A stretch of 64,000 nt of DNA from positions 248,001 through 312,000 of the forward strand of contig NZ_CP061739.1 in the NCBI RefSeq assembly GCF_014770435.1, read 5' to 3'. The stretch is from Psychrobacter sp. 28M-43. GTDB lineage: Bacteria > Pseudomonadota > Gammaproteobacteria > Pseudomonadales > Moraxellaceae. The translations under genes were made by a program, and so were the position numbers. The notes below the pieces were generated by a model. That model was not told where the DNA came from, ran no database searches, and saw nothing but the letters and a program-made list of their open reading frames with translations. This document shows, one piece after another, positions 1 through 64,000 of the stretch (within the stretch, counting starts at the first letter, position 1; each line of letters begins with the position of its first letter).

Positions 1-2
1 TC

Positions 3-155
3 TTGATGGTAGAGCATGACATGAGTCTTGTGAATCGCGTATCAGATCGCGTATTGGCCGTCGCTGAAGGGAAATTTTTGGCTCAGGGCACGGCAGCTGA
101 GGTACAAGCCAATCCACAGGTTATTGAAGCCTATCTTGGACAGGAGAGTGTGTAA
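3..155 (+). CDS. livG: Branched-chain amino acid ABC transporter ATPase, C-terminal end (LivG-like), partial
   Basis: The gene enters from the left edge, and only about 50 C-terminal residues are present (VEHDMSLVNRVSDRVLAVAEG onward). The VEHDM segment is the H-loop (switch histidine) of an ABC ATPase, and 'FLAQGTAAEVQANPQVIEAYLG' is the typical LivG-family tail, where LivG is one of two ATPases of HAAT-type importers. The stop codon overlaps the next start (TAATG), so translation is coupled to the livF-like gene. The family call rests on the short tail plus the neighbour. The substrate could be branched-chain amino acids, amides or urea. Confidence 0.8.
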   Translation: MMVEHDMSLVNRVSDRVLAVAEGKFLAQGTAAEVQANPQVIEAYLGQESV

Positions 156-997
156 TGTCAGCTATTAAAAAGCCGCTATCCTCTGCCGCGCCAGCCACTG
201 AAATGAACTTGGTCGACTCCGAAGTAAAAAACAACGTGCTTGAGGTGCGAAATCTAGAATCCGCTTATGGTCCAGTGATGGCATTGAGAGGCGTGAGTCT
301 AGAGGTGCCGGAAGGCAAAGTGGTCACGATTTTGGGTGCGAATGGGGCGGGCAAGACGACGCTAATGAAAACCATCTCGGGGGTTATCAATCCTCGCAAG
401 GGCGCAGTATGGTTCCACGGAGAGCGTATCGATGGTACTGAACCTGATCGCTTGGTCAAAAAAGGACTGTCGCACGTACCCGAAGGGCGCGAGGTATTTC
501 CTTTTTTGAATGTCGCCGAAAATTTAGCGATGGGCGCTTATACTCGGCGTGACAAGTCTGAGATACAGCGTGATGTCGAGATGATATATGAGTATTTTCC
601 TATTCTAAAAGATCGCCGTACACAAGCAGCGGGCACGATGTCTGGTGGTCAGCAGCAGATGCTCGCTATCGGTCGAGGGTTAATGTCACGACCATCTCTT
701 ATGCTACTCGATGAGCCATCTCTTGGACTGTCTCCATTATTGGTACAGGAGATATTTGCCATTATTCGACGATTAAATAAAGAACAAGGCGTCACTATTC
801 TACTGGTTGAACAAAACGCCAGAGTTGCCTTGGCAGCAGCGGATTACGGTTACGTGTTAGAAACAGGGCGTATTGTCATGGCAGGCTCAGCGGACAAATT
901 AATGCACTCTGATGATATTAAAGAGTTCTATTTGGGACAAACCAAAGATAACACTGCGGAAGCCACTCGGTGGAAACGCAAAAAGACTTGGCGATAA
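155..997 (+). CDS. livF: Branched-chain amino acid-type ABC transporter ATP-binding protein (LivF-like)
   Basis: 280-residue ABC ATPase, the second cytoplasmic ATPase of a HAAT-family importer. Visible motifs are Walker A GANGAGKT (61-68), the Q-loop region with 'SHVPEGREVFPFLNVAENLAMGAY' (typical LivF), signature MSGGQ (162-166), Walker B LMLLDEPS (182-189) and the switch histidine replaced by VEQNA, as is usual for LivF. It carries about 30 residues before the ABC core, longer than the roughly 235-residue norm, and a basic tail (RWKRKKTWR). The start overlaps the stop of the upstream ATPase gene by one base. An acyl-CoA ligase follows 5 bases after its stop and a binding protein after that, so all belong to one cluster. 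The permease genes must lie upstream of the window. The real substrate cannot be told from the ATPase. Confidence 0.88.
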   Translation: MSAIKKPLSSAAPATEMNLVDSEVKNNVLEVRNLESAYGPVMALRGVSLEVPEGKVVTILGANGAGKTTLMKTISGVINPRKGAVWFHGERIDGTEPDRLVKKGLSHVPEGREVFPFLNVAENLAMGAYTRRDKSEIQRDVEMIYEYFPILKDRRTQAAGTMSGGQQQMLAIGRGLMSRPSLMLLDEPSLGLSPLLVQEIFAIIRRLNKEQGVTILLVEQNARVALAAADYGYVLETGRIVMAGSADKLMHSDDIKEFYLGQTKDNTAEATRWKRKKTWR

Positions 998-1002
998 TAA
1001 TC

Positions 1003-2979
1003 ATGACGACCTCTATTGATATTGATGTTAATACTGAAAATAATACTTCACTTTCTCCTACGGATGCGGCAGACATGAAAGAAACATCTGCCGCGCCAGT
1101 ATCGTCTCACGATAATTCTAAAAATTATGATTACGATACGGGTCGAAAGATACACAACGCGCCTTTCGATCATCCGCCTCAAATCCTAGAAGGGTGTGAT
1201 ACGTTGAGCAAACTTTGGCGACAAGTTTGCTTGAGCCGAGGCGACAGGATTGCTCATCGCGAAAAGAGCTTTGGTATTTGGCAGAGTTATAGTTGGCTAG
1301 ACTATTACCATCATAGCTGCGATATCGGCATGGCACTCGTCGAGCTTGGCCTGAGTAAAGGCGATACTGTCTCTATCTTGAGCGAAGACAATAAAGAATG
1401 GCTTTATTTTGATATGGGTGTCTGCGGCGTAGGCGGAATACCCAACGGTGTCTATACGACAGACAGTCCCGAGCAGCTTGCTTATATCCTAAATGATAGC
1501 CACTCAAAGTTTTTGATTGTAGAAAATGATGAGCAATTACATAAGTTTTTAGAGATTCGTGAACAGACGCCTAACGTTAAAAAAGTCATTGTCCTTGACC
1601 GTAAAGGTTTGCGTAGCCTAGAGGATGATCAGGTTGTTTTCCTCGATGAGCTATACACGATTGGTCGAAGTATTGATAACGCAAGAGAGCGTTTTAGCGA
1701 TTATATCGATCAAGGCACATCTAATGACATACGTACTTTAATCTATACTTCTGGCACAACAGGCAATCCAAAAGGTGCGATTTTAACGCACGCCAATGTC
1801 CTCTTTGAGCTCAAAACAAGCATAGATATCCTCCCTATATTGCCCACTGATGAGCAGCTGTGTTTTCTGCCTTTATGCCATGTACTCGAACGTTTAACGT
1901 CAGTAGATCTGCCTATCCATCGAGGCTGTATTGTTAACTTTGCTGAGAGTACAGAGACGGTATTTGAGAATATGAAAGAAGTCTCACCTGATACCTTTAC
2001 CGCTGTGCCCAGACTGTGGGAAAAAATGTACGCCTCTATCAGTAATATGCGTAGCGACGCCAGTGCACTCAATGGCTGGGCTTTTGATCAGGCCATAAAA
2101 GCAGGCCATGACTACGCTGATATCGTGATGGCAGGCAATACTCCTACGACAGGTCAACGACTGCGTTACGAGTTTTGGAACAGACTGGTACTATATAAAA
2201 TCCGTGACCTTATAGGTATGAGCAATATTCGTCGTGCCACTACGGGTGCTGCGCCCATATCGCTAGATATTATCCGCTGGTTTCATGCGATAGGGGTGCC
2301 TATCTATGAAGGCTATGGCATGACCGAAAGTGCGGGCGTGATATCGGTCAATACGCCTGAAGCACAGATGGCTGGCAGTGTAGGCAAGGCACTACCAGAC
2401 TCTGAAGTCCGTATCGCCGATAATGGGGAGATACTCGTAAGAGGGGCTAACGTGTTTGCAGGTTACTGGAATAAGCCAGAAAAAACCGCTGAGGACTTAC
2501 GTGATGGCTGGCTACATACTGGCGATGTCGGTGAGATAAAAGAGGGCTATATATTCATCACGGGTCGTATCAAGGACATCATTATCACCGCAGGCGGCAA
2601 AAATGTCACACCAGCTGCGATTGAAAGCAAACTTAAATTCTCACCTTATATCTCAGATGCGGTCGTCATTGGCGATAAGCGAAAGTATTTGACTTGTCTG
2701 ATCATGATAGATCAAGAAAACGTCGAAAAATATGCGCAAGACAATCAAGTGATGTTTTCTGATTTTCGCTCGTTGTGCCATGCGCCAGAAGTCATCGCCT
2801 TGATAGATGACGTTGTACAGTCTGCTAATGAAACCCTAGCTCAGGTAGAAACCATAAAGCAATTCAGGCTTATAGATGTGCTGCTCAGTCCTGAAGATGA
2901 CGAATTGACCGCGACGATGAAATTGAAAAGAAACTTGGTTGAGAAAAAGCATCATGCTCTCATCGACTCTATGTACTGA
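1003..2979 (+). CDS. AMP-forming long-chain acyl-CoA synthetase (FadD/ACSL-type)
   Basis: 658-residue adenylate-forming enzyme that would activate a carboxylic acid to its CoA thioester via an acyl-adenylate. The AMP-binding P-loop YTSGTTGNPKG is at 248-258, followed by the A5 motif GYGMTES, the A7 motif DGWLHTGDVGE and the hinge GRIKDIIITAGGKN. The catalytic lysine is probably within the C-terminal MKLKRNLVEKKH. The layout matches the ACSL/bubblegum-like long-chain ligases rather than acetyl-CoA synthetase. A GTG start 33 bases upstream overlaps livF, but the ATG 5 bases after the livF stop is preferred. The first 45 residues are polar and low in complexity. Its place between transporter ATPases and a binding protein suggests it activates an imported or catabolised acid; this is inference. 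Confidence 0.85.
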   Translation: MTTSIDIDVNTENNTSLSPTDAADMKETSAAPVSSHDNSKNYDYDTGRKIHNAPFDHPPQILEGCDTLSKLWRQVCLSRGDRIAHREKSFGIWQSYSWLDYYHHSCDIGMALVELGLSKGDTVSILSEDNKEWLYFDMGVCGVGGIPNGVYTTDSPEQLAYILNDSHSKFLIVENDEQLHKFLEIREQTPNVKKVIVLDRKGLRSLEDDQVVFLDELYTIGRSIDNARERFSDYIDQGTSNDIRTLIYTSGTTGNPKGAILTHANVLFELKTSIDILPILPTDEQLCFLPLCHVLERLTSVDLPIHRGCIVNFAESTETVFENMKEVSPDTFTAVPRLWEKMYASISNMRSDASALNGWAFDQAIKAGHDYADIVMAGNTPTTGQRLRYEFWNRLVLYKIRDLIGMSNIRRATTGAAPISLDIIRWFHAIGVPIYEGYGMTESAGVISVNTPEAQMAGSVGKALPDSEVRIADNGEILVRGANVFAGYWNKPEKTAEDLRDGWLHTGDVGEIKEGYIFITGRIKDIIITAGGKNVTPAAIESKLKFSPYISDAVVIGDKRKYLTCLIMIDQENVEKYAQDNQVMFSDFRSLCHAPEVIALIDDVVQSANETLAQVETIKQFRLIDVLLSPEDDELTATMKLKRNLVEKKHHALIDSMY

Positions 2980-3100
2980 TCTAGCTCTTTATCACAGTTT
3001 AGCTTAGTACCGTTCAGCTTTTTTGAAGTCGTCTCAACCTCGTAAGTATTAATCTCAAGAGCATCAAACTAACAGCGACGGAGTCGCAAGGAGAAAGGCA

Positions 3101-4339
3101 ATGAAATGGACATTCAAGACCACGCTACTAGCACTCACAGTCGGTACGATGGGTCTAGTGGGGTGTAGTGATCCAGAAACGACCGCAGCGACGGGCACTG
3201 ATACTGAGGCTGCTACATCTACTTCTACAAGTGACATGCCAGTACAGGGCGTGACCGATACTGAGATTATCTTAGGCGGTGCAAATGATTTATCGGGTCC
3301 GTTTGCTGGATTTGGTAATCCTGCCGTCGCCGCAGCCAATATGTATTTTGATGAAGTGAATGCGGCAGGCGGGGTCAATGGTCGAAAGATTCGCTATATC
3401 GTCGAGGACCATTCTTATCAAGTACCAAAGGCCGTACAGTCTGCGAACAAATTGGTCAGCCGCGATAAAGTGTTTGCCATGCTGATGTCGCTTGGCACAC
3501 CGCACAACTTAGCGAGCTTCCCTATTATGGATCGCGCCAATGTTCCTAGTATCATGCCGCTCACTTTTGCGCGAGCCATGCAAGAAGAAGGGGATTTCAA
3601 TCGTCGCTATACCGCTGGTAGTACCTATTATGATTCAATAAAGTTAGGTATGGAGTACCTTATTGCCGAAAACAAAGTTAGCAATTTATGTGTCATGTAT
3701 ATCCCATCAGATTATGGTGAAGAGACCAATGAGGCGGCTAAGGATATCAGCGATAACAATCCTAACGTCACCCTCGTTCAGTCCAGCTCACATCGTCCTG
3801 ATGAAACAGACTTTGCTGGGGCAATGGCCAAGTTAAAAGACGCTAAATGTGAGCTTATTGCCTTATCTTTAACCATTCGCGGTGCTATTACAGCGGTAGG
3901 TACGGCAAATGCTATGGGCTGGAGTGATGTGAAATTTATCGCTCCTGTCACTGGTTTCCATCCTGCAGTTGCAGCGGCACCAGGTGGCGCAAGTGAAGGC
4001 CTATACTCTGTGTCGTACTATAATGATTTGGCACTAAGAGCGAATGAACCTGAGACTAAGGCTTGGGTTGAGAAGTTTGAAAAAGCCACAGGAGAGGAAG
4101 TATCAGCAGGTGCTATTCTTGGTTATCTAGCTGCCAAAGTAACCGTTGACGGTCTATCCGCAGCAGGTCCTGATCTAAATGCTGACACTTTCAATAAGGG
4201 TCTTGAGACTGTCAGTTTTGTCGATGGCGTTACAGGATCTACAGTTGCCATCACGCCTGAGAGCCATGTCGCGATTAATGATATCTACTTGTCACAAGTA
4301 CAAAATGGTCAATGGAAAACGGTGACGCAGCTTAAATAA
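3101..4339 (+). CDS. ABC transporter substrate-binding lipoprotein (LivJ/LivK/AmiC-like)
   Basis: 412-residue periplasmic binding protein of the HAAT family (Peripla_BP_6). The N-terminus is a lipoprotein signal peptide with lipobox LVGC, the lipidated Cys being residue 22, followed by a Thr/Ser/Ala-rich linker to about residue 45. The mature domain begins 'TDTEIILGGANDLSGPFAGFG', the usual opening of branched-chain amino acid or amide binding proteins. A good ribosome binding site (AAGGAG, 7 bases) precedes the ATG. It closes the livG-livF-ligase cluster, so it is the likely receptor of that importer. It lies 121 bases after the ligase, leaving room for its own promoter. The ligand is not identifiable from sequence; related proteins bind Leu/Ile/Val, amides, urea or aromatic acids. 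Confidence 0.88.
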   Translation: MKWTFKTTLLALTVGTMGLVGCSDPETTAATGTDTEAATSTSTSDMPVQGVTDTEIILGGANDLSGPFAGFGNPAVAAANMYFDEVNAAGGVNGRKIRYIVEDHSYQVPKAVQSANKLVSRDKVFAMLMSLGTPHNLASFPIMDRANVPSIMPLTFARAMQEEGDFNRRYTAGSTYYDSIKLGMEYLIAENKVSNLCVMYIPSDYGEETNEAAKDISDNNPNVTLVQSSSHRPDETDFAGAMAKLKDAKCELIALSLTIRGAITAVGTANAMGWSDVKFIAPVTGFHPAVAAAPGGASEGLYSVSYYNDLALRANEPETKAWVEKFEKATGEEVSAGAILGYLAAKVTVDGLSAAGPDLNADTFNKGLETVSFVDGVTGSTVAITPESHVAINDIYLSQVQNGQWKTVTQLK

Positions 4340-4374
4340 TACATCCTAGGTGTTTAGAGAATTTTGGATAGCAG

Positions 4375-4398
4375 CAAGCCATACATAAGTATGGCTTG
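4375..4398 (+). terminator. Hairpin after the binding-protein gene
   Basis: A perfect 10-bp stem (CAAGCCATAC / GTATGGCTTG) with loop ATAA lies 36 bases after the stop. The following bases (TGTCGTTTAT) are only weakly T-rich, so it is a plausible but not textbook intrinsic terminator of the transporter cluster. Confidence 0.55.
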
Positions 4399-4754
4399 TG
4401 TCGTTTATACGCTTTGGGCTTGGTAATAATTTTATTTTATATGTTAACTATTTTATGATTATTTATAAGTCCAAAACCCTTCTTAATACAAAATAAGCCA
4501 TGAGCTACAAACAATAGAAATTGACTAGAGTGATGAGTCAACTTCCTTATAGCGACTAGATTATTTGTGCCTAAACATACAGATGTACAGTGAAATTGTT
4601 ATGTTTGGCTTTTGATGTCTTGCAACCGTCACGCTTATTTGTCAAACTAACGATGAGTGTCACACATTATGGAAGATGACTCTTATCGCTTACATGGGGC
4701 GCGTCATAGACGTTTATCCGTGTAAGTCATAATAATTAAAAGGGACCCAACACT
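4399..4754. other. AT-rich spacer upstream of acsA
   Basis: No convincing ORF or RNA gene was seen. It must hold the acsA promoter, but I could not pick a clear -35/-10 pair, and I found no acceptable sigma-54 -24/-12 motif. Confidence 0.5.
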
Positions 4755-6716
4755 ATGACTCAGAAATCATTTCCTATCTCAGCCGAGTTTATGGCTGCTG
4801 CCAATACCACACCTGATAAGTACCTTACAGACTACCAGCAATCTATCGAATCACCCGAAGCCATTGATGCTTTTTGGGCGAAGCGTGCTGAGCTAATCGA
4901 CTGGATAAAAAAGCCGACCAAAGTCAGTAACGTCAATTATGACTTAGATGATTTTCGCATCAAGTGGTTTGAAGATGGTGAGCTGAACATTTCAGTCAAC
5001 TGTCTTGATCGTCACCTCGAAGAAAACCCATACAAGCCTGCTATCATCTGGGAAGGTGATCACCCTTCACTGCACAAAATCATTTCTTTTAAAGAGCTAC
5101 ATGAAGCTGTCTGCCGTTTGGGTAATTCATTGCGCAAGCTTGGCGTTGTAAAAGGTGACCGCGTAACGCTATATATGCCGATGATACCGGAAGCTATGGT
5201 AGCGATGCTGGCATGTGCGCGTATCGGTGCGGTGCATTCAGTGGTGTTTGGTGGTTTTTCTGCCGAGAGTCTGGGCAATCGCTTGATAGATAGTCGCTCA
5301 AAAGTTGTTATTACCGCTGACGAAGGTTTACGTGGCGGCAAGCACACACCGCTTAAAGCCAATGTCGATCACGCACTCGACATGGATGGTACTGAGAGTG
5401 TCGAAAAAGTCATCGTCGTTCATCGTACGGGTAACTCTATACCGATGAGTGGCCGCCGTGATGTGTGGTATCACAATTTGGTCGATGGTCAATCAGAGAT
5501 CTGCGAGCCTGAAGTCATGAACGCCGAAGACCCGCTATTCTTGTTATACACCTCTGGTTCTACAGGTAAGCCAAAAGGTGTAGTGCATACTACAGGCGGC
5601 TATATCACCTATGCTATCTCAACGTTCCGTGATGTGTTTGATATCAAAGAAGATGACGTCTATTGGTGTACGGCAGATGTGGGCTGGATTACTGGTCACA
5701 CGTATTCAACCTATGCACCACTGGCCAATGGCACGACAACGGTAATGTTTGAAGGTGTACCAGAGCATCCAACATGGGCACGTATCGGTCATATTATTGA
5801 TAAGCATGACGTGACTATCCTATACACTGCACCAACAGCCATTCGAGCAATGATGAAAGAGGGCGATGCTTTCGTTCGAGAGTCGGATCGTTCTAGTTTG
5901 CGTCTGCTAGGGTCAGTCGGTGAGCCCATCAACCCAGAAGCGTGGGACTGGTATTACAATGTCGTCGGTGATGGTAAATGTCCTATCGTCGATACATGGT
6001 GGCAGACCGAGACTGGTGGTATCTTAATGGCGCCAATACCAGGCACGGTCGATCTCAAACCGGGCGCGGCAATGACACCGCTATATGGCGTCAAACCAGA
6101 AGTCGTCGATAGTGATGGTGCGATTTTAGAAGGCCCTGCAGAAGGCAATTTGGTGATCAGTAGCGGTTGGCCGGGGCAGATGCGTACCATCTACAATGAT
6201 CATCCACGCTTTTTGAAGACTTACTTTAGCGATTATCCGGGTCATTATTTCACAGGTGATGGCGCTCAGCGTGATGAAGATGGGCATTACTGGATTACCG
6301 GTCGTGTCGATGATGTACTCAACGTGGCAGGGCATCGCTTAGGCACAGCAGAGATTGAAAGCGCCGTGGTTGCGCATCCTGCAACTGCTGAAGCTGCGAT
6401 CGTCGGTATGCCGCATGAGATACGCGGTACAGGTATCTGTGCATTTATCATTCTAAAGTCAGGTGAAGAAAAGACCGACGATCTAAAAGCAGAATTAAAA
6501 CGCCATGTGCGTGCCGAGATTGGACCAATTGCGACTTTAGATGCCATCTATATGGTCGATGCACTACCAAAAACGCGCTCAGGAAAAATCATGCGCCGTA
6601 TCTTGCGTAACCTTGCAGCAGGGCAATATGTGGGACTGGGTGACCTATCTACGCTTGCCGATAGCTCGGTGATTAATGACTTGGTCGAAGAAGTAAAAGC
6701 AGGCCGCGGAGAGTAG
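4755..6716 (+). CDS. acsA: Acetyl-CoA synthetase (AMP-forming)
   Basis: 653 residues, the normal Acs length. It converts acetate, ATP and CoA to acetyl-CoA, AMP and PPi in the cytoplasm. The N-terminal ACAS_N region (about 25-85) is followed by the P-loop [11 protein letters not shown] (265-275), the Acs-specific [14 protein letters not shown] and WWQTETGG motifs, [20 protein letters not shown], and the C-terminal [11 protein letters not shown], whose lysine (611) is the conserved catalytic residue and known acetylation (Pat/CobB) target of the family. GGGA lies upstream of the ATG. It stands alone, with terminators on both sides. Together with ackA-pta near 25 kb it gives the cell both the high-affinity and the low-affinity acetate routes. 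Confidence 0.97.
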
Positions 6717-6798
6717 GTCAGTCTGCTAACGACCCTGTATTGTTAAGGATAGTTATTCAGTACTAGCCATTAATATTTGCACATCAAAGTTGAATAAG

Positions 6799-6829
6799 AG
6801 CCATGTTATCGAGAATAGCATGGCTTTTT
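6799..6829 (+). terminator. Intrinsic terminator of acsA
   Basis: Stem AGCCATG / CATGGCT followed by TTTTT, 83 bases after the acsA stop. The spacing and U-tract fit a Rho-independent terminator on the plus strand. Confidence 0.75.
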
Positions 6830-6900
6830 TACGTAGACGATATTGATATTGAGTCACTTTGAAGGTTCAATAATGCTAACAAGACAACATCGCTACCATT

Positions 6901-6922
6901 TTAATTGACGATTAATTGACGA
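6901..6922. repeat. Tandem 11-bp duplication
   Basis: TTAATTGACGA occurs twice head to tail in the spacer before the FAD protein gene. It is probably a replication-slippage duplication; no function is evident. Confidence 0.6.
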
Positions 6923-6997
6923 GTCACTCGGTACTTACTAGGCTAACTAATTAATATAGTAGCGACTCATAAATACTTTATAAGGTCTACTGTCATT

Positions 6998-8191
6998 ATG
7001 ACTGATCATGCTTTGTGCTTAACTGTTCTATCTGCCCCAAAGATCGCCATCATCGGTGGTGGCCTGACGGGTTTGCTCACCGCAACACTATTAGAACGCG
7101 CGTCAAACCAATCAAGCTCGTCATCTAACACCCCGCAAATCACTATCTTTGAAAAGTCACGTAGTGTAGGCCGTTTAGCGACCCGCTATCGCAGCGATAG
7201 TAAAACTGATAAAAACTGGCAATGGTCGTTCGGTGCGCAGTTTTTTACTGCGAAAACTGCTGACTTTCAACAATTTATCGCGCCTTGGTTAGATACAGGG
7301 TTACTACAGCCGTGGTGTGCCGAAGTGGTTGAGTTAACGCCATCAAGTGACAATGAGCAACCGCCTAATATCCAAAGCAAAGAGCAATGGGACGCGGTGC
7401 ATGCACGCTATATCAGCATACCAAAAATGACCAGTTGGGGCCGTGAATTGGCCGCCGCGCTTAAGTACACGACCATAGTATTTAAGACCCGTGTCGCACC
7501 GCTCGCTCAGTATTTACAGTATCAAAATCAGCAGCAGTCTCAGCACCAAACTTTTAATCAAAACAGTAAGCAAACTGAGCTATTTGACGAAACTGGAGCC
7601 AGTCTGGGTTGGTTTGATTGGGTTATTTACACAGCGCCAAATGGTCAGGCATTAGAGCTAATGGCAGATAGCGGTTTTGCTCAACAAGACAAAATTACTA
7701 AACCGCAAATGCAAGCCTGCTATACGCTGATGCTTGGTTGGGATGATGTGCAAAAGCTACCTGAAACATTAAATGGCCAACTAGCACCGCAATGGGATGT
7801 CGCTTATTTAAATAGCGCTATTCTTGATAGGATATTCATTGAGCATAAAAAGCCTGCTCATGGTGAACTACTACCAAGTGTCACCATTCATGCACGTAAT
7901 GACTGGTCAGAATCCCACGTCGATGATGATATGGAGTTGGTAAAAGAACAATTATTACAGGCGGCAAAACAAGCATTAAACTGGAATGAAGACAGCGCAC
8001 CTAGCCAAACAGATTGTCATCGTTGGCGCTATGCAGCTACTATCGTAAATAAGGATACTGAAGAGTTGGGCATCTTAATCGATGCAACCAAACAATGGAT
8101 CGTCAGTGGTGACTGGTGTGCTAAAGGTAATATTGAAAGCTGCTATCGAATGGCGCAGCAAACCGTTAAGGCAATCATGCAAATACAGTAA
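6998..8191 (+). CDS. NAD(P)/FAD-dependent amine oxidase-like protein (renalase-type)
   Basis: 397-residue flavoprotein. The N-terminal Rossmann dinucleotide fingerprint IAIIGGGLTGLLTATLLE has its glycines at 20-25, followed by the FAD-contacting FEKSRSVGRLATR. The middle 'GAQFFTAKTADFQQF' and the late 'VSGDWCAKGNIESCYRMAQQ' are typical of bacterial renalase-like or COG3380 proteins, predicted soluble flavin oxidoreductases. The substrate is unknown; some family members oxidise dihydro-NAD(P) isomers. Residues 165-190 contain a Gln/Asn-rich insertion (QNQQQSQHQTFNQNSKQ) not expected to be catalytic. The gene is monocistronic, with no strong ribosome binding site at the chosen ATG; no better start was found. 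Confidence 0.75.
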   Translation: MTDHALCLTVLSAPKIAIIGGGLTGLLTATLLERASNQSSSSSNTPQITIFEKSRSVGRLATRYRSDSKTDKNWQWSFGAQFFTAKTADFQQFIAPWLDTGLLQPWCAEVVELTPSSDNEQPPNIQSKEQWDAVHARYISIPKMTSWGRELAAALKYTTIVFKTRVAPLAQYLQYQNQQQSQHQTFNQNSKQTELFDETGASLGWFDWVIYTAPNGQALELMADSGFAQQDKITKPQMQACYTLMLGWDDVQKLPETLNGQLAPQWDVAYLNSAILDRIFIEHKKPAHGELLPSVTIHARNDWSESHVDDDMELVKEQLLQAAKQALNWNEDSAPSQTDCHRWRYAATIVNKDTEELGILIDATKQWIVSGDWCAKGNIESCYRMAQQTVKAIMQIQ

Positions 8192-8303
8192 GCGTAATAC
8201 CTATGTTCGTTACTTTGCATCGTTTAGAACTGAAGCTTATTTTAAAGCTAGTATTTAAGCATTATTTGGACAATAGAAAACTCGATACTTAGCAAAACGT
8301 AAG

Positions 8304-8408
8304 CAAAAAAAAGGCCCACAGAGGAGGTACTGTGGGCTGAGGAAAACGGGTCATGTATTAGCTACACAGGCCGTGGTCAAGAGTTGTTGTAATTATTGGT
8401 GCTCTCTA
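8304..8408 (-). ncRNA. Candidate Fur-controlled small RNA (RyhB/PrrF/NrrF-like in logic)
   Basis: The spacer has no credible ORF but has all the parts of a minus-strand sRNA gene. A -10 TATAAA (8415-8420) and a weak -35 TTGTAT (8437-8442) are spaced 16 bp, with a 16/19 Fur box in between. A perfect 8-bp terminator stem (GCCCACAG / CTGTGGGC) ends in eight U on the minus strand. The start is inferred near 8408 and the end near 8304, giving about 105 nt. The terminator loop reads UACCUCCU, able to pair with Shine-Dalgarno sequences, and the long U-tail is typical of Hfq-bound sRNAs. By analogy, it would be repressed by Fe-Fur and would lower iron-using proteins when iron is short. Signals are seen; existence of the transcript and its role are inferred. 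Confidence 0.6.
8305..8337 (-). terminator. Intrinsic terminator of the candidate sRNA
   Basis: An 8-bp perfect stem (8314-8321 with 8330-8337), loop of 8, then eight consecutive U in the minus-strand transcript (A-run 8305-8312). The U-tract exists only on the minus strand, so it does not serve the plus-strand gene to its left. Confidence 0.8.
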
Positions 8409-8416
8409 CTGTTATT

Positions 8417-8435
8417 TATAAGGATAATAATTATC
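8417..8435. promoter_or_regulatory. Fur box
   Basis: TATAAGGATAATAATTATC matches the 19-bp Fur consensus GATAATGATAATCATTATC at 16 positions and contains a 6-1-6 palindrome (GATAAT-A-ATTATC, 8423-8435). It lies between the -35 and -10 of the minus-strand promoter, a position where bound Fur would block RNA polymerase. Confidence 0.75.
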
Positions 8436-8442
8436 AATACAA

Positions 8443-8815
8443 TAGGTGGAGATATTTAACTATTAATATTTACTGATTTAAGTGTACAAGTGTTCTGGTA
8501 CAGTCGCTATGATAGCTCAATTGAATGCTGTCTGGCGGTTTTGGTTACAGTATATTACGTTGTAAAAATCCAAAAGACGCAAAGACTGGTATGAAGCACT
8601 GATATTTAGAGTAAGTAGCGGAGCTTTATGATTAAATTATTAATAAAGGCTTCCAATAATTTCAATAGCTTATGTCGATAGGAGAGCATCTAGTCACTCT
8701 TGATACCTTTCTTGATATCTTTGATAACTCAATCGCTGCAGAGATGGCATGACGCCTTGTCCGAAAAATGCTAAGCTATCTGCCATTATTATGTTCATAT
8801 TAAACTGGGTTTGCC
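8443..8815. other. Spacer between sRNA promoter and pgsA
   Basis: No ORF, RNA gene or strong hairpin was recognised. It should contain the pgsA promoter, for which I saw no clear consensus hexamers. Confidence 0.4.
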
Positions 8816-9499
8816 ATGACTGACAGCACGCATTTGCATACGCAGGAAGAACCGCCAAGTTCGAAAAATACCAAAAGTATTTTTAACTTGCCTAACAACC
8901 TTACGATTGCGCGTATTTTGATGATTCCGCTATTTGTCGCGATTGCTTATTGGCCGCCAGCCATGGGTATCGGTATGCCTGCGATTTCAGATAATGTCAT
9001 TGCGCGCGTTGGGATGAGCGAGTTTAGCGATAGCTTATTACGCCATTTATTATTGACCGGCGTCTTTATTATTGCCGCGATTACTGATTGGCTCGATGGG
9101 TATTTTGCTCGTAAACTAAATGTCATGTCAGCCTTTGGTCGATTTTTGGACCCTGTTGCTGATAAATTAATGGTAGCTGTAGCGCTCATCGTTCTTGTAC
9201 AGTGGCATCCTAATATCATTATGGCGATAGCGGCTATTGTCATTATCTCGCGTGAGATCGCGGTATCAGCATTACGCGAATGGATGGCAGAGTTGGGCAA
9301 AAGCACTAGCGTCGCAGTATCTTATGTAGGCAAACTAAAGACTACGTTCCAGATGGTAGCAATTACCGTACTATTGCTTAATTGGCAGTCGCTTGAAACC
9401 ATCGGTTATGTATTAATGGTCGCCGCTGTGATACTTACCTTATGGTCGATGATGATTTATCTAAAAGCAGCTTGGCCTTATTTAAAGCAAAGCGGATAA
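8816..9499 (+). CDS. pgsA: CDP-diacylglycerol--glycerol-3-phosphate 3-phosphatidyltransferase
   Basis: Integral membrane enzyme that makes phosphatidylglycerophosphate, the committed step to phosphatidylglycerol and cardiolipin. The CDP-alcohol phosphatidyltransferase motif D-G-x2-A-R-x8-G-x3-D-x3-D is visible as DWLDGYFARKLNVMSAFGRF followed by LDPVADK. Hydrophobic segments before and after the motif fit about five or six membrane spans. At 227 residues it is longer than the roughly 185 usual, owing to about 22 polar N-terminal residues and a loop of about 25 residues after the first helix (GMPAISDNVIARVGMSEFSDS). The gene is monocistronic, flanked by the sRNA spacer and a strong terminator. 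Confidence 0.93.
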   Translation: MTDSTHLHTQEEPPSSKNTKSIFNLPNNLTIARILMIPLFVAIAYWPPAMGIGMPAISDNVIARVGMSEFSDSLLRHLLLTGVFIIAAITDWLDGYFARKLNVMSAFGRFLDPVADKLMVAVALIVLVQWHPNIIMAIAAIVIISREIAVSALREWMAELGKSTSVAVSYVGKLKTTFQMVAITVLLLNWQSLETIGYVLMVAAVILTLWSMMIYLKAAWPYLKQSG

Positions 9500-9540
9500 C
9501 TCCATAAGACAAAAGTAATCAGCTCAAAACTTAAACAATA

Positions 9541-9574
9541 AAAAACGCCAGTCGCATTAGCCACTGGCGTTTTT
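9541..9574. terminator. Bidirectional terminator between pgsA and the PNPOx-fold gene
   Basis: Perfect 12-bp inverted repeat AAAAACGCCAGT / ACTGGCGTTTTT with a 10-base loop; A- and T-runs on both sides serve both converging genes. Confidence 0.9.
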
Positions 9575-9600
9575 GTTTTTACTGCTTAAATGCAGATAAA

Positions 9601-10095
9601 TTATAGCGTTACTGAGTTGTTTTCGCCTAAGTTGGTCGCTTTCTTACCGTCCATTACTGCAGCAGTGGTCATCTTAAACATATTGACTACTGAGCTACCG
9701 CTTAGCCAGTACTCTGCACCGTGTGGGACGACTTTGATTAACTGTACATTTGGATCTTCTTTACCTTGCTCATAAAACGCATTGTAAATTGGCGACCATA
9801 GCTCGTCTAACTTCTCTTGGTCTTCGACCAACTCTGCTTTACCGTTGATTGAGACATAGTCTTTTGAATCTTGACTGACATAGGCCAAGTTCACTTGTGG
9901 GTCTTTTTCAATATCTTTGATGGTTTCAGTGGTTTTATCGCCAATAAACCAAATTTCTTTTGCACCAATGCTCGTCTCGCTAGTGGTCATTGGGCAGGCA
10001 TGTAAATGGCCTTCATGAGTACGAGTGGTCATCATGGCAAATTTTACTTCTTTTACCAGTTCTTGTACTTTATCGATATGGTCTTGTCTACTCAT
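9601..10095 (-). CDS. Pyridoxamine 5'-phosphate oxidase-fold general stress protein
   Basis: 164 residues with the split-barrel flavin-binding fold of the general stress protein 26 family (Pyrid_ox_like). Recognisable features are 'FAMMTTRTHEGHLHACPMTTSE' (first strand and FMN-binding turn), 'IWFIGDKTTETIKDIEKDPQVNLAYVS', 'YVSINGKAELVED' and the terminal 'GAEYWLSGSSVVNMFKMTTAAVMDGK'. Family members bind FMN or FAD but most lack a known reaction, and they are often induced by stress. AAGGAAATTT precedes the ATG on the minus strand. It is a single gene that converges on pgsA through the shared terminator. True PdxH is unlikely because its C-terminal substrate motif is missing. Confidence 0.82.
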   Translation of the reverse strand: MSRQDHIDKVQELVKEVKFAMMTTRTHEGHLHACPMTTSETSIGAKEIWFIGDKTTETIKDIEKDPQVNLAYVSQDSKDYVSINGKAELVEDQEKLDELWSPIYNAFYEQGKEDPNVQLIKVVPHGAEYWLSGSSVVNMFKMTTAAVMDGKKATNLGENNSVTL

Positions 10096-10578
10096 AATAA
10101 ATTTCCTTTTTTATAGTGTTTTAATTGGGCTTATATAGCGTTGTTTTAATTAGCCGAATTGAACAGTTGATTATTTATAGTAATTTTTCTTTAGGCTAGA
10201 TATGTCTAACCATTAAATAAATCTAAAAGTTAAACGTTATCGTCGCCTTAACAACTGAGACTAGAATACCGAGTTGTCACCCTACATTTATATAGGTTCC
10301 CAGTAATGCGATGTGAGTGTTTGTAAGGAATATGAAGGTTAGGTAAAAATTGTGACAGCGTAGATTTGAGCGTTCTATTTTTCGATGGATAATTCAAAAA
10401 CGACTTATAAAAGATACTTCTTTGAATTATCGATTCACAAATAGTAAGTCGCGATAGAACGCAACTTATCAGCAATTTATCTCGGTTTAGACCTGCTTAT
10501 TACAGGTCTTCTTGTTATAATACCCAGACCATTTACTTAGCATGGCAGAGATGCCTTGATCTTACGGATTATGCCTTT
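10096..10578. other. Divergent spacer between the stress-protein gene and purL
   Basis: No credible gene was seen; a 75-codon minus-strand ORF at 10248-10475 is basic, has no ribosome binding site and looks random. The right end holds the purL promoter. Confidence 0.55.
10489..10521 (+). promoter_or_regulatory. purL promoter with overlapping palindrome
   Basis: A perfect TATAAT (-10) at 10516-10521 lies 58 bases before the purL ATG. The -35 region is poor and is covered by a 7-bp inverted repeat AGACCTG / CAGGTCT (10489-10509). A palindrome on a -35 suggests an operator, but it could also be a weak hairpin. It does not resemble the E. coli PurR box. Confidence 0.5.
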
Positions 10579-13500
10579 ATGATGACCATCGCCGGACAAC
10601 CGTTTCTTACCGATTTTCAGACGCAGCAACTCATCAGTCAGTTTCAGCAAAAAACCGAGCTAAATGTCAGTCAAATAAGTACTCAGCAAGTGTATGTGCT
10701 ATCACGAGAGCTATCTGGTGATGAACATAAAAAAGCGCTAGATCTACTGGCGGTTGACCAGTCAGCAACGCTAAATGCGCCGCAAGACAACCAACTACAA
10801 GTCATCGTTGGGCCACGTTTTGGTACGATATCGCCATGGGCAAGTAAAGCAACAGATATCTTTAATAACTGTGAAATCGAGATCAACCGCGTTGAGCGTG
10901 TCGTTGTTTATACGTTAACCCTCGATGAAAAAATAGACAGTGACGCAGGCGAAAAACTACCAGTAGACGCTGAGCAGTTATTGTTTGACCGTATGACTCA
11001 GAGCTTGGTTTATGACTTGAGCGATGTCAGCAAATTGTTTGACGATCAAGCGCCAGCCTCATTGAACTATGTTGATGTGATCGGACAAGGTCAGTCAGCA
11101 CTAGAATCAGCTAATACAGAATTTGGCTTTGCGTTATCAAGTGAAGACATTGACTATTTGATGAATGCCTATGTCAATGAGCTAAAGCGTAATCCAACTG
11201 ACGTTGAGCTGATGATGTTTGCACAGGCCAACTCAGAGCATTGCCGTCATAAGATTTTCAATGCTCAGTGGACAGTTGATGGTGAAGTGCAGCCAAAATC
11301 ACTGTTCCAAATGATTAAAAACACGTACCAGTCGAACCCACAAGGTATCTTGTCAGCGTATAAAGACAATGCTGCGGTGATGGCAGGGTCTGACGGTATG
11401 CGTTTTTATCCTATCCCAACCGACGCGATGGATGCCAATTCAATCCATCCTTACGACTTTCATCAAGAAAACATCGATATCTTAATGAAAGTTGAGACGC
11501 ACAATCACCCAACAGCAATTGCCCCTTATTCTGGTGCGGCTACAGGTGCTGGCGGTGAGATTCGTGACGAAGGTGCGACTGGTCGTGGCGGTAAGCCAAA
11601 AGCGGGTCTAACAGGATTCCACGTATCACATCTGCATATCCCAGAGCTTAGCGAAAAGTGGGAGCAGTCAGGTCAATTGAGCACGCAGGATTATGGTACG
11701 CCGGATCGTATGGCAACCAGCCTTGAGATCATGACCGAAGCGCCACTAGGCTCAGCCAACTTCTCAAACGAGTTTGGTCGTCCAAATCTATGCGGTTACT
11801 TCCGTAGTTTTCAGCTAGATACTTCTGCCGCAAAAGACGGTAGCGAGATGCGCGGCTATCATAAGCCAATCATGTTGGCAGGTGGTTACGGCAATATCAA
11901 ACGCAACCTGATTGAAAAAAATGCGATTCGAAAAGGCGATTTGCTCATCGTCCTTGGTGGCCCTGCGATGCAAATCGGTCTGGGCGGCGGTGCAGCATCG
12001 TCAGTCGATAGTGGTGACCTTGATGAAGGCTTAGACTTTGCCTCAGTTCAGCGCGATAACGCTGAGATGGAGCGTCGTTGCCAAGAAGTCCTTGATCGCT
12101 GCTGGGCACTAGCGGGCGATGATGTCGATGTAAGTAATAACAGTAAAGACGGCAACCCAATTGTCTCACTACATGATGTAGGGGCAGGTGGTTTGTCTAA
12201 CGCGATGCCAGAACTGGTCAATGATCATGAAATGGGCGCGCATCTGAACTTGCGTAAGATCCCATCGTTAGAAGCTGGCATGTCACCAATGGCTATCTGG
12301 TCAAACGAGGCGCAAGAGCGTTATGTGCTGGCGATTCGCCCAGAGAGCAAAGATCAGTTCGATGCGATCTGTGCCCGTGAGCGCTGCCCATATGCCATCT
12401 TGGGCGAGGCAACCGATATTCGTCAGTTAATCGTTGATGATGAGCTATTAACTGAGCAACCAGTCGATATGCCGATGCAAGTACTGCTCGGCGGTACACC
12501 AAAGATGCAACGTAGCTTTGAGCGTACCGAGAGCACATTACCAGCATTAGAGCTTGGCGATGTGAATCTAGCTGAATCAATCACCGATGTATTGCGTCAC
12601 CCAACGGTGGCTAGCAAATCATTCTTGATTAGCATTGGTGACCGTTCTATCACGGGTATGGTCGTGCGTGATCAGTATGTGGGTCGCTATCAAGTACCTG
12701 TATCAGATTGTGCGGTGACTGCTTCTGGCTTGGTGGCATTAGATGGTCAGCCAATGACTGGCGAAGCCATGAGTGTCGGCGAGCGTACGCCTGTTGCGCT
12801 TATCAGTCCAAAAGCCTCGGCGCGTCTAGCGGTCGGTGAAGCGATTACTAACATCGCTGGTGCGCGTATCGCTCAATTGTCTGATATTACGATGTCAGCG
12901 AACTGGATGGCCGCGTGTGGTGATGATGTAGAAGATGCTGCATTGTTCGATGCGGTACACGCAATCGGCGAAGAGCTATGCCCAGCACTCGGTATCGCTA
13001 TCCCTGTTGGTAAAGACTCCTTATCTATGCGTGCCAATTGGACTGATAACGAGAATGGTGAAAATAAAGATAAGTCAGTTGTGTCGCCAATGAGTTTGGT
13101 CGTAACTGCGTTTGCCCCTGTCGTTGACGTCGCAAAAACGCTAACCCCTGAGCTAATCAATGGCGATAGCGCGTTCTACCGTATTGACTTGTCAAAAGGT
13201 AAATTGCGTTTAGGCGGTTCAATCCTTGCGCAAACGCTTAGCCAACTAGGCAACGACTGCCCAGATTTAGCGCAGCCAAGTGATTTGGTCGACTTCTTTA
13301 ACTTTATCCAAGCGGGTAATGAGCAAGGCGTCATCAGCGCTTATCACGATATCGGTGATGGCGGTCTGTTGGCAACTATCGCAGAAATGCAGTTTACCAG
13401 CCGTCAGGGTATCAAGCTGTCATTAAATGATGACAACTTACTTGGTCAACTGTTCAGTGAAGAGCTAGGTGCGGTTATCCAAGTATTACCAGAAAACGTC

Positions 13501-14589
13501 GCGGCTTTAATGCAATTGGCAGAAGAGTTTAACGTTGCTGATATGCTCAGCCTCGTTGGTCAAAGCTCTGAAGAAGACAGCTTACTAATTCAAACGCCAA
13601 TGCTTATGGGTGACGACACCTTACGCTTTAGCCGTGCTGAATTACAGCAAGCATGGACGCAGGTCAGCTATCAAATCGCGCGTCGCCGTGATAATCCAGC
13701 GTGCGTACAGCAAGAGTATGACTTGATTAGCGACGCTAGCCATAAAGGTCTTATCGCTGCGCCAAACTTTGATTTGAATCAGAAAGTTGAAGAGCCATAC
13801 TTGGCAAGCCGCGAGAATAAGCCAAGAGTCGCTATCTTGCGTGAGCAAGGCGTCAATGGTCAGACAGAGATGGCAGCAGGCTTTACCCAAGCTGGCTTTG
13901 AAGCGGTCGATGTACACATGAGTGATCTACTCAGTGGTCGCATCAATCTACGTGACTTCGACGGTTTGGTCGCTTGTGGTGGCTTTAGTTATGGTGACGT
14001 ACTCGGCGCTGGCTCTGGCTGGGCGAACTCTATCTTGTTCCATGACGAGCTACGCATGCAGTTTGTCCGCTTCTTTGCCCGTCCTGATACCTTCTCACTA
14101 GGTGTCTGTAACGGCTGTCAGATGATGGCTCAGTTAAAAGACCTCATCCCAGGTGCAGAAAACTTCCCACGTTTCGTCGCGAACAAATCAGCTCGTTTTG
14201 AAGCGCGTACCGTCAACGTAAAAGTTGAGCGTACCAAGTCTATCCTGTTCAAAGGGATGCAAGACAGTATCTTGCCAATCGCTGTGGCGCATGGTGAAGG
14301 TTACGCCACGCTAGACAACACAGAAATCGACGGTATGGCAAAACACGGTCAGCTTGCGATGCGTTATGTCGATAGCCAAGGTCATCCAACTGAGACGTAT
14401 CCGCTCAATCCAAACGGTTCGCTCGGTGGTGTCACGGGTCTATGTAGCACCGATGGTCGCGTCACTATCATGATGCCGCATCCTGAGCGTAACCTAAAAG
14501 CCTATAACCACAGCTGGAAACCAGAAGAGTGGGATGAGGACGGCGCGTGGATGCGTATGTTCCGTAACGCTCGCGCTTGGTTGCGCTAG
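10579..14589 (+). CDS. purL: Phosphoribosylformylglycinamidine synthase (single-chain PurL)
   Basis: 1336 residues, the full-length single-polypeptide form used by gammaproteobacteria. It catalyses FGAR + Gln + ATP to FGAM in purine synthesis. In order it shows the N-terminal PurS-like domain (about 1-150), the linker with 'ANSEHCRHKIFNAQW' carrying the conserved His, two AIRS-type synthase halves ('KVETHNHPTAIAPYSGAATGAGGEIRDEGATG', 'SLHDVGAGGLSNAMPEL', 'GKDSLSMR', 'AYHDIGDGGL'), and a C-terminal glutamine amidotransferase domain with nucleophile Cys in LGVCNGCQMM and the His/Glu in MPHPER. The frame is intact over 4 kb. There is no strong Shine-Dalgarno; the ATGATG start is the only plausible one. 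It is monocistronic, with a terminator after it. Confidence 0.98.
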   Translation: MMTIAGQPFLTDFQTQQLISQFQQKTELNVSQISTQQVYVLSRELSGDEHKKALDLLAVDQSATLNAPQDNQLQVIVGPRFGTISPWASKATDIFNNCEIEINRVERVVVYTLTLDEKIDSDAGEKLPVDAEQLLFDRMTQSLVYDLSDVSKLFDDQAPASLNYVDVIGQGQSALESANTEFGFALSSEDIDYLMNAYVNELKRNPTDVELMMFAQANSEHCRHKIFNAQWTVDGEVQPKSLFQMIKNTYQSNPQGILSAYKDNAAVMAGSDGMRFYPIPTDAMDANSIHPYDFHQENIDILMKVETHNHPTAIAPYSGAATGAGGEIRDEGATGRGGKPKAGLTGFHVSHLHIPELSEKWEQSGQLSTQDYGTPDRMATSLEIMTEAPLGSANFSNEFGRPNLCGYFRSFQLDTSAAKDGSEMRGYHKPIMLAGGYGNIKRNLIEKNAIRKGDLLIVLGGPAMQIGLGGGAASSVDSGDLDEGLDFASVQRDNAEMERRCQEVLDRCWALAGDDVDVSNNSKDGNPIVSLHDVGAGGLSNAMPELVNDHEMGAHLNLRKIPSLEAGMSPMAIWSNEAQERYVLAIRPESKDQFDAICARERCPYAILGEATDIRQLIVDDELLTEQPVDMPMQVLLGGTPKMQRSFERTESTLPALELGDVNLAESITDVLRHPTVASKSFLISIGDRSITGMVVRDQYVGRYQVPVSDCAVTASGLVALDGQPMTGEAMSVGERTPVALISPKASARLAVGEAITNIAGARIAQLSDITMSANWMAACGDDVEDAALFDAVHAIGEELCPALGIAIPVGKDSLSMRANWTDNENGENKDKSVVSPMSLVVTAFAPVVDVAKTLTPELINGDSAFYRIDLSKGKLRLGGSILAQTLSQLGNDCPDLAQPSDLVDFFNFIQAGNEQGVISAYHDIGDGGLLATIAEMQFTSRQGIKLSLNDDNLLGQLFSEELGAVIQVLPENVAALMQLAEEFNVADMLSLVGQSSEEDSLLIQTPMLMGDDTLRFSRAELQQAWTQVSYQIARRRDNPACVQQEYDLISDASHKGLIAAPNFDLNQKVEEPYLASRENKPRVAILREQGVNGQTEMAAGFTQAGFEAVDVHMSDLLSGRINLRDFDGLVACGGFSYGDVLGAGSGWANSILFHDELRMQFVRFFARPDTFSLGVCNGCQMMAQLKDLIPGAENFPRFVANKSARFEARTVNVKVERTKSILFKGMQDSILPIAVAHGEGYATLDNTEIDGMAKHGQLAMRYVDSQGHPTETYPLNPNGSLGGVTGLCSTDGRVTIMMPHPERNLKAYNHSWKPEEWDEDGAWMRMFRNARAWLR

Positions 14590-14645
14590 TCGCTACTCAG
14601 ACCTCTAGTAATTGCTTATAGTTTGAGATAGCTGTTGTTTAAAAT

Positions 14646-14673
14646 AAAAAGGTGGGCTTAGGCTCACCTTTTT
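14646..14673 (+). terminator. purL terminator
   Basis: Stem AAAAAGGTGGGC / GCTCACCTTTTT (one G-T wobble) with loop TTAG, 57 bases after the purL stop, ending in a T-run. Confidence 0.88.
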
Positions 14674-14805
14674 TGTGTTTAAGAGTTAAGTGTTTGGAAA
14701 TGAGGGTTAGTGTTTATATCGTGTTTTCACGAGTATAGGTAATGACACCCATGCTAAGATTACAGTGAACAAAGACTGAAAATAAGCAAAATAAGGAAGA
14801 ATAAA

Positions 14806-15204
14806 ATGTCAGGAATCACAGATGTCAATGAGCTATTGAGTTCGATGCAGCCAGCACTGGTTGATGAATTATTTGTGTTTTGTACTGTAAAAGGGGAACT
14901 AGCAGAATACGTAAACTTAGCACCAATCGCGACGTTTGTAGAGCCAGAAGGGCTGACTTTGGTGCTAACAAAAGACAAAGCTGACGAGGCAGGTTTACAG
15001 TATGAGGGCGTGTTTCGACAAATCACTTTGACTGTGCATTCAAGCCTAGAAGCGGTAGGTCTAACCGCAGCAATAGCAACCAAGCTGACCTCAAAGGGTA
15101 TCAGTGCCAATGTGATCGCTGCCTATTATCATGACCATATATTTGTGTCGAATGATAAGGCGGAGCAGGCACTATCAGCGTTAAAAGAGTTGAGTAATAT
15201 ATAA
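14806..15204 (+). CDS. ACT domain-containing protein (DUF2241/ACT_3 type)
   Basis: 132-residue soluble protein. 'LSSMQPALVDELFVFCTV' at the start and the two ACT-like halves ('PIATFVEPEGLTLVLTKDKAD', then 'FRQITLTVHSSLEAVGLTAAIATKLTSKGISANVIAAYYHDHIFV') match the family of short standalone ACT proteins, which are predicted amino-acid sensors without an attached enzyme. AAGGAAGA stands 8 bases before the ATG. It is monocistronic, bounded by the purL terminator and a bidirectional terminator shared with tdh. The ligand is unknown. The presence of the threonine-degrading operon next door is suggestive only. Confidence 0.8.
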   Translation: MSGITDVNELLSSMQPALVDELFVFCTVKGELAEYVNLAPIATFVEPEGLTLVLTKDKADEAGLQYEGVFRQITLTVHSSLEAVGLTAAIATKLTSKGISANVIAAYYHDHIFVSNDKAEQALSALKELSNI

Positions 15205-15311
15205 AGTTTTTAAAAATGAAAGCTAATATGTTTTTACCGAACTATGTATATTTCAAAATTTTTTAGCATTAGCGATCAACTTATGAATCTCATCACTTCT
15301 TAACATCCAAA

Positions 15312-15339
15312 AAAACGGCACTGAAATCAGTGCCGTTTT
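15312..15339. terminator. Bidirectional terminator between the ACT gene and tdh
   Basis: Perfect 13-bp inverted repeat AAAACGGCACTGA / TCAGTGCCGTTTT with a minimal loop and A/T runs on both sides. Confidence 0.9.
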
Positions 15340-15396
15340 ATAAGTCGTGACAATGTAAAAGCTAACTACGATTCCTGAAATGCTGAATCGTCAAAA

Positions 15397-16422
15397 TCAA
15401 TCCCAGCTTAAAATCACCTTACCGCATTGCCCACTTTCCATGATATCAAAGCCTTCTTGGAAGTCATCAATGTGCATGCGATGGGTAATGATTGGTGTCA
15501 AATCAATACCGCTAATCAGCATCTGCTCCATCTGATACCACGTCTCCCACATCTCACGCCCATAGATACCTTTTAGGGTTAACGCCTTAAAAATAATCTT
15601 GCTCCAATCCACCGTAGTGGTGTTAGGTAAAATACCCAAGAGCGCAATTTTAGAACCGTTATACATATTACTAATCATCGAATCAAAGGCCTGAGGCGAG
15701 CCTGACATCTCAAGCCCAATGTCAAAGCCATGCATTTTCAAGGTGTCGATAGCGCCTTCGATGGTTTCACCCTTGGCTGGGTTGATAGTCATCGTCGCGC
15801 CCATTTTTTTGGCAAGCTCTAGGCGATAATCACTAATATCACTGACTACAATATTACGCGCTCCGGCAAAGCGGCAAATCGCTGTTGCCATGGAACCAAT
15901 CAGTCCTGCACCTGTGATTAGCACATCTTCACCAAGGACAGGAAATGAAAGGGCAGTATGAGTCGCATTGCCAAAGGGGTCCATAATGGCTGCCATCTCA
16001 TCGCTGATACGCTCATCGAGTTTGATGACATTGTCGGCAGGTATCACCAAATATTCGGCAAACGCGCCATCACGATCGACGCCCACGCCGATGGTATTTT
16101 CGCACACATGTAGCTTACCACGGCGGCAGTTACGGCAATGCCCGCAAGCGATGTGTCCTTCGCCAGTGACTCGGTCACCTACTTCAAGATGCTTGACGCC
16201 ATCGCCCATTTCACTAATGACACCGACGTATTCATGTCCGATAATCATTGGCGTTTTTATGGTCTTTTGTGACCACTCATCCCACTTATAAATGTGCAAG
16301 TCTGTGCCACAGATGGCGGTTTTTTTAATCTTAATTTTAACGTCATTGATGCCGACCGTAGGTTCTGGCATGTCTTGCATCCAGATGCCTTTTTCGGCAT
16401 GAGCTTTAACCAGTGCTTTCAT
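15397..16422 (-). CDS. tdh: L-threonine 3-dehydrogenase
   Basis: 341 residues, Zn-dependent medium-chain dehydrogenase oxidising L-threonine to 2-amino-3-ketobutyrate with NAD. Catalytic zinc ligands are Cys38 (CGTDLHIY), His63 and Glu64 (GHEYVG). Structural zinc Cys93, 96, 99 and 107 are all present ([15 protein letters not shown]). The Rossmann motif appears as '[23 protein letters not shown]'. It lies 65 bases downstream of kbl on the same strand, the standard kbl-tdh operon, so the unstable ketone is passed to Kbl. AAGAG precedes the ATG. Confidence 0.97.
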
Positions 16423-16487
16423 ACTTTTCTCTTATTTAGTTGCGTTGTACTTAATTATTGAATTCAGCGAGTAAATCCGAACGACGC

Positions 16488-17678
16488 TTAATCAATCACC
16501 TTCATTTGCTTGGCGACTTTGATAAAGGCGGCGATACACTGGTCGAGCTGCTCGCGAGTATGGGCAGCAGAGAGCTGCACACGAATGCGAGCCTCATTTT
16601 TGGGCACGACAGGATAGAAGAAGCCAATCACATAAATGCCTTCTTCAAGCAGTGCGTCTGCCATTTGCTGCGAGACATTGGCGTCATAGAGCATCACTGC
16701 ACAAATGGCCGATTCGGTAGGCTTGATATCGAAGCCTGCATCTTGCATTTTCTTCACAAAATAGGCGGTATTTTCATGCAATTGGTCTTGTAAGGTATTG
16801 TCTTGCGACAGCATCTCAAACGCTTTTACCCCAGCGGCCGCCACCATAGGAGGAATAGAGTTTGAAAACAGATACGGGCGTGAGCGTTGACGCAACATCT
16901 CTATGATTTCTTTTTTACCTGTCGTAAAGCCGCCAATAGCACCGCCAAACGCCTTGCCTAAAGTACCCGTGATCAGCTCAATGTCACCACGTAGATCAAA
17001 CAATTCAGTCACGCCGCCACCAGTGCGACCGACCACGCCTGCTGAATGCGACTCGTCAATCATGACCATGGCATCATATTTTTGTGCCAACGCATAAATC
17101 TCATCCATTGGCGCTACGTTACCGTCCATTGAAAACACACCATCGGTGACAATCAAACGAAAACGCTGTGCTTGCGCCGCTTGCAATTGCGTTTCTAAAT
17201 CTTGCATATCTGCATTGGCGTAGCGATAACGCGCGGCTTTACACAGGCGTACACCATCGATGATCGAGGCATGATTTAGCGAATCAGAAATAATGGCATC
17301 TTCGCTGGTCAGCAGTGGCTCAAAGGCACCGCCATTGGCATCGAAACAGGCCGCATAAAGAATGGTATCTTCAGTATTAAAAAACTTAGAAATCGCCGCC
17401 TCTAATTGCTTATGCAAATCTTGCGTACCACAAATAAAACGCACCGATGACATGCCATAACCTGAGTTTTCGATGGCTTGGATCGCCGCCTTTTTAATCT
17501 CAGGATGGTCAGACAATCCAAGATAATTATTGGCACAGAAGTTAAGCATCTCACGGCCATCGGCGATCTTGATGAGCGCGTCTTGCGGAGAGGTGATAAC
17601 GCGCTCGTTTTTATACAGGCCTGCCGCGCGTATATCACTGATTTCTTGTTGTAGGTGTTTTTGAAAGGCTTGATACAT
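16488..17678 (-). CDS. kbl: Glycine C-acetyltransferase (2-amino-3-ketobutyrate CoA ligase)
   Basis: 396 residues, PLP-dependent alpha-oxoamine synthase. It cleaves 2-amino-3-ketobutyrate with CoA to glycine and acetyl-CoA. The PLP-binding lysine lies in 'ELITGTLGKAFGGAIGGFT'. 'NNYLGLSDHPEIKKAA', 'ILYAACFDANGGAFE' and 'VMIDESHSAGVVGRTGGG' are family hallmarks. First gene of the operon with tdh; AAGGAATATTT precedes the ATG. No glycine-riboswitch consensus was seen in the leader, though an inverted repeat lies about 220 bases upstream. Confidence 0.97.
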   Translation of the reverse strand: MYQAFQKHLQQEISDIRAAGLYKNERVITSPQDALIKIADGREMLNFCANNYLGLSDHPEIKKAAIQAIENSGYGMSSVRFICGTQDLHKQLEAAISKFFNTEDTILYAACFDANGGAFEPLLTSEDAIISDSLNHASIIDGVRLCKAARYRYANADMQDLETQLQAAQAQRFRLIVTDGVFSMDGNVAPMDEIYALAQKYDAMVMIDESHSAGVVGRTGGGVTELFDLRGDIELITGTLGKAFGGAIGGFTTGKKEIIEMLRQRSRPYLFSNSIPPMVAAAGVKAFEMLSQDNTLQDQLHENTAYFVKKMQDAGFDIKPTESAICAVMLYDANVSQQMADALLEEGIYVIGFFYPVVPKNEARIRVQLSAAHTREQLDQCIAAFIKVAKQMKVID

Positions 17679-18061
17679 AAATATTCCTTTTTTAGTATTA
17701 TTGGTGTTCGTTTGATAATAAAGATATTGGGACTGGTCATAGAACTAGGCTATCAAAGCCAAGCTATCAAATTTGCACATCATCTTAGCCATCATTAAAA
17801 CCAATGATAAAACCAACAATGCAGGAAGCCAATGAGATGGTGCGAGCAGTGATACTATCTATAACCCTGTGAGCGGTGATTTTATCATTAGCCTATCTCA
17901 ATAAATAGCCTAAATAGTTGGTAGATAGGCCTTCTTTTATAAAGTGATATAGCGTTGTTTAGTTGTAGTGTTGGTCTCATAGCGGCTTAGCTATGTCTCA
18001 AAACATAAGACATCAACTTGCGCATTTATATAATCTTGATTGCTAAGTACCGTCTATCCAG
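17679..18061. other. Leader of kbl and 3' flank of the small acidic gene
   Basis: No gene was seen. An 8-bp inverted repeat GCCTATCT / AGATAGGC (17892-17899 with 17924-17931) encloses a further ATAGCC-type half-copy. It could be an operator or an mRNA leader structure for kbl-tdh. AATGATAA-like repeats sit near 17795-17812. Confidence 0.45.
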
Positions 18062-18253
18062 TTAGTCATCTTTGGGACGCTTCTGAGCCTCAGCGATTAA
18101 GTCATGAATCTTGGCGCTTTCCTTTAGCACACAAGCATCATAGGCAGAAAGTGGCTCAGGCTCTTGTTCCCCTTCCTTTTCCTGCTCTTGCTTGGCTTTT
18201 TCTTCTAGATACTTTTGTAGATCGTCTTGCTCATTTTTTTGAGAGTTATTCAT
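18062..18253 (-). CDS. Small charged hypothetical protein
   Basis: 63 residues, no recognised family. It is very rich in Glu, Gln, Lys and Asp (KYLEEKAKQEQEKEGEQEPEPLS), probably a helix followed by a disordered stretch, and has a single Cys in 'SAYDACVLKESAKIHDL'. No signal peptide or membrane segment is present. A good GGAGAC sequence precedes the ATG, and it lies 29 bases after the amidase gene on the same strand, so it is likely co-transcribed with it. Its coding status is supported by codon-like composition and the ribosome binding site. Function unknown. Confidence 0.65.
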   Translation of the reverse strand: MNNSQKNEQDDLQKYLEEKAKQEQEKEGEQEPEPLSAYDACVLKESAKIHDLIAEAQKRPKDD

Positions 18254-18282
18254 GGCTTATGTCTCCTGATAGTCTGTATTCT

Positions 18283-19164
18283 TCAATAAAAATCATCCCG
18301 ACCAGCATACTTCTTATTTAGTGCCTGCAATATCGCATAGGTCTCGCTATCCATATTACCCGTTGGCTGCTGCGCTCTGAAATGCAGCTGAAATGCATAG
18401 ACGACATCGCGACTGGCTTTGTCCCACGTATCAGTATCGTTGATTTGATAGCCATACTTGCGAAACGCTTGCTTGATTTCAGGTACCGTTGCCGACGCAA
18501 ATCCATTTTGATTCATAAAGAACTGCTTATCAAACTCATCATACCAAGCGCCAATACTGTAATCGAAATACAGTCGCTCCCACGGGAACTTTGCACCGGG
18601 GTCTATCTTGCGCGAGGGTGCCATATCGGAGTGACCGATGATATTCTTTGGTGAGATGTCATAGCGCGTGGCGATATCTTGCACCAGTTGTGCGACTTTT
18701 TTAATCTGCAACTCATCAAATGCCACATAGTGCTCATAAGGGTGATAGTCGAGCGTGCCATTTTTCAGCGCGTCTCGATATTCAGGCTTGATACCGCTAT
18801 TGACGATCTCGATACCGATAGAGGTATCGTTTAATATCGTCCGTCCTGCAAAGCCACCATCACCTGCATGCCATGCGCGCTCGCTCTCAGGCACTAAGTT
18901 ATAGATTTTATTGTCATCATTGTCTAATACTAGATAGTGCGCGCTCACATTGCCCGTGGTCAATGTCTTTATCGAGCGCTCATTATCCGAGACGGTATAG
19001 TGCAAGACGATGGTTTTAATGCGCTCGCTTTTGCCCGTGGCTTGGTAGCTATCGCTGTCGATGATATAACGCGGTGCTGTCGTTGATACGCAGCCCACGA
19101 GCAATAGCATAGAGGATGATATTAATACTGATGCCAATGCAATCGAGGAAATGTTTTTTGCCAT
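18283..19164 (-). CDS. amiD: Lipoprotein N-acetylmuramoyl-L-alanine amidase (AmiD-like)
   Basis: 293 residues. A lipoprotein signal peptide ends in LLVGC (lipid Cys 25), placing it in the outer membrane facing the periplasm. An Amidase_2 (PGRP-like) domain spans about 45-200, with zinc ligands His55 (IVLHYT), His178 (GHSDMAPSRK) and Asp188, and catalytic-type Glu119. A C-terminal peptidoglycan-binding domain (about 215-285, 'FRKYGYQINDTDTWDKASRDVVYAFQLHFR') follows. It would cut the amide bond between MurNAc and L-Ala in peptidoglycan or anhydro-muropeptides. Architecture and length match E. coli AmiD rather than cytosolic AmpD. A small charged protein follows in the same operon. Confidence 0.92.
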   Translation of the reverse strand: MAKNISSIALASVLISSSMLLLVGCVSTTAPRYIIDSDSYQATGKSERIKTIVLHYTVSDNERSIKTLTTGNVSAHYLVLDNDDNKIYNLVPESERAWHAGDGGFAGRTILNDTSIGIEIVNSGIKPEYRDALKNGTLDYHPYEHYVAFDELQIKKVAQLVQDIATRYDISPKNIIGHSDMAPSRKIDPGAKFPWERLYFDYSIGAWYDEFDKQFFMNQNGFASATVPEIKQAFRKYGYQINDTDTWDKASRDVVYAFQLHFRAQQPTGNMDSETYAILQALNKKYAGRDDFY

Positions 19165-19201
19165 GAAATGCTCTGTGTGGGAATAGTTGCGGTTATAGCT
19201 T

Positions 19202-19225
19202 CGTTTGCGTTTGCGTTTGCGTTTG
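19202..19225. repeat. CGTTTG hexamer repeated four times
   Basis: Four perfect tandem copies in the 5' region of the amidase gene. Copy number could vary by slippage, and since it lies in the presumed promoter or leader it might tune expression. Confidence 0.7.
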
Positions 19226-19271
19226 ATGCTATTGGTGTCTATCTCTCTCGACAGGTAAATGCTACTTGCCG

Positions 19272-20636
19272 TTAATTAATGTCAGGATTAACATTAGGAT
19301 TAACTGCGATTTTTTTATAACCAATTGCCCCAAGCAGAATAAAAAATCCTAGCAAGACATAAGCATTGAACGACAGCGCTGCTGGTGAAAATGGTAGTAG
19401 CAATAGCGATATAAAGACCACACTAATTAATACAGAGAGATAATTTAGCAGACCTGCCTGTTTCTTTTTTCGCTCATTGATGAGGTCGGCGGTCGTGACA
19501 TAAGCAAAGCCAACGGTTATACCCAAGGACGCCATTGTCACGATATCGAGTAGATAGTTTCTACCTAGCCAAGGAGAGAGTAGGCATACCAAGCATATCA
19601 ACATAACGGTTTTTTGCTTACTAAATTGGTTGTGTTTATCGGTAAATACGCTAGGCAATAATGACGTGTCGCCCATAGACTCTAAGAGCTTGACCGATGA
19701 CAATATAAAGCCATTGATACCGCTCATTATCGAGCCAATCATAGCGATCGAGAGTAGCCAAATGCCGATGCTACCAATCCGATTGTCTATGCCTTCACCT
19801 GTCGCCCAGTGGCTGTCTTTGATCGCTTGATAGTCAAAGCTCATGTTTAGCGCGGTAAAGTAGTTGATTAAAAAGTAAAACAATACACCGGCGATGAGTG
19901 AAATTAGGATAATACTTTTGGTCTTGGTTTTTGAATCGCTGATGGCTTTTGAAATCTGCGGTGTGGTCTCAAAACCGACATACGCCCACGGCATAACGGC
20001 CAAGATAGGTAACCATGCCAGACTGGTGATAGAACTGCTAGACATATCAGTTGGCAAAAACGTTTGGGTCGTTGGTGTCATCCAAAGCGATGCAAAAAAC
20101 AGCGCGGTGACTGATAGAATCATAAAGAGGGCGATATAGAGTTGGATTTTTGCGCCGACTCGTACGCCTTTTAGGTTGATATAACTGAACAAAACAATAG
20201 CCGCGCTGCATAAGAACACTTCACTGGCGTAGACTTCCCAACCAGCAATCGTATACAGATAGCCTAATTGTAAGCCGCTAGGTAACAGATAGCGCAGTAG
20301 CAAAGCAACGGCTGATATATTGAGCGCGATAATAGAAATATAGCCTATCGTGACGCCCCAACCATAAATATAGGCATGTTTGCGATTGATGTATTTTTCA
20401 ATCCAATAGATGCCGCCTGACTCGTTCTCTGGCGTTTGGGTCAGCAAATTAATATAGGCACGTGCAACCATATAGATGGCTAAAGTACCGATAATAATAG
20501 CGACAGAAGAGCCTAATAGCTGTGATTGCGGTAAAAACAAATCGCCTGGCATGACATAAGCACCCCAGCCGATAATCGCACCGACGCTAATCGCTATCGC
20601 TTGTAGGTAGCTGATACTTTCTGTCTTTTCACTCAT
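19272..20636 (-). CDS. APC-superfamily amino acid permease
   Basis: 454 residues with about 12 hydrophobic segments. It opens with 'SYLQAIAISVGAIIGWGAYVMPGDLFLP', the conserved TM1 signature of APC (amino acid-polyamine-organocation) transporters, followed by 'ESGGIYWIEKYINRKHAYIYGWG' between TM2 and TM3 and 'PWAYVGFETTPQISKAISDS' in the TM6 region. The start is set at the ATG with AAGGAG 6 bases upstream; a TTG seven codons earlier has none. The substrate is not deducible. YjeH-type exporters and glutamate or arginine carriers are relatives. No enzyme gene is adjacent to hint at the solute. Confidence 0.85.
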   Translation of the reverse strand: MSEKTESISYLQAIAISVGAIIGWGAYVMPGDLFLPQSQLLGSSVAIIIGTLAIYMVARAYINLLTQTPENESGGIYWIEKYINRKHAYIYGWGVTIGYISIIALNISAVALLLRYLLPSGLQLGYLYTIAGWEVYASEVFLCSAAIVLFSYINLKGVRVGAKIQLYIALFMILSVTALFFASLWMTPTTQTFLPTDMSSSSITSLAWLPILAVMPWAYVGFETTPQISKAISDSKTKTKSIILISLIAGVLFYFLINYFTALNMSFDYQAIKDSHWATGEGIDNRIGSIGIWLLSIAMIGSIMSGINGFILSSVKLLESMGDTSLLPSVFTDKHNQFSKQKTVMLICLVCLLSPWLGRNYLLDIVTMASLGITVGFAYVTTADLINERKKKQAGLLNYLSVLISVVFISLLLLPFSPAALSFNAYVLLGFFILLGAIGYKKIAVNPNVNPDIN

Positions 20637-20793
20637 GGAGTGCTCCTTCACGATCAAAGATGGAGAAGAAGAGAGTGTTTATTACGGAACTGACATAGAA
20701 CATGAAAAACCTTGTGACGCCATTACGCAGGGTAGTGGCTATCTTTTATAAATAGAAAAGTCATATTAAAGGTTTTTGTTGAGTGTTACCTTT

Positions 20794-21573
20794 TCAATCC
20801 TGTTGGATTTTTTTAGCCAGAACCTTTTTCCAACTGTCCTCTAGACAGTCAATCGCGAGCCAAGGTTCAATCACATTAGCATCAAACTTTTCTTTTGAGT
20901 TTGCCAGTTGCCATAACGTCTCTAATGTCGCAAACGGATAAGGGCGCTTAATCAAATTTACGGGTAAGTCAGCGTCTATAATGCCATCACGTACAACTTG
21001 GAAATACCAGCCAGAGATACCTTGCTTGCTGACCCATGCCGCGATATTTGGTACTTTGGTAAATTGGCCAATTTGGTCGTTGATTTTGTAGCAGGGGCGT
21101 CGCGGCTGGACGATACGTAACTGAACGCTAGCATCATCATTACTAGTGTCTTGACCGTTTTCAAAATGTCCACCATATTGAAAAATATCACCAATACAAA
21201 CCGTAGATTCGGTCATTTCAGGCAAACCATTAACGGCTTCAGTCGTAAGGTTTTCTCCTAGCGTACCGACGCGAACCTTTAAACCGAACTCTGCATTGAT
21301 TTTTTCATACGTCGCAGGCGCTAGTTGATGCACGGCCTTAAATGGGCCACCATGATGCTTACGGTCAGCCTGTTCATCAGTGGTTAAGCCCATAAAGTTG
21401 ACGGCAACAGGAGATTTGATAGGTGCTTTATCAATGGCGCTCATTTCTTCACGAGCAAATGGCATAGACTTACCAGCGCGAACACAAGTGAGGGTAGCGA
21501 TATGTAGGGGCAAGTCTTGGTTAAAGTCTGTTAAGGTTTGCTCAGGTGATGACGTGTTCGATTCTGCGCTCAT
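20794..21573 (-). CDS. MOSC domain protein (YiiM-like)
   Basis: 259 residues. The MOSC core carries 'GLTTDEQADRKHHGGPFKAVHQ', 'RVGTLGENLTTEAVNG', and the conserved cysteine in 'VQPRRPCYKINDQIG'. The C-terminal 3-helix extension ('RDGIIDADLPVNLIKRPYPFATLETLWQL') is typical of YiiM. MOSC proteins bind the molybdenum cofactor sulfur or act in N-hydroxylated compound reduction; E. coli YiiM reduces 6-hydroxylaminopurine. Here it is longer than YiiM (224) because of a short N-terminal extension and an insertion around residues 140-150. The gene is single. The exact substrate is unproven. Confidence 0.85.
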   Translation of the reverse strand: MSAESNTSSPEQTLTDFNQDLPLHIATLTCVRAGKSMPFAREEMSAIDKAPIKSPVAVNFMGLTTDEQADRKHHGGPFKAVHQLAPATYEKINAEFGLKVRVGTLGENLTTEAVNGLPEMTESTVCIGDIFQYGGHFENGQDTSNDDASVQLRIVQPRRPCYKINDQIGQFTKVPNIAAWVSKQGISGWYFQVVRDGIIDADLPVNLIKRPYPFATLETLWQLANSKEKFDANVIEPWLAIDCLEDSWKKVLAKKIQQD

Positions 21574-21726
21574 ATGGTTTCCTAATAAGTAGAATGAATA
21601 GGCGAAGGCGGCTTAACTTTGGCGGTTTAATTTTAGCGGCTAATAAATACTAATATGAAATGAGCTTATCTGTACTCAATGATATGTATCTGATTATACT
21701 GGTTCATCACCATAAAATTTACATAA

Positions 21727-21758
21727 AAAAAGACCAGAATAAGTATTCTGGTCTTTTT
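21727..21758 (-). terminator. Terminator of the nadD-rsfS operon
   Basis: Perfect 14-bp inverted repeat AAAAAGACCAGAAT / ATTCTGGTCTTTTT with a 4-base loop, 46 bases past the rsfS stop. It is symmetrical enough to work both ways. Confidence 0.9.
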
Positions 21759-21803
21759 GGTGGAGCGTTTCTTAATTTTGAACGAATATCGTCACTGACA
21801 AGC

Positions 21804-22217
21804 TTATTTGTTTTTGTTACGACGGCCCGCAGTTTTCTTTTCGCGAGGCGTAGCAACTAGCTCAGCCAACTGCTCAGGTGATGACCATAGGCCTTCTAGG
21901 TCATAAAACTCACGTGCTTGCGGCGTCATCATGTGGACGACAACTGCGCCCAAATCGATCAACGTCCAATCAGAGTCGATGCCGCCTTCACGACCAAGTG
22001 GCATAAAACCAGCTTGCTTAGCTTCAGCGCCGACGCTATCAGCCATCGCACGTACATGACGCTTTGAGGTACCATCAGCGATGATGATGCGCTCTGTTAC
22101 GTCAGTCAACTCTTCTACATTCATTACAGTGATGTTCTTTGCTTTCATATCATCTAGAGCGCTTTGTACTAGGGTCAAGCATTCTGTTAGGCGTTCTGCA
22201 GTCATGGTGTTGGTCAT
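21804..22217 (-). CDS. rsfS: Ribosome silencing factor RsfS (YbeB/Iojap)
   Basis: 137 residues from the chosen ATG. It binds ribosomal protein uL14 and blocks subunit joining when nutrients are scarce. The family core is clear: 'IIADGTSKRHVRAMADSVGAEAKQAG', 'GREGGIDSDWTLIDLGAVVVHMMTPQAREFYDLEGLW'. The frame is open for 25 more codons upstream, but those residues (RIRQIDVLPLYFTYLRFK) are not family-like. The tail RREKKTAGRRNKNK-type basic end is variable in the family. Downstream of nadD by 131 bases; nadD-rsfS pairing is widespread. Confidence 0.94.
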   Translation of the reverse strand: MTNTMTAERLTECLTLVQSALDDMKAKNITVMNVEELTDVTERIIIADGTSKRHVRAMADSVGAEAKQAGFMPLGREGGIDSDWTLIDLGAVVVHMMTPQAREFYDLEGLWSSPEQLAELVATPREKKTAGRRNKNK

Positions 22218-22348
22218 AAATTTTAATCTCTTGAATCGTAAATATGTAAAATAAAGGGGTAAAACGTCAATTTGTCTTATCCGACTGATCATATGTTGTC
22301 AGTCACGCATAGAGACAGGATAGGAAAAATGACATAGATAAGGCGATT

Positions 22349-23311
22349 TTAACGGAATTGAGCAGCAGAATATAGCTGATGGGCGATAATATATTGATAA
22401 ACAGCAGGATTTAGCCATTTAGCTAATGGATTAGATTCAGTATTGCTAATGATATCATTTATTGATGCTATAGATGCGATTTGCCGTTGAGCGACTGGCA
22501 TTTTATTTGTTTGATCGTCTAGTTTCTGTAGTTGTTCACGTATTTGTGTGCTTGATACTGCAGTAATGGGCCGAGGATCTATATAAATGCGTCCTTGAAT
22601 GGCGTTTTTCAAGTCAGTGTTATTTGGGTCAGGGCTAGTCGGATCAGTGTTATTTGAGTTTAAGCTATTTGTCGAGTGATGAATAGGTGGAGTTAATAGC
22701 TCTATAGGTGAGTCTGTTATATGGGGCTGCAATGACAACGGCAATTGCGATTGTAGAGTAGCAATATCTTGTACGGTCGCTGTATGGTTTTCAGAAGATA
22801 TAATACTATCAGAAAATTTTCGGCTAATGCCATCGCTCACATCGGTACTGCTCTGACGATTAAATACCCATAAATTGACATAGTCAGTGAGACGCAATCC
22901 ATCTTTCCATTTGTCCAAACTATGTGCGCTGTCCATACCCATGATAAATAACAAACTGTCATTAGGATACCGCTGTCTTAATGTACGTACGCTGTCGATC
23001 GTATAGACAGGCGGCGCTTGCCACAGCTCCAGCTCATTAATCTGTATCAGCGTATTTTCCGTCGCTAGTTTTAACATCGCTAAACGATGGTTAGGGTCTG
23101 TACTTTGGGTCTTAAATGGCGAGCGTGCATTAGGTAATAAGGACACATGCAGTGTGCGCTGTAGCTGCTTGGCGATTGGTAGTAGGTGCTGATAGACCGA
23201 CATTGCTACTTCTAAATGTCCATTATGTACGGGATCGAACGAGCCACCAAGATAGGCACGAATGGCAGGTGCAGGTGTTTTCTCTTGAGGGCTGTTGCTC
23301 GTATTTGGCAT
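22349..23311 (-). CDS. nadD: Nicotinate-nucleotide adenylyltransferase with a long insertion
   Basis: Adenylates nicotinate mononucleotide in NAD synthesis. The nucleotidyltransferase signature GGSFDPVHNGH is at 22-32, followed by FIMGMDSAHSLDKWKD and the C-terminal SSTQIREQL (the ISxTxIR motif). At 320 residues it is about 100 longer than typical NadD (about 210-220). The excess lies mainly between about residues 150 and 245, a Ser/Thr/Asn/Pro-rich segment (HHSTNSLNSNNTDPTSPDPN) built partly from short nucleotide repeats. The insertion sits between the catalytic core and the ISxTxIR helix. The frame is intact, so it is a tolerated loop rather than a pseudogene. Confidence 0.92.
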   Translation of the reverse strand: MPNTSNSPQEKTPAPAIRAYLGGSFDPVHNGHLEVAMSVYQHLLPIAKQLQRTLHVSLLPNARSPFKTQSTDPNHRLAMLKLATENTLIQINELELWQAPPVYTIDSVRTLRQRYPNDSLLFIMGMDSAHSLDKWKDGLRLTDYVNLWVFNRQSSTDVSDGISRKFSDSIISSENHTATVQDIATLQSQLPLSLQPHITDSPIELLTPPIHHSTNSLNSNNTDPTSPDPNNTDLKNAIQGRIYIDPRPITAVSSTQIREQLQKLDDQTNKMPVAQRQIASIASINDIISNTESNPLAKWLNPAVYQYIIAHQLYSAAQFR

Positions 23312-23469
23312 AAATAAATGTATAAAAGGAGATAGGGCGTACGTAAACTTTCATGCACCTTACTCTTTTACCAGCTGACCTTTTAGATTAAATGATTTGA
23401 TGATAGCGCTATTGTAGAGGGCAGACGAGCATCTGTCACCACTGTCTGTCACAGAGCACCAATAAAAAA

Positions 23470-23496
23470 CCGACCATCATAATGATAGTCGGCTTT
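23470..23496 (-). terminator. Inverted repeat at the end of the ackA-pta operon
   Basis: CCGAC-C-ATCAT / ATGAT-A-GTCGG with an A-run before and CTTTA after, 34 bases from the pta stop. The A-run is on the correct side (U-tract on minus) for ackA-pta. Confidence 0.75.
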
Positions 23497-23529
23497 ATAT
23501 AGGGCTTTAACGGTTGAGTCTTACAGCGA

Positions 23530-25677
23530 TTAAATCAAATCGCTATACGCTTGGATAGCGGTTAACGCGATGGTATAAACGATATCGTCGACCAAGGCAC
23601 CACGTGATAAATCATTCACGGGTTTATTCAAGCCCTGTAGCATAGGGCCAACACTGACGACGTTGGCACTACGCTGTACTGCTTTATAGGTGGTGTTACC
23701 AGTGTTGAGGTCAGGGAAGATAAAGACGTTGGCTTGTCCAGCGACAGGTGAGTCAGGTGCTTTTTGCTTACCGACGCTCATGACAGACGCCGCATCATAC
23801 TGTAGTGGGCCGTCGACTTTGAGGTCTGGTGCGCGCTCGCGAACGATTTGGGTCGCACGGGCGACTTTTTCGACATCCGCGCCTGCGCCTGATGAGCCAG
23901 TAGAGTAGCTGATCATCGCAACTTTTGGATCGATACCAAAGGCAGCAGCAGACTGTGCTGATTGAATGGCAATCTCTGCAAGCTCTTCAGCGTTAGGGTC
24001 TGGGTTGATCGCACAATCACCATAGACGACCACTTGCTCAGGCAGTAGCATAAAGAACACTGATGACACGAGCGAATATTGCGGCGCGGTCTTAATCAAC
24101 TGGAATGCTGGGCGTACTGTATTGGCAGTGGTATGAATCGCACCTGAGACCAGACCGTCGACTTCGTCTAGTTGGAGCATGATAGTACCTAGATAGACCG
24201 TGTCTTTTAGGTATTCAGCAGCGACTTCCGCAGTGGTTTTGCCTTTACGACGATCTACGACAGCAGCGATATATTTGCTCATATCTAGATTGTCAGGATC
24301 GATGATCTCTAACCCTTCAGGTAGCGTTAGATCACGGTTTTTGGCTACTTGCTCAACGTCACTGCGTTTAGCAAGTAATACGCAATTGGCGATACCACGA
24401 CTTTGACAGATACAGGCAGCTTCGACCGTACGTGGTTCCGCGCCTTCTGGCAGCACAATACGTTTTTTGGCGTGTTGTGATTTTTTGACTAATTGATGGC
24501 GAAACGCTGATGGTGACAGACGCGGCTCATGATTGCGGCTGAAGTATTCTTTAATCCAGCTCAGATCCAAATGCGCTGCCACATAACGAGCGACTTCATC
24601 AGCACGTTCTGTATCATCACTTGGAATCTCAGAACTCATATGCATCAAGCTCTGTACTGTCTCGTAGCTGTCGCTTTCGACACTCATGACAGGGATGCCA
24701 GTTTTGAGCGCTGATTGCCAAAGCTCAGCAACTGTATCGCTTGGGGTGATACCACCTGTCAACACCAGACCTGCCAATGGAATTCCATTGATACAGGCCA
24801 ATCCAGCAGCCAATAGTAAGTCATCACGGTCGCCGGGCACGACCATTAACGTACCACGCTTAAAGACTTCATTGACGCGCGCCACTGAACGAGCGGTTAG
24901 GCTGATACGATTGATACGTCGTGTCTTTGCTTCGCCAACATTTAGCCAAGTTGCATCGAGCTCTGTTGCGATATCCCATGTGCGCGGCACAGACAACGAG
25001 TCACTAAAAGGGACAACACCGATAAGGCGGAACACTTCGGTATTGAACGAAGGCGATAAGCGTTGAACCTCTTGCAGGAAGTTTGGATCTAAGCTGACAA
25101 CGGCCTCACCCGGTGCGACAGGTTGATTGTCAAAGGTGTTCGGCACGTCTTGTACACGCATCAATATCACACCGAGCGTTCGTGAATCGATGACACCGCC
25201 AAACTCACGAGCATGGACATCCAGTTTGTCTGCTAAATAAGCAGGCTTACTGATGTCAGCGGTACTGACAAATATAATCTTGGCGTCGAGCGCATGGGCA
25301 AGTGCACGGTTGATTTGTGAAGCATAAGAGGTCTCAGTAGTTGGCACCAGACCTTCACAGATAATCACGTCATGACCATCATCGATCGTATGAAAATTGG
25401 CAATCACTTCTTCCATCAAGTCATCAAGATTGTCATCACCTAGCATGCGCTCGACGTGTTGACGGCTGATAGAATCAGGCGGATTTAAGCCAAATGCGTG
25501 CATGGTCAATGCGCTTGAGCTGTCTAAGCTGTGTTGTTTGTCTAGCGTATCATCTTGCAAAAACGGCTTCATAAAGCCCGCTTTGATACCGTTATAATCA
25601 AAGGCACGGATTAGCCCTAGCGCGGCTGATGTTACACCGATACCGCGACTAATGGGAACAAGTAAAATGGTTTGCAT
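23530..25677 (-). CDS. pta: Phosphate acetyltransferase (long form)
   Basis: 715 residues, the long Pta type. The N-terminal P-loop-like domain (ILLVPISRGIGVTSAALGLIRAFDYNG) and central DRTGG domain are regulatory in relatives. The C-terminal PTA_PTB domain from about 385 carries 'KKRIVLPEGAEPRTVEAA', 'YGDCAINPDPNAEELAEIA' and 'MISYSTGSSGAGADVEKV', the active-site region. It interconverts acetyl-CoA and acetyl phosphate. It follows ackA by 153 bases on the same strand, so ackA-pta is an operon as in E. coli. RBS AGGACAC precedes the ATG. Confidence 0.97.
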   Translation of the reverse strand: MQTILLVPISRGIGVTSAALGLIRAFDYNGIKAGFMKPFLQDDTLDKQHSLDSSSALTMHAFGLNPPDSISRQHVERMLGDDNLDDLMEEVIANFHTIDDGHDVIICEGLVPTTETSYASQINRALAHALDAKIIFVSTADISKPAYLADKLDVHAREFGGVIDSRTLGVILMRVQDVPNTFDNQPVAPGEAVVSLDPNFLQEVQRLSPSFNTEVFRLIGVVPFSDSLSVPRTWDIATELDATWLNVGEAKTRRINRISLTARSVARVNEVFKRGTLMVVPGDRDDLLLAAGLACINGIPLAGLVLTGGITPSDTVAELWQSALKTGIPVMSVESDSYETVQSLMHMSSEIPSDDTERADEVARYVAAHLDLSWIKEYFSRNHEPRLSPSAFRHQLVKKSQHAKKRIVLPEGAEPRTVEAACICQSRGIANCVLLAKRSDVEQVAKNRDLTLPEGLEIIDPDNLDMSKYIAAVVDRRKGKTTAEVAAEYLKDTVYLGTIMLQLDEVDGLVSGAIHTTANTVRPAFQLIKTAPQYSLVSSVFFMLLPEQVVVYGDCAINPDPNAEELAEIAIQSAQSAAAFGIDPKVAMISYSTGSSGAGADVEKVARATQIVRERAPDLKVDGPLQYDAASVMSVGKQKAPDSPVAGQANVFIFPDLNTGNTTYKAVQRSANVVSVGPMLQGLNKPVNDLSRGALVDDIVYTIALTAIQAYSDLI

Positions 25678-25830
25678 AATGTGTCCTACAATTTATTTTA
25701 TTTTAGACGTCGAGTCATTTTGAGCAGCATGAGAAATGCAGTATAAAAACACCAAGCGCTTTATCTTATTTGTTCTCAGCTTTTTATAAGCGTCTAGAAC
25801 GATAAGCGCTAGGCATTATAATCAATAGGC

Positions 25831-27063
25831 TTATACTAATTTCAATGCTTGACGAGTCTCTTGAGCGATGCGGTATTCTTCATCTGTTGGTATAACCCAC
25901 AGCTCGACACTGCTACCTTCTGCTTGGAAGCTGCCTTCTTGGCCACCGTACAATCCAGCGTTCTTTTCAGCGTCCATTTTGATACCGAAATGACGCATGA
26001 CGGCTAAAATACTTGCGCGCGTCGTGACAGAGTTTTCGCCGATACCACCTGTGAATACAATGCCAGTGAATTCAGGCAGTGCACAGCTTAAGCTGGCGAG
26101 GTATTTACCAGCGCGGTAGCAGAACATCTCGATGGCGAGCTGTGCATCTTTATGGCCTTCGCTCGCGGCTTGCTCAATAGTACGCAAATCATTTGATAGA
26201 CCAGAGATACCAAGCAGACCGCTTTCGCTATTTAGCATCTTATCCGTTTCTTCCAAACTAATACCGAGCTGACGTTTCAGATGCATATGTAAGCTTGGGT
26301 CGACATCGCCGCTACGTGTACCCATCATCAGTCCCTCAAGCGGGGTCAGACCCATGCTGGTATCGAGACTTTTGCCATCATATACGGCAGTTGCTGAGCA
26401 ACCATTGCCTAGATGCGCAGTAATCCAGCCATGAGGACCTTTTGCTTCAGTAACCTGGCTAGCACGTTCTGAGACGTAGGCATGAGACGTACCATGGAAG
26501 CCATAACGACGGATTTTGTGCTCTTCGTATAGATATTTTGGCAACGCATAGCGGAAGGCGACGGGTGGCATAGTTTGGTGAAAGGCGGTATCAAATACCA
26601 CAACTTGTGGGATATCAGGATAAATAGCTTGAACCGCTTCAATACCCAAAGCATTTGCAGGGTTATGTAGTGGAGCTAGTATCTTTAAGCGTTTTACTTC
26701 TTCTAGCGCATGCTGATCAACGCGAACCGCTTCAGAGTACTCACGGCCGCCATGTACCACGCGGTGCCCGACTGCGATGAAATGATATTGCTCTAGTAGC
26801 TCTAGAATTTTTTGTAAGGCGAGTTTGTGACTACCACCAGGAATAGAGATCTCTAACTTATCGCCATTTAGCGTGGTGTGTTTGATACGGGCTGTATCGA
26901 GACCTAAGTTTTCGGCAAGACCGGTGATACGAGTAGAGTTGTCATCGCTGATCAACGCGTATTTGATAGAAGACGAACCGCAGTTGAGGACTAAAGTGGG
27001 GCTGGTTAGGGTTGATGTTTCACTGTTCTTATCATCAAAAGTGGTACTTAGGTTGGCGCTCAT
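25831..27063 (-). CDS. ackA: Acetate kinase
   Basis: 410 residues of the ASKHA fold. It converts acetate + ATP to acetyl phosphate + ADP. Hallmarks are 'LVLNCGSSSIKYALI' at the start, 'AVGHRVVHGGREYSEAV', 'VFDTAFHQTMPPVAFRYALP', 'YGFHGTSHAYVSERA' (catalytic His), 'HLGNGCSATAVYDGKSLDTSMGLTPLEGLMMGTRSGDVDP' and 'IVFTGGIGENS'. AAGGATAG precedes the ATG. The N-terminus has about 20 extra polar residues. First gene of the ackA-pta operon. Confidence 0.97.
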   Translation of the reverse strand: MSANLSTTFDDKNSETSTLTSPTLVLNCGSSSIKYALISDDNSTRITGLAENLGLDTARIKHTTLNGDKLEISIPGGSHKLALQKILELLEQYHFIAVGHRVVHGGREYSEAVRVDQHALEEVKRLKILAPLHNPANALGIEAVQAIYPDIPQVVVFDTAFHQTMPPVAFRYALPKYLYEEHKIRRYGFHGTSHAYVSERASQVTEAKGPHGWITAHLGNGCSATAVYDGKSLDTSMGLTPLEGLMMGTRSGDVDPSLHMHLKRQLGISLEETDKMLNSESGLLGISGLSNDLRTIEQAASEGHKDAQLAIEMFCYRAGKYLASLSCALPEFTGIVFTGGIGENSVTTRASILAVMRHFGIKMDAEKNAGLYGGQEGSFQAEGSSVELWVIPTDEEYRIAQETRQALKLV

Positions 27064-27868
27064 ACTCTATCCTTAGATTGGTTTTTATAAAGGGCAAATC
27101 AATTATATCGTTCGTTCGATACAAAAAAGACGTCTATTGCCACGTCCTGTTTTATTATCATCAAATGCTACATCGCTGATATCTCAACTGCTGTAGTAAA
27201 GTTCACTGAGACATGATGTCATTATTATATGGAATTGATGAAGTTGATAACCGTCGAGTAAATAAAAATCAGCCATATCTATGCTGATCATATCAAGCAA
27301 GCATATTGGCGATTTTGTTTATACTTGGGCTACTATTTCTGACAGTCCTATGCATCCATGCTTATGAGGTAATGCGTATGCATCTCAGGCTAGCATCCTA
27401 TTGCCGCCGCAAACTGGGAATATAATGTAACACATTTTTGTTTCTACACCACGACAGGGGCAAGGTTTAAAATGTGTGATTAATAAATGGCTAAATACGG
27501 AATAAATCAATTATATTCAGTGAGTTGTAGAAATATAAGTGGATAACTTGTATGGGCTACATAGCAGAACTATGACTCACGAAATTGTAAGAAATATTGT
27601 CGAGCCACCCATATGTCATACATTCATATCTAAGCTCGCAGACGATATTACTATAAAAATTCGACTAATGTTTTAGAAAATATCCAACATCACGCAAATT
27701 TATTCACCAATCATATTCAGTATCCGTACAGCTTTATGTAATAATGCTATGATTAAAATGGTCATAACGACAGTGCTTTCGCTGTTGGTTTTGCTGTCCA
27801 TTTGTTTTTTATTTATCACGATTTACTATCGCCATTATGCCGTCGTAAGCTCACAGGTTATCTATTAT
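27064..27868. other. Long divergent spacer between ackA and lptM
   Basis: About 800 AT-rich bases, the largest gene-free stretch of the window. No tRNA, no strong hairpin with a U-tract and no convincing ORF were seen apart from an in-frame hydrophobic extension of lptM (27749-27868). A TATAAT lies at about 27420 in GGGAATATAATG, but no proper -35 matches. The E. coli neighbour cyaY is absent here. Confidence 0.5.
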
Positions 27869-28183
27869 ATGTCTACTATACACAGCCCCTCAGCAGCCAA
27901 GCATGCTAGCTCGTTCGCTCGTACCAGTCGTCAGGCTGTCGCCACTTTATTTATTGGCAGTGTGGTTATGCTAGGATTGTCAGGCTGCGGGCAAAAAGGC
28001 GATCTATATCTGGCAGACTCTAGTAGTCAAACGATAGAGGGCAGTGCGTCTGTACTGGATAGTACTAGCCATCCACAAGACGCAGCCTTTGCCGGCATCG
28101 ACGATGATAACTATCAAAAAAACCGCTACCTAGAAGAGCAAATGGTACTACCTGAGCCTAGTACTGATCCCAACGACTATTAA
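27869..28183 (+). CDS. lptM: LptM-like lipoprotein (YifL family)
   Basis: 104 residues. The lipobox region is 'ATLFIGSVVMLGLSGCGQKGDLYL'; the 'LSGCGQKGDLYLP'-type sequence right after the lipid Cys is the signature of LptM/YifL, a small outer-membrane lipoprotein that assists assembly of the LptD-LptE lipopolysaccharide translocon. The rest is an acidic disordered tail. It lies upstream of lysA-dapF-xerC, as yifL lies by dapF in E. coli. The start is uncertain. The frame is open to 27749, where a GTG/ATG-initiated form would add a second hydrophobic helix. I chose the ATG at 27869, which gives one lipoprotein signal with a long polar n-region. Confidence 0.8.
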   Translation: MSTIHSPSAAKHASSFARTSRQAVATLFIGSVVMLGLSGCGQKGDLYLADSSSQTIEGSASVLDSTSHPQDAAFAGIDDDNYQKNRYLEEQMVLPEPSTDPNDY

Positions 28184-28372
28184 TTGCTAAGCTATTAATT
28201 ACTAGGCTAATAGTTGTTAAGCTGAGCCAATGGATAGCGGTTAGGTGCTTTTTAATTAACAGTTTAACTAACTGTCGATTCTTTACTACCTGATTGGCTA
28301 CATAACTTTAGAGTTTTGCTACCTAAATTTAATTTTCACCCTTGATAATCTGATTATATTAGAGATGTTTAT

Positions 28373-29749
28373 ATGAGTCATTCTGAACTACCTGCTGACT
28401 TAATCGATTCTGCTACTGGCGAATCCGTTACTATCCAAACTGAGCAAGGGTTGTATGTTGACCCGAAAGCGTTGAGTGCTCACTTGCCAGCGCTAAGCTA
28501 TCGCGACGATGTACTGTATATGGAGCAGGTCAGTATCGATGAGTTGGCAAAACAATATGGCACACCATGCTACGTGTATTCAAAGCAGGCAATATTGGAT
28601 GTTTATCAAGCTTATACTGATAGCTTTGCCAGTCTGAATCATCAGGTATGCTATGCCGTAAAAGCAAACTCTAACCTTGCCGTGCTTGGTGTCTTGGCAC
28701 AGGCAGGCGCTGGGTTTGACATTGTCTCTCGCGGTGAGCTAATGCGTGTGTTGGCGGCAGGTGGTGCAGCATCACGGGTGGTATTCTCAGGCGTTGGCAA
28801 AACGTATAGTGATATCGAATATGCGCTGACTCAAGGTATTGGCTGCTTCAATGTTGAGTCTATCAGCGAGCTGACTTTAATCAATGACGTCGCAAAGTCA
28901 CTTGATAAGCCTGCGCCAATCTCGTTACGCGTCAACCCTAACGTCGATGCCAAAACCCATCCGTATATCTCAACAGGTCTTAAAGACAACAAGTTCGGTA
29001 TCACTCATGAAGACGCACTAGCGGTTTATCAGCAAGCGGCTGATTTATCACATATCAACATCGTTGGTGTTGATTGTCATATTGGCTCGCAGTTGACTGA
29101 AGTAGAGCCATTTGTTGCAGCATTAGATAAAGTTATTGAGCTGATACATAGCCTGCGTGACGCAGGTGTTGAGTTACAGCATATCGATTTGGGCGGCGGT
29201 TTAGGTGTGCGCTATATCGATGAGACGCCTGTATCTATCGATGAGTTTGCCCAAGCGTTATTGCCAAAACTTAGCGAGCTTGGCTTGACTGTGTTTTTTG
29301 AGCCAGGTCGTAGTATCGTTGCCAACGCTGGTGTGCTATTGACTCAAGTTGACGTACTCAAGCCAACTGAGCATAAAAACTTTGCGATCGTTGATGCCGC
29401 TATGAATGACTTGATTCGTCCTGCTTTATATCAAGCTGAAATGGCCGTGATTCCAAGTGTGTTACCTAGTGCTGGTATCGATACGGATGGTACGCAGCCG
29501 TGGGATATCGTTGGCGCGATTTGCGAGACGGGTGATTTCTTGGCAAAAGACCGCCTACTATCATTGGCCACAGGTGATGTACTGGCCATTACGGGCGCAG
29601 GTGCTTACGGTTTTACCATGAGTAGTAATTATAACTCACGCCCGCGTGCTAGCGAAGTGATGGTGTCTGGCGATAGTCATCAGCTTATTCGCAAGCGCGA
29701 AACGATTGAAGCATTATATGCAGAAGAAGCATTGTGGCAGGCGCAGTAA
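28373..29749 (+). CDS. lysA: Diaminopimelate decarboxylase
   Basis: 458 residues, PLP enzyme converting meso-diaminopimelate to L-lysine. The PLP lysine is K97 in CYAVKANSN, followed by 'GFDIVSRGEL', 'VDCHIGSQL', 'IDLGGGLGVRY', 'EPGRSIVANAGV' and the dimer-interface active-site Cys in 'ICETGDFLAKDR'. It is about 40 residues longer than E. coli LysA because of an N-terminal polar extension. It is 189 bases after lptM and ends in its own strong terminator, so dapF probably has a separate promoter. Confidence 0.97.
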   Translation: MSHSELPADLIDSATGESVTIQTEQGLYVDPKALSAHLPALSYRDDVLYMEQVSIDELAKQYGTPCYVYSKQAILDVYQAYTDSFASLNHQVCYAVKANSNLAVLGVLAQAGAGFDIVSRGELMRVLAAGGAASRVVFSGVGKTYSDIEYALTQGIGCFNVESISELTLINDVAKSLDKPAPISLRVNPNVDAKTHPYISTGLKDNKFGITHEDALAVYQQAADLSHINIVGVDCHIGSQLTEVEPFVAALDKVIELIHSLRDAGVELQHIDLGGGLGVRYIDETPVSIDEFAQALLPKLSELGLTVFFEPGRSIVANAGVLLTQVDVLKPTEHKNFAIVDAAMNDLIRPALYQAEMAVIPSVLPSAGIDTDGTQPWDIVGAICETGDFLAKDRLLSLATGDVLAITGAGAYGFTMSSNYNSRPRASEVMVSGDSHQLIRKRETIEALYAEEALWQAQ

Positions 29750-29798
29750 GGCGATTAAAGACGAGCCAAAACTATCGCCGTATTTGATGGTTGAAGAG

Positions 29799-29830
29799 AA
29801 CCCATTGTGATAATGACAATGGGTTTTTTT
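29799..29830 (+). terminator. lysA terminator
   Basis: Perfect 10-bp stem AACCCATTGT / ACAATGGGTT, 7-base loop, then a run of T, 50 bases after the lysA stop. Confidence 0.9.
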
Positions 29831-30078
29831 ATGACTGGATTTTGAGGAAAGCGTTTTTTAATTAAAGCTGATTCTTAATTAAAGGCATGCCTTTAGTTGA
29901 AGGCAACACCATTCACAAAAATTAGAGTAGCAAGGAAAACGAGTGTAAGTACTACTCACTGTAGACTAAACAAGTTTGACACCGCTGCTCGTATTTTTTG
30001 GGATTGGTATTATTATGATTGTATCTGACAGCGTGCTAATATAAGGCATACATAAAAATAGGATAGGACATCAAAGAT
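29831..30078. other. Spacer between the lysA terminator and dapF
   Basis: Contains two direct copies of TTAATTAAAG (about 29858 and 29876) and the palindrome AAGGCATGCCTT, but no gene. It presumably carries the dapF-xerC promoter. Confidence 0.45.
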
Positions 30079-30966
30079 ATGCTAATAGAGTTTACTAAAA
30101 TGCATGGGTTGGGTAATGATTTCATGGTCATTGATTTAGTGACCCAGCGCTTAGATTTGACCAAGGATTTGGTGCAGTTATTGGGCGATCGTCACCTAGG
30201 CATTGGTTTTGATCAGCTGCTCGTAGTCGAGCCACCCATGCGCCCTGATGTCGATTTCAGTTATCGTATCTTTAATACTGATGGCACCGAAGTCGAACAA
30301 TGCGGCAATGGCGCGCGTTGTTTCGCACGTTTTGTGCAGGCACGTAAACTGTCATTTAAGCAGCGTCTACGCGTTGAGACGGCCAGCGGTATTATTTCCC
30401 TGACTACTGATCGTTACGGTTGGGTAGATGTCGATATGGGCAAGCCTAAATTTGAGCCAGATGAGATTCCGTTTAGCCCAAGAGCGACGACCAAAATTCA
30501 AAACACCTATCATCTTGATGTAAATGGTACGCCTGTACAGCTGTACGTTGCCAATATGGGTAACCCGCACGCTGTGATAAAAGTCGATGACGTACTCGAT
30601 GCTGATGTCGAGACTTTGGGCAAAGCAATTGAATCGCATCCTGCATTTCCAGACCGCGTCAATGTAGGCTTTATGCAAGTAATGAATCAGCGCCACATTC
30701 GTCTACGTGTGTACGAGCGCGGAGTGGGTGAGACGCAAGCTTGTGGTACGGGCGCGTGTGCAGCAGTAGCCGTTGGTATACGTGAAGGCTGGCTTGATGA
30801 GGGTGAGGAAGTTCGCGCACAGCTATACGGTGGTAGCATGATTATCAAATGGCAGCCAGGCTATTCAGTTACGATGACGGGTCCGACCGCTTTCGTCTAC
30901 GAAGGTGTATTTAGTCCAGATGGCCTAATGGCACAAGCAGGCCTTAAACCCAATGCTGAAGGCTGA
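30079..30966 (+). CDS. dapF: Diaminopimelate epimerase
   Basis: 295 residues. It epimerises LL- to meso-diaminopimelate for lysine and peptidoglycan. The two catalytic cysteines are present: Cys75 (NTDGTEVEQCGNGARC) and Cys222 (GVGETQACGTGACA). The start 'FTKMHGLGNDFMVID' is diagnostic. AGGATAGGAC precedes the ATG. It lies 46 bases before xerC; dapF-xerC linkage is conserved in gammaproteobacteria. Confidence 0.98.
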   Translation: MLIEFTKMHGLGNDFMVIDLVTQRLDLTKDLVQLLGDRHLGIGFDQLLVVEPPMRPDVDFSYRIFNTDGTEVEQCGNGARCFARFVQARKLSFKQRLRVETASGIISLTTDRYGWVDVDMGKPKFEPDEIPFSPRATTKIQNTYHLDVNGTPVQLYVANMGNPHAVIKVDDVLDADVETLGKAIESHPAFPDRVNVGFMQVMNQRHIRLRVYERGVGETQACGTGACAAVAVGIREGWLDEGEEVRAQLYGGSMIIKWQPGYSVTMTGPTAFVYEGVFSPDGLMAQAGLKPNAEG

Positions 30967-31012
30967 TAACTGTTGTTAGGCCAGTCGTATAAATGCCAAG
31001 GATGGTTCTAAT

Positions 31013-32035
31013 ATGGTTATGTCTACTGATAAAGACACTCAGGCGGCGAGCTCAGCACCTTGGCTATCTACTGAGCTGGCCGCCAATATAGAGTCAGACG
31101 CTGCCTTACGAGAGCTACTCGCACCTGTGCATTGTTGGCTCAATACATTGTCTGTGCGCAACCATTCGCCGCATACTCTGACCGCTTATTTCGCTGGTTT
31201 AAATCAACTGGCGTTATTTTTGCGTGGGAAGCGTCTAACGTGGACACGCTGTGATAAACGGCAACTGGCCCAGCACATCAGTCAACGTCTTGATGAAGAT
31301 AAGTTGGCGCTTGCCAGTGTCCAGCAAGAGTTGTCTGCGATTCGGCATTTTTATGGTTGGATGATTGAAGAAGCGCTAGCACGTATCAACCCAACCACTG
31401 GCTATCAGCTTAAGCGTAGTCCTAGACCGCTGCCTTCTATCGCTGATGTCGATTTACTGACTCAGCTACTCGATCAAGAGATTCCTGATACACCAGAGCA
31501 AGCGCGCTTATGGTTACGTGACAAAGCTATGTTTGAACTGCTCTATAGTAGTGGCTTGCGAGTTGGCGAGTTGGTTGCACTCGATATGGCAGATGTAGAC
31601 TTGTCTGAGTTACGGGTACGCGTCACGGGTAAGGGTAATAAAACACGCCTAGTACCATTAGGGATAAAGGCTGCAGAAGCGATTAGTCGCTACCTGCCGC
31701 ATCGTAACCTTTGGGTAGAGCAGATGGATAGCGCATTGTTCATCAGTGAAAAGCTTGGCACCAGATTATCAACACGGGCAGTGCAGCAGCGTTTAAAAGT
31801 CGCTGCCACCCGCGCAGGTATTGCCCAAAACATGTATCCCCATTTATTGCGTCATTGTTTTGCATCACATATGCTGTCAGGCAGTGGTGACTTGCGCGCT
31901 GTACAAGAGATGCTCGGGCATAGTGATATTAGCACCACGCAAATTTATACTCACGTTGATTTTGCAAAATTAACGCAGGTTTATGATCGCGCGCATCCAC
32001 GAGCAACTCATGCTCAAAATGAAGAATTGCCTTAG
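31013..32035 (+). CDS. xerC: Tyrosine recombinase XerC
   Basis: 340 residues. It resolves chromosome dimers at dif with XerD. The N-terminal SAM-like core-binding domain spans about 30-125 and the catalytic domain the rest, with Arg183 (SSGLRVGEL), Lys208, His277 and Arg280 (HLLRHCFASHML), His303 (LGHSDIS) and nucleophile Tyr312 (TTQIYTHV) all in place. About 25 extra N-terminal residues compared with E. coli XerC. The dapF linkage supports XerC rather than XerD. Confidence 0.95.
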   Translation: MVMSTDKDTQAASSAPWLSTELAANIESDAALRELLAPVHCWLNTLSVRNHSPHTLTAYFAGLNQLALFLRGKRLTWTRCDKRQLAQHISQRLDEDKLALASVQQELSAIRHFYGWMIEEALARINPTTGYQLKRSPRPLPSIADVDLLTQLLDQEIPDTPEQARLWLRDKAMFELLYSSGLRVGELVALDMADVDLSELRVRVTGKGNKTRLVPLGIKAAEAISRYLPHRNLWVEQMDSALFISEKLGTRLSTRAVQQRLKVAATRAGIAQNMYPHLLRHCFASHMLSGSGDLRAVQEMLGHSDISTTQIYTHVDFAKLTQVYDRAHPRATHAQNEELP

Positions 32036-32068
32036 CAATTAGGCACGAAATCCACTGAATTTCACAAT

Positions 32069-32938
32069 TTACGCCAAACGATGGCAATCAAAGATAGGTA
32101 GTTTTTGGCGGCCTTGCTCTTGCGCTTGCTTGTCTAATGACGCCATGACGATGGCATATTGTTTATCCAACTCGCTATCGTCATAGATTGCGATAACACT
32201 ACTATCAAACGCTGTAATAGCTGCATGTCCCCATGTTTGACGGGTACTACCATCTTTGTAGAGATGATCACCACCTTGCGCTGCGCCAATGACCATACAT
32301 TGACTATCTAGAGCACGCGCTCGTAACAGCAGCGACCAGTGTGCTTGCCCAGTTAAGTATGTAAACGCAGAGGGTGCACTCAACAGTTCAGCACCTGCTT
32401 GTCGCAGACGCTGCGCCAATGCTGGGAAGCGCAAATCAAAACATACCATCATGCCGAGTTGATAGACTGTACTGCCTACTGCTAGTGGCGCAACTACGGT
32501 CTGCGTACCCGGTTCAAAGGTTGCAGCTTCGTTATAGCTGCCATGCTTATCGGCCACAGTTGCAGTAAACAGATGAATCTTATCGTAGCGTGCGACACGG
32601 GTGCCATCTGGTGCAAACAGCTGGCTCACTTGGCGCAATCTACCATCAGGAACGACAGTACCATCAGGACGATAATAGCAAGGTAATGAGCCTGCTAGTA
32701 CATGGATACCAGCAGTGCGTGCGTAATCTGATATCGTCGCTGATAATTCGTCAAAACGCTCAGCAGTAGCAGATTGCTGTCCCATACTACAGCAGTTCTC
32801 AGGCAATACAACAAGCTCAGCACCTTGAGCTTGTGCGTCTGTGATAGCGGCTTTGATATCTGCTAGATTATCCTCAATATTCTGCTGACTGTTCATTTGA
32901 ATAGCAGCGACGTTAAGTTGATGGTTACTTGAATTCAT
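32069..32938 (-). CDS. Carbon-nitrogen hydrolase (Nit1-type nitrilase superfamily)
   Basis: 289 residues with the nitrilase-superfamily triad Glu47 (VVLPENCCSMGQ), Lys120 (RYDKIHLF) and Cys166 (GMMVCFDLRFP). It resembles the Nit1/YafV-YbeM branch, whose members hydrolyse deaminated glutathione or omega-amides of alpha-keto acids. A role in metabolite repair is likely but the substrate cannot be settled from sequence. It converges on xerC with only 33 bases between stops and no obvious hairpin there. Confidence 0.85.
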   Translation of the reverse strand: MNSSNHQLNVAAIQMNSQQNIEDNLADIKAAITDAQAQGAELVVLPENCCSMGQQSATAERFDELSATISDYARTAGIHVLAGSLPCYYRPDGTVVPDGRLRQVSQLFAPDGTRVARYDKIHLFTATVADKHGSYNEAATFEPGTQTVVAPLAVGSTVYQLGMMVCFDLRFPALAQRLRQAGAELLSAPSAFTYLTGQAHWSLLLRARALDSQCMVIGAAQGGDHLYKDGSTRQTWGHAAITAFDSSVIAIYDDSELDKQYAIVMASLDKQAQEQGRQKLPIFDCHRLA

Positions 32939-33225
32939 GACAATATTCCTATTGGGTGTGAGCTGTATTGGCCATTTACCGTAATTTATTTATTATAATA
33001 TTTTCGCGGTAATGAGCAGACTGCTCGTATTTATGGGTTGCTCATCCTTGCCAAGATGATAGTTTACTAGCGATAGCAAACCAAACGTATCCGGACAAAA
33101 CATAAATTATCATAGCAAAATTGTGGCAAAAAATGCTATCGTCATGTCCTAATAAGATTTATGTCGTTACCTTTACTGACAGAATAAACACAATATCACT
33201 AAGATCGGAGTGCAATAAGCCGCCC

Positions 33226-34884
33226 ATGAGTATGTCGTTCGGATTGGCGACCACGCTGAGCAACTCACAAAAGCTAACCCCGCAAATGCAGCAAGCCATA
33301 AAATTGCTGCAGCTCTCTAGTCTTGAGCTCGCACAAGAGGTTCAGGCAAAGCTAGATAGTAATCCATTACTTGAACGTATCGAAAACGATGACGAATACG
33401 ACAGTGGTGACGATGAAATAGAGGAGTGGAGCGAGCCGTTGACGCTTGATAGCTGGAATCAAAGTAGCAGTGACTCATTCGAATCAGTACCTACTACCAG
33501 TACAGAGTACAGCGGCGATAGTAGCGATAGCTTCAGTGATAGTTTAGATAAATTACAACAGCCTAATATCGATGATAGTGCAATAGATGTAGATAGCTAC
33601 GGCAGTTCAGATGCTGATAGCTTTGATATAGGTAGCTTTGACACGGGTAACTATGCTTCTACCGCAGCGGGCTCTGGCAATAGTAGGGGTGATGAAGATT
33701 TTGATAGTTACCAAGGCGGTACTTCGTCCACCATTCAAGATCATGTGCGCTGGCAGCTGAACTTTAAGCGTTTATCAGAGGCCGATACGCTGATTGCAGA
33801 ATATTTAATAGACTCCATGGATGATATGGGCTTTATTCGAATTGATATAGATGAGCTACTGCAGAGCTTTGATACGATGGCAAGTTTCTATCAATGGGAT
33901 GAGCGCGTTGAAAAAGAAGAGGTCTTGACGGTATTACGTATCATCCAGTCCTGTGATCCAGTTGGCGTAGGGGCGCGTCATTTAAGCGAGTGCTTATCGA
34001 TTCAGCTATCTAAGCTAGATGCCCACACCGAATATCTACAAGAAGCTCGAGCGTTGCTATCAGCGAGCGAGCATTTAGTCAGTAATAATATTAAAGCACT
34101 GACTGAACGCACAGGGCTTGCACCAGAATACATCACACCTGCGCTTACGCTACTACGTACCTTAAATGCTTCGCCAGGGCTGCTGTTTCAGTCTAGCCAG
34201 CCTGACTATGCCCAGCCGCCTGAGAGCTACGATATTCCAGATGTGTTGGTCACACCTGTTAGAAACAATAAGGCGACAAGTAACTCTGAAGTAGAAGAGG
34301 ATGGCTGGTATGTACGCCTTAATCCAGACACCTTACCAAAACTACGCGTAAACCAAGAATATGCCAACTTAGTCAAGCGCGGCGATGACAGCCCTGACAA
34401 TCAATATCTGCGCGAAAACCTTACTGATGCTCGACTGTTTATTCGTAGTATCGAAGAGCGCAATCAAAATCTACTTAAAGTAGCAACCAGCATTGTACGC
34501 TATCAACAAGAGTTCCTGCAGCATGGTGCAACCGCCATGCAACCTCTGATATTAAAGGCCATTGCTGAAGAAGTTGACTTGCATGAGTCTACGGTCTCAC
34601 GCCTTACCACCAGTAAAACTATCTTGACGCCGCAAGGGTTGTTTTCTTTGAAACACTTCTTCTCATCTCACGTAAGTAGTGCTGACGGAGATATCTCATC
34701 GACCGCTATCAGTGCCATGATTAAAAAGCTCATCGCTGACGAAGATCCCAAAAAACCATTATCAGACAGTCGTATCAAAGATGAGCTGTTAGCAGATGGT
34801 ATCGATATAGCCAGAAGAACCGTTGCCAAATATCGTGAAGCAATGAATATTGGCTCGTCTACTCAGCGCAAACAGAAATACTAA
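33226..34884 (+). CDS. rpoN: RNA polymerase sigma-54 factor
   Basis: 552 residues from the ATG at 33226. The Gln/Leu-rich region I (SFGLATTLSNSQKLTPQMQQAIKLLQLSSLELAQEVQ) starts the protein and binds bEBP activators. Region II (about 55-170) is long, acidic and Ser/Asp-rich. The core-binding domain follows, and the C-terminal RpoN box ARRTVAKYRE recognises the -24 element. The upstream open frame (to 33121) is not RpoN-like. GGAG is 15 bases before the ATG, a little far; the second ATG (33232) would be better spaced. Followed by hpf, as usual. I did not find a lptB gene upstream, its common neighbour. Confidence 0.96.
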   Translation: MSMSFGLATTLSNSQKLTPQMQQAIKLLQLSSLELAQEVQAKLDSNPLLERIENDDEYDSGDDEIEEWSEPLTLDSWNQSSSDSFESVPTTSTEYSGDSSDSFSDSLDKLQQPNIDDSAIDVDSYGSSDADSFDIGSFDTGNYASTAAGSGNSRGDEDFDSYQGGTSSTIQDHVRWQLNFKRLSEADTLIAEYLIDSMDDMGFIRIDIDELLQSFDTMASFYQWDERVEKEEVLTVLRIIQSCDPVGVGARHLSECLSIQLSKLDAHTEYLQEARALLSASEHLVSNNIKALTERTGLAPEYITPALTLLRTLNASPGLLFQSSQPDYAQPPESYDIPDVLVTPVRNNKATSNSEVEEDGWYVRLNPDTLPKLRVNQEYANLVKRGDDSPDNQYLRENLTDARLFIRSIEERNQNLLKVATSIVRYQQEFLQHGATAMQPLILKAIAEEVDLHESTVSRLTTSKTILTPQGLFSLKHFFSSHVSSADGDISSTAISAMIKKLIADEDPKKPLSDSRIKDELLADGIDIARRTVAKYREAMNIGSSTQRKQKY

Positions 34885-35243
34885 TTATCTAAGCTCGTTT
34901 TTCTATAAGCTTAATGGCTACCTGTCTGTATAGTGCAATACAGATATAAAAAATAAAATTTTTTGATTATATAGAAACCAAATAGAAATAATAGTTATTG
35001 TTACACTTAATTACAATTTAACGGCTTGCTACTGAGCGATTTTCATGACAAATTAGAGTCATACCAACAATGAACACCAAATGCCGATTTATAGTATTTA
35101 TTTACAACTAATAAAGGAGACGATAAAAGGATACGTCGACACATTACTAGAGGCATTGGTATAGTTAGTGGTAAGGCAGGATGACAAGAGCAAGAATGCT
35201 ACCTCATCTGTTGATTGTAAGTTACAAATAAAAGGACAACAAT
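34885..35243. other. Spacer between rpoN and hpf
   Basis: Holds a 7-bp hairpin TCTGTAT / ATACAGA (34925-34944) followed by an A/T-rich stretch, possibly a weak rpoN terminator, and otherwise nothing recognisable. At 359 bases it is longer than in most rpoN-hpf pairs, so hpf probably has its own promoter. Confidence 0.45.
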
Positions 35244-35624
35244 ATGAATGTTTCTATCAGTGGTCATCATATCAGCGTTACAGAAGCTATGGACACAGCA
35301 GTACGCGAGAAGCTTGAAAAAGTAGAGCGTCACTTCGATCAGATACAAAGTATTCAAGTGATTTTATCGTTAGACAATAGCGGTGCTAGCGACGGCGGTA
35401 AAAAGAGCCATAAAGCTGAAGCAATTATGCGTGTCTCGGGTCAAGAAATGTTTGTCCAAGCGTATGAAGATGATATGTATAAAGCCATTAACGAGATGGC
35501 AGACAAGCTAGATAGACAAGTACGTAAGTATAAAACCCGTCAGGAGCGCAAAAAGACTCAGGGTGCAGGACGCGATAGTCGCTATCAGGATCTAACCCCT
35601 GCAGAAGCAGTACCAGCAGCATAG
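35244..35624 (+). CDS. hpf: Ribosome hibernation promoting factor (short HPF/YhbH)
   Basis: 126 residues. 'MNVSISGHHISVTEAMDTAVREKLEKVERHFDQIQSIQVIL' and 'FVQAYEDDMYKAINEMADKLDRQVRKYKTRQERK' are the S30AE/HPF fold, which binds the 30S decoding centre and supports 100S dimers in stationary phase. The basic tail plus a 20-residue extension (TQGAGRDSRYQDLTPAEAVPAA) is longer than E. coli HPF (95). GGAC precedes the ATG. Placed after rpoN as usual, but ptsN does not follow. Confidence 0.94.
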   Translation: MNVSISGHHISVTEAMDTAVREKLEKVERHFDQIQSIQVILSLDNSGASDGGKKSHKAEAIMRVSGQEMFVQAYEDDMYKAINEMADKLDRQVRKYKTRQERKKTQGAGRDSRYQDLTPAEAVPAA

Positions 35625-35726
35625 TTCGAGTTTAAAACTTTGAACACTATCGTTACAAGCTAGTGAAAGTAGACTAAGAGAATAAAAAATTTATAAGTAG
35701 CTACTGCATTGGTTTGTAGTTGACAT

Positions 35727-35767
35727 AAAAAAAGACCTCTAACGTGTAATACGTTGAGGTCTTTTTT
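35727..35767. terminator. Bidirectional terminator between hpf and thiS
   Basis: AAAAAGACCTC, bulge T, AACGT / ACGTT, GAGGTCTTTTT with loop GTAAT; a strong stem with A- and T-runs on both sides for converging hpf and thiS. Confidence 0.9.
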
Positions 35768-35832
35768 AGCATTGGTAAACTTAGAACGAAAATGAACTAG
35801 CTGTCAGCTCAAGCTTATCTGTCTAAATACTA

Positions 35833-36033
35833 TTAACCACCGCCGACGGCTTGTACTACTTCTATATTCATACCTTCTACAATACGTAGTTGAGCAAGCT
35901 CGCTTTTTGGCATCAACTCGCCGTCTACTTCTACAGCGTAACGACCTTGGCTAAGACCAAGTTCATTGATAACTAGTTGCACAGTCTGATGAGTGGTTTG
36001 CAAGCTTTTACCATTGACACTAATGGTGCTCAT
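35833..36033 (-). CDS. thiS: Sulfur carrier protein ThiS
   Basis: 66 residues with the ubiquitin-like fold and C-terminal Gly-Gly (VVQAVGGG), the end that is adenylated by ThiF and thiocarboxylated to give sulfur to the thiazole ring. 'ISVNGKSLQTTHQTVQLVINELGLSQGRYAVEVDGELMPKSELAQLRIVEGMNIEVV' is standard. ThiG, its partner, is not next to it but 25 kb away (61134-61955). The neighbouring DUF423 and rpoH genes on the same strand resemble the arrangement I recall in Pseudomonas, where thiG follows thiS. Confidence 0.93.
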   Translation of the reverse strand: MSTISVNGKSLQTTHQTVQLVINELGLSQGRYAVEVDGELMPKSELAQLRIVEGMNIEVVQAVGGG

Positions 36034-36160
36034 ATTAAATACTCCCTAATATTTTAAAATTCCTGTTTATCTGCTATTCATTGCGTATCTTTTGCTTTAT
36101 TACTGATAGTTCGTTGCAGCTGATGCAAAGAGCTAAAAATAACAATAACTATCGAGTAGC

Positions 36161-36535
36161 TCAGCTAACTGGGTCCTTCAATCGAAAGGCGGAAACGGCA
36201 AACCATAGCCAACCTGCAATCATAAGAACACCGCCAATAGGCGTAATCGCACCGAACCAACGCGGTGCACCAAGCGTCATGGCATACAAACTACCAGCGA
36301 AAATGATAATACCAATTTGTAGTAACCAAGCGGTCGTCTGAGTAATATCTCTCAAACGAATCAGTAAACCCACAAGCAATAATCCAAGCGCATGTACAAA
36401 CAAATATAGCGTTGCCGTATGCCACCACTCGAGCTGCTGCATGCTGACATGACCTTCTAAACCATGCGCACCAAATGCACCTAAGGCCACGGCGATAGCC
36501 ATATTAATTGCTGCAATACCGATCCAATTTAACAT
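36161..36535 (-). CDS. DUF423 membrane protein (YgdD family)
   Basis: 124 residues with four hydrophobic segments. 'AINMAIAVALGAFGAHGLEGHVSMQQLEWWHTATLYLFVHALGLLL' carries the conserved GAFGAHGL and WHTA motifs of the family; 'GSLYAMTLGAPRWFGAITPIGGVLMIAGWLWF' is the C-terminal pair of helices. Inner membrane protein of unknown function. It lies 24 bases after rpoH on the same strand and 127 bases before thiS, so a rpoH-DUF423(-thiS) transcript is likely. Confidence 0.9.
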   Translation of the reverse strand: MLNWIGIAAINMAIAVALGAFGAHGLEGHVSMQQLEWWHTATLYLFVHALGLLLVGLLIRLRDITQTTAWLLQIGIIIFAGSLYAMTLGAPRWFGAITPIGGVLMIAGWLWFAVSAFRLKDPVS

Positions 36536-36559
36536 TGAACAACTCGTATCATCTTAAGG

Positions 36560-37585
36560 CTACTGAATATCATCTGGCAGAATCACACTGTCAATGGTCA
36601 TCGCATCACGAATCTTGTCCATGGCATTTTTCTCGATCTGACGGACTCGCTCAGCTGAGATAGAGTAAACCGCAGCTAACTCATGCAAGGTGGATTTTTG
36701 CTCAGACAACCAGCGCTGTTCGACGATATCACGCGAACGCTCATCTAAGGTACCCATCGCAGCGATGAGTGCTGATGAGTTATTTTCTTCCCAATCCGCT
36801 TCTTCTAACTGCTCAGCTGGATCAATACCATCTTCCAAAAATAGCTGAGGGGCGTAGCGACCATCATCGTCGTCGCTTGACTGCGCCTCAAACGAAGCGT
36901 CATAAGAGGTTAGACGTGACTCCATCTCTAACACTTGCTTGCGTGTGACATTCAAGTCATTAGCAATAGCATCCGCTTCTTCTAGTGTCAGCTGATTATT
37001 GGTCTTCTTAAGGCTACGCAAGTTAAAGAACAGTTTACGATGAGCCTTGGTGGTCGCAACCTTGACGATACGCCAGTTGCGAATCACAAACTCATGAATT
37101 TCAGCTTTGATCCAATGCACAGCAAAGGATACCAAACGTACGCCTTTATTTGGGTCAAAACGTTTAACTGCTTTCATTAATCCTAAGTTACCTTCTTGGA
37201 TTAAATCCGCTTGTGGCAATCCGTAACCCGAGTAGCTACGTGCGATATGAATTACAAAACGTAGATGCGACATTACCAGTAGACGAGCGGCTTCGACATC
37301 ACCTTCATCATAATAGCGATGCGCCAACTCTTGCTCTTGTACCGGCGTCAAAATAGGGATTTGATGGACAGTATTGATATACGCACCCAAATTGACCCCT
37401 GGCGCTGACAGGTGAGTTGGCATAGCTGGTACTAAGTCGCGCGTACTAGTATTGCCCAATGCACTCGCGTCATAGGGTGGTCGCTGAGCAGCGGCCTTTA
37501 ATGCAGCATCGCGTGCATCATTTTTTATAGGAGCTGAGCCATCTTTTTTATTTGTATTTACAGCATCAGTAGAAGTATTAGCCAT
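36560..37585 (-). CDS. rpoH: RNA polymerase sigma-32 (heat-shock) factor
   Basis: 341 residues. The group includes region 1.2 'LGAYINTVHQIPILTPVQEQELAHRYYDEGD', region 2 'LRFVIHIARSYSGYGLPQADLIQEGNLGLMKAVKRFDPNKGVRLVSFAVHWIKAEIHEFVIRNWRIVKVATTKAHRKLFFNLR' (the RpoH box near KAHRKLFFNLR), and region 4 'ILHELAAVYSISAERVRQIEKNAMDKIRDAM'-like sequence. About 50 polar residues precede region 1.2, more than in E. coli RpoH (284 residues). The start is the ATG with AAGG upstream; ten codons upstream remain open but lack a ribosome site. Confidence 0.95.
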   Translation of the reverse strand: MANTSTDAVNTNKKDGSAPIKNDARDAALKAAAQRPPYDASALGNTSTRDLVPAMPTHLSAPGVNLGAYINTVHQIPILTPVQEQELAHRYYDEGDVEAARLLVMSHLRFVIHIARSYSGYGLPQADLIQEGNLGLMKAVKRFDPNKGVRLVSFAVHWIKAEIHEFVIRNWRIVKVATTKAHRKLFFNLRSLKKTNNQLTLEEADAIANDLNVTRKQVLEMESRLTSYDASFEAQSSDDDDGRYAPQLFLEDGIDPAEQLEEADWEENNSSALIAAMGTLDERSRDIVEQRWLSEQKSTLHELAAVYSISAERVRQIEKNAMDKIRDAMTIDSVILPDDIQ

Positions 37586-37663
37586 ATTCTTGACCTTGGT
37601 TAAATAGTTAAGCAAATAGTCAGATAAAAATCTTTATGATTTAATTGTAAAGGATAGCAGCGC

Positions 37664-38119
37664 TTAGTTGCTATCAGTTTTGGTAATGATGAAGTGATAT
37701 ATTGTAGCGAAACGCTGTAATGATGTGCCATCAACTGACGAGTGGTCAGTAACTTCATTGACCACTAGCTCTAAACAATCTGCCGCCTGTAATTGCTGAC
37801 TTTGTCGACAAAACGCTGTGATATCAGCTTGCGAATTAGGGTCGGTTGCAACCACATATAACGAATCACCAACTGTTACGTCACGTAATGCCACTTTAGT
37901 TTTTAATAGTGGCATCGGGCATGCGAGACCGCGTCCATCAACAAAACCTTTTATATTTAGTCCAGATTGTGCTGTAGCTAAATCATCTGAATTATGACTT
38001 TCAGTCGGTAGCAGCTCTAGTAAACTCGCAATGTCGTTCTGCTGTGCATCAGTCAAATTCGCTGATAACTGTATAGAGTGCGATACACGTTCGATGACTA
38101 ATTCACTAGCAGCGGGCAT
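37664..38119 (-). CDS. TusA-family sulfurtransferase-like protein with N-terminal extension
   Basis: 151 residues. The TusA core (about 55-120) has the invariant 'VDGRGLACPMPLLKTKVALRDVTVGDSLYVVATDPNSQADITAFCRQ', with the persulfide-carrying Cys in CPMP. An N-terminal 55-residue segment and a 25-residue tail are not part of the roughly 80-residue family norm. TusA relays sulfur for tRNA thiolation and cofactors; a stand-alone SirA-like role is equally possible. It lies just upstream of rpoH on the same strand (79 bases before its start). Confidence 0.85.
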   Translation of the reverse strand: MPAASELVIERVSHSIQLSANLTDAQQNDIASLLELLPTESHNSDDLATAQSGLNIKGFVDGRGLACPMPLLKTKVALRDVTVGDSLYVVATDPNSQADITAFCRQSQQLQAADCLELVVNEVTDHSSVDGTSLQRFATIYHFIITKTDSN

Positions 38120-38658
38120 AACTTAAACCTTGTAGATATCTATATTTTAATTTGTTCTATTACCAATAGGCTTTGATATCGAGTACGAACATAATCCATC
38201 AATCATAAATTATGAGGTCGCCATCACAGTCATATAAACCTACTATCATTATTGCTTATTATACCAAATAGACAATGTATAGTTGCAGTTGAATATAATC
38301 AACGCTGTGTTCGGTTCACTAGAATCACATAACCAAGAGTTGCACGATTAGCAATTGCCCGATTAATAGTTATACGTTTGAAACTTACTGCATAAATAAT
38401 AGCCCAATGAATAATTACACAGCCATGTTGCGCAATCGTGACGGGTGGCTAAGTTATTGGTAGTTAAGTTCATTGTAGAATTGACCTTGGATAAACAAGC
38501 TCGTATAGTCGAAAAGATGATCGTCAATTATCTTATAGGATATGCACTTGTACCACGCTCATAGAACGAAGCGACCTGACAGCAACAGCTCTTTAATACC
38601 CACAAATTCTGCAGGCTTGCCACTTATGTTGTCTAAGCAAAAAGGTAAACGTCATTTT
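38120..38658. other. Spacer upstream of the M48 protease gene
   Basis: AT-rich, no gene seen. The frame of the protease gene is open from 38542, so its start could lie anywhere from there; a TATAAT-like box at 38294-38299 has no good -35. Confidence 0.4.
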
Positions 38659-40230
38659 ATGAGTGTAGCTTTGCCAAATAGTATCAAGGTAGGGCTGTCA
38701 ATGATGCTACTAGCCATGGCTAGCGGTGCACATAGTCAAGAGAGTCAAACGCTGCCATTTGCTGATAGCTCGTGGCAAGTCACAGATCCGCAAACGCTAG
38801 AGCTACCAAATTTGCGCGGACAAGGATTGAGCTTTGCTGAGCAATATCAAAACAAAATGCTTGGCGAGTGGTCATTACAGAATATCAATGGCCGTGTCAG
38901 AATGGAACATGATCCTTGGGTACAAGAAACGATAAAAGACATGACATGGCGTCTCAATGCCCAAGCTCGTCAGCAAGCACCACTTGGCGTTGTTATCATT
39001 GATAACCCTAGTATCAATGCTTTTGCAGCGCCTGGTGGCGTAATCGGTATCAATACTGGAACGATACTGTCAGCTAGTAGCATGGATGAGCTGGCAAGCG
39101 TCGTCGCGCATGAAGTTGCGCATATCAGTCAACGGCACTATGAAAGCGGCGCTGACGAACGTAAAAAAGCCTTGCTGATGCAGCTAGGCGGTATGCTAGC
39201 TGCGATTGCTGCCTCAGCTGTCGATGGTGATGCCGCTGCGGCTGTGATGATGGGCAGTCAGACAGCCTCTATGAATAGCAGCATGGCCTTTAGCCGTAGT
39301 AATGAACGCGAGGCTGACCGAGTTGGGATGCAGATTATGACCCAAGCGGGTTATGATCCTCGGGCGATGCCACGGTTCTTTGCCACGATGAATCAGCAGA
39401 GTCAGTTGAACCAAGTTGAGAATCAATTTTTACCGAGCTTTGTACGCTCACATCCTCTGAGTAATGAGCGGTTGAGCGAGTCACAAAGTCGCGCTCAGCA
39501 GTATCCAGCGCTCTCATTGAGCCAGCAGCAGCGCCATCAAGCATTGTTTGATTTGTTGTATTGGCGTGTGCAAGTGACTGGTAAACATGCATCCGAAGTC
39601 ACACTGACAACGGCCGCTAAAAACAGTCTCGGGGCCAAACTTGCGCTAATGCATTGGTATGGAGAGCAGCAACGCTTTACAGATGCTAATAAGGTATTTG
39701 CCGAGATAAATGCGTTATCAAGCACGCAGCGTCAAAATTTAGAGCCCCTATTGTCGATTACCCACAGTCAGTTATTGAGTGAACAAGGTAAGTGGCAACA
39801 AACCGTAGATGTCTTAGAGAGCCAACAGCGCCTATATCCTGAGCGCCGCGATTTACGTCTTTATCTGGCCGAAGCGCTGACTAATAGCAATCAGCCGATA
39901 AAAGCTCAAGCGCTGTTGAAACCACTAACAGAGCAGCAGCCAAGCGATCGTTATGCATGGCAAAGCTTGCAACTCGCCAATGAAAAACTTGCTAAGACCA
40001 CCACCTCACCACAGTTAGCCAATATCGCGACGATTAATGCATTGCGCTATCGCAGTTATGATCAGCTATGGAATGGACGCTATGAGAGTGCGCTGACCTC
40101 TTTGACACAGGCCAAACAGTTGACGGAAAATCTGCAAACCACGGAACAAGCCAATAGTGCGCGTCCGTTATTGGCCAATATTAATGCAGAACTCAAAGCA
40201 ATAAAAACCGCCAAAGACTTTAAGCCTTAA
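38659..40230 (+). CDS. bepA: Periplasmic M48 metalloprotease with TPR domain (BepA/YfgC-like)
   Basis: 523 residues. A Sec signal peptide (MSVALPNSIKVGLSMMLLAMASGAHSQ) is followed by the M48 domain with zinc motif HEVAH (151-155) and third ligand Glu in SNEREADRVGMQIM. A C-terminal half of TPR-like helices (about 300-520) follows. BepA degrades stalled LptD and helps outer-membrane assembly. The M48 + TPR layout and length match it well. The chosen ATG gives a clean signal peptide; upstream codons (MHLYHAHRTKRPD...) would bury it. The gene is single. Confidence 0.9.
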   Translation: MSVALPNSIKVGLSMMLLAMASGAHSQESQTLPFADSSWQVTDPQTLELPNLRGQGLSFAEQYQNKMLGEWSLQNINGRVRMEHDPWVQETIKDMTWRLNAQARQQAPLGVVIIDNPSINAFAAPGGVIGINTGTILSASSMDELASVVAHEVAHISQRHYESGADERKKALLMQLGGMLAAIAASAVDGDAAAAVMMGSQTASMNSSMAFSRSNEREADRVGMQIMTQAGYDPRAMPRFFATMNQQSQLNQVENQFLPSFVRSHPLSNERLSESQSRAQQYPALSLSQQQRHQALFDLLYWRVQVTGKHASEVTLTTAAKNSLGAKLALMHWYGEQQRFTDANKVFAEINALSSTQRQNLEPLLSITHSQLLSEQGKWQQTVDVLESQQRLYPERRDLRLYLAEALTNSNQPIKAQALLKPLTEQQPSDRYAWQSLQLANEKLAKTTTSPQLANIATINALRYRSYDQLWNGRYESALTSLTQAKQLTENLQTTEQANSARPLLANINAELKAIKTAKDFKP

Positions 40231-40272
40231 GCGGTTATTTGTACAGATTAGCCTGCCAATCAATAGCAAGTG

Positions 40273-40722
40273 CTAGCCTTGTAGCGCGTCTTTGACCATT
40301 TTAGAAATCAAAGCAGGATCAGCACGGCCAGCTGTTTTATTCTTCAAAACACCCATGACGCTACCCATATCACGCATAGACGTAGCACCTTGCTCAGCGA
40401 TTTCAGCATTTACCAATGCCATGATCTCGTCTTGATTCATTTGCTGCGGCATAAACTCGTTGATGATATCAATCTCAAACTGCTCTTTGGTGGCTAAGTC
40501 ATCACGGCCATTTTCTGTAAAGATAGTTAGTGACTCTTGACGCTGTTTTAGCTGTTTTTGTAAAACTTCTAATACTTGGGCATCATCAAGTTCTGTTTGA
40601 CGGTCAATTTCGATTTGTTTCACTACTGACTGTACATTGCGCAGTACTTTAACGCGCTCAAGCTCACGAGCTTTCATTGAAACTTTGATATTGTCTGATA
40701 ACGTCTGTTTAAGTTGGCTCAC
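40273..40722 (-). CDS. yqeY: GatB/YqeY domain protein
   Basis: 149 residues. 'LKQTLSDNIKVSMKARELERVKVLRNVQSVVKQIEIDRQTELDDAQVLEVLQKQLKQRQESLTIF' and 'INEFMPQQMNQDEIMALV', 'SMRDMGSVMGVLKNKTAGRADPALISKMV' are the full YqeY fold. It resembles the tRNA-binding tail of GatB, but its own function is unknown. It sits downstream of rpsU on the same strand, a very common pairing, though a terminator lies between. Confidence 0.93.
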   Translation of the reverse strand: MSQLKQTLSDNIKVSMKARELERVKVLRNVQSVVKQIEIDRQTELDDAQVLEVLQKQLKQRQESLTIFTENGRDDLATKEQFEIDIINEFMPQQMNQDEIMALVNAEIAEQGATSMRDMGSVMGVLKNKTAGRADPALISKMVKDALQG

Positions 40723-40855
40723 TGCTATTATCCTTATCGATCTGTTAAATGCTATTCGTTAGAGGTCGTTTGTTAAATTTTTAGAACCAAACCTGCTGAT
40801 AGTGGTTTTAATAAAAAATTATGTCAGCAGTAATAACAAAAATTGTAGCATAAAA

Positions 40856-40889
40856 AACGCCACTGATATCAATTGATAACAGTGGCGTT
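40856..40889 (-). terminator. Terminator between rpsU and yqeY
   Basis: Stem AACGCCACTG / CAGTGGCGTT with A-run at 40850-40857, so the U-tract is on the minus strand; the loop itself contains a TATCAATTGATA palindrome. It likely ends most rpsU transcripts. Confidence 0.85.
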
Positions 40890-40925
40890 AGTGTAGCGCT
40901 TGTACTTAACTAATCAGATTACTGA

Positions 40926-41141
40926 TTAGTACATACGAGTGGTACGAATAGTTTCGCGTTGTAACTTCTTCTTATAACGCTTTACGGCAGCAGCTTTTTT
41001 ACGCTTACGTACTTGCGTTGGTTTTTCATAAAACTCACGCTTACGTACGTCTGATAATACACCAGCTTTTTCACAAGCACGTTTGAAACGACGGATAGCG
41101 ATATCAACTGGTTCGTTTTCTTTAACCTTAACTGCAGGCAT
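40926..41141 (-). CDS. rpsU: 30S ribosomal protein S21
   Basis: 71 residues, highly basic: '[59 protein letters not shown]'. The canonical length and sequence of bS21, which aids initiation on the 30S subunit. GGAG precedes the ATG. The E. coli order rpsU-dnaG-rpoD is not kept; yqeY follows instead. Confidence 0.98.
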
Positions 41142-41466
41142 GAAGACTCCTCGATTAGGATGAGATATAAGGGCATTAGTTTGGCTGTGTATTAGTATTT
41201 AGCCGTAATATCTCAAGATTACAGGCATCAGCTCAAACTAGGACAATTCTCACGCATTAGCGTAAGGGCAAGTATTTTAATAAAAAATACCAACAAAGTC
41301 AATGATTTTAAGCATTTATTGCCGATAGGTTGTTCAATTAGATGGCTATTTGAATTTGGCTCTCAAACTATGAATTCGACATACATACAACGCTTTATCA
41401 ATAAAAAACCCCTACCGTCTATAACGGTTTGATTGGAGTTTATGCTATGATAATTCCCATATTATA
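41142..41466. other. Spacer between rpsU and the MITE-like element
   Basis: AT-rich; should contain the rpsU promoter (minus strand). No ORF or RNA gene recognised. Confidence 0.4.
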
Positions 41467-41791
41467 GGGTCTATTGAACATTCAAATATTAGGGCTGCTG
41501 ATGGCTAAAGTTACACCAAACTAGGCGAAAACCGACGATAATGTCGAGACCTTAGCTAGGTTTTCAACAACGGTTGGGGTAATTTTAGCATCAGCCTTGA
41601 GAACGGATCGAGCAAAACACTGCTTTGCCCGTTCGCAAGGCAAGAGCTGTGCTCGAGTGGAGGGCAGTACTCTTTTTTGCCAATATATGGCGAAATAATT
41701 TAACCTAGAATGACTAGGCTTCAACAATTTCACTGCATATTGTCTAAAAAATAGTGACGGCCAGCACCAAATTTGAAAGGTCAATAGACCC
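41467..41791. mobile_element. MITE-like element, 325 bp, terminal inverted repeats about 21 bp
   Basis: Ends are inverted copies of GGGTCTATTGAACATTCAAA-type sequence (41467-41487) and its partner (41771-41791), matching at 19 of 21 positions. A TA dinucleotide flanks both ends (41465-41466, 41792-41793), like a TA target duplication. No transposase is encoded; the longest frame inside (minus 41521-41784) shows no family features, and the plus frame has an early stop. It therefore looks like a non-autonomous element mobilised by an IS elsewhere. IS family not assigned. Confidence 0.7.
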
Positions 41792-41839
41792 TAGTAAGCC
41801 TATGAACCGTTTTGTGTGTATTTTATTGAGGATGTTGGA

Positions 41840-42205
41840 ATGAAAAAAACAGTATTTAACACGGCATTAAGCATGGCACTTATCGTAGCTTTAGGTGTGA
41901 GCGTGAGCGCTTGTAGTGGCGGCGAAGAGCATGAAGAAGTGCTGGCTATCGATATGGTGGATGAAGCGGCTGAGTTGGCACGCGAAAACGCGCCTGAAGC
42001 AGAAGATATGGAATTCCCAGAGACAGCACCAATGCCAGCGACTGATGCAGCTGGTACAGAAGCTGACGGTACAGCTACTGCTGAAGCAGGAACGGCTGAT
42101 ACTGCAGAAGTAGCAGCTACCGATAGTGCGGATACAGCAGCTGCTCCTACTGACAGTGCTGATATGGCGGCTACTGACGATACGGCTGCAGCCACTGCTG
42201 AGTAA
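41840..42205 (+). CDS. Small acidic Ala/Thr/Asp-rich lipoprotein
   Basis: 121 residues. The signal peptide ends in the lipobox VSAC (lipid Cys 25), followed by 'SGGEEHEEVLAIDMVDEAAELARENAPEAEDMEF' and then about 65 residues of nearly pure Ala, Thr, Asp, Ser and Glu with repeated TDSAD and TAAA units. It is strongly acidic and surely disordered. Not a recognised family. GAGGATGTTGGA precedes the ATG. It begins 49 bases after the MITE-like element, so its promoter may lie within or be separated by the element. Its lipobox region resembles that of the cytochrome lipoprotein next door. Confidence 0.75.
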   Translation: MKKTVFNTALSMALIVALGVSVSACSGGEEHEEVLAIDMVDEAAELARENAPEAEDMEFPETAPMPATDAAGTEADGTATAEAGTADTAEVAATDSADTAAAPTDSADMAATDDTAAATAE

Positions 42206-42330
42206 TTTAGTGGTCAATGGACTATTAGCTCAATGGACTATTAAACAGTCGTTGGTCGTATACGTAAGTAATTTAAGCTGATATAGCGCATCACTAATTG
42301 ATTGCAGACTGACTAAGTAAGGGTAAAACC

Positions 42331-42861
42331 ATGATTGATATACAACCGTATATGAACAAGCTGAAATTGTCTGTGATCAGCATGAGTGTGGTATTTGCTG
42401 TGAGTGCTTGTAGCGGTGATAACACAGCTACGGAAGAGTCTGCAGTAGCCGATGAACCTGCTACCGCTATAGAAGAGAAAGCTGTATCAGAAACCGAAGG
42501 CACGACGCCTGAGTCTGTAGTTGATCCAGAAACAGAACCAAAATCAGCAACAGAGTCTGCTGACATAGTAGATGACGCAGTGGCAACACCTGAAACTGAT
42601 TCTGAGCCTGAAGTGTTGGCCGCAGATGCAGGTGCCAAACTATATGAATCAAACTGTCAGGTTTGTCATGCTGCAGGTTTGCTCGATGCGCCAAAGTATG
42701 GTGATACAGCGGCTTGGACAGCTCGTCTAACCAAAGACAAAGAAACACTATATATGCACTCGGCTAAAGGCTTTAATAAAATGCCAGCGCAAGCAGTAAA
42801 TGGTGTGACCGAAGCACAAGTTAAAGCGGCTGTTGATTATATGCTAGCGTCGGTAAGCTGA
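42331..42861 (+). CDS. Cytochrome c5-like lipoprotein
   Basis: 176 residues. Lipobox VSAC (lipid Cys 27), an acidic Glu/Thr/Ala linker (about 30-97), then a class I c-type domain with haem motif CQVCH (109-113) and axial Met in MPAQAV (Met151): 'GAKLYESNCQVCHAAGLLDAPKYGDTAAWTARLTKDKETLYMHSAKGFNKMPAQ', typical of cytochrome c5. Membrane-anchored periplasmic electron carrier. AAGGG is 7 bases upstream of the ATG at 42331. The linker probably spaces the haem domain from the membrane. 125 bases downstream of the acidic lipoprotein; possibly co-transcribed. Confidence 0.88.
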   Translation: MIDIQPYMNKLKLSVISMSVVFAVSACSGDNTATEESAVADEPATAIEEKAVSETEGTTPESVVDPETEPKSATESADIVDDAVATPETDSEPEVLAADAGAKLYESNCQVCHAAGLLDAPKYGDTAAWTARLTKDKETLYMHSAKGFNKMPAQAVNGVTEAQVKAAVDYMLASVS

Positions 42862-42907
42862 TACGGTATATATAGAGTATGTCAGCTATTGAAATTTGCT
42901 AAACTGG

Positions 42908-42939
42908 CCGTCATTGTGACTGACAATGACGGTTTTTTT
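42908..42939 (+). terminator. Terminator of the cytochrome lipoprotein gene
   Basis: Perfect 10-bp stem CCGTCATTGT / ACAATGACGG with a 5-base loop and seven T, 46 bases past the stop. Confidence 0.92.
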
Positions 42940-43018
42940 ATGCACATTTTTTGTCATGCCAGTCTGAGAATATACAGCTGTATTAAGCGAGTTTAAGATA
43001 GTGTGTGGCTGATTGTAT

Positions 43019-43125
43019 TATAGTCGGTGAACTCTAAACCGCTACGGCGTTACCCTCCTTAGATGTACTACTTGTACAATCTGCAGTCGGCTGCCTTGTA
43101 CTCATTTTAGAGTTCTTTGACTATA
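43019..43125. mobile_element. Short palindromic MITE-like element, 107 bp
   Basis: Imperfect terminal inverted repeats: left TATAGTCGGTGAACTCTAAA (43019-43038) and, on the other strand at the right end, TATAGTCAAAGAACTCTAAA (43106-43125), 17 of 20 identical. Internal small palindromes TGTAC/GTACA and GCAG/CTGC give it strong folding. No coding capacity. Its right end points an outward TTGACT (43117-43122) at tsaD. Confidence 0.7.
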
Positions 43126-43203
43126 GTTATCCAATTTTTCAAAATGATGTAAGATAAAAGTGCGACAAAAATAGCACGAAAACGAAAGTATAAAGGCAAA
43201 AGT

Positions 43204-44262
43204 ATGAAAGTATTGGGCTTAGAGACCTCTTGTGATGAGACGGGGCTGGCGATTTTTGATAGTGAGCAAATAAATAGCGACAACCAAGGTTTGGTCGGGC
43301 AAGTACTGTACTCACAAATTGAGCTGCACGCACTTTATGGTGGCGTTGTGCCTGAGCTTGCTAGCCGCGATCATATTCGTAAGCTCGTGCCGTTATTGAA
43401 TGAGCTGCTAGAGCAATGTGATATGAAAAAAAGCGACATCGATGCGATTGCCTATACTAAAGGACCTGGTCTTATTGGTGCATTGATGACAGGCGCACTG
43501 TTTGGTCGTAGCTTGGCATATGGTTTGGATATTCCAGCGATTGGTATTCATCATATGGAGGGGCATCTTTTGGCGCCGCTTATGGGCGCGAACCCTCCGG
43601 CATTTCCTTTTGTCTCGCTACTAGTATCTGGTGGGCATACGTTACTAATTGCTGCTCACGGCGTAGGGCAGTATGAGATATTGGGTGAGTCGATAGATGA
43701 TGCGGCGGGTGAGTGCTTTGATAAAGCGGCTAAGATGCTAGGTTTACCTTATCCTGGCGGCCCTAATATTGCCAAACTGGCAGAAACTGGTAATCCTGAT
43801 GCTTATGCACTACCAAGACCAATGCTACATCGCGGTCTAGACTTTTCGTTTAGTGGTATGAAAACAGCCGTACATAATCTGATTAAAGATACGCCACATT
43901 CAGGAGGGTCGGGTAATGGCGCTGATAGTGATCCACAGATTCGTGCTGATATTGCCGCGAGTTTTCAGCATGCAGTGGTCGACACGCTAGTGAAAAAATG
44001 TGTCAAAGCACTTAAGCAAGCAGATATGAGCCGCTTAGTAATTGCAGGCGGGGTCAGTGCCAATACTCATCTGCGCGAGACGTTAGAAGCGGAACTGGCT
44101 AAGATCAATGCGACGGTTCATTATGCACCGCCTGCGCTATGTACGGACAATGGTGCGATGATTGCTTACGCAGGTTTTGAGCGCTTGCAAGCAGGACAAT
44201 CTGATGATTTGGCTGTTAGCTGTATTCCGCGTTGGCCGATGACAGAATTGCCAGCCGTATAA
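43204..44262 (+). CDS. tsaD: tRNA N6-threonylcarbamoyladenosine transferase subunit TsaD
   Basis: 352 residues, ASKHA fold. It transfers the threonylcarbamoyl group to A37 of ANN-decoding tRNAs with TsaB and TsaE. '[19 protein letters not shown]' at the start, the metal ligands in HHMEGH (His117 and His121) and '[15 protein letters not shown]', '[23 protein letters not shown]', 'CTDNGAMIA' are diagnostic. The gene is followed by crcB 44 bases later. rpsU, its frequent divergent neighbour, lies about 2 kb to the left, separated by the two lipoprotein genes and the mobile elements. Confidence 0.98.
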
Positions 44263-44306
44263 ATGAGCATTTGGTCCAACACGTCTATATGAATTAAGGA
44301 CAGTCT

Positions 44307-44678
44307 ATGCAGTGGCTTGCTATCGGTTTGGGCGCAGCATTCGGTGCTTGTCTGCGAGCTTGGTTATCGCGTTTCAATGCCTTGCACGGTTGGGTGCCAC
44401 TCGGTACCCTGAGCGCCAATATTCTAGGTGGGCTATTGATAGGGCTTGCGCTAGTATGGTTTGAGCGCATGGGAAGCAACTTATCTGATCATGTACGCGT
44501 GTTTGTGATTACTGGCTTTTTGGGCGGGTTAACTACCTTTAGTACGTTTAGTGCAGAGGTATTTGGCTTTATTCATGACGGGCGGTTGCTAGCAGGTTTA
44601 GCGCTCATCGGTTTGCATGTTGGGCTAACGTTACTGGCAACCGCGCTGGGCTTTTATTTCTTTAAGCTAGTTTTGTAG
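44307..44678 (+). CDS. crcB: Fluoride-specific ion channel CrcB
   Basis: 123 residues with four hydrophobic segments. '[19 protein letters not shown]', '[18 protein letters not shown]', and '[19 protein letters not shown]' (the TTFSTFS Fluc motif) are diagnostic. It works as a dual-topology dimer exporting fluoride. AAGGACAG precedes the ATG. No fluoride riboswitch was recognised in the 44-base gap, so it is probably read from the tsaD promoter. Confidence 0.94.
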
Positions 44679-44798
44679 GCGTTGATAGATATTAATCGTT
44701 TAAAAGTCTGTTATAAGTGGTTCCATGATAGCAGTCTGTTTTGAGTGGTCTATTAATAGGTTTGTCGAGTGAGTTAGCTGGTTTCGTTAGGGTATACC

Positions 44799-45242
44799 CT
44801 AAAAGCGTTCCTCTTGAAATTCATGATATTTAGAAGACAATTTATGCAAATTACTTTTGGACTCTTCGTTTAAAGAATCATACAGGTCATTATTCAAGAC
44901 ATCATAAGCGCATATAAAAGCACTTTTGTTTTTTTGAGTATAGTCTTGCATCATGTCTATACAAGAAAATGAATTGAGTACGTTGAATAGAATACTAGTA
45001 TTACAAGGGGCGTATTCCAAAGCTTTTTGGAAAAAAATCAGTCCAGAGTAGTTTTCTTTATCTTCCGAAAGATATGGAGCAAGATCTACAGTTATTCCTT
45101 TTAGGTTTAAAGCCTCCGCTATTTCACTATCTGTTGAATTACTATCAGAAATTACTTCATTTAAGATATCAAGAGCTAGCTCTGGTTCATAGTTTTGGTA
45201 AAAAATTTCTGCTTGGTTCAGCTTTTTTTCTATAGTAGACAT
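44799..45242 (-). CDS. Hypothetical protein with TPR-like helices
   Basis: 147 residues, not recognised. 'KLNQAEIFYQNYEPELALDILNEVISD', 'EIAEALNLKGITVDLA' and 'YSGLIFFQKALEYAPCNTSILFNVLNSF' read as two or three TPR-like helical pairs. No signal peptide or membrane segment. The frame is open for 23 codons upstream to a GTG at 45311 without a ribosome site. Lower GC than the flanking genes (about one third in sampled lines) suggests transfer. It sits 91 bases after the other unknown gene, on the same strand. TPR-like immunity proteins of polymorphic toxins are one possibility; not shown. Confidence 0.6.
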   Translation of the reverse strand: MSTIEKKLNQAEIFYQNYEPELALDILNEVISDSNSTDSEIAEALNLKGITVDLAPYLSEDKENYSGLIFFQKALEYAPCNTSILFNVLNSFSCIDMMQDYTQKNKSAFICAYDVLNNDLYDSLNEESKSNLHKLSSKYHEFQEERF

Positions 45243-45333
45243 TAGTTTTTTTATCCATTCATCTTTGGTTATACGGTAAGCAGTTCGATGCCTGTATAGC
45301 GCACCGATCACGTATAGAATACGCAGATAAACC

Positions 45334-45726
45334 CTAAAAAAACGTACTCATTCTTAAGCCGGAGGGAGTACTTTCAATTACATTATTGTTTTTTGGGATG
45401 AATATCCATGTATCAAAACTTACAGCTGTAACGTCGTCAAAAGCATTTACTATCCTTTCAACAGTAGTCTCTAGAATCGGGTGTGCTGCATCATTCCAGA
45501 TAATAAAACAGTTATCTGCTAGTGTGAGATTTATTTGATTTTTAATTTCTTCTATACAGTTTAGTAGCACTTTTTTATCAACCTTGTTCCAGTCAATTCC
45601 TCCGTTACCACTAGTTCGTATCGGAAATGAGCTAACAAACTGACTCATTACTTTCCTAGACTCTTCATCTGCTAACACTCTAACTTCTTTAAGAGCAGCT
45701 GAAGCTTCATCGAATAAAATGTTCAT
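45334..45726 (-). CDS. Hypothetical protein, possible orphan toxin-immunity protein
   Basis: 130 residues, not recognised with confidence. 'MNILFDEASAALKEVRVLADEESRKVMSQFVSSFPIRTSGNGGIDWNKVDKKVLLNCIEEIKNQ' followed by 'CFIIWNDAAHPILETTVERIVNAFDDVTAVSFDTWIFIPKNNNVIE' has the compact alpha/beta look of CDI or T6SS immunity proteins (short, acidic, cytosolic). No toxin gene adjoins it. AT-rich, like its partner downstream. The immunity idea is inference from style and context. Confidence 0.6.
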   Translation of the reverse strand: MNILFDEASAALKEVRVLADEESRKVMSQFVSSFPIRTSGNGGIDWNKVDKKVLLNCIEEIKNQINLTLADNCFIIWNDAAHPILETTVERIVNAFDDVTAVSFDTWIFIPKNNNVIESTPSGLRMSTFF

Positions 45727-45979
45727 ACAAATGGCCTGTTAAATTGTTTAAGATAATTAAGAACAATTCGATTGAATCTTGAAAAACTCACTTTGTGTAC
45801 ATTACCAAGTACATCGTGACTACCTAAATAGCTCAAGATACTAATACCATTAGCCTACAGCCAAACATTCAAGTCCTCACTAGGGAACCATTATTGGGTT
45901 TATGTTTACCATAATATTCATTACGATATGAAAAGGTGAATAATATTTCATCACTATAAAAAAGTGATTAGTAATGAAA

Positions 45980-46870
45980 CTACAACGGCTTCACTATCCC
46001 TTCCAATAAGCTCGCAAATCCCTGCATATACGCCGTATCTTTACTTGAGGTACGCGTTGCGGCGTACAGCTGACAATGCACACCTTCTCCTAGTGGCCGC
46101 GAGACGACCCACCCTTTTTTCTCGTATTCAGCAACCACCCAATCAGGCAATGCTGCGACACCGCGTTCACTAGCGACCAACTGAATCAGCATCGCGGTCA
46201 GCTCTGTCGTACGAACACTCTCAAAGCTTACTTGTGCTGGCGTCATAAAATTAGCAATGATATCGAGGCGTTTGGCTTCTACGGGATAGGCAATCAATGT
46301 CTCATTAATCAAATCATTGGGGTCAATAAATTTTTGAGTAGCTAAATCATGTGTTGGTGAAAGTACCAAACGACTCTCATATTCAAACAATGGCTGATAG
46401 CTGATACCATCGAGCGGTAAATCACTGGTAGTGATAAGCAGATCAATATCACCTTCCATGAGTAGATGATGCGGCTCAGGCTCAAACCCTGTGGCAAAGT
46501 CTAGCTCTACATCCGACCATTCACGGCGATAGTGGTTCAGTATCGGCATGAGCCAATCAAAGCAGCTGTGGCACTCTGATGCTAGGCGTAATCTACCTGC
46601 TTGACCGTGCGCTAAGCGTTTAAGGTTAGATTTGGTGCGAGTAACTTGCGGTAGGATATTGTCTGCCAATGCCAGTACTGCTTTACCTGCGGGCGTAAAA
46701 CTAAGCGGTCGCGTCCGACGATTGACTAAACTGATGTCGTAATAGTTCTCAAGCTCTTTTAATTGATGCGAAACGGCCGAGGCAGTAACGTGTAGCTCAT
46801 CCGCCGCTGCTGCAAGTGAACCATGCGCCCGTAGCGCGGTTAACGTATTAAGATGACGAAGCTCAAGCAT
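45980..46870 (-). CDS. metR: LysR-family regulator MetR
   Basis: 296 residues. The N-terminal winged HTH (LRHLNTLTALRAHGSLAAAADELHVTASAVSHQLKELE) is followed by the effector domain starting 'GRLRLASECHSCFDWLMPILNHYRREWSDVELDFATGF', the MetR hallmark. MetR binds homocysteine and activates met genes. Two MetR-like half-palindromes TGAN-N5-TTCA lie just upstream (46892-46904 and 46923-46935), so autoregulation is likely. metE is not adjacent in the window; the gene to the right, potI, runs in the same direction. Confidence 0.9.
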   Translation of the reverse strand: MLELRHLNTLTALRAHGSLAAAADELHVTASAVSHQLKELENYYDISLVNRRTRPLSFTPAGKAVLALADNILPQVTRTKSNLKRLAHGQAGRLRLASECHSCFDWLMPILNHYRREWSDVELDFATGFEPEPHHLLMEGDIDLLITTSDLPLDGISYQPLFEYESRLVLSPTHDLATQKFIDPNDLINETLIAYPVEAKRLDIIANFMTPAQVSFESVRTTELTAMLIQLVASERGVAALPDWVVAEYEKKGWVVSRPLGEGVHCQLYAATRTSSKDTAYMQGFASLLEGIVKPL

Positions 46871-46891
46871 AATATAACCTAACCGCTAAGG

Positions 46892-46935
46892 TGAGAAAAA
46901 TTCATTATAGTACATATGTTGCTGATTTTCATTCA
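46892..46935. promoter_or_regulatory. Two MetR-like operator sites
   Basis: TGAGAAAAATTCA (46892-46904) and TGATTTTCATTCA (46923-46935) each match the MetR consensus TGAA-N5-TTCA at 7 of 8 positions. They start 22 bases before the metR ATG, spaced 31 bp centre to centre (about three helical turns). Confidence 0.5.
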
Positions 46936-47027
46936 TAGCGTATGATTAAAGCATGTTTGATATTCACAAATAGTCTCTGTCAGTGCCATGGTCGAATATC
47001 AAACATGCCCTAATGAGCCCTCCACAG

Positions 47028-47834
47028 CTAGCGTTTGCGTAACAGTAACTGTGAGATAACGACCAATACTAATGAAGCAACTAGCAATAACGTACCAATG
47101 GCGTTGACTTCGGGCTTGAGTCCTACGCGTACCATAGAATAAATACGCAGCGGTAAAATCTCATAGCTAGGTCCCGTGACAAAGGTCGACACCACTACAT
47201 CATCTAGCGATAAAGTGAAAGCTAGCAACCAACCTGCCATGACCGCAGGCAAGATAACGGGAATCAATACGGTGCGCACCATGGTTGATTCGTTAGCACC
47301 CAAGTCGCGTGCCGCTTCCATCAATCGCTCATCTAAACTGCTTAATCGTGCAAAGACGGTAATCACAACAAAGGGCAAGCAAAAAGTAATGTGAGCCAAT
47401 AGCAATGAGACAAAGCCCAGTTGCAAACCAATCAGTAAGAACAGTGCTAGTAATGAGATAGCGAGTACAATCTCAGGCGACATCATCAGTACAAACAGCA
47501 GCCCATTTAGTAAGCCTTTACCGCGAAAATTATAACGATGTAAGGCTAGGGCAGTGAGTGTGCCTATCAAAGTCGAGACAGTGGCCGCCACCAATCCCAA
47601 GACAATAGAATGCCAAAATGCATCGAGCATCGCTTGGTTATTGAATAGTGATTCGTACCACTTTAAGCTAAAACCGCCCCAGTTATAGCCAATTTTTGAT
47701 TTGTTAAAGGACATCACCACCAAGACAATGATTGGCAGGTATAACAGGGTATAAATCAGTCCGAGATAGCCTTTGGCAGCGATACTACCAATCTTAAGCG
47801 GACGAGTTTTTGTGTTCGGTGAGCTATAAGACAT
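47028..47834 (-). CDS. potI: Putrescine/spermidine ABC transporter permease PotI
   Basis: 268 residues with six hydrophobic segments. 'YSSLFN'-like and the EAA loop 'LMEAARDLGANESTMVRTVLIPVILPAVMAGWLLAFTLSLDDVVVSTFVTGP' fit the PotI/PotC branch. Inner-membrane permease partner of PotH and PotG. Its start overlaps the potH stop by one base on the minus strand (translational coupling). Last gene of potG-potH-potI. Confidence 0.92.
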   Translation of the reverse strand: MSYSSPNTKTRPLKIGSIAAKGYLGLIYTLLYLPIIVLVVMSFNKSKIGYNWGGFSLKWYESLFNNQAMLDAFWHSIVLGLVAATVSTLIGTLTALALHRYNFRGKGLLNGLLFVLMMSPEIVLAISLLALFLLIGLQLGFVSLLLAHITFCLPFVVITVFARLSSLDERLMEAARDLGANESTMVRTVLIPVILPAVMAGWLLAFTLSLDDVVVSTFVTGPSYEILPLRIYSMVRVGLKPEVNAIGTLLLVASLVLVVISQLLLRKR

Positions 47835-48712
47835 TAGGCCACCTCGTTAAAGTCAGTTTTGCCAATGCGGCGACTACTAGCACGGTAAGCAAGTAATAAT
47901 ACCGCCATCGCTAGTGTCAGTAATACGCTGGCTGCTGCGCCAAAGGGCCAATCACGTGCATCCAAAAATTGGTTTTTAATGATATTACCGACCAATAAAT
48001 TACGAGAGCCACCCAAGATATCTGCCACATAAAACATGCCCATTGCAGGCAATAGCACGAGCAGTACACCAGAGATAATCCCAGGTGTCGTTAATGGCAG
48101 TACTACATGCCAAAAGGTCTGTGCTCTAGTTGCACCCAAATCCTGCGAAGCCAATAGCATGTCATTACGCAAGTCGGTAAATACGGCATATAGTGGCAGT
48201 ACCATAAACGGGAATAACAAGTAAGTTAGTCCTGCGATCACTGCGCCTTGGGTATATAAAATATCGATAGGGGTATCGATTACGCCGATGGCTAATAGCG
48301 ATTTATTAATCAAACCATTGTTAGCAAAGAGCAGCTTTAATGCATACGTCCGTACCAAAGAGTTGGTCCAAAATGGCAGTATCAGTAGTAGCATCAGCAG
48401 CGGTTGCCAACGCACTTTCGTCTTAGAAACCAGCCATGCAAAAGGGTAGCCAAGCAGTAGACAGATAACCGTTGTGATACCTGCCATCCATAATGAGTGG
48501 ACAAATACCTTAAAATACAATGGGTCAATCATCCGCACATAGCTGTCGATACTGACTGGCAAGCTGATAAAGGCACTACTATCACGGGTCAAAAAACTGA
48601 CAGCGATGACTAGGATATTTGGTAATAGTGCAAATATCAGTAGCCAACCCCAGATTAACCAAAGCATAGCGGTACGAAACGGGCTTTTACTGCCTAAGTG
48701 GTTGCGGGCCAT
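47834..48712 (-). CDS. potH: Putrescine/spermidine ABC transporter permease PotH
   Basis: 292 residues, six hydrophobic segments. The conserved 'LPFWTNSLVRTYALKLLFANNGLIN' and the EAA loop 'DMLLASQDLGATRAQTFWHVVLPLTTPGIISGVLLVLLPAMGMFYVADILGG' are PotH/PotB type. It overlaps potG and potI by one base each, so the three are translated together. Confidence 0.93.
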   Translation of the reverse strand: MARNHLGSKSPFRTAMLWLIWGWLLIFALLPNILVIAVSFLTRDSSAFISLPVSIDSYVRMIDPLYFKVFVHSLWMAGITTVICLLLGYPFAWLVSKTKVRWQPLLMLLLILPFWTNSLVRTYALKLLFANNGLINKSLLAIGVIDTPIDILYTQGAVIAGLTYLLFPFMVLPLYAVFTDLRNDMLLASQDLGATRAQTFWHVVLPLTTPGIISGVLLVLLPAMGMFYVADILGGSRNLLVGNIIKNQFLDARDWPFGAAASVLLTLAMAVLLLAYRASSRRIGKTDFNEVA

Positions 48713-49953
48713 CAGCTACCATCCTTTTGTGCAGTTATGTCTGGCATAGTTACAGAGTCTTCTGGCAATACCCACTCCCAGCCATCTACCCATGAGACTT
48801 TGACACCTTCATTTAATTTGTAATCAAAGCTCGGGTCATCTTCATCAAAGAACTCAGACGCCTTAATGATATGACCATTTGCCAGTTCGATAATCGAATC
48901 TAAGGTGCTACCTTTATAGTTACTCTCGATGACACGGCCTAACAGTCCGCTATGTTCATTGTCTTTTGGATCATATATTCGTAAGTCTTCGGGGCGAAGT
49001 AGTAAATTGACGATATCGCCCACTTGCACGTCATTGGCGAAATTAGGACGACGTAAGTTGCGTAAGGTGGTCGGCCCTGCTTGCGCTTGCGCTTCACAGA
49101 CTTCGACCTCGATGCGTCCGTTGGTTACCTTGCCATCGCGATCTGGCTGGTCTGGATGAACATCTTTAACCTCAGCTCTAAATAAATTGGTCTCGCCGAT
49201 AAATTTTGCAGTAAATAGGTTGGCAGGGGTTTCATAGATCTCGATAGGCGTACCGATTTGCTGGAACGTGCCGTCTTTCATTACGGCAATACGGTCTGAC
49301 ATCGACAGCGCTTCTTCTTGATCATGGGTCACGAAGACAAAGGTAATGCCAAGCTCACGTTGTAGACGCTTTAGCTCAGATTGCATTTGCAGGCGCAGTT
49401 TGTGATCGAGTGCGGATAATGGCTCATCGAGCAATAGCAGTTTAGGGCGGTTAATCACCGCACGTGCAATCGCAACTCGCTGCTGCTGACCACCAGACAA
49501 ATCTTGCGGCTTGCGGTTGGCCAGATGCTCTAGCTGTACCATCGCTAGCATCTCGCTGACACGTCTTTGGATTTCATCTTTTGGGATTTTTTTTAGCTTT
49601 AGGCCATAAGCTACGTTTTGGGCCACGCTCATGTGAGGGAACAGCGCATATTGCTGAAATACGGTATTTACCGGACGTTTATCAGCGGGCAAGCCTGCCA
49701 TCTGTAAGCCATCCAAATATATCGCCCCAGCGTTCGGCTGCTCAAAGCCTGCAATCAAGCGTAGTAATGTTGTCTTACCACAGCCTGATGGGCCAAGTAG
49801 CGTCAAAAACTCACCATGTTTGATATCAAGGTTGATGTCTTTTAGGACTTCGGTTTGATCATAGGTTTTTTTTAGACCAGTCAGTTGCAGCAGCACCTGA
49901 TCATCATGAGGTGACGCAGAGGTGTTATGCGTATTTTGAGATAAATCGGTCAT
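48712..49953 (-). CDS. potG: Putrescine/spermidine ABC transporter ATPase PotG
   Basis: 413 residues. Walker A '[24 protein letters not shown]', signature '[32 protein letters not shown]', H-loop '[20 protein letters not shown]', then a C-terminal TOBE domain ('[23 protein letters not shown]'). The longer form fits PotG rather than MalK. An insertion of about 25 residues around 270-300 ([22 protein letters not shown]) sits between the ATPase and TOBE parts. First gene of the operon; the binding protein gene (potF/potD) is not in the neighbourhood. Confidence 0.93.
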
Positions 49954-50366
49954 AATATCTGTTCCTGAGCGTCCAATAGCTGTATACAGCTGCCAAGGTA
50001 ACTGGCTGTCATTATAAGGATTGGCATGAGCGTAAGCACGATTTGATTACTGTCTGAATGCTGCCTGAGTGCTGCGTATTATAACAAACCCTTGATATAA
50101 GTCAGTGCAAGTTCGTTATAAGTTACGCGAGTCATACTATCGTAGCAGCGATATATACAGCTGTATTTTTAGATGTGACTACATTCACCTAGCGATATTT
50201 AGACAAATTTTTTTACCGTTTTTTGATTTTTATTGCTATACAATCACGTTATGGCTGACAAACATGACTAGCCTGATAGTTTGACGATAATTAGTCGATC
50301 TGTGCTTGAATACATGTATGCAAAACAGCTTATAACTCTAATATTATTGATGATAAAGGATCTCTC
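49954..50366. other. Divergent spacer between potG and carbonic anhydrase
   Basis: Carries two related palindromes: AGCTGTATACAGCT (49978-49991), starting 24 bases before potG, and ATACAGCTGTAT (50155-50166). Both are candidate operators. No gene was seen. Confidence 0.5.
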
Positions 50367-51005
50367 ATGCCTACCGATATACGTCCAACCACAGGTCAAG
50401 AAGCGCTTGAGCTTTTAAAAGCAGGTAATGCACGCTACGTTGATAGCCTCACCAGTACCGATGAGTACATGCAGCGCCGTCCAGAGTTGGTCAAGGATCA
50501 AAATCCATTGGCCATTATTTTGGGTTGCTCAGATGCACGAGTACCAGTTGAGATTGTTTTTGATCAAGGTTTGGGAGATTTGTTTGTTATACGAGTCGCG
50601 GGTAACGTCGTTGCACCATCACAGATTGGTTCAATCGAGTTTGCAGCCGAAGCTTTTGGTACGCAATTGGTCGTGGTACTTGGACATTCAAAATGCGGCG
50701 CTGTCACGGCTTGCGTCGAGACATTGATTAATCCTGAACAGAACTATTCACCTAACTTGCAATCTATCGTTGATCGTATTCGCCCAAGCGTTTATAACTT
50801 GCACGAATTGGCAACTGCCAATGGTCAAGACGTCGATGCAGACGAGCTGGTCGATCGCTCTATCCGCGCTAACGTACGTATGTCTGTCAGTCAGCTAAAG
50901 CATGGCTCACGTGCATTAGAGGACTTAACCAATAGTGGTCAGCTATTGGTAGTCGGTGCTGAGTATGATCTTGAGACAGGAAAAGTGCGTTTTTTAGATA
51001 GTTAG
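50367..51005 (+). CDS. can: Beta-class carbonic anhydrase
   Basis: 212 residues. Zinc ligands Cys54 (LGCSDARVP), His107 and Cys110 (LGHSKCGAV), and the catalytic dyad Asp56-Arg58 are present. It interconverts CO2 and bicarbonate. The C-terminal tail ends 'LLVVGAEYDLETGKVRFLD', as in many bacterial Can/CynT relatives. Starts with 'MPTDIRPTTGQEALELLKAGNARY', cytosolic. Single gene. Confidence 0.95.
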   Translation: MPTDIRPTTGQEALELLKAGNARYVDSLTSTDEYMQRRPELVKDQNPLAIILGCSDARVPVEIVFDQGLGDLFVIRVAGNVVAPSQIGSIEFAAEAFGTQLVVVLGHSKCGAVTACVETLINPEQNYSPNLQSIVDRIRPSVYNLHELATANGQDVDADELVDRSIRANVRMSVSQLKHGSRALEDLTNSGQLLVVGAEYDLETGKVRFLDS

Positions 51006-51196
51006 TCAGTTTTAGATAGCTTCAGACAACTAGCTAGTTAGGGTAGGGTATACAGACAAACACACCTTGCTCATATTCTTACAAAACCCTATCAGTTATT
51101 TCGCCATTTTTTATTATGATAAGAGAACGACGCAAATTACGATAATTGTGATTTGCGTGTTTATACATTTATTTTTTGAATTATATTAGGATAATT

Positions 51197-51760
51197 ATGT
51201 CTACTTCATCTAACAACAATAACGACGCAATAGACCAACCTGCTAGCAGCGTTAATACTGATGGTGTTCAGCCAATCTCATCACAGACGACCGGTTTTAC
51301 TTTTAACCACACCATGTTGCGTGTCAAAGACCCTGTTAAATCATTAGAGTTTTACACTGGTGTCTTGGGTATGACGCTGCTTGCTGTTAAGAAGTTCCCT
51401 GAAATGGGGTTTGACTTATACTTTTTGGCTAAATTGACCGAAAGCGAGCGCGAAAACTTGCCAACTGGCGATGATCTAGAAATTTTTGCTTTCCGTCAGC
51501 GTGGTATTTTAGAGTTGACGCATAACTACGGCACCGAGACAAAAGCTGACTTTAGCTATCATGACGGCAATCAAGACCCGCAAGGTTTTGGTCATATTTG
51601 TTTTAGCGTTCCAAGTTTGGATGAAGCGGTTGCTTGGTTTGATAAAAATGACGTCGAATTTAAAAAGCGTCCAGAAGACGGCAGCATGAAAAATATTGCC
51701 TTTATCAAAGATATAGATGGCTACTGGATCGAAATCGTACAGGCCGATTTGATGGGCTAA
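51197..51760 (+). CDS. gloA: Lactoylglutathione lyase (glyoxalase I, long Zn-type)
   Basis: 187 residues from the ATG preceded by AGGAT. It isomerises the methylglyoxal-glutathione adduct to lactoylglutathione. Metal ligands are His38 (NHTMLRVKDP), Glu106 (ILELTHNYG), His133 (GFGHICFSV) and Glu179 (GYWIEIVQ). It resembles the long eukaryote-like form with the 'LYFLAKLTESERENLPTGDDLEIFAFRQRG' insertion, a form known as Zn-dependent in Pseudomonas GloA3-like enzymes and in humans; human enzyme has Gln where this has His38. The first 33 residues are polar and low in complexity. Single gene. Confidence 0.95.
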   Translation: MSTSSNNNNDAIDQPASSVNTDGVQPISSQTTGFTFNHTMLRVKDPVKSLEFYTGVLGMTLLAVKKFPEMGFDLYFLAKLTESERENLPTGDDLEIFAFRQRGILELTHNYGTETKADFSYHDGNQDPQGFGHICFSVPSLDEAVAWFDKNDVEFKKRPEDGSMKNIAFIKDIDGYWIEIVQADLMG

Positions 51761-51832
51761 TTGTCAGAATGACAGCACCTATTAAGATAAGTGCGTTAAT
51801 AGAAATAAATAGAATAAAGGAGTATCACCCAT

Positions 51833-52810
51833 ATGCCTACCTCTGAGGCAGACACGACACTGAGTGCTGAGACAGCTGCGCAGTCTACGACGACAGATGG
51901 ATTGACCTACCAAAGCATTCTTGGTTCGGCAAATGAGATATGGGTTGGCTTTGTTGAACGCATCCCATACTTTGTCGCATCAATTATCGTTATCCTAATT
52001 TTTTGGTTTTTATCGATTGTCTTCAAAAAAATCGTTCACAAATTATTAGGCAGCCGTAGTCGGCATCAGAACTTGGTCAAAGTGTTTCAGCGGGTAGGTG
52101 GGGCGCTCATTTTCTTTATTGGTTTTATGATAGCGATGGTTATTGCAGTACCAGGGTTCACCCCTGCTAAGCTGATTGGCGCGCTTGGTATTGGTTCGGT
52201 GGCTATCGGTTTTGCTTTTAAGGATATCTTCCAAAATTTGCTTTCTGGTATCTTGCTCCTGATTTCAGAGCCGTTTCGTATCGGTGATCAAATCGTTTCA
52301 GGCGACTATGAAGGAACGGTCGAAGATATCAAAATCCGTGCAACCACCATCAGAACTTATGATGGTCGGCAAGTGGTGATTCCAAATTCAGATCTTTATA
52401 CTTCAGCATTGACCGTCAATACCGCTTATAAGCAGCGCCGTCTACAAGTCGCAGTTGGTATTGGTTATGAAGATGACATCGAAGCGGCCAAAGCTGAGAT
52501 TATAAAAGCATTAGACAAGATAGAGAGCGTCTCAAAGAAAGCAACACCAAGCGTGATTGCTACTGGTTTTGGTGGTTCGTCTATTGATCTCATGGTACGT
52601 TGGTTTATCGAAGATGGTACGCAAGCCAATAAGGTTGCCTCGATTCATCAAGTAATTGTAGGTATCAAAAACTCATTGGATGCAGCGGGCGTAAATATTC
52701 CATTCCCAATACGTACGATCGATTTGAGTGATCCTTCAGTAAGTGCAATCGTTAATAAAATGAACGAGCAGCAAGACATTTTGGACGTGAATAAAACAGT
52801 GGCAGAGTAG
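51833..52810 (+). CDS. mscS: Small-conductance mechanosensitive channel (MscS family)
   Basis: 325 residues. An N-terminal tail, three hydrophobic segments ('VASIIVILIFWFLSIVFKKIV', 'VGGALIFFIGFMIAMVIAVPG', then the pore-lining TM3 'LIGALGIGSVAIGFAFKDIFQNLLSGILLLISEPFRIGDQI') and a beta/alpha cytoplasmic vestibule to about 310. Opens under hypo-osmotic shock. AAAGGAG precedes the ATG. Single gene ending in a strong terminator shared with the cytochrome c' gene. Confidence 0.93.
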   Translation: MPTSEADTTLSAETAAQSTTTDGLTYQSILGSANEIWVGFVERIPYFVASIIVILIFWFLSIVFKKIVHKLLGSRSRHQNLVKVFQRVGGALIFFIGFMIAMVIAVPGFTPAKLIGALGIGSVAIGFAFKDIFQNLLSGILLLISEPFRIGDQIVSGDYEGTVEDIKIRATTIRTYDGRQVVIPNSDLYTSALTVNTAYKQRRLQVAVGIGYEDDIEAAKAEIIKALDKIESVSKKATPSVIATGFGGSSIDLMVRWFIEDGTQANKVASIHQVIVGIKNSLDAAGVNIPFPIRTIDLSDPSVSAIVNKMNEQQDILDVNKTVAE

Positions 52811-52872
52811 TGCGCTCGGTGAAATATTTAATTAGTGTCAAAAATGTGATATCTAATAATACTTAGAAAACT

Positions 52873-52908
52873 AAAAAACCGCCACATCAAACTATATGGC
52901 GGTTTTTT
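52873..52908. terminator. Bidirectional terminator between mscS and the cytochrome c' gene
   Basis: AAAAAACCGCCA / TGGCGGTTTTTT with a 12-base loop; A- and T-runs on both sides serve both converging genes. Confidence 0.9.
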
Positions 52909-52939
52909 TTACGTGTCTACTTGCGATAAATATAAAGGC

Positions 52940-53416
52940 TTATTCGTCTTTTGCTCTAAAGTCGGTATGGCATGATTTACAGCTTGCACCAACTTGTCCA
53001 AAGGCAGGCTTAACATCGTCCATGCTAGTGGCATTTTGGGCGGCGGCGTTTAGCTCAGCAGTAACTTTTTGAAAGTTTTCAGCTTCAGCACTGAAGCCAT
53101 CAGCATTAGACCAAACCGCTTCGGTAGCATTACCTACCGCTTCTGGGTCTTCAAAATGACTCCAAGGCTTGGCGGCATCTTCTGCCAGGAACGCCGCTTG
53201 CTCTTTAAATACATCGGCATCAAATGTGTCAGGTGCTTTTGCCATATCACCCATGACGCCCATTGCATCGCCCCAGTTTTTCATAGTGTCTTGACGCGCT
53301 TGCACGTCAGGGTTAGATCCTGTTGAAGTGCTACAGGCCGTTAGACCCAGTGCAGCCGCCATCAAAGTAACGCTAAACAGAGATTTGAAAGATTTGTTGG
53401 TATGAACCTGTGCCAT
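52940..53416 (-). CDS. Cytochrome c' (class II) lipoprotein
   Basis: 158 residues. Class II cytochromes are four-helix bundles with the haem motif close to the C-terminus, as here: CKSCH at 146-150, followed by TDFRAKDE. The N-terminus is a lipoprotein signal with lipobox LTAC (Cys 28), unlike the usual soluble periplasmic cytochrome c'. 'KNWGDAMGVMGDMAKAPDTFDADVFKEQAAFLAEDA' and 'GFSAEAENFQKVTAELNAAAQNATSMDDVKPAFGQVG' are the helices. Members bind NO or act as NO buffers; that role is inferred only. Confidence 0.9.
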   Translation of the reverse strand: MAQVHTNKSFKSLFSVTLMAAALGLTACSTSTGSNPDVQARQDTMKNWGDAMGVMGDMAKAPDTFDADVFKEQAAFLAEDAAKPWSHFEDPEAVGNATEAVWSNADGFSAEAENFQKVTAELNAAAQNATSMDDVKPAFGQVGASCKSCHTDFRAKDE

Positions 53417-53720
53417 ATGACTTACTCCTTTAAACTTGGCTAATAGTAAGCGTGATTACAAACGCTCGCTTTGACTTAAAATATAGTTATACAAAATACT
53501 GCCTAAAATTCTTTTGAGCACAGTTGCTAATAAAGAACGTCTTCTATTGTAACGGTTATCTGGGCGATGGGAATTATATAGTTGTTATATCCTCGTAATA
53601 TTTTAAATAAGCATACCTTAACTTGGTTATGGTTGGTTGCGGTGATTACATGGTAGTTAAACAACATATTTCTGTACGATAATGAAGTGAAAATGGCTCA
53701 TTTGGATGGTACCGACAATA
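53417..53720. other. Spacer between the cytochrome c' gene and the hemF terminator
   Basis: No gene seen. It contains the promoter of the minus-strand cytochrome gene, which I could not define. Confidence 0.4.
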
Positions 53721-53752
53721 AAAAAGGCCAGCGAATAGAGGCTGACCTTTTT
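53721..53752 (-). terminator. hemF terminator
   Basis: AAAAAGGCCAGC / GCTGACCTTTTT, one mispair, 8-base loop, 42 bases past the hemF stop. The U-run is on the minus strand. Confidence 0.88.
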
Positions 53753-53793
53753 AATATTTTCCAAAAATATGAATGCTGTGATATTTACGGAAA

Positions 53794-55540
<1,747 letters not shown>

Positions 55541-56173
55541 TGCTGTCCTACATAAGCCTAAAGTCGTGGCGGTGAAAAGTGTGTTATTGCTGTTCGAGAT
55601 GAGCGCTGTTTGAGCCGGTTACTGTTCGAGATAACTACTGTTTTCGAGATAACTATTAGTTGAGATGAGCATGTCACCTAAACTTTACTGCTAATACTAA
55701 GATGATACCAGTATACCCTGTTCATAAAGACAGCGTGCTCATTGTATTTTTTATAAAAACACACAAAGTTCACAGACGACGCACGATGATTAAAGCGACA
55801 ATTAAAAAAAAATGCTATTATGCCATACTATTTTGACGGATACAGTGACAAGTCTTTACCCTTACATTACTATGTCGTCACTAACATCCGCTATTGATGC
55901 AAAATAATAGGGCATAATGTCACCCCTCAGTTGTCAATAGTATGAAAGCATCAATAGTTTGATATCAAAACGTTGGTATTGACGCGCAGTCTATTGTGCT
56001 AGCGTGTGTACTGTCGTAAGTAGCGCAGCTATACAAATACGAAAGTTGCATGAATAATTATATGGTCGATTACATCAATAATGATGTAGGTATTATTGAC
56101 GTCTTTTGATTATAGTCACCGCTATATTTTAAAGACACGTCTTGTCAGCAGATTGGTAGGTATCGTACAGTTT
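55541..56173. other. Divergent spacer between ribA and dxs
   Basis: About 630 bases with no gene. It contains degenerate CGAGATAA-type direct repeats just upstream of ribA and an A-rich stretch. The frame of dxs is open from 56096 via TTG, but that extension is not Dxs-like. Confidence 0.45.
55592..55671. repeat. Degenerate direct repeats upstream of ribA
   Basis: Four copies of a roughly 17-base unit: CTGTTCGAGATGAGCG, CTGTTCGAGATAACTA, CTGTTTTCGAGATAACTA and AGTTGAGATGAGCATG. They lie 50-130 bases before the ribA start. Tandem expansion or multi-site regulation are both possible. Confidence 0.6.
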
Positions 56174-58246
56174 ATGCAGCAGTCACCTCATTCTCCAAAG
56201 TCTCAGTCCCTATCTACATCAGTGCTGGATTCTGCTGCTCAGTTATCGAGCTTACAGCAGACCTATACTGTGATTCCACGTGTGCGTCCTCATACGCCAT
56301 TGCTTGATGTAATTGATACACCTACTGACCTTAGTAGACTTTCGGCTGCCAAGCTTATTACGCTGGCTGATGAATTGCGCCTTTTTCTATTGTATTCAGC
56401 TGGTCAAAGCGGTGGGCATTTTGGTGCCAATTTAGGCGTGGTTGAGCTGACCATAGTATTGCACTATTTGTTAGATACGCCGCAAGATCAAATCGTCTGG
56501 GACGTGGGTCATCAAGCCTATGCTCATAAAGTGCTGACAGGTCGCCGTGAGCAGCTAGGTACTATCAGATCTAAAGACGGTTTGACGGCATTTCCTGAGC
56601 GCGCAGAATCTGTCTACGATACATTTGGCGTTGGGCATTCATCGACTTCTATTTCAGCTGGTCTGGGCATGAGCCTCGCCCTGCGTTATCAAGGCCGCGA
56701 GCAAACGGTTGCTTGCATCATTGGTGATGGTGCAATGACAGGCGGTATGGCATTTGAAGCCATGAATGACGCAGTACAGCAAGATGCTGATTTGCTGGTC
56801 ATTCTAAACGATAATGATATGTCGATATCTTGCTCTATTGGTGGATTTTCACGACATTTAGCTATGCTTTGGGAGTCAGGTTATCAAGTAGATATCTCTG
56901 AGTCAGGCGAGCCTGTACTCTGCCACCGTCCTGATATGCAAGCGTTCGATCGCCGCAAGCGTCATAAAGAGATGCGCGATGTGCCACAGCTAGAAGACAA
57001 CTTATTCAAAGCGATTGGTTTTACCTATTTTGGTCCATTTGATGGGCATAATATTCCTGAGCTACTGCGCGTATTGTCACTGGCGAAGCAAGTAAAAGGC
57101 CCGGTATTGGTACATATCTATACGACTAAGGGTAAAGGGTTTGCGCCAGCAGAGTTAGATCCAGTGGGCTATCACGCAATCAGTAAATTGCCAGTCGAAA
57201 ATCATAAAGAGCATGAAGAGTCTAAAGCTGACTCCATAGAGCAGCCAACGAAACAACTAAGCACAAAGCCAGCGTTAAAATATTCGCAAGTGTTTGGCCA
57301 GTTCTTATGTGATAAAGCGGCCGAGGACGATAAGCTGTTAGCTGTCACCCCTGCCATGGAAGAAGGCTCAGGGATGACGGACTTTGCTCGTCACTTTCCA
57401 GAGCGTTTCTTTGATGTGGCCATTGCTGAGCAACATGCTGTCACGCTAGCGGCTGGGATGGCAACTCAGGGTGTCAAACCTATTGTTGCGATTTATTCAA
57501 CGTTCTTGCAGCGTGGATATGATCAGCTGATTCATGACGTGGCCTTACAGAATCTCGATGTGATGTTTGCCATCGATCGAGCGGGCCTAGTCGGTGAAGA
57601 TGGTGCCACGCATGCTGGCGTGTTTGATTTTGGATTCTTGCGTTGTGTGCCTAATATGGTGATTGCAGCGCCAAAAGATGAGAACGAATGCTACCATTTG
57701 CTCAACACTTGCTATGAATATTCAGGCTGCACGGCGGTACGTTATCCACGTGGTACAGGCACAGGTGCTGATATTGAGCAGCCAGCCCAAACTTATAAAG
57801 TTGGAGAAGCGGTTGTCGAGTCAGTATTAGGTAAAACTGATGCGCCTTACAAATTGGCATTATTGGCCTTTGGTACGATGGTAGCAACTGTTCAGCAAGC
57901 CGCAGAAAGCTTAATAAATAACGATGCAGTGTTAGATTGCCAAATACAGGTGGTCAATATGCGCTGGGTAAAACCGCTAGACACAGCAATGCTTGAGACG
58001 TTATTAGCGCAAGGGGTCACTCATATAGCAACCCTAGAAGAGCACATGATTATGGGCGGCGCAGGTAGTGCAGTGAATGAATATTTGCTCAATGAATCGG
58101 CTGCCTTTAAGAGAAATCGTCCAGCTATTGCTAATATCGGTATTCCTGACCGCTTTATTGCTCACGGCTCTCAAGCAGAGCAATTGGCTGACTGTGGTCT
58201 AGATGTCGAGGGCGTGACTAAACAGCTTAAAACGCTCTTATCGTAA
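56174..58246 (+). CDS. dxs: 1-deoxy-D-xylulose-5-phosphate synthase
   Basis: 690 residues. ThDP enzyme making DXP from pyruvate and glyceraldehyde 3-phosphate, entry to the MEP isoprenoid pathway and a precursor of the thiamin thiazole (thiG) and PLP. Motifs are '[24 protein letters not shown]', '[17 protein letters not shown]', the ThDP motif '[17 protein letters not shown]...LNDNDMSIS', then the transketolase pyrimidine domain '[37 protein letters not shown]'. About 55 N-terminal residues exceed E. coli Dxs (620). The ATG at 56174 is chosen; no strong RBS. Confidence 0.97.
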
Positions 58247-58343
58247 GCAATGTTTCTAGCGTTACAATATTATTTATAAAGTTAATGCGCTAAAAATGTG
58301 TTAATTAAAACCGATATAAGCTCCTTAAACAGAGCAAACGCCT

Positions 58344-58368
58344 GTTAGCCGCAGGTGCTAACTTTTTT
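58344..58368 (+). terminator. dxs terminator
   Basis: Stem GTTAGC / GCTAAC, 7-base loop, then six T, about 98 bases after the dxs stop. Confidence 0.85.
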
Positions 58369-58450
58369 ACAACTTGCGCAGTTTAGATGATCGCCAAAGT
58401 ACTGGATTGGTCAGCGTGACGGTTTTTTCGTTTTTATCGAACAATTTTAG

Positions 58451-58500
58451 TATAATGCGGGTGTCTTTTATAAGTTTTCGTTTATAAAAGACACGTTTTT
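58451..58500 (+). promoter_or_regulatory. suhB: suhB promoter with a stem-loop at the predicted +1
   Basis: A perfect TATAAT (58451-58456) is followed, right at the expected start, by a perfect 13-bp hairpin GTGTCTTTTATAA / TTATAAAAGACAC (58461-58473 with 58482-58494) ending in GTTTTT. The leader then runs about 100 bases to the suhB ATG. The hairpin may stabilise the 5' end or act as an attenuator. No good -35. Confidence 0.55.
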
Positions 58501-58600
58501 AATCGCATAGATGTGGTGTGATGCGGCGGCTGTTTGGCATGTTGTGGGCACAGAGTTAGTCTTATTTTTTATATTCATTCATCAAGCAAATAGGTTATTT

Positions 58601-59428
58601 ATGGAACCCATGGTCGTCATCGCAGCGCGTACTGCTGAAAAAGTTGGTAAAGAGATTTTATATGCGCATCAAAACCGCCACAAAATCGAGTTAGATATTG
58701 AGTCTAAAGGACTTGATGGTTTGGTTACCCGCATTGATCGCTTTAGCGAAGAGCTCACGATTGAGACGCTAAAAGCCAGCTATCCTAATCATTCATTCTT
58801 GGGTGAAGAGTTTGGTATGCAAGAAGGTCGCGGCGAAGATGCTGACTGGTGCTGGATTATCGATCCACTAGACGGCACTAAGAACTTCGTTCATGGTGTA
58901 CCGCAGTTCTGCGTATCCATCGCAGTCCAGCATAAAGGTGTTACCCAACATGGTGTGATCTATGATCCAGTACGTGATGAGATGTTCTCAGCGAGCCGTG
59001 GTAAAGGCGCGCGCTTGAACAATCGCCGTATGCAAGTGAGCGAGCGTAAAACCATTGATGGCGGTTTCTTTACGACAGGACATCCGCTTGAGCGTAAGCG
59101 CAATGGCGAAGTTATCTCTTATGCTAAACAGCACTTTGAGAGCTTACAGAAGATATCTGAGGCAGGTGGTCAGGTACGTCGTATGGGTTCAGCTGCGCTT
59201 GATTTGTGCTATGTTGCTGCTGGTCGTTTTGACGGTTATTTTGAGATGTCTATCAAGCCTTGGGACATCGCTGCGGGCGAGCTTATCGTAACTGAAGCAC
59301 GCGGTGTGGTGGTTGATCATACTGGCGCGCACAACTCTATGACATCAGGCTCTATCTTCGCTTGTAATGTGAAATTGCTCAAGCCATTGATGCAAACAGT
59401 TGTACCAATCTGGGGTGACGCAATCTAA
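58601..59428 (+). CDS. suhB: Inositol monophosphatase family protein SuhB
   Basis: 275 residues from the ATG at 58601 (AGG at -9). Mg-dependent phosphatase fold with 'FLGEEFG' (Glu69-70), 'DPLDGTKNFVHG' (88-99) and 'WDIAAGELIVTEARG'. SuhB also acts as an RNA polymerase/ribosome antitermination partner in E. coli. Upstream open codons (58511 onward) lack family similarity. The gene is single, with the terminal hairpin shared with the wax synthase gene. Confidence 0.95.
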   Translation: MEPMVVIAARTAEKVGKEILYAHQNRHKIELDIESKGLDGLVTRIDRFSEELTIETLKASYPNHSFLGEEFGMQEGRGEDADWCWIIDPLDGTKNFVHGVPQFCVSIAVQHKGVTQHGVIYDPVRDEMFSASRGKGARLNNRRMQVSERKTIDGGFFTTGHPLERKRNGEVISYAKQHFESLQKISEAGGQVRRMGSAALDLCYVAAGRFDGYFEMSIKPWDIAAGELIVTEARGVVVDHTGAHNSMTSGSIFACNVKLLKPLMQTVVPIWGDAI

Positions 59429-59504
59429 ACGTTAACCTTAATGGTATTAACGTTTAGCGCTTGCAAGATTTAAATTCAAGTAATATCTAGATTGAGTATG
59501 AACG

Positions 59505-59539
59505 AAAAAAGCTGGTTCCATTATGGAGCCAGCTTTTTT
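59505..59539. terminator. Bidirectional terminator overlapping the wax synthase stop codon
   Basis: 16-bp stem AAAAAAGCTGGTTCCA / TGGAGCCAGCTTTTTT (one G-T pair) with loop TTA. On the minus strand the loop is the TAA stop of the wax synthase, and the incoming stem encodes its last residues (KKLAP). Ends both suhB and the wax synthase transcripts. Confidence 0.9.
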
Positions 59540-60960
59540 GTTTTATCATTACCCTTATTGTCATTTTTATCTTCGACAGTAATGCCTTTGAATGCTAGCT
59601 CTTTACTGGTAGTTTCTAGCAGTTGCAACTCTTCTTCTATCAGCATTAGCATATCTTGTACACGTGGTAATGCTTTGCTACAAGCGGTAATACCAAACTC
59701 AATCTTATCTAAATAACTGGCTAAAGTGATATTCATCGCTTGACCATTAAAGACGATAGAAGCAGGGTACAGCGATTGCAGACGTGCGCCATTCCAGTAC
59801 AGCGGTTTTTCAGAACCAGGTACGTTAGAGATAATCAGGTTAAATGCCTGCTTTCTAGGAAACAATCCTGTCGCCAAATTAATGCCTTGCCACGCGTATG
59901 AGACAATACTGTAGTTAATGACCTGCGCTTGGTTCATGCGGCGAAAGCGACGTTTGCCGTTATTCATACTACGATGGATAAGCTCTATTCTGCGCAGTGG
60001 ATTGTCCAAATGCGTACCCAAGTTTGCCAGTACAAATGACAGCTGGTTGCCCGAGATACTGTTATCTGTACGCAGTGACATCGGTACAAAAGCAATCAAT
60101 GGTTTGCTCGGTAGCGCATCCATTGAGATTAGATAACGGCGAATAGCACCTGCACAGACTGCCAGTACCACATCGTTTCTACTAATTTTGAGCCTTTCAG
60201 CAATATCGTTAAACCGCTTTATATCATAAGATTGTGCGGCTATACGCCGTGAGGCTGATATACGTTTATTCAAGATACTCATTGGGGCGTCAAAAGTACC
60301 GACGTACCCTTCATCACCGTAGTTTTTTACATTATCTAGCAGTTCTGTAAATACAGGTTTGATGGTAGATATCTGCTCTTTTATGATGCCCCTGATAGAT
60401 CGTTCGGCAGGCAGTATAGCGTTTACTTGGTTGCGATGGCGTGCCATCAGCGACCAGACAGGGAGAGTAACTGGTTCGGTTGGCGATTGAGATAAGGACT
60501 TTTGAACCAAACGCATCGCTGCGATGCCATCAACCAAAGAGTGATGAATCTTAAAATACCACGCAAAACGTTCAGGTCCACCTTCGATTTCTGGCTGGAT
60601 ACCTTCGATGACATGACATTCCCACAAAGGCATGGCACGATCTAATAAACGTCCATGTTCTCTTGAGACGTACATCAATAGTTCACGTACGCGTCCAGGA
60701 CTTGGTAGCGCGACATGATGCAAATGATGCTCAACATCAAAATCTTTGTCTTTTTTCCAAAAGGCTAAATGCTCAAGTACCTGATTAAAAGGAAAGCTGG
60801 GCGGCACATCAGACTCTTGCATTTGTTTTACCAATTGATAGACAAAATCGCTATCCGCATTGTCTGGTAATTCAAATACAAACAGTCCACCAACGTGCAT
60901 GGGCTGTTTACGCGACTCAAGAAGTAGAAACAACTGGTCGACTGCTGTGAGAAGTCGCAT
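59521..60960 (-). CDS. wax-dgaT: Wax ester synthase/diacylglycerol acyltransferase (WS/DGAT)
   Basis: 479 residues. Acyl-CoA + fatty alcohol or diacylglycerol to wax ester or triacylglycerol. The catalytic HHxxxDG motif HHSLVDG is at 139-145, 'PLWECHVIEG' precedes it, and 'NLIISNVPGSEKPLYWNGARLQSLYPASIVFNGQAMNITLASYLD' (the ND/NVPG region) is near the C-terminus. Typical bacterial length. Membrane-peripheral, no signal peptide. Storage lipid synthesis is characteristic of Moraxellaceae. The stop codon lies inside the terminator loop. Confidence 0.96.
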   Translation of the reverse strand: MRLLTAVDQLFLLLESRKQPMHVGGLFVFELPDNADSDFVYQLVKQMQESDVPPSFPFNQVLEHLAFWKKDKDFDVEHHLHHVALPSPGRVRELLMYVSREHGRLLDRAMPLWECHVIEGIQPEIEGGPERFAWYFKIHHSLVDGIAAMRLVQKSLSQSPTEPVTLPVWSLMARHRNQVNAILPAERSIRGIIKEQISTIKPVFTELLDNVKNYGDEGYVGTFDAPMSILNKRISASRRIAAQSYDIKRFNDIAERLKISRNDVVLAVCAGAIRRYLISMDALPSKPLIAFVPMSLRTDNSISGNQLSFVLANLGTHLDNPLRRIELIHRSMNNGKRRFRRMNQAQVINYSIVSYAWQGINLATGLFPRKQAFNLIISNVPGSEKPLYWNGARLQSLYPASIVFNGQAMNITLASYLDKIEFGITACSKALPRVQDMLMLIEEELQLLETTSKELAFKGITVEDKNDNKGNDKTKKLAP

Positions 60961-61041
60961 AATAAATCCTTTTATAACGATAAGTGTTATGTGAAGTTAT
61001 GATAAGTAAATATTCAATCAAATAACATTTTTTATTATTTT

Positions 61042-61108
61042 ATAGAGCGTGTTAAGCAATCAACCATAGCACTGACAGCACTATACGTAAATACTCAACA
61101 CGCTCTAT
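61042..61108. repeat. 67-bp element with 15-bp inverted ends
   Basis: ATAGAGCGTGTTAAG (61042-61056) and its inverse CTCAACACGCTCTAT (61094-61108), 14 of 15 paired, around a core with AGCACT twice. It lies 26 bases past the thiG stop. It may be a small mobile repeat or a thiG terminator, although the U-tract is poor. Confidence 0.6.
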
Positions 61109-61133
61109 TATGATATGTCATTTATACTTTAGT

Positions 61134-61955
61134 TTATTGAAAGAAATAGCCTGTTTGTGGCGAGCTGGCCGTGGCCATTTTGCGCATCGGCATACGACCT
61201 GCCAAAAATGCCGCACGACCTGCCCACATAGCATGTTTCATTGCATGCGCCATCATCACAGGATTTTGTGCATTGGCAATGGCTGAGTTCATCAGTACGC
61301 CATCACAACCAAGCTCCATTGCAAGTGCAGCATCAGAGGCAGTGCCGACACCAGCGTCAACCAATACGGGTACTTTAGCGTTTTCGATTATTAAGCTAAG
61401 TGTATGACGATTGAGTAGACCAAGTCCTGAACCAATCAAGCTGCCAAGCGGCATAATGGCGACACAGCCCATGCTTTCTAACTCTTGTGCGACGATAGGG
61501 TCATCTGACGTATAAACCATCACTTCAAAACCATCATCGATCAATACTTTGGCGGCTTTTAAAGTTTCCATAACGTTTGGATATAAGGTTTTCTCATCAC
61601 CCAATACCTCAAGCTTAACCAAATTATGCCCACCCAATAACTCGCGAGCAAGCTTACAAGTGCGAATGGCTGTTTCGGCGTCAAAGCAGCCAGCAGTATT
61701 CGGTAGTATTGTATGTTTATCAGGTGAAATCACATCTAATAAGTTAGGCTCATCACTATTTTGTCCAATATTGACACGGCGAATAGCAACGGTCACGATC
61801 TCGGCTGCTGAAGCAGCAATAGCTTCTCCAGTCTCTGTCATGTCTTTATACTTACCAGTACCGACTAGCAGACGTGAAGAAAAGGTACGGCTACCGACAG
61901 TAAAGGTATCTTGTAAAAGTGGTGTTGGATGAGTAGTGCTAACGTTCTCTGACAT
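61134..61955 (-). CDS. thiG: Thiazole synthase
   Basis: 273 residues from the ATG with AGGA upstream. TIM-barrel enzyme that makes the thiazole phosphate of thiamin from DXP, dehydroglycine and ThiS-thiocarboxylate. '[34 protein letters not shown]', '[36 protein letters not shown]', '[53 protein letters not shown]' are family blocks. Lone gene here; thiS lies at 35833-36033. DXP comes from the dxs gene 3 kb away. Confidence 0.96.
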
Positions 61956-62273
61956 AACGGAAAATCCTAATATCGAGCGGGAGAAGGGGACAGACAAAAT
62001 ATGATGAGTAATCTAAAAGGTGTAATAGACAATGGCAAGCGGTCTGCAAAAAAAGGCATGATATGCTAACTCTGATAGTAATAATATGTGCTGGGCGATA
62101 GGTATAAAGCGCCAGTCACATAAAATAATACCCGTCTAAAACAAAATGCTATTATAACAAACTCATGCAACCTTACTGGCAGTCTTTTTTGATTCGAACT
62201 GTTAAGGACAAGGCATCCATCATGTCTTGACGTGCGTACTTCTTATCCTCTCCTCACTTATTGGGCCGTCTTT

Positions 62274-63827
62274 ATGATGCAGTTGCCATACAGCTTTGCG
62301 AAACGCCATCAGATTTTGGCCATACTTGCGATAGATCCGGAATTGCCGCCAACATTGGTACTCACCAAAGCGACTCCGTTGTCAGCGATTAATGAAGCGG
62401 TACGGTTTTTACAGCAGCAAGGCGTTCGCGGTGTACCCACTTACGAAAGTGTTAGCGCGGATGATTTTGAAAAACGTATGAACGCCGCTTATGCTGGCAA
62501 TACAGGAGAATCGCAGCATATTGCTGCTGGACTTGAAGACCACCCTGATCTCGATAGCTTGGCAGATAGCGTCCCTGAAACTGAAGACCTGATGGATCAA
62601 CAAGACGATGCACCTATCATTCGTTTGATTAATGCATTGTTGTCCGAAGCCATCCGTTTAAGCGCCTCAGACATTCATATCGAAACCTTTGAAAAGCGTT
62701 TGGTTGTCCGTTTCCGAGTCGATGGTGAGCTAAAAGAAATTATCACACCAAAACGCCAACTAGCTCCATTGTTGGTCTCGCGTATTAAAGTAATGGCTAA
62801 ATTAGACATCGCCGAAAAGCGGGTGCCGCAAGATGGTCGTATCAGTTTAAGACTGGCAGGGCGAGAAGTCGATGTGCGTGTATCGACCTTACCATCAAGC
62901 TTTGGTGAGCGTGTGGTGATGCGTCTATTAGACAAGCAAGCTGGCCGTTTGAATATGACGTATTTGGGGCTGTCTGATAATGACTATACTGAGCTAAAAC
63001 GCTTAATCCATCGTCCGCATGGCATTATTTTGGTGACAGGGCCGACTGGTTCGGGTAAAACCACGACGTTATATTCTGCATTGACCGATTTAAATGATCA
63101 AACTCGCAATATCTTGACTGCTGAAGATCCGATTGAGTTTCAGCTTGATGGTATCGGGCAGACGCAGGTCAATAACAAAGTAGACATGACATTTGCTAAA
63201 AGTTTGCGCGCGATGTTGCGTCAAGATCCCGATGTGGTGATGGTTGGTGAAATTCGTGATTTAGAGACAGCAGAAATTGCCGTACAGGCTTCTTTGACAG
63301 GGCATTTGGTATTATCGACGCTGCATACCAACACTGCTATCGGCGCGGTCACTCGCTTACAGGACATGGGTGTTGAGCCGTTTCTGTTGTCCTCGTCACT
63401 TATTGGCGTAGTAGCGCAGCGTTTGGTACGTACCTTATGTTCACATTGTCAAAGCTGGCAGGCTGCTGATACCGAGCAAGCCAAGCTGTTTACCGAAATT
63501 GGGATTGGGACAACGCTGAAACGTGATGCCAAAGAGATAGCAAGTGAGTCGATTCGTTTGCCCAAGCCAGTTGGCTGCGATAAATGTAATCAGTCAGGAT
63601 TTAAAGGACGTACTGCTATCTATGAAGTCGTGCCAATCGACGATACATTGCGCCGTATGATTCATAGCAATACGGCTGAGTATGAGCTGGAAGAGTATGC
63701 GCGCCAGCAAACACCATCGATACGTGCAGATGGTTTACGTAAAGTCATAGAAGGGCGTACGACATTGGAAGAAGTGCTGCGAGTGACGAAAGAGAGCGCC
63801 TTAACGGACGAGACAATATTGGTATAA
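62274..63827 (+). CDS. gspE: Type II secretion ATPase GspE
   Basis: 517 residues from the ATG at 62274. The N-terminus 'MMQLPYSFAKRHQILAI' is typical GspE (LPYxFAKRH). Then N2 domain, Walker A GPTGSGKT (256-263), Asp box 'ILTAEDPIEFQLDGIGQTQVN', Walker B and His box 'VVMVGEIRDLETAEIAVQASLTGHLVLSTLHTN', and the zinc module CSHC...CDKC before 'GFKGRTAIYEV'. It powers the pseudopilus of the T2SS (or type IV pilus if PilB). The LPYxFAKRH start favours GspE over PilB. A GTG at 62232 would add 14 residues; see the mini-ORF just upstream. No other gsp gene is in the window. Confidence 0.93.
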   Translation: MMQLPYSFAKRHQILAILAIDPELPPTLVLTKATPLSAINEAVRFLQQQGVRGVPTYESVSADDFEKRMNAAYAGNTGESQHIAAGLEDHPDLDSLADSVPETEDLMDQQDDAPIIRLINALLSEAIRLSASDIHIETFEKRLVVRFRVDGELKEIITPKRQLAPLLVSRIKVMAKLDIAEKRVPQDGRISLRLAGREVDVRVSTLPSSFGERVVMRLLDKQAGRLNMTYLGLSDNDYTELKRLIHRPHGIILVTGPTGSGKTTTLYSALTDLNDQTRNILTAEDPIEFQLDGIGQTQVNNKVDMTFAKSLRAMLRQDPDVVMVGEIRDLETAEIAVQASLTGHLVLSTLHTNTAIGAVTRLQDMGVEPFLLSSSLIGVVAQRLVRTLCSHCQSWQAADTEQAKLFTEIGIGTTLKRDAKEIASESIRLPKPVGCDKCNQSGFKGRTAIYEVVPIDDTLRRMIHSNTAEYELEEYARQQTPSIRADGLRKVIEGRTTLEEVLRVTKESALTDETILV

Positions 63828-63864
63828 ATTTGCGAACTAGATACTGGTATAGCAAATAAAAAAC

Positions 63865-63893
63865 AACTGGTGTGAATAGCCAGTTATTTTAAT
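63865..63893. terminator. Weak hairpin between gspE and ridA
   Basis: AACTGG / CCAGTT with a 9-base loop followed by ATTTTAATATTTTT. Short stem; weak bidirectional terminator between converging genes. Confidence 0.55.
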
Positions 63894-63932
63894 ATTTTTC
63901 TAGTTGTGGAGCTTTAGAGTTTTTAGCCGCTA

Positions 63933-64000
63933 TTATTTGGCAGCCATACACTCAACCTCAACGCTTGCTCCAGCAGCCAATTCTGATACACCAAAAGCTG
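63933..64000 (-). CDS. ridA: RidA/YjgF-family protein, C-terminal end, partial
   Basis: Only the last 22 residues are inside the window (AFGVSELAAGASVEVECMAAK, stop). The ending 'VxEL..GASVEVE..A' is the RidA tail, where the VEVEAIA-like strand closes the barrel. RidA hydrolyses reactive enamines/imines such as 2-aminoacrylate. The rest lies beyond the right edge. Confidence 0.75.
   Translation of the reverse strand, partial: AFGVSELAAGASVEVECMAAK

Follow-up and report, generated by a model that had tools for sequence, protein, structure and literature searches.

RyhB, PrrF and NrrF are iron-starvation sRNAs. A further point of reference is Aar, an sRNA of Acinetobacter (RF02375), which, in the excerpted parts of its description, is reported to use a C-rich CUCC seed to block translation at Shine-Dalgarno regions, for example those of carO and bfnH, to be induced by osmotic shock and by iron limitation, and to be solely present in Acinetobacter (PMC11472050). 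Among the OmpR-family response regulators, the sections excerpted from the respective papers give the RstA box as TACATNTNGTTACA, a ten-base direct repeat (PMC4117788), and the CpxR box as GTAAA-N4-8-GTAAA or GTAAA-N5-6-GTAAA (PMC5063474, PMC9600279).

Here, we analyzed a locus in a Psychrobacter genome that shares traits with each of these systems; the whole stretch of DNA analyzed, 64 kb in length, is referred to as the window. On the balance of the comparisons below, we favor reading it as a pairing sRNA whose promoter is of the two-component type and which may have been put under Fur recently in the window's lineage.

The sRNA locus and its promoter

The locus lies on the minus strand, between a convergent and a divergent protein-coding gene, and comprises the following features.

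6998..8191, plus strand: FAD protein gene, convergent neighbor of the sRNA
8305..8312, minus strand: terminator U-tract, eight T, read directly and found by the terminator scanner
8337-8314, minus strand: terminator stem-loop 2, found by the terminator scanner, with an anti-Shine-Dalgarno-like loop, UACCUCCU, at 8329-8322
8305..8408, minus strand: sRNA transcript of ~103 nt, its start predicted from the -10 hexamer and its end from the terminator
8420-8415, minus strand: -10 hexamer TATAAA, by direct reading; invariant at all 6 positions among 17 close genomes
8442-8437, minus strand: -35 hexamer TTGTAT, by direct reading; invariant at all 6 positions among 17 close genomes
8816..9499, plus strand: pgsA, divergent conserved neighbor of the sRNA

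An earlier note on this DNA had described TTGTAT and TATAAA on the minus strand with a 16-bp spacer between them, followed by a strong intrinsic terminator with an eight-U tail, and no ORF, and each of these elements was found where it had been placed (terminator stem at 8337-8314, eight T at 8312-8305). A coding RNA was ruled out, as no ORF fits between 8304 and 8442: the longest one overlapping this interval encodes 28 aa on the plus strand, and those on the minus strand, of 23 and 21 aa, both extend beyond the terminator. A CsrA sponge was likewise ruled out by direct reading, because the sRNA's own strand contains no GGA motif. The minus strand from 8408 to 8304 folds with -26 kcal/mol (z -3.0), an energy equaled by 1 of 200 shuffles.

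The N16 spacing between the two hexamers recurs in relatives, where the -35 position reads TTGAAT or TTGAAA, and the predicted placement of the hexamers is thus supported by these relatives. In a sigma-70 scan over 3 kb, which returned 9 sites versus 7.3 expected, the sRNA promoter was absent from the output, because its -10 lacks the final T; the hexamers alone are therefore weak. With an own promoter, an intrinsic terminator and no ORF, the locus has the makeup of an sRNA gene, its start being predicted and its hexamers weak by themselves.

Conservation, synteny and covariation

A DNA search gave matches in 89 of 105 Psychrobacter genomes, the one in G040 being weak and at a locus without pgsA, and 88 loci were retained after removal of three double fetches. 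Forty-eight representatives of these 88 loci, chosen at <93% similarity, are called lineages hereafter. Alignment A1 comprises 31 of them (the 17 omitted are mostly more divergent), and both covariance models were built on those 31. Model R2 matched the window at 8306-8404 (E 2.9e-15) and recovered the sRNA in 93 of the 105 genus genomes, with 12 giving no match, in the kind of covariance search across Psychrobacter that the earlier note had proposed. Beyond the genus, R2 matched 12 of 243 other genomes of the family, from three further genera. An order-wide sample of 390 genomes yielded 11 matches (10 Psychrobacter and one g14), and an exact core pattern run against 84,980 named species returned 27 stretches, every one titled Psychrobacter. 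No Rfam family, those of RyhB, PrrF and NrrF included, matched the window at its gathering score, nor did any match L001 at threshold. A plasmid origin was ruled out, the plasmids searched giving no match. In the open-access literature searched, on Psychrobacter and on sRNAs or pgsA of Moraxella catarrhalis, no such RNA was apparent.

pgsA was found in 86 of the 88 loci and is divergent from the sRNA in all 86; in the other two, contigs stop nearby. Among 17 extra loci that were fetched, pgsA lies within the stretch in 8 (five genus outliers, L140-L144; two g8 loci, L147 and L149; and one g14 locus, L150), again divergent in all 8. For 67 of the 88 loci, the span fetched includes the FAD gene, in these always on the strand opposite to the sRNA. 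As a separate observation, versions of the sRNA lie away from pgsA in the g14 loci L134-L136, which are without stem 1, and in L138 and L146; those of L134, L138 and L146 are upstream of a large gene, with a LolB-like gene next in L134 and L146, as assigned by reading.

Within the RNA, comparison of the loci delineated three further elements.

8383..8397, minus strand: A-rich AAN-type leader, AAYAAYAA in 58 of 88 loci; consensus of the alignment
8346..8374, minus strand: stem-loop 1, with outer stem ACGG...CCGU and inner stem UGUGUA...UACA
8337..8346, minus strand: linker UUUUCCUCAG, a seed candidate that sits between the two stems; UUUCCUC[A/G]G in 87 of 88 loci

The terminator loop reads CCUCC in 74 of the 88 loci. 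In the 31 aligned sequences, standard pairs fill 93.5% of the pair cells, versus 30-47% in slid-structure controls, and the terminator stem is 100% paired. Changes on both sides occurred in 11 of the 17 structure pairs, and 8 of the 9 pairs of stem-loop 1 have changed on both sides; the counts for stem 1 are if anything low, because this stem is off by one column in some A1 rows, such as L057. None of 500 shuffles attained any one of five measures. Conserved sequence and a secondary structure with covariation, as expected of the sRNA class, are thus both present, and within 17 close genomes 7 of 100 transcript positions vary.

Could the conserved part be without a trans-acting RNA altogether, being a mere transcription terminator or some other cis element of the pgsA region? 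The terminator hairpin is indeed the best conserved part, and the shorter g14 versions lacking stem 1 (L134-L136) lie away from pgsA, that of L134 being upstream of another gene. However, the loop and the linker, needless for a terminator, are conserved as well as the stem; stem 1 is itself conserved with covariation; the leader and the promoter geometry recur; and the element is still there in the 21 of 88 fetched spans in which the convergent FAD gene was not found. We regard this explanation as very unlikely.

We instead regard a real sRNA gene at this locus as very probable and, on its genus-wide conservation, synteny and covariation, as a member of a family. Its assignment to a separate Psychrobacter family that has a few relatives in sister genera appears well supported. 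The comparison shows its position, its predicted structure and terminator, and two C-rich elements to be conserved. The earlier note's reading of the locus as an sRNA is thereby supported beyond the evidence it had drawn on, whereas the Fur control that it attached to this reading is not conserved, as detailed below.

A Fur-like box in the promoter spacer

Two overlapping Fur-like registers, with no strand assigned, fall in the promoter of the window.

8417..8435: Fur-box-like 19-mer, 16/19 to GATAATGATAATCATTATC, 19.6 bits; lineage-specific
8423-8441: second overlapping Fur register, 18.7 bits

The box at 8417-8435 agrees with GATAATGATAATCATTATC at 16 of 19 positions, exactly as the earlier note had counted. 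Genome-wide, the plain Fur consensus at <=3 mismatches gave 13 matches versus 12 for the reversed pattern, and is therefore not rare; five of the seven other consensus places adjoin iron-type genes, and the remaining two are intragenic. As a more telling measure, we scored sites with a Fur matrix derived from these five iron loci, namely the bfd-bfr cluster, an imelysin-type gene, two TonB-type receptors, and an aminotransferase beside a siderophore-type permease (gene names assigned by reading of the ORFs). With 19.6 bits, the box is the top 19-mer of the 64-kb window, the next non-overlapping one reaching 13.4, and the iron sites themselves, left out one locus at a time, score 19.1-23.7 bits. 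A high score is not proof, because the two intragenic consensus matches reach 15.5 and 18.7 bits. Over 738 kb of genus DNA, a score of at least 19 bits is attained by only three sites, two of them in the leaders of the sRNA loci L052 and L063. The sRNA region attains at least 19 bits in 3 of 48 lineages; shuffles gave 0.025-0.075, a matrix with permuted columns gave 0.017, and the reversed matrix gave 0.

Of the 17 near-identical genomes, counting that of the window, L001 and L011 score 19.6 bits, 13 score 15.4, L014 scores 12.8 and L015 11.1, so that 15 of the 16 nearest relatives of the window's genome lie at 11.1-15.4 bits. Lineages L018-L024 score 5.4-11.0 bits, and of the 71 loci outside the clade only L052 and L063 (19.6) and L072 (16.6) exceed 14; by the plain consensus, 2 of 48 lineages reach 15/19. 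Within the 17 close genomes, 4 of 19 positions of the box and 7 of 35 in the upstream spacer are variable, and both hexamers and both upstream boxes (see below) are invariant. The predicted site is thus present in the promoter of the window's genome and not conserved alongside the sRNA: the Fur-like box is a strong local match without sign of long-standing selection, because relatives score low and the box varies like spacer. A Fur box as a trait of the genus was rejected on the plain consensus, the shuffles, the within-clade variation and the matrix, and was kept as a possibility for the window's lineage, where we put Fur control at slightly less than an even chance.

These data bear on the earlier note's proposal of a Fur-repressed iron-starvation sRNA like RyhB, PrrF or NrrF. 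Such an RNA would be turned on at low iron and would spare iron through repression of iron-storage or iron-using proteins such as bacterioferritin. Repression by Fur is plausible in the window's strain, whose box resembles the strain's own iron-gene sites, tops the window and offers two registers, and the recurrence in 3 of 48 lineages exceeds that in shuffles. However, the box is not common to relatives and evolves like spacer, and the matches of L052 and L063 fall in the A-rich leader, a probably transcribed part whose conservation has another cause. Poor conservation of the box and the terminator, which the note had named as evidence against itself, was found for the box; the terminator is well conserved.

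Upstream boxes and OmpR-family regulators

Two conserved elements lie farther upstream.

8479..8493, minus strand: conserved box ACACTTGTACACTTA; 0 of 15 positions vary in the close clade
8543..8559, minus strand: direct repeat CGTAATATACTGTAACC (GTAA-N6-GTAA) of OmpR-family type, distal to the sRNA; all 17 positions invariant in the close clade

Of the 48 lineages, 45 contain GTAA-N6-GTAA in this region, versus 0.7 expected from shuffles, and GTAA repeats with gaps of 2-5 and 7-12 occur in 0-4 lineages. In 19 of the 48 lineages, the first GTAA stands exactly 17 nt before TTGNNN-N16-(-10); both repeat halves are intact in 8 of these 19, and in the others the second half is altered, often to ATAT. 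Shuffles gave 0.0 at this offset, and other offsets from 10 to 25 gave 0-6. A repeat 17 nt before a predicted -35 is the geometry of OmpR-family activators. Against the RstA box, 25 of 48 lineages score at least 10/12, compared with 5.4% in shuffles; for the reversed pattern, 2 of 48 do so. In the window's clade, the proximal repeat is absent and only the distal repeat at 8543-8559 is kept; in the window, the proximal repeat appears to have been broken by an insertion.

The window's genome encodes eight regulators with an OmpR-family DNA-binding domain. Among them, a BfmR/RstA-like regulator scores 270.6 of 330 bits and a CpxR-like regulator 205.1 of 341 bits, both under the NCBIfam equivalog cut-off; the RstA/BfmR-like regulator has 97-100% identity in all of the 30 genus genomes that were tried. 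Autoregulation through the same repeat before the regulator gene was not borne out, as only 2 of the 29 genomes read (30 fetched, L266 left out) have GTAA-N6-GTAA before bfmR, and because of this low count the single repeat upstream of the window genome's own bfmR is ascribed to chance. The repeat is also absent throughout the CpxR-like locus. We consider ancestral control of the sRNA by an OmpR-family regulator rather likely.

Several side observations were made around these loci. Upstream of bfmR, 13-15 of the 29 genomes read carry repeated TTAC motifs with gaps of 2, 5 and 11 in place of GTAA-N6-GTAA. A genome-wide BfmR binding study reportedly found a direct-repeat motif. At L278 (1.408 Mb in the window's own genome), the CpxR-like regulator is followed by a kinase-sized ORF, with a divergent CpxP/Spy-like gene, as assigned by reading. 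The box between pgsA and the sRNA, ACACTTGTACACTTA / ACAGTTGTACACTGA, is present with <=3 mismatches in 80 of 88 loci. At 8506-8516, upstream of pgsA, a GCTATGATAGC-type inverted repeat is found in many aligned relatives and is possibly the -10 region of pgsA or an operator.

Candidate targets

Both the linker UUUUCCUCAG and the CCUCC terminator loop look like anti-Shine-Dalgarno seeds, and the blocking of Shine-Dalgarno sites is, in our estimate, the likeliest mechanism and a probable one. The A-rich leader is a possible Hfq distal-face site, and from this tract, the U-tail and the hfq gene encoded in the window's genome we infer that the sRNA uses Hfq.

Predicted pairings were ranked over 55 5' regions of the same genome, 51 from the window plus bfr, sdhC, lolB and mscL, with gene starts set by a simple rule rather than by annotation. 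RNAduplex energies from a separate calculation proved too permissive and were set aside. The first rank fell to bfr, with -14.0 kcal/mol for its Shine-Dalgarno against the terminator loop, in a bfd-bfr cluster that has a Fur-like site upstream; mscL ranked 4th, sdhC 40th and lolB 45th. In six further genomes, bfr leaders located by synteny carry GGAGU (GGAGAGU in G017); the stretches of G013, G054 and G072 yielded no bfr. Across seven genomes, native sRNA-bfr pairs did not outperform mismatched ones, 0.23 of permutations being as good, and a covarying sRNA-bfr change between the window's genome and G018 fails in the other five. Over six genomes, TGAGGAAA was found ahead of an ATG 59 times (30 of these read), and its reversed control 58 times. 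The mscL pairing is unconserved, its ribosome-binding region drifting outside the window's close relatives (24 of 30 read), as is that of lolB, where TGAGGA is present in 16 of the 29 read (30 fetched) and absent from the window's genome.

The sdhC gene was rejected as a target on its poor predicted pairing; its leader is conserved. This leader, ~45 nt before the ATG, reads ACAGGAGTATAACCGCAAAA(A)GG and is strikingly alike in many genus genomes (L227 and others among L213-L242), which suggests another post-transcriptional element there.

We consider bfr the best iron-related target candidate. Its first rank favors the earlier note's view of the RNA as the iron-starvation sRNA of this organism, which stays an inference: sdhC ranks low, and the bfr pairing lacks co-evolution in the seven genomes. 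Weighing promoter and targets together, we judge a Fur-repressed iron-starvation sRNA to be rather unlikely, and a dedicated iron-sparing role for the RNA equally doubtful.

Proposed mechanism and significance

In the reading that we prefer and hold to be rather likely, the locus would produce a stand-alone, terminator-ended sRNA of ~103 nt, in which UUUUCCUCAG and the CCUCC loop would pair with Shine-Dalgarno stretches and so block translation, probably with Hfq. The ancestral promoter would be driven by an OmpR-family response regulator through the direct repeat beside the -35. In the window's lineage, (i) the promoter-proximal repeat would have decayed while the distal one was kept, and (ii) a Fur-like box would have arisen in the spacer between -35 and -10; because of these two changes, iron may be a recent input. 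A more specific scenario, in which an old sRNA activated by an RstA/CpxR-like member of the OmpR family lost its proximal repeat within a single clade and acquired a Fur operator in the promoter spacer, leading to iron sparing through bfr, with the Fur-like matches of two other lineages as parallel gains, strikes us as unlikely.

An sRNA family that is present in 93 of 105 genomes and varies naturally in both promoter boxes offers a ready system for comparing how sRNA promoters are rewired from one stress input to another around an unchanged RNA. It also yields a clean prediction by which iron can be told apart from envelope-type signals. That the family is new and its kind already known appears well supported by the comparisons.

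Comparison with known systems

The Psychrobacter sRNA resembles RyhB, PrrF and NrrF in having a Fur-like box in its promoter, an intergenic position, its own terminator and bfr as a possible target. Unlike in those systems, the box is unconserved in the Psychrobacter family, no Rfam match reaches the gathering level, and the iron targets are candidates.

The likeness to Aar, as far as the excerpted description of Aar extends, lies in the length of ~100 nt, the occurrence in Moraxellaceae, the two stem-loops and the C-rich seed, which is a candidate in the present case. The global alignment is weak, and an Aar orthologue was rejected on a score of 19.4 bits, below the gathering score of 60 (E 1.5). 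Moreover, the C-rich seed of Aar is described in those excerpts as single-stranded near the 5' end, whereas the putative seeds of the Psychrobacter sRNA are in the linker and the terminator loop.

With respect to the promoter, the RstA and CpxR boxes, in the form given by the excerpts consulted, and the Psychrobacter GTAA-N6-GTAA are all ten-base direct repeats, the Psychrobacter one standing beside the -35 in some lineages. The CpxR consensus as excerpted shares the core of the Psychrobacter repeat, and its period at N5, but the base after each GTAA is A in the CpxR box and mostly not A in Psychrobacter. The commonest proximal Psychrobacter repeat differs from the RstA box, in its excerpted form, at one position.
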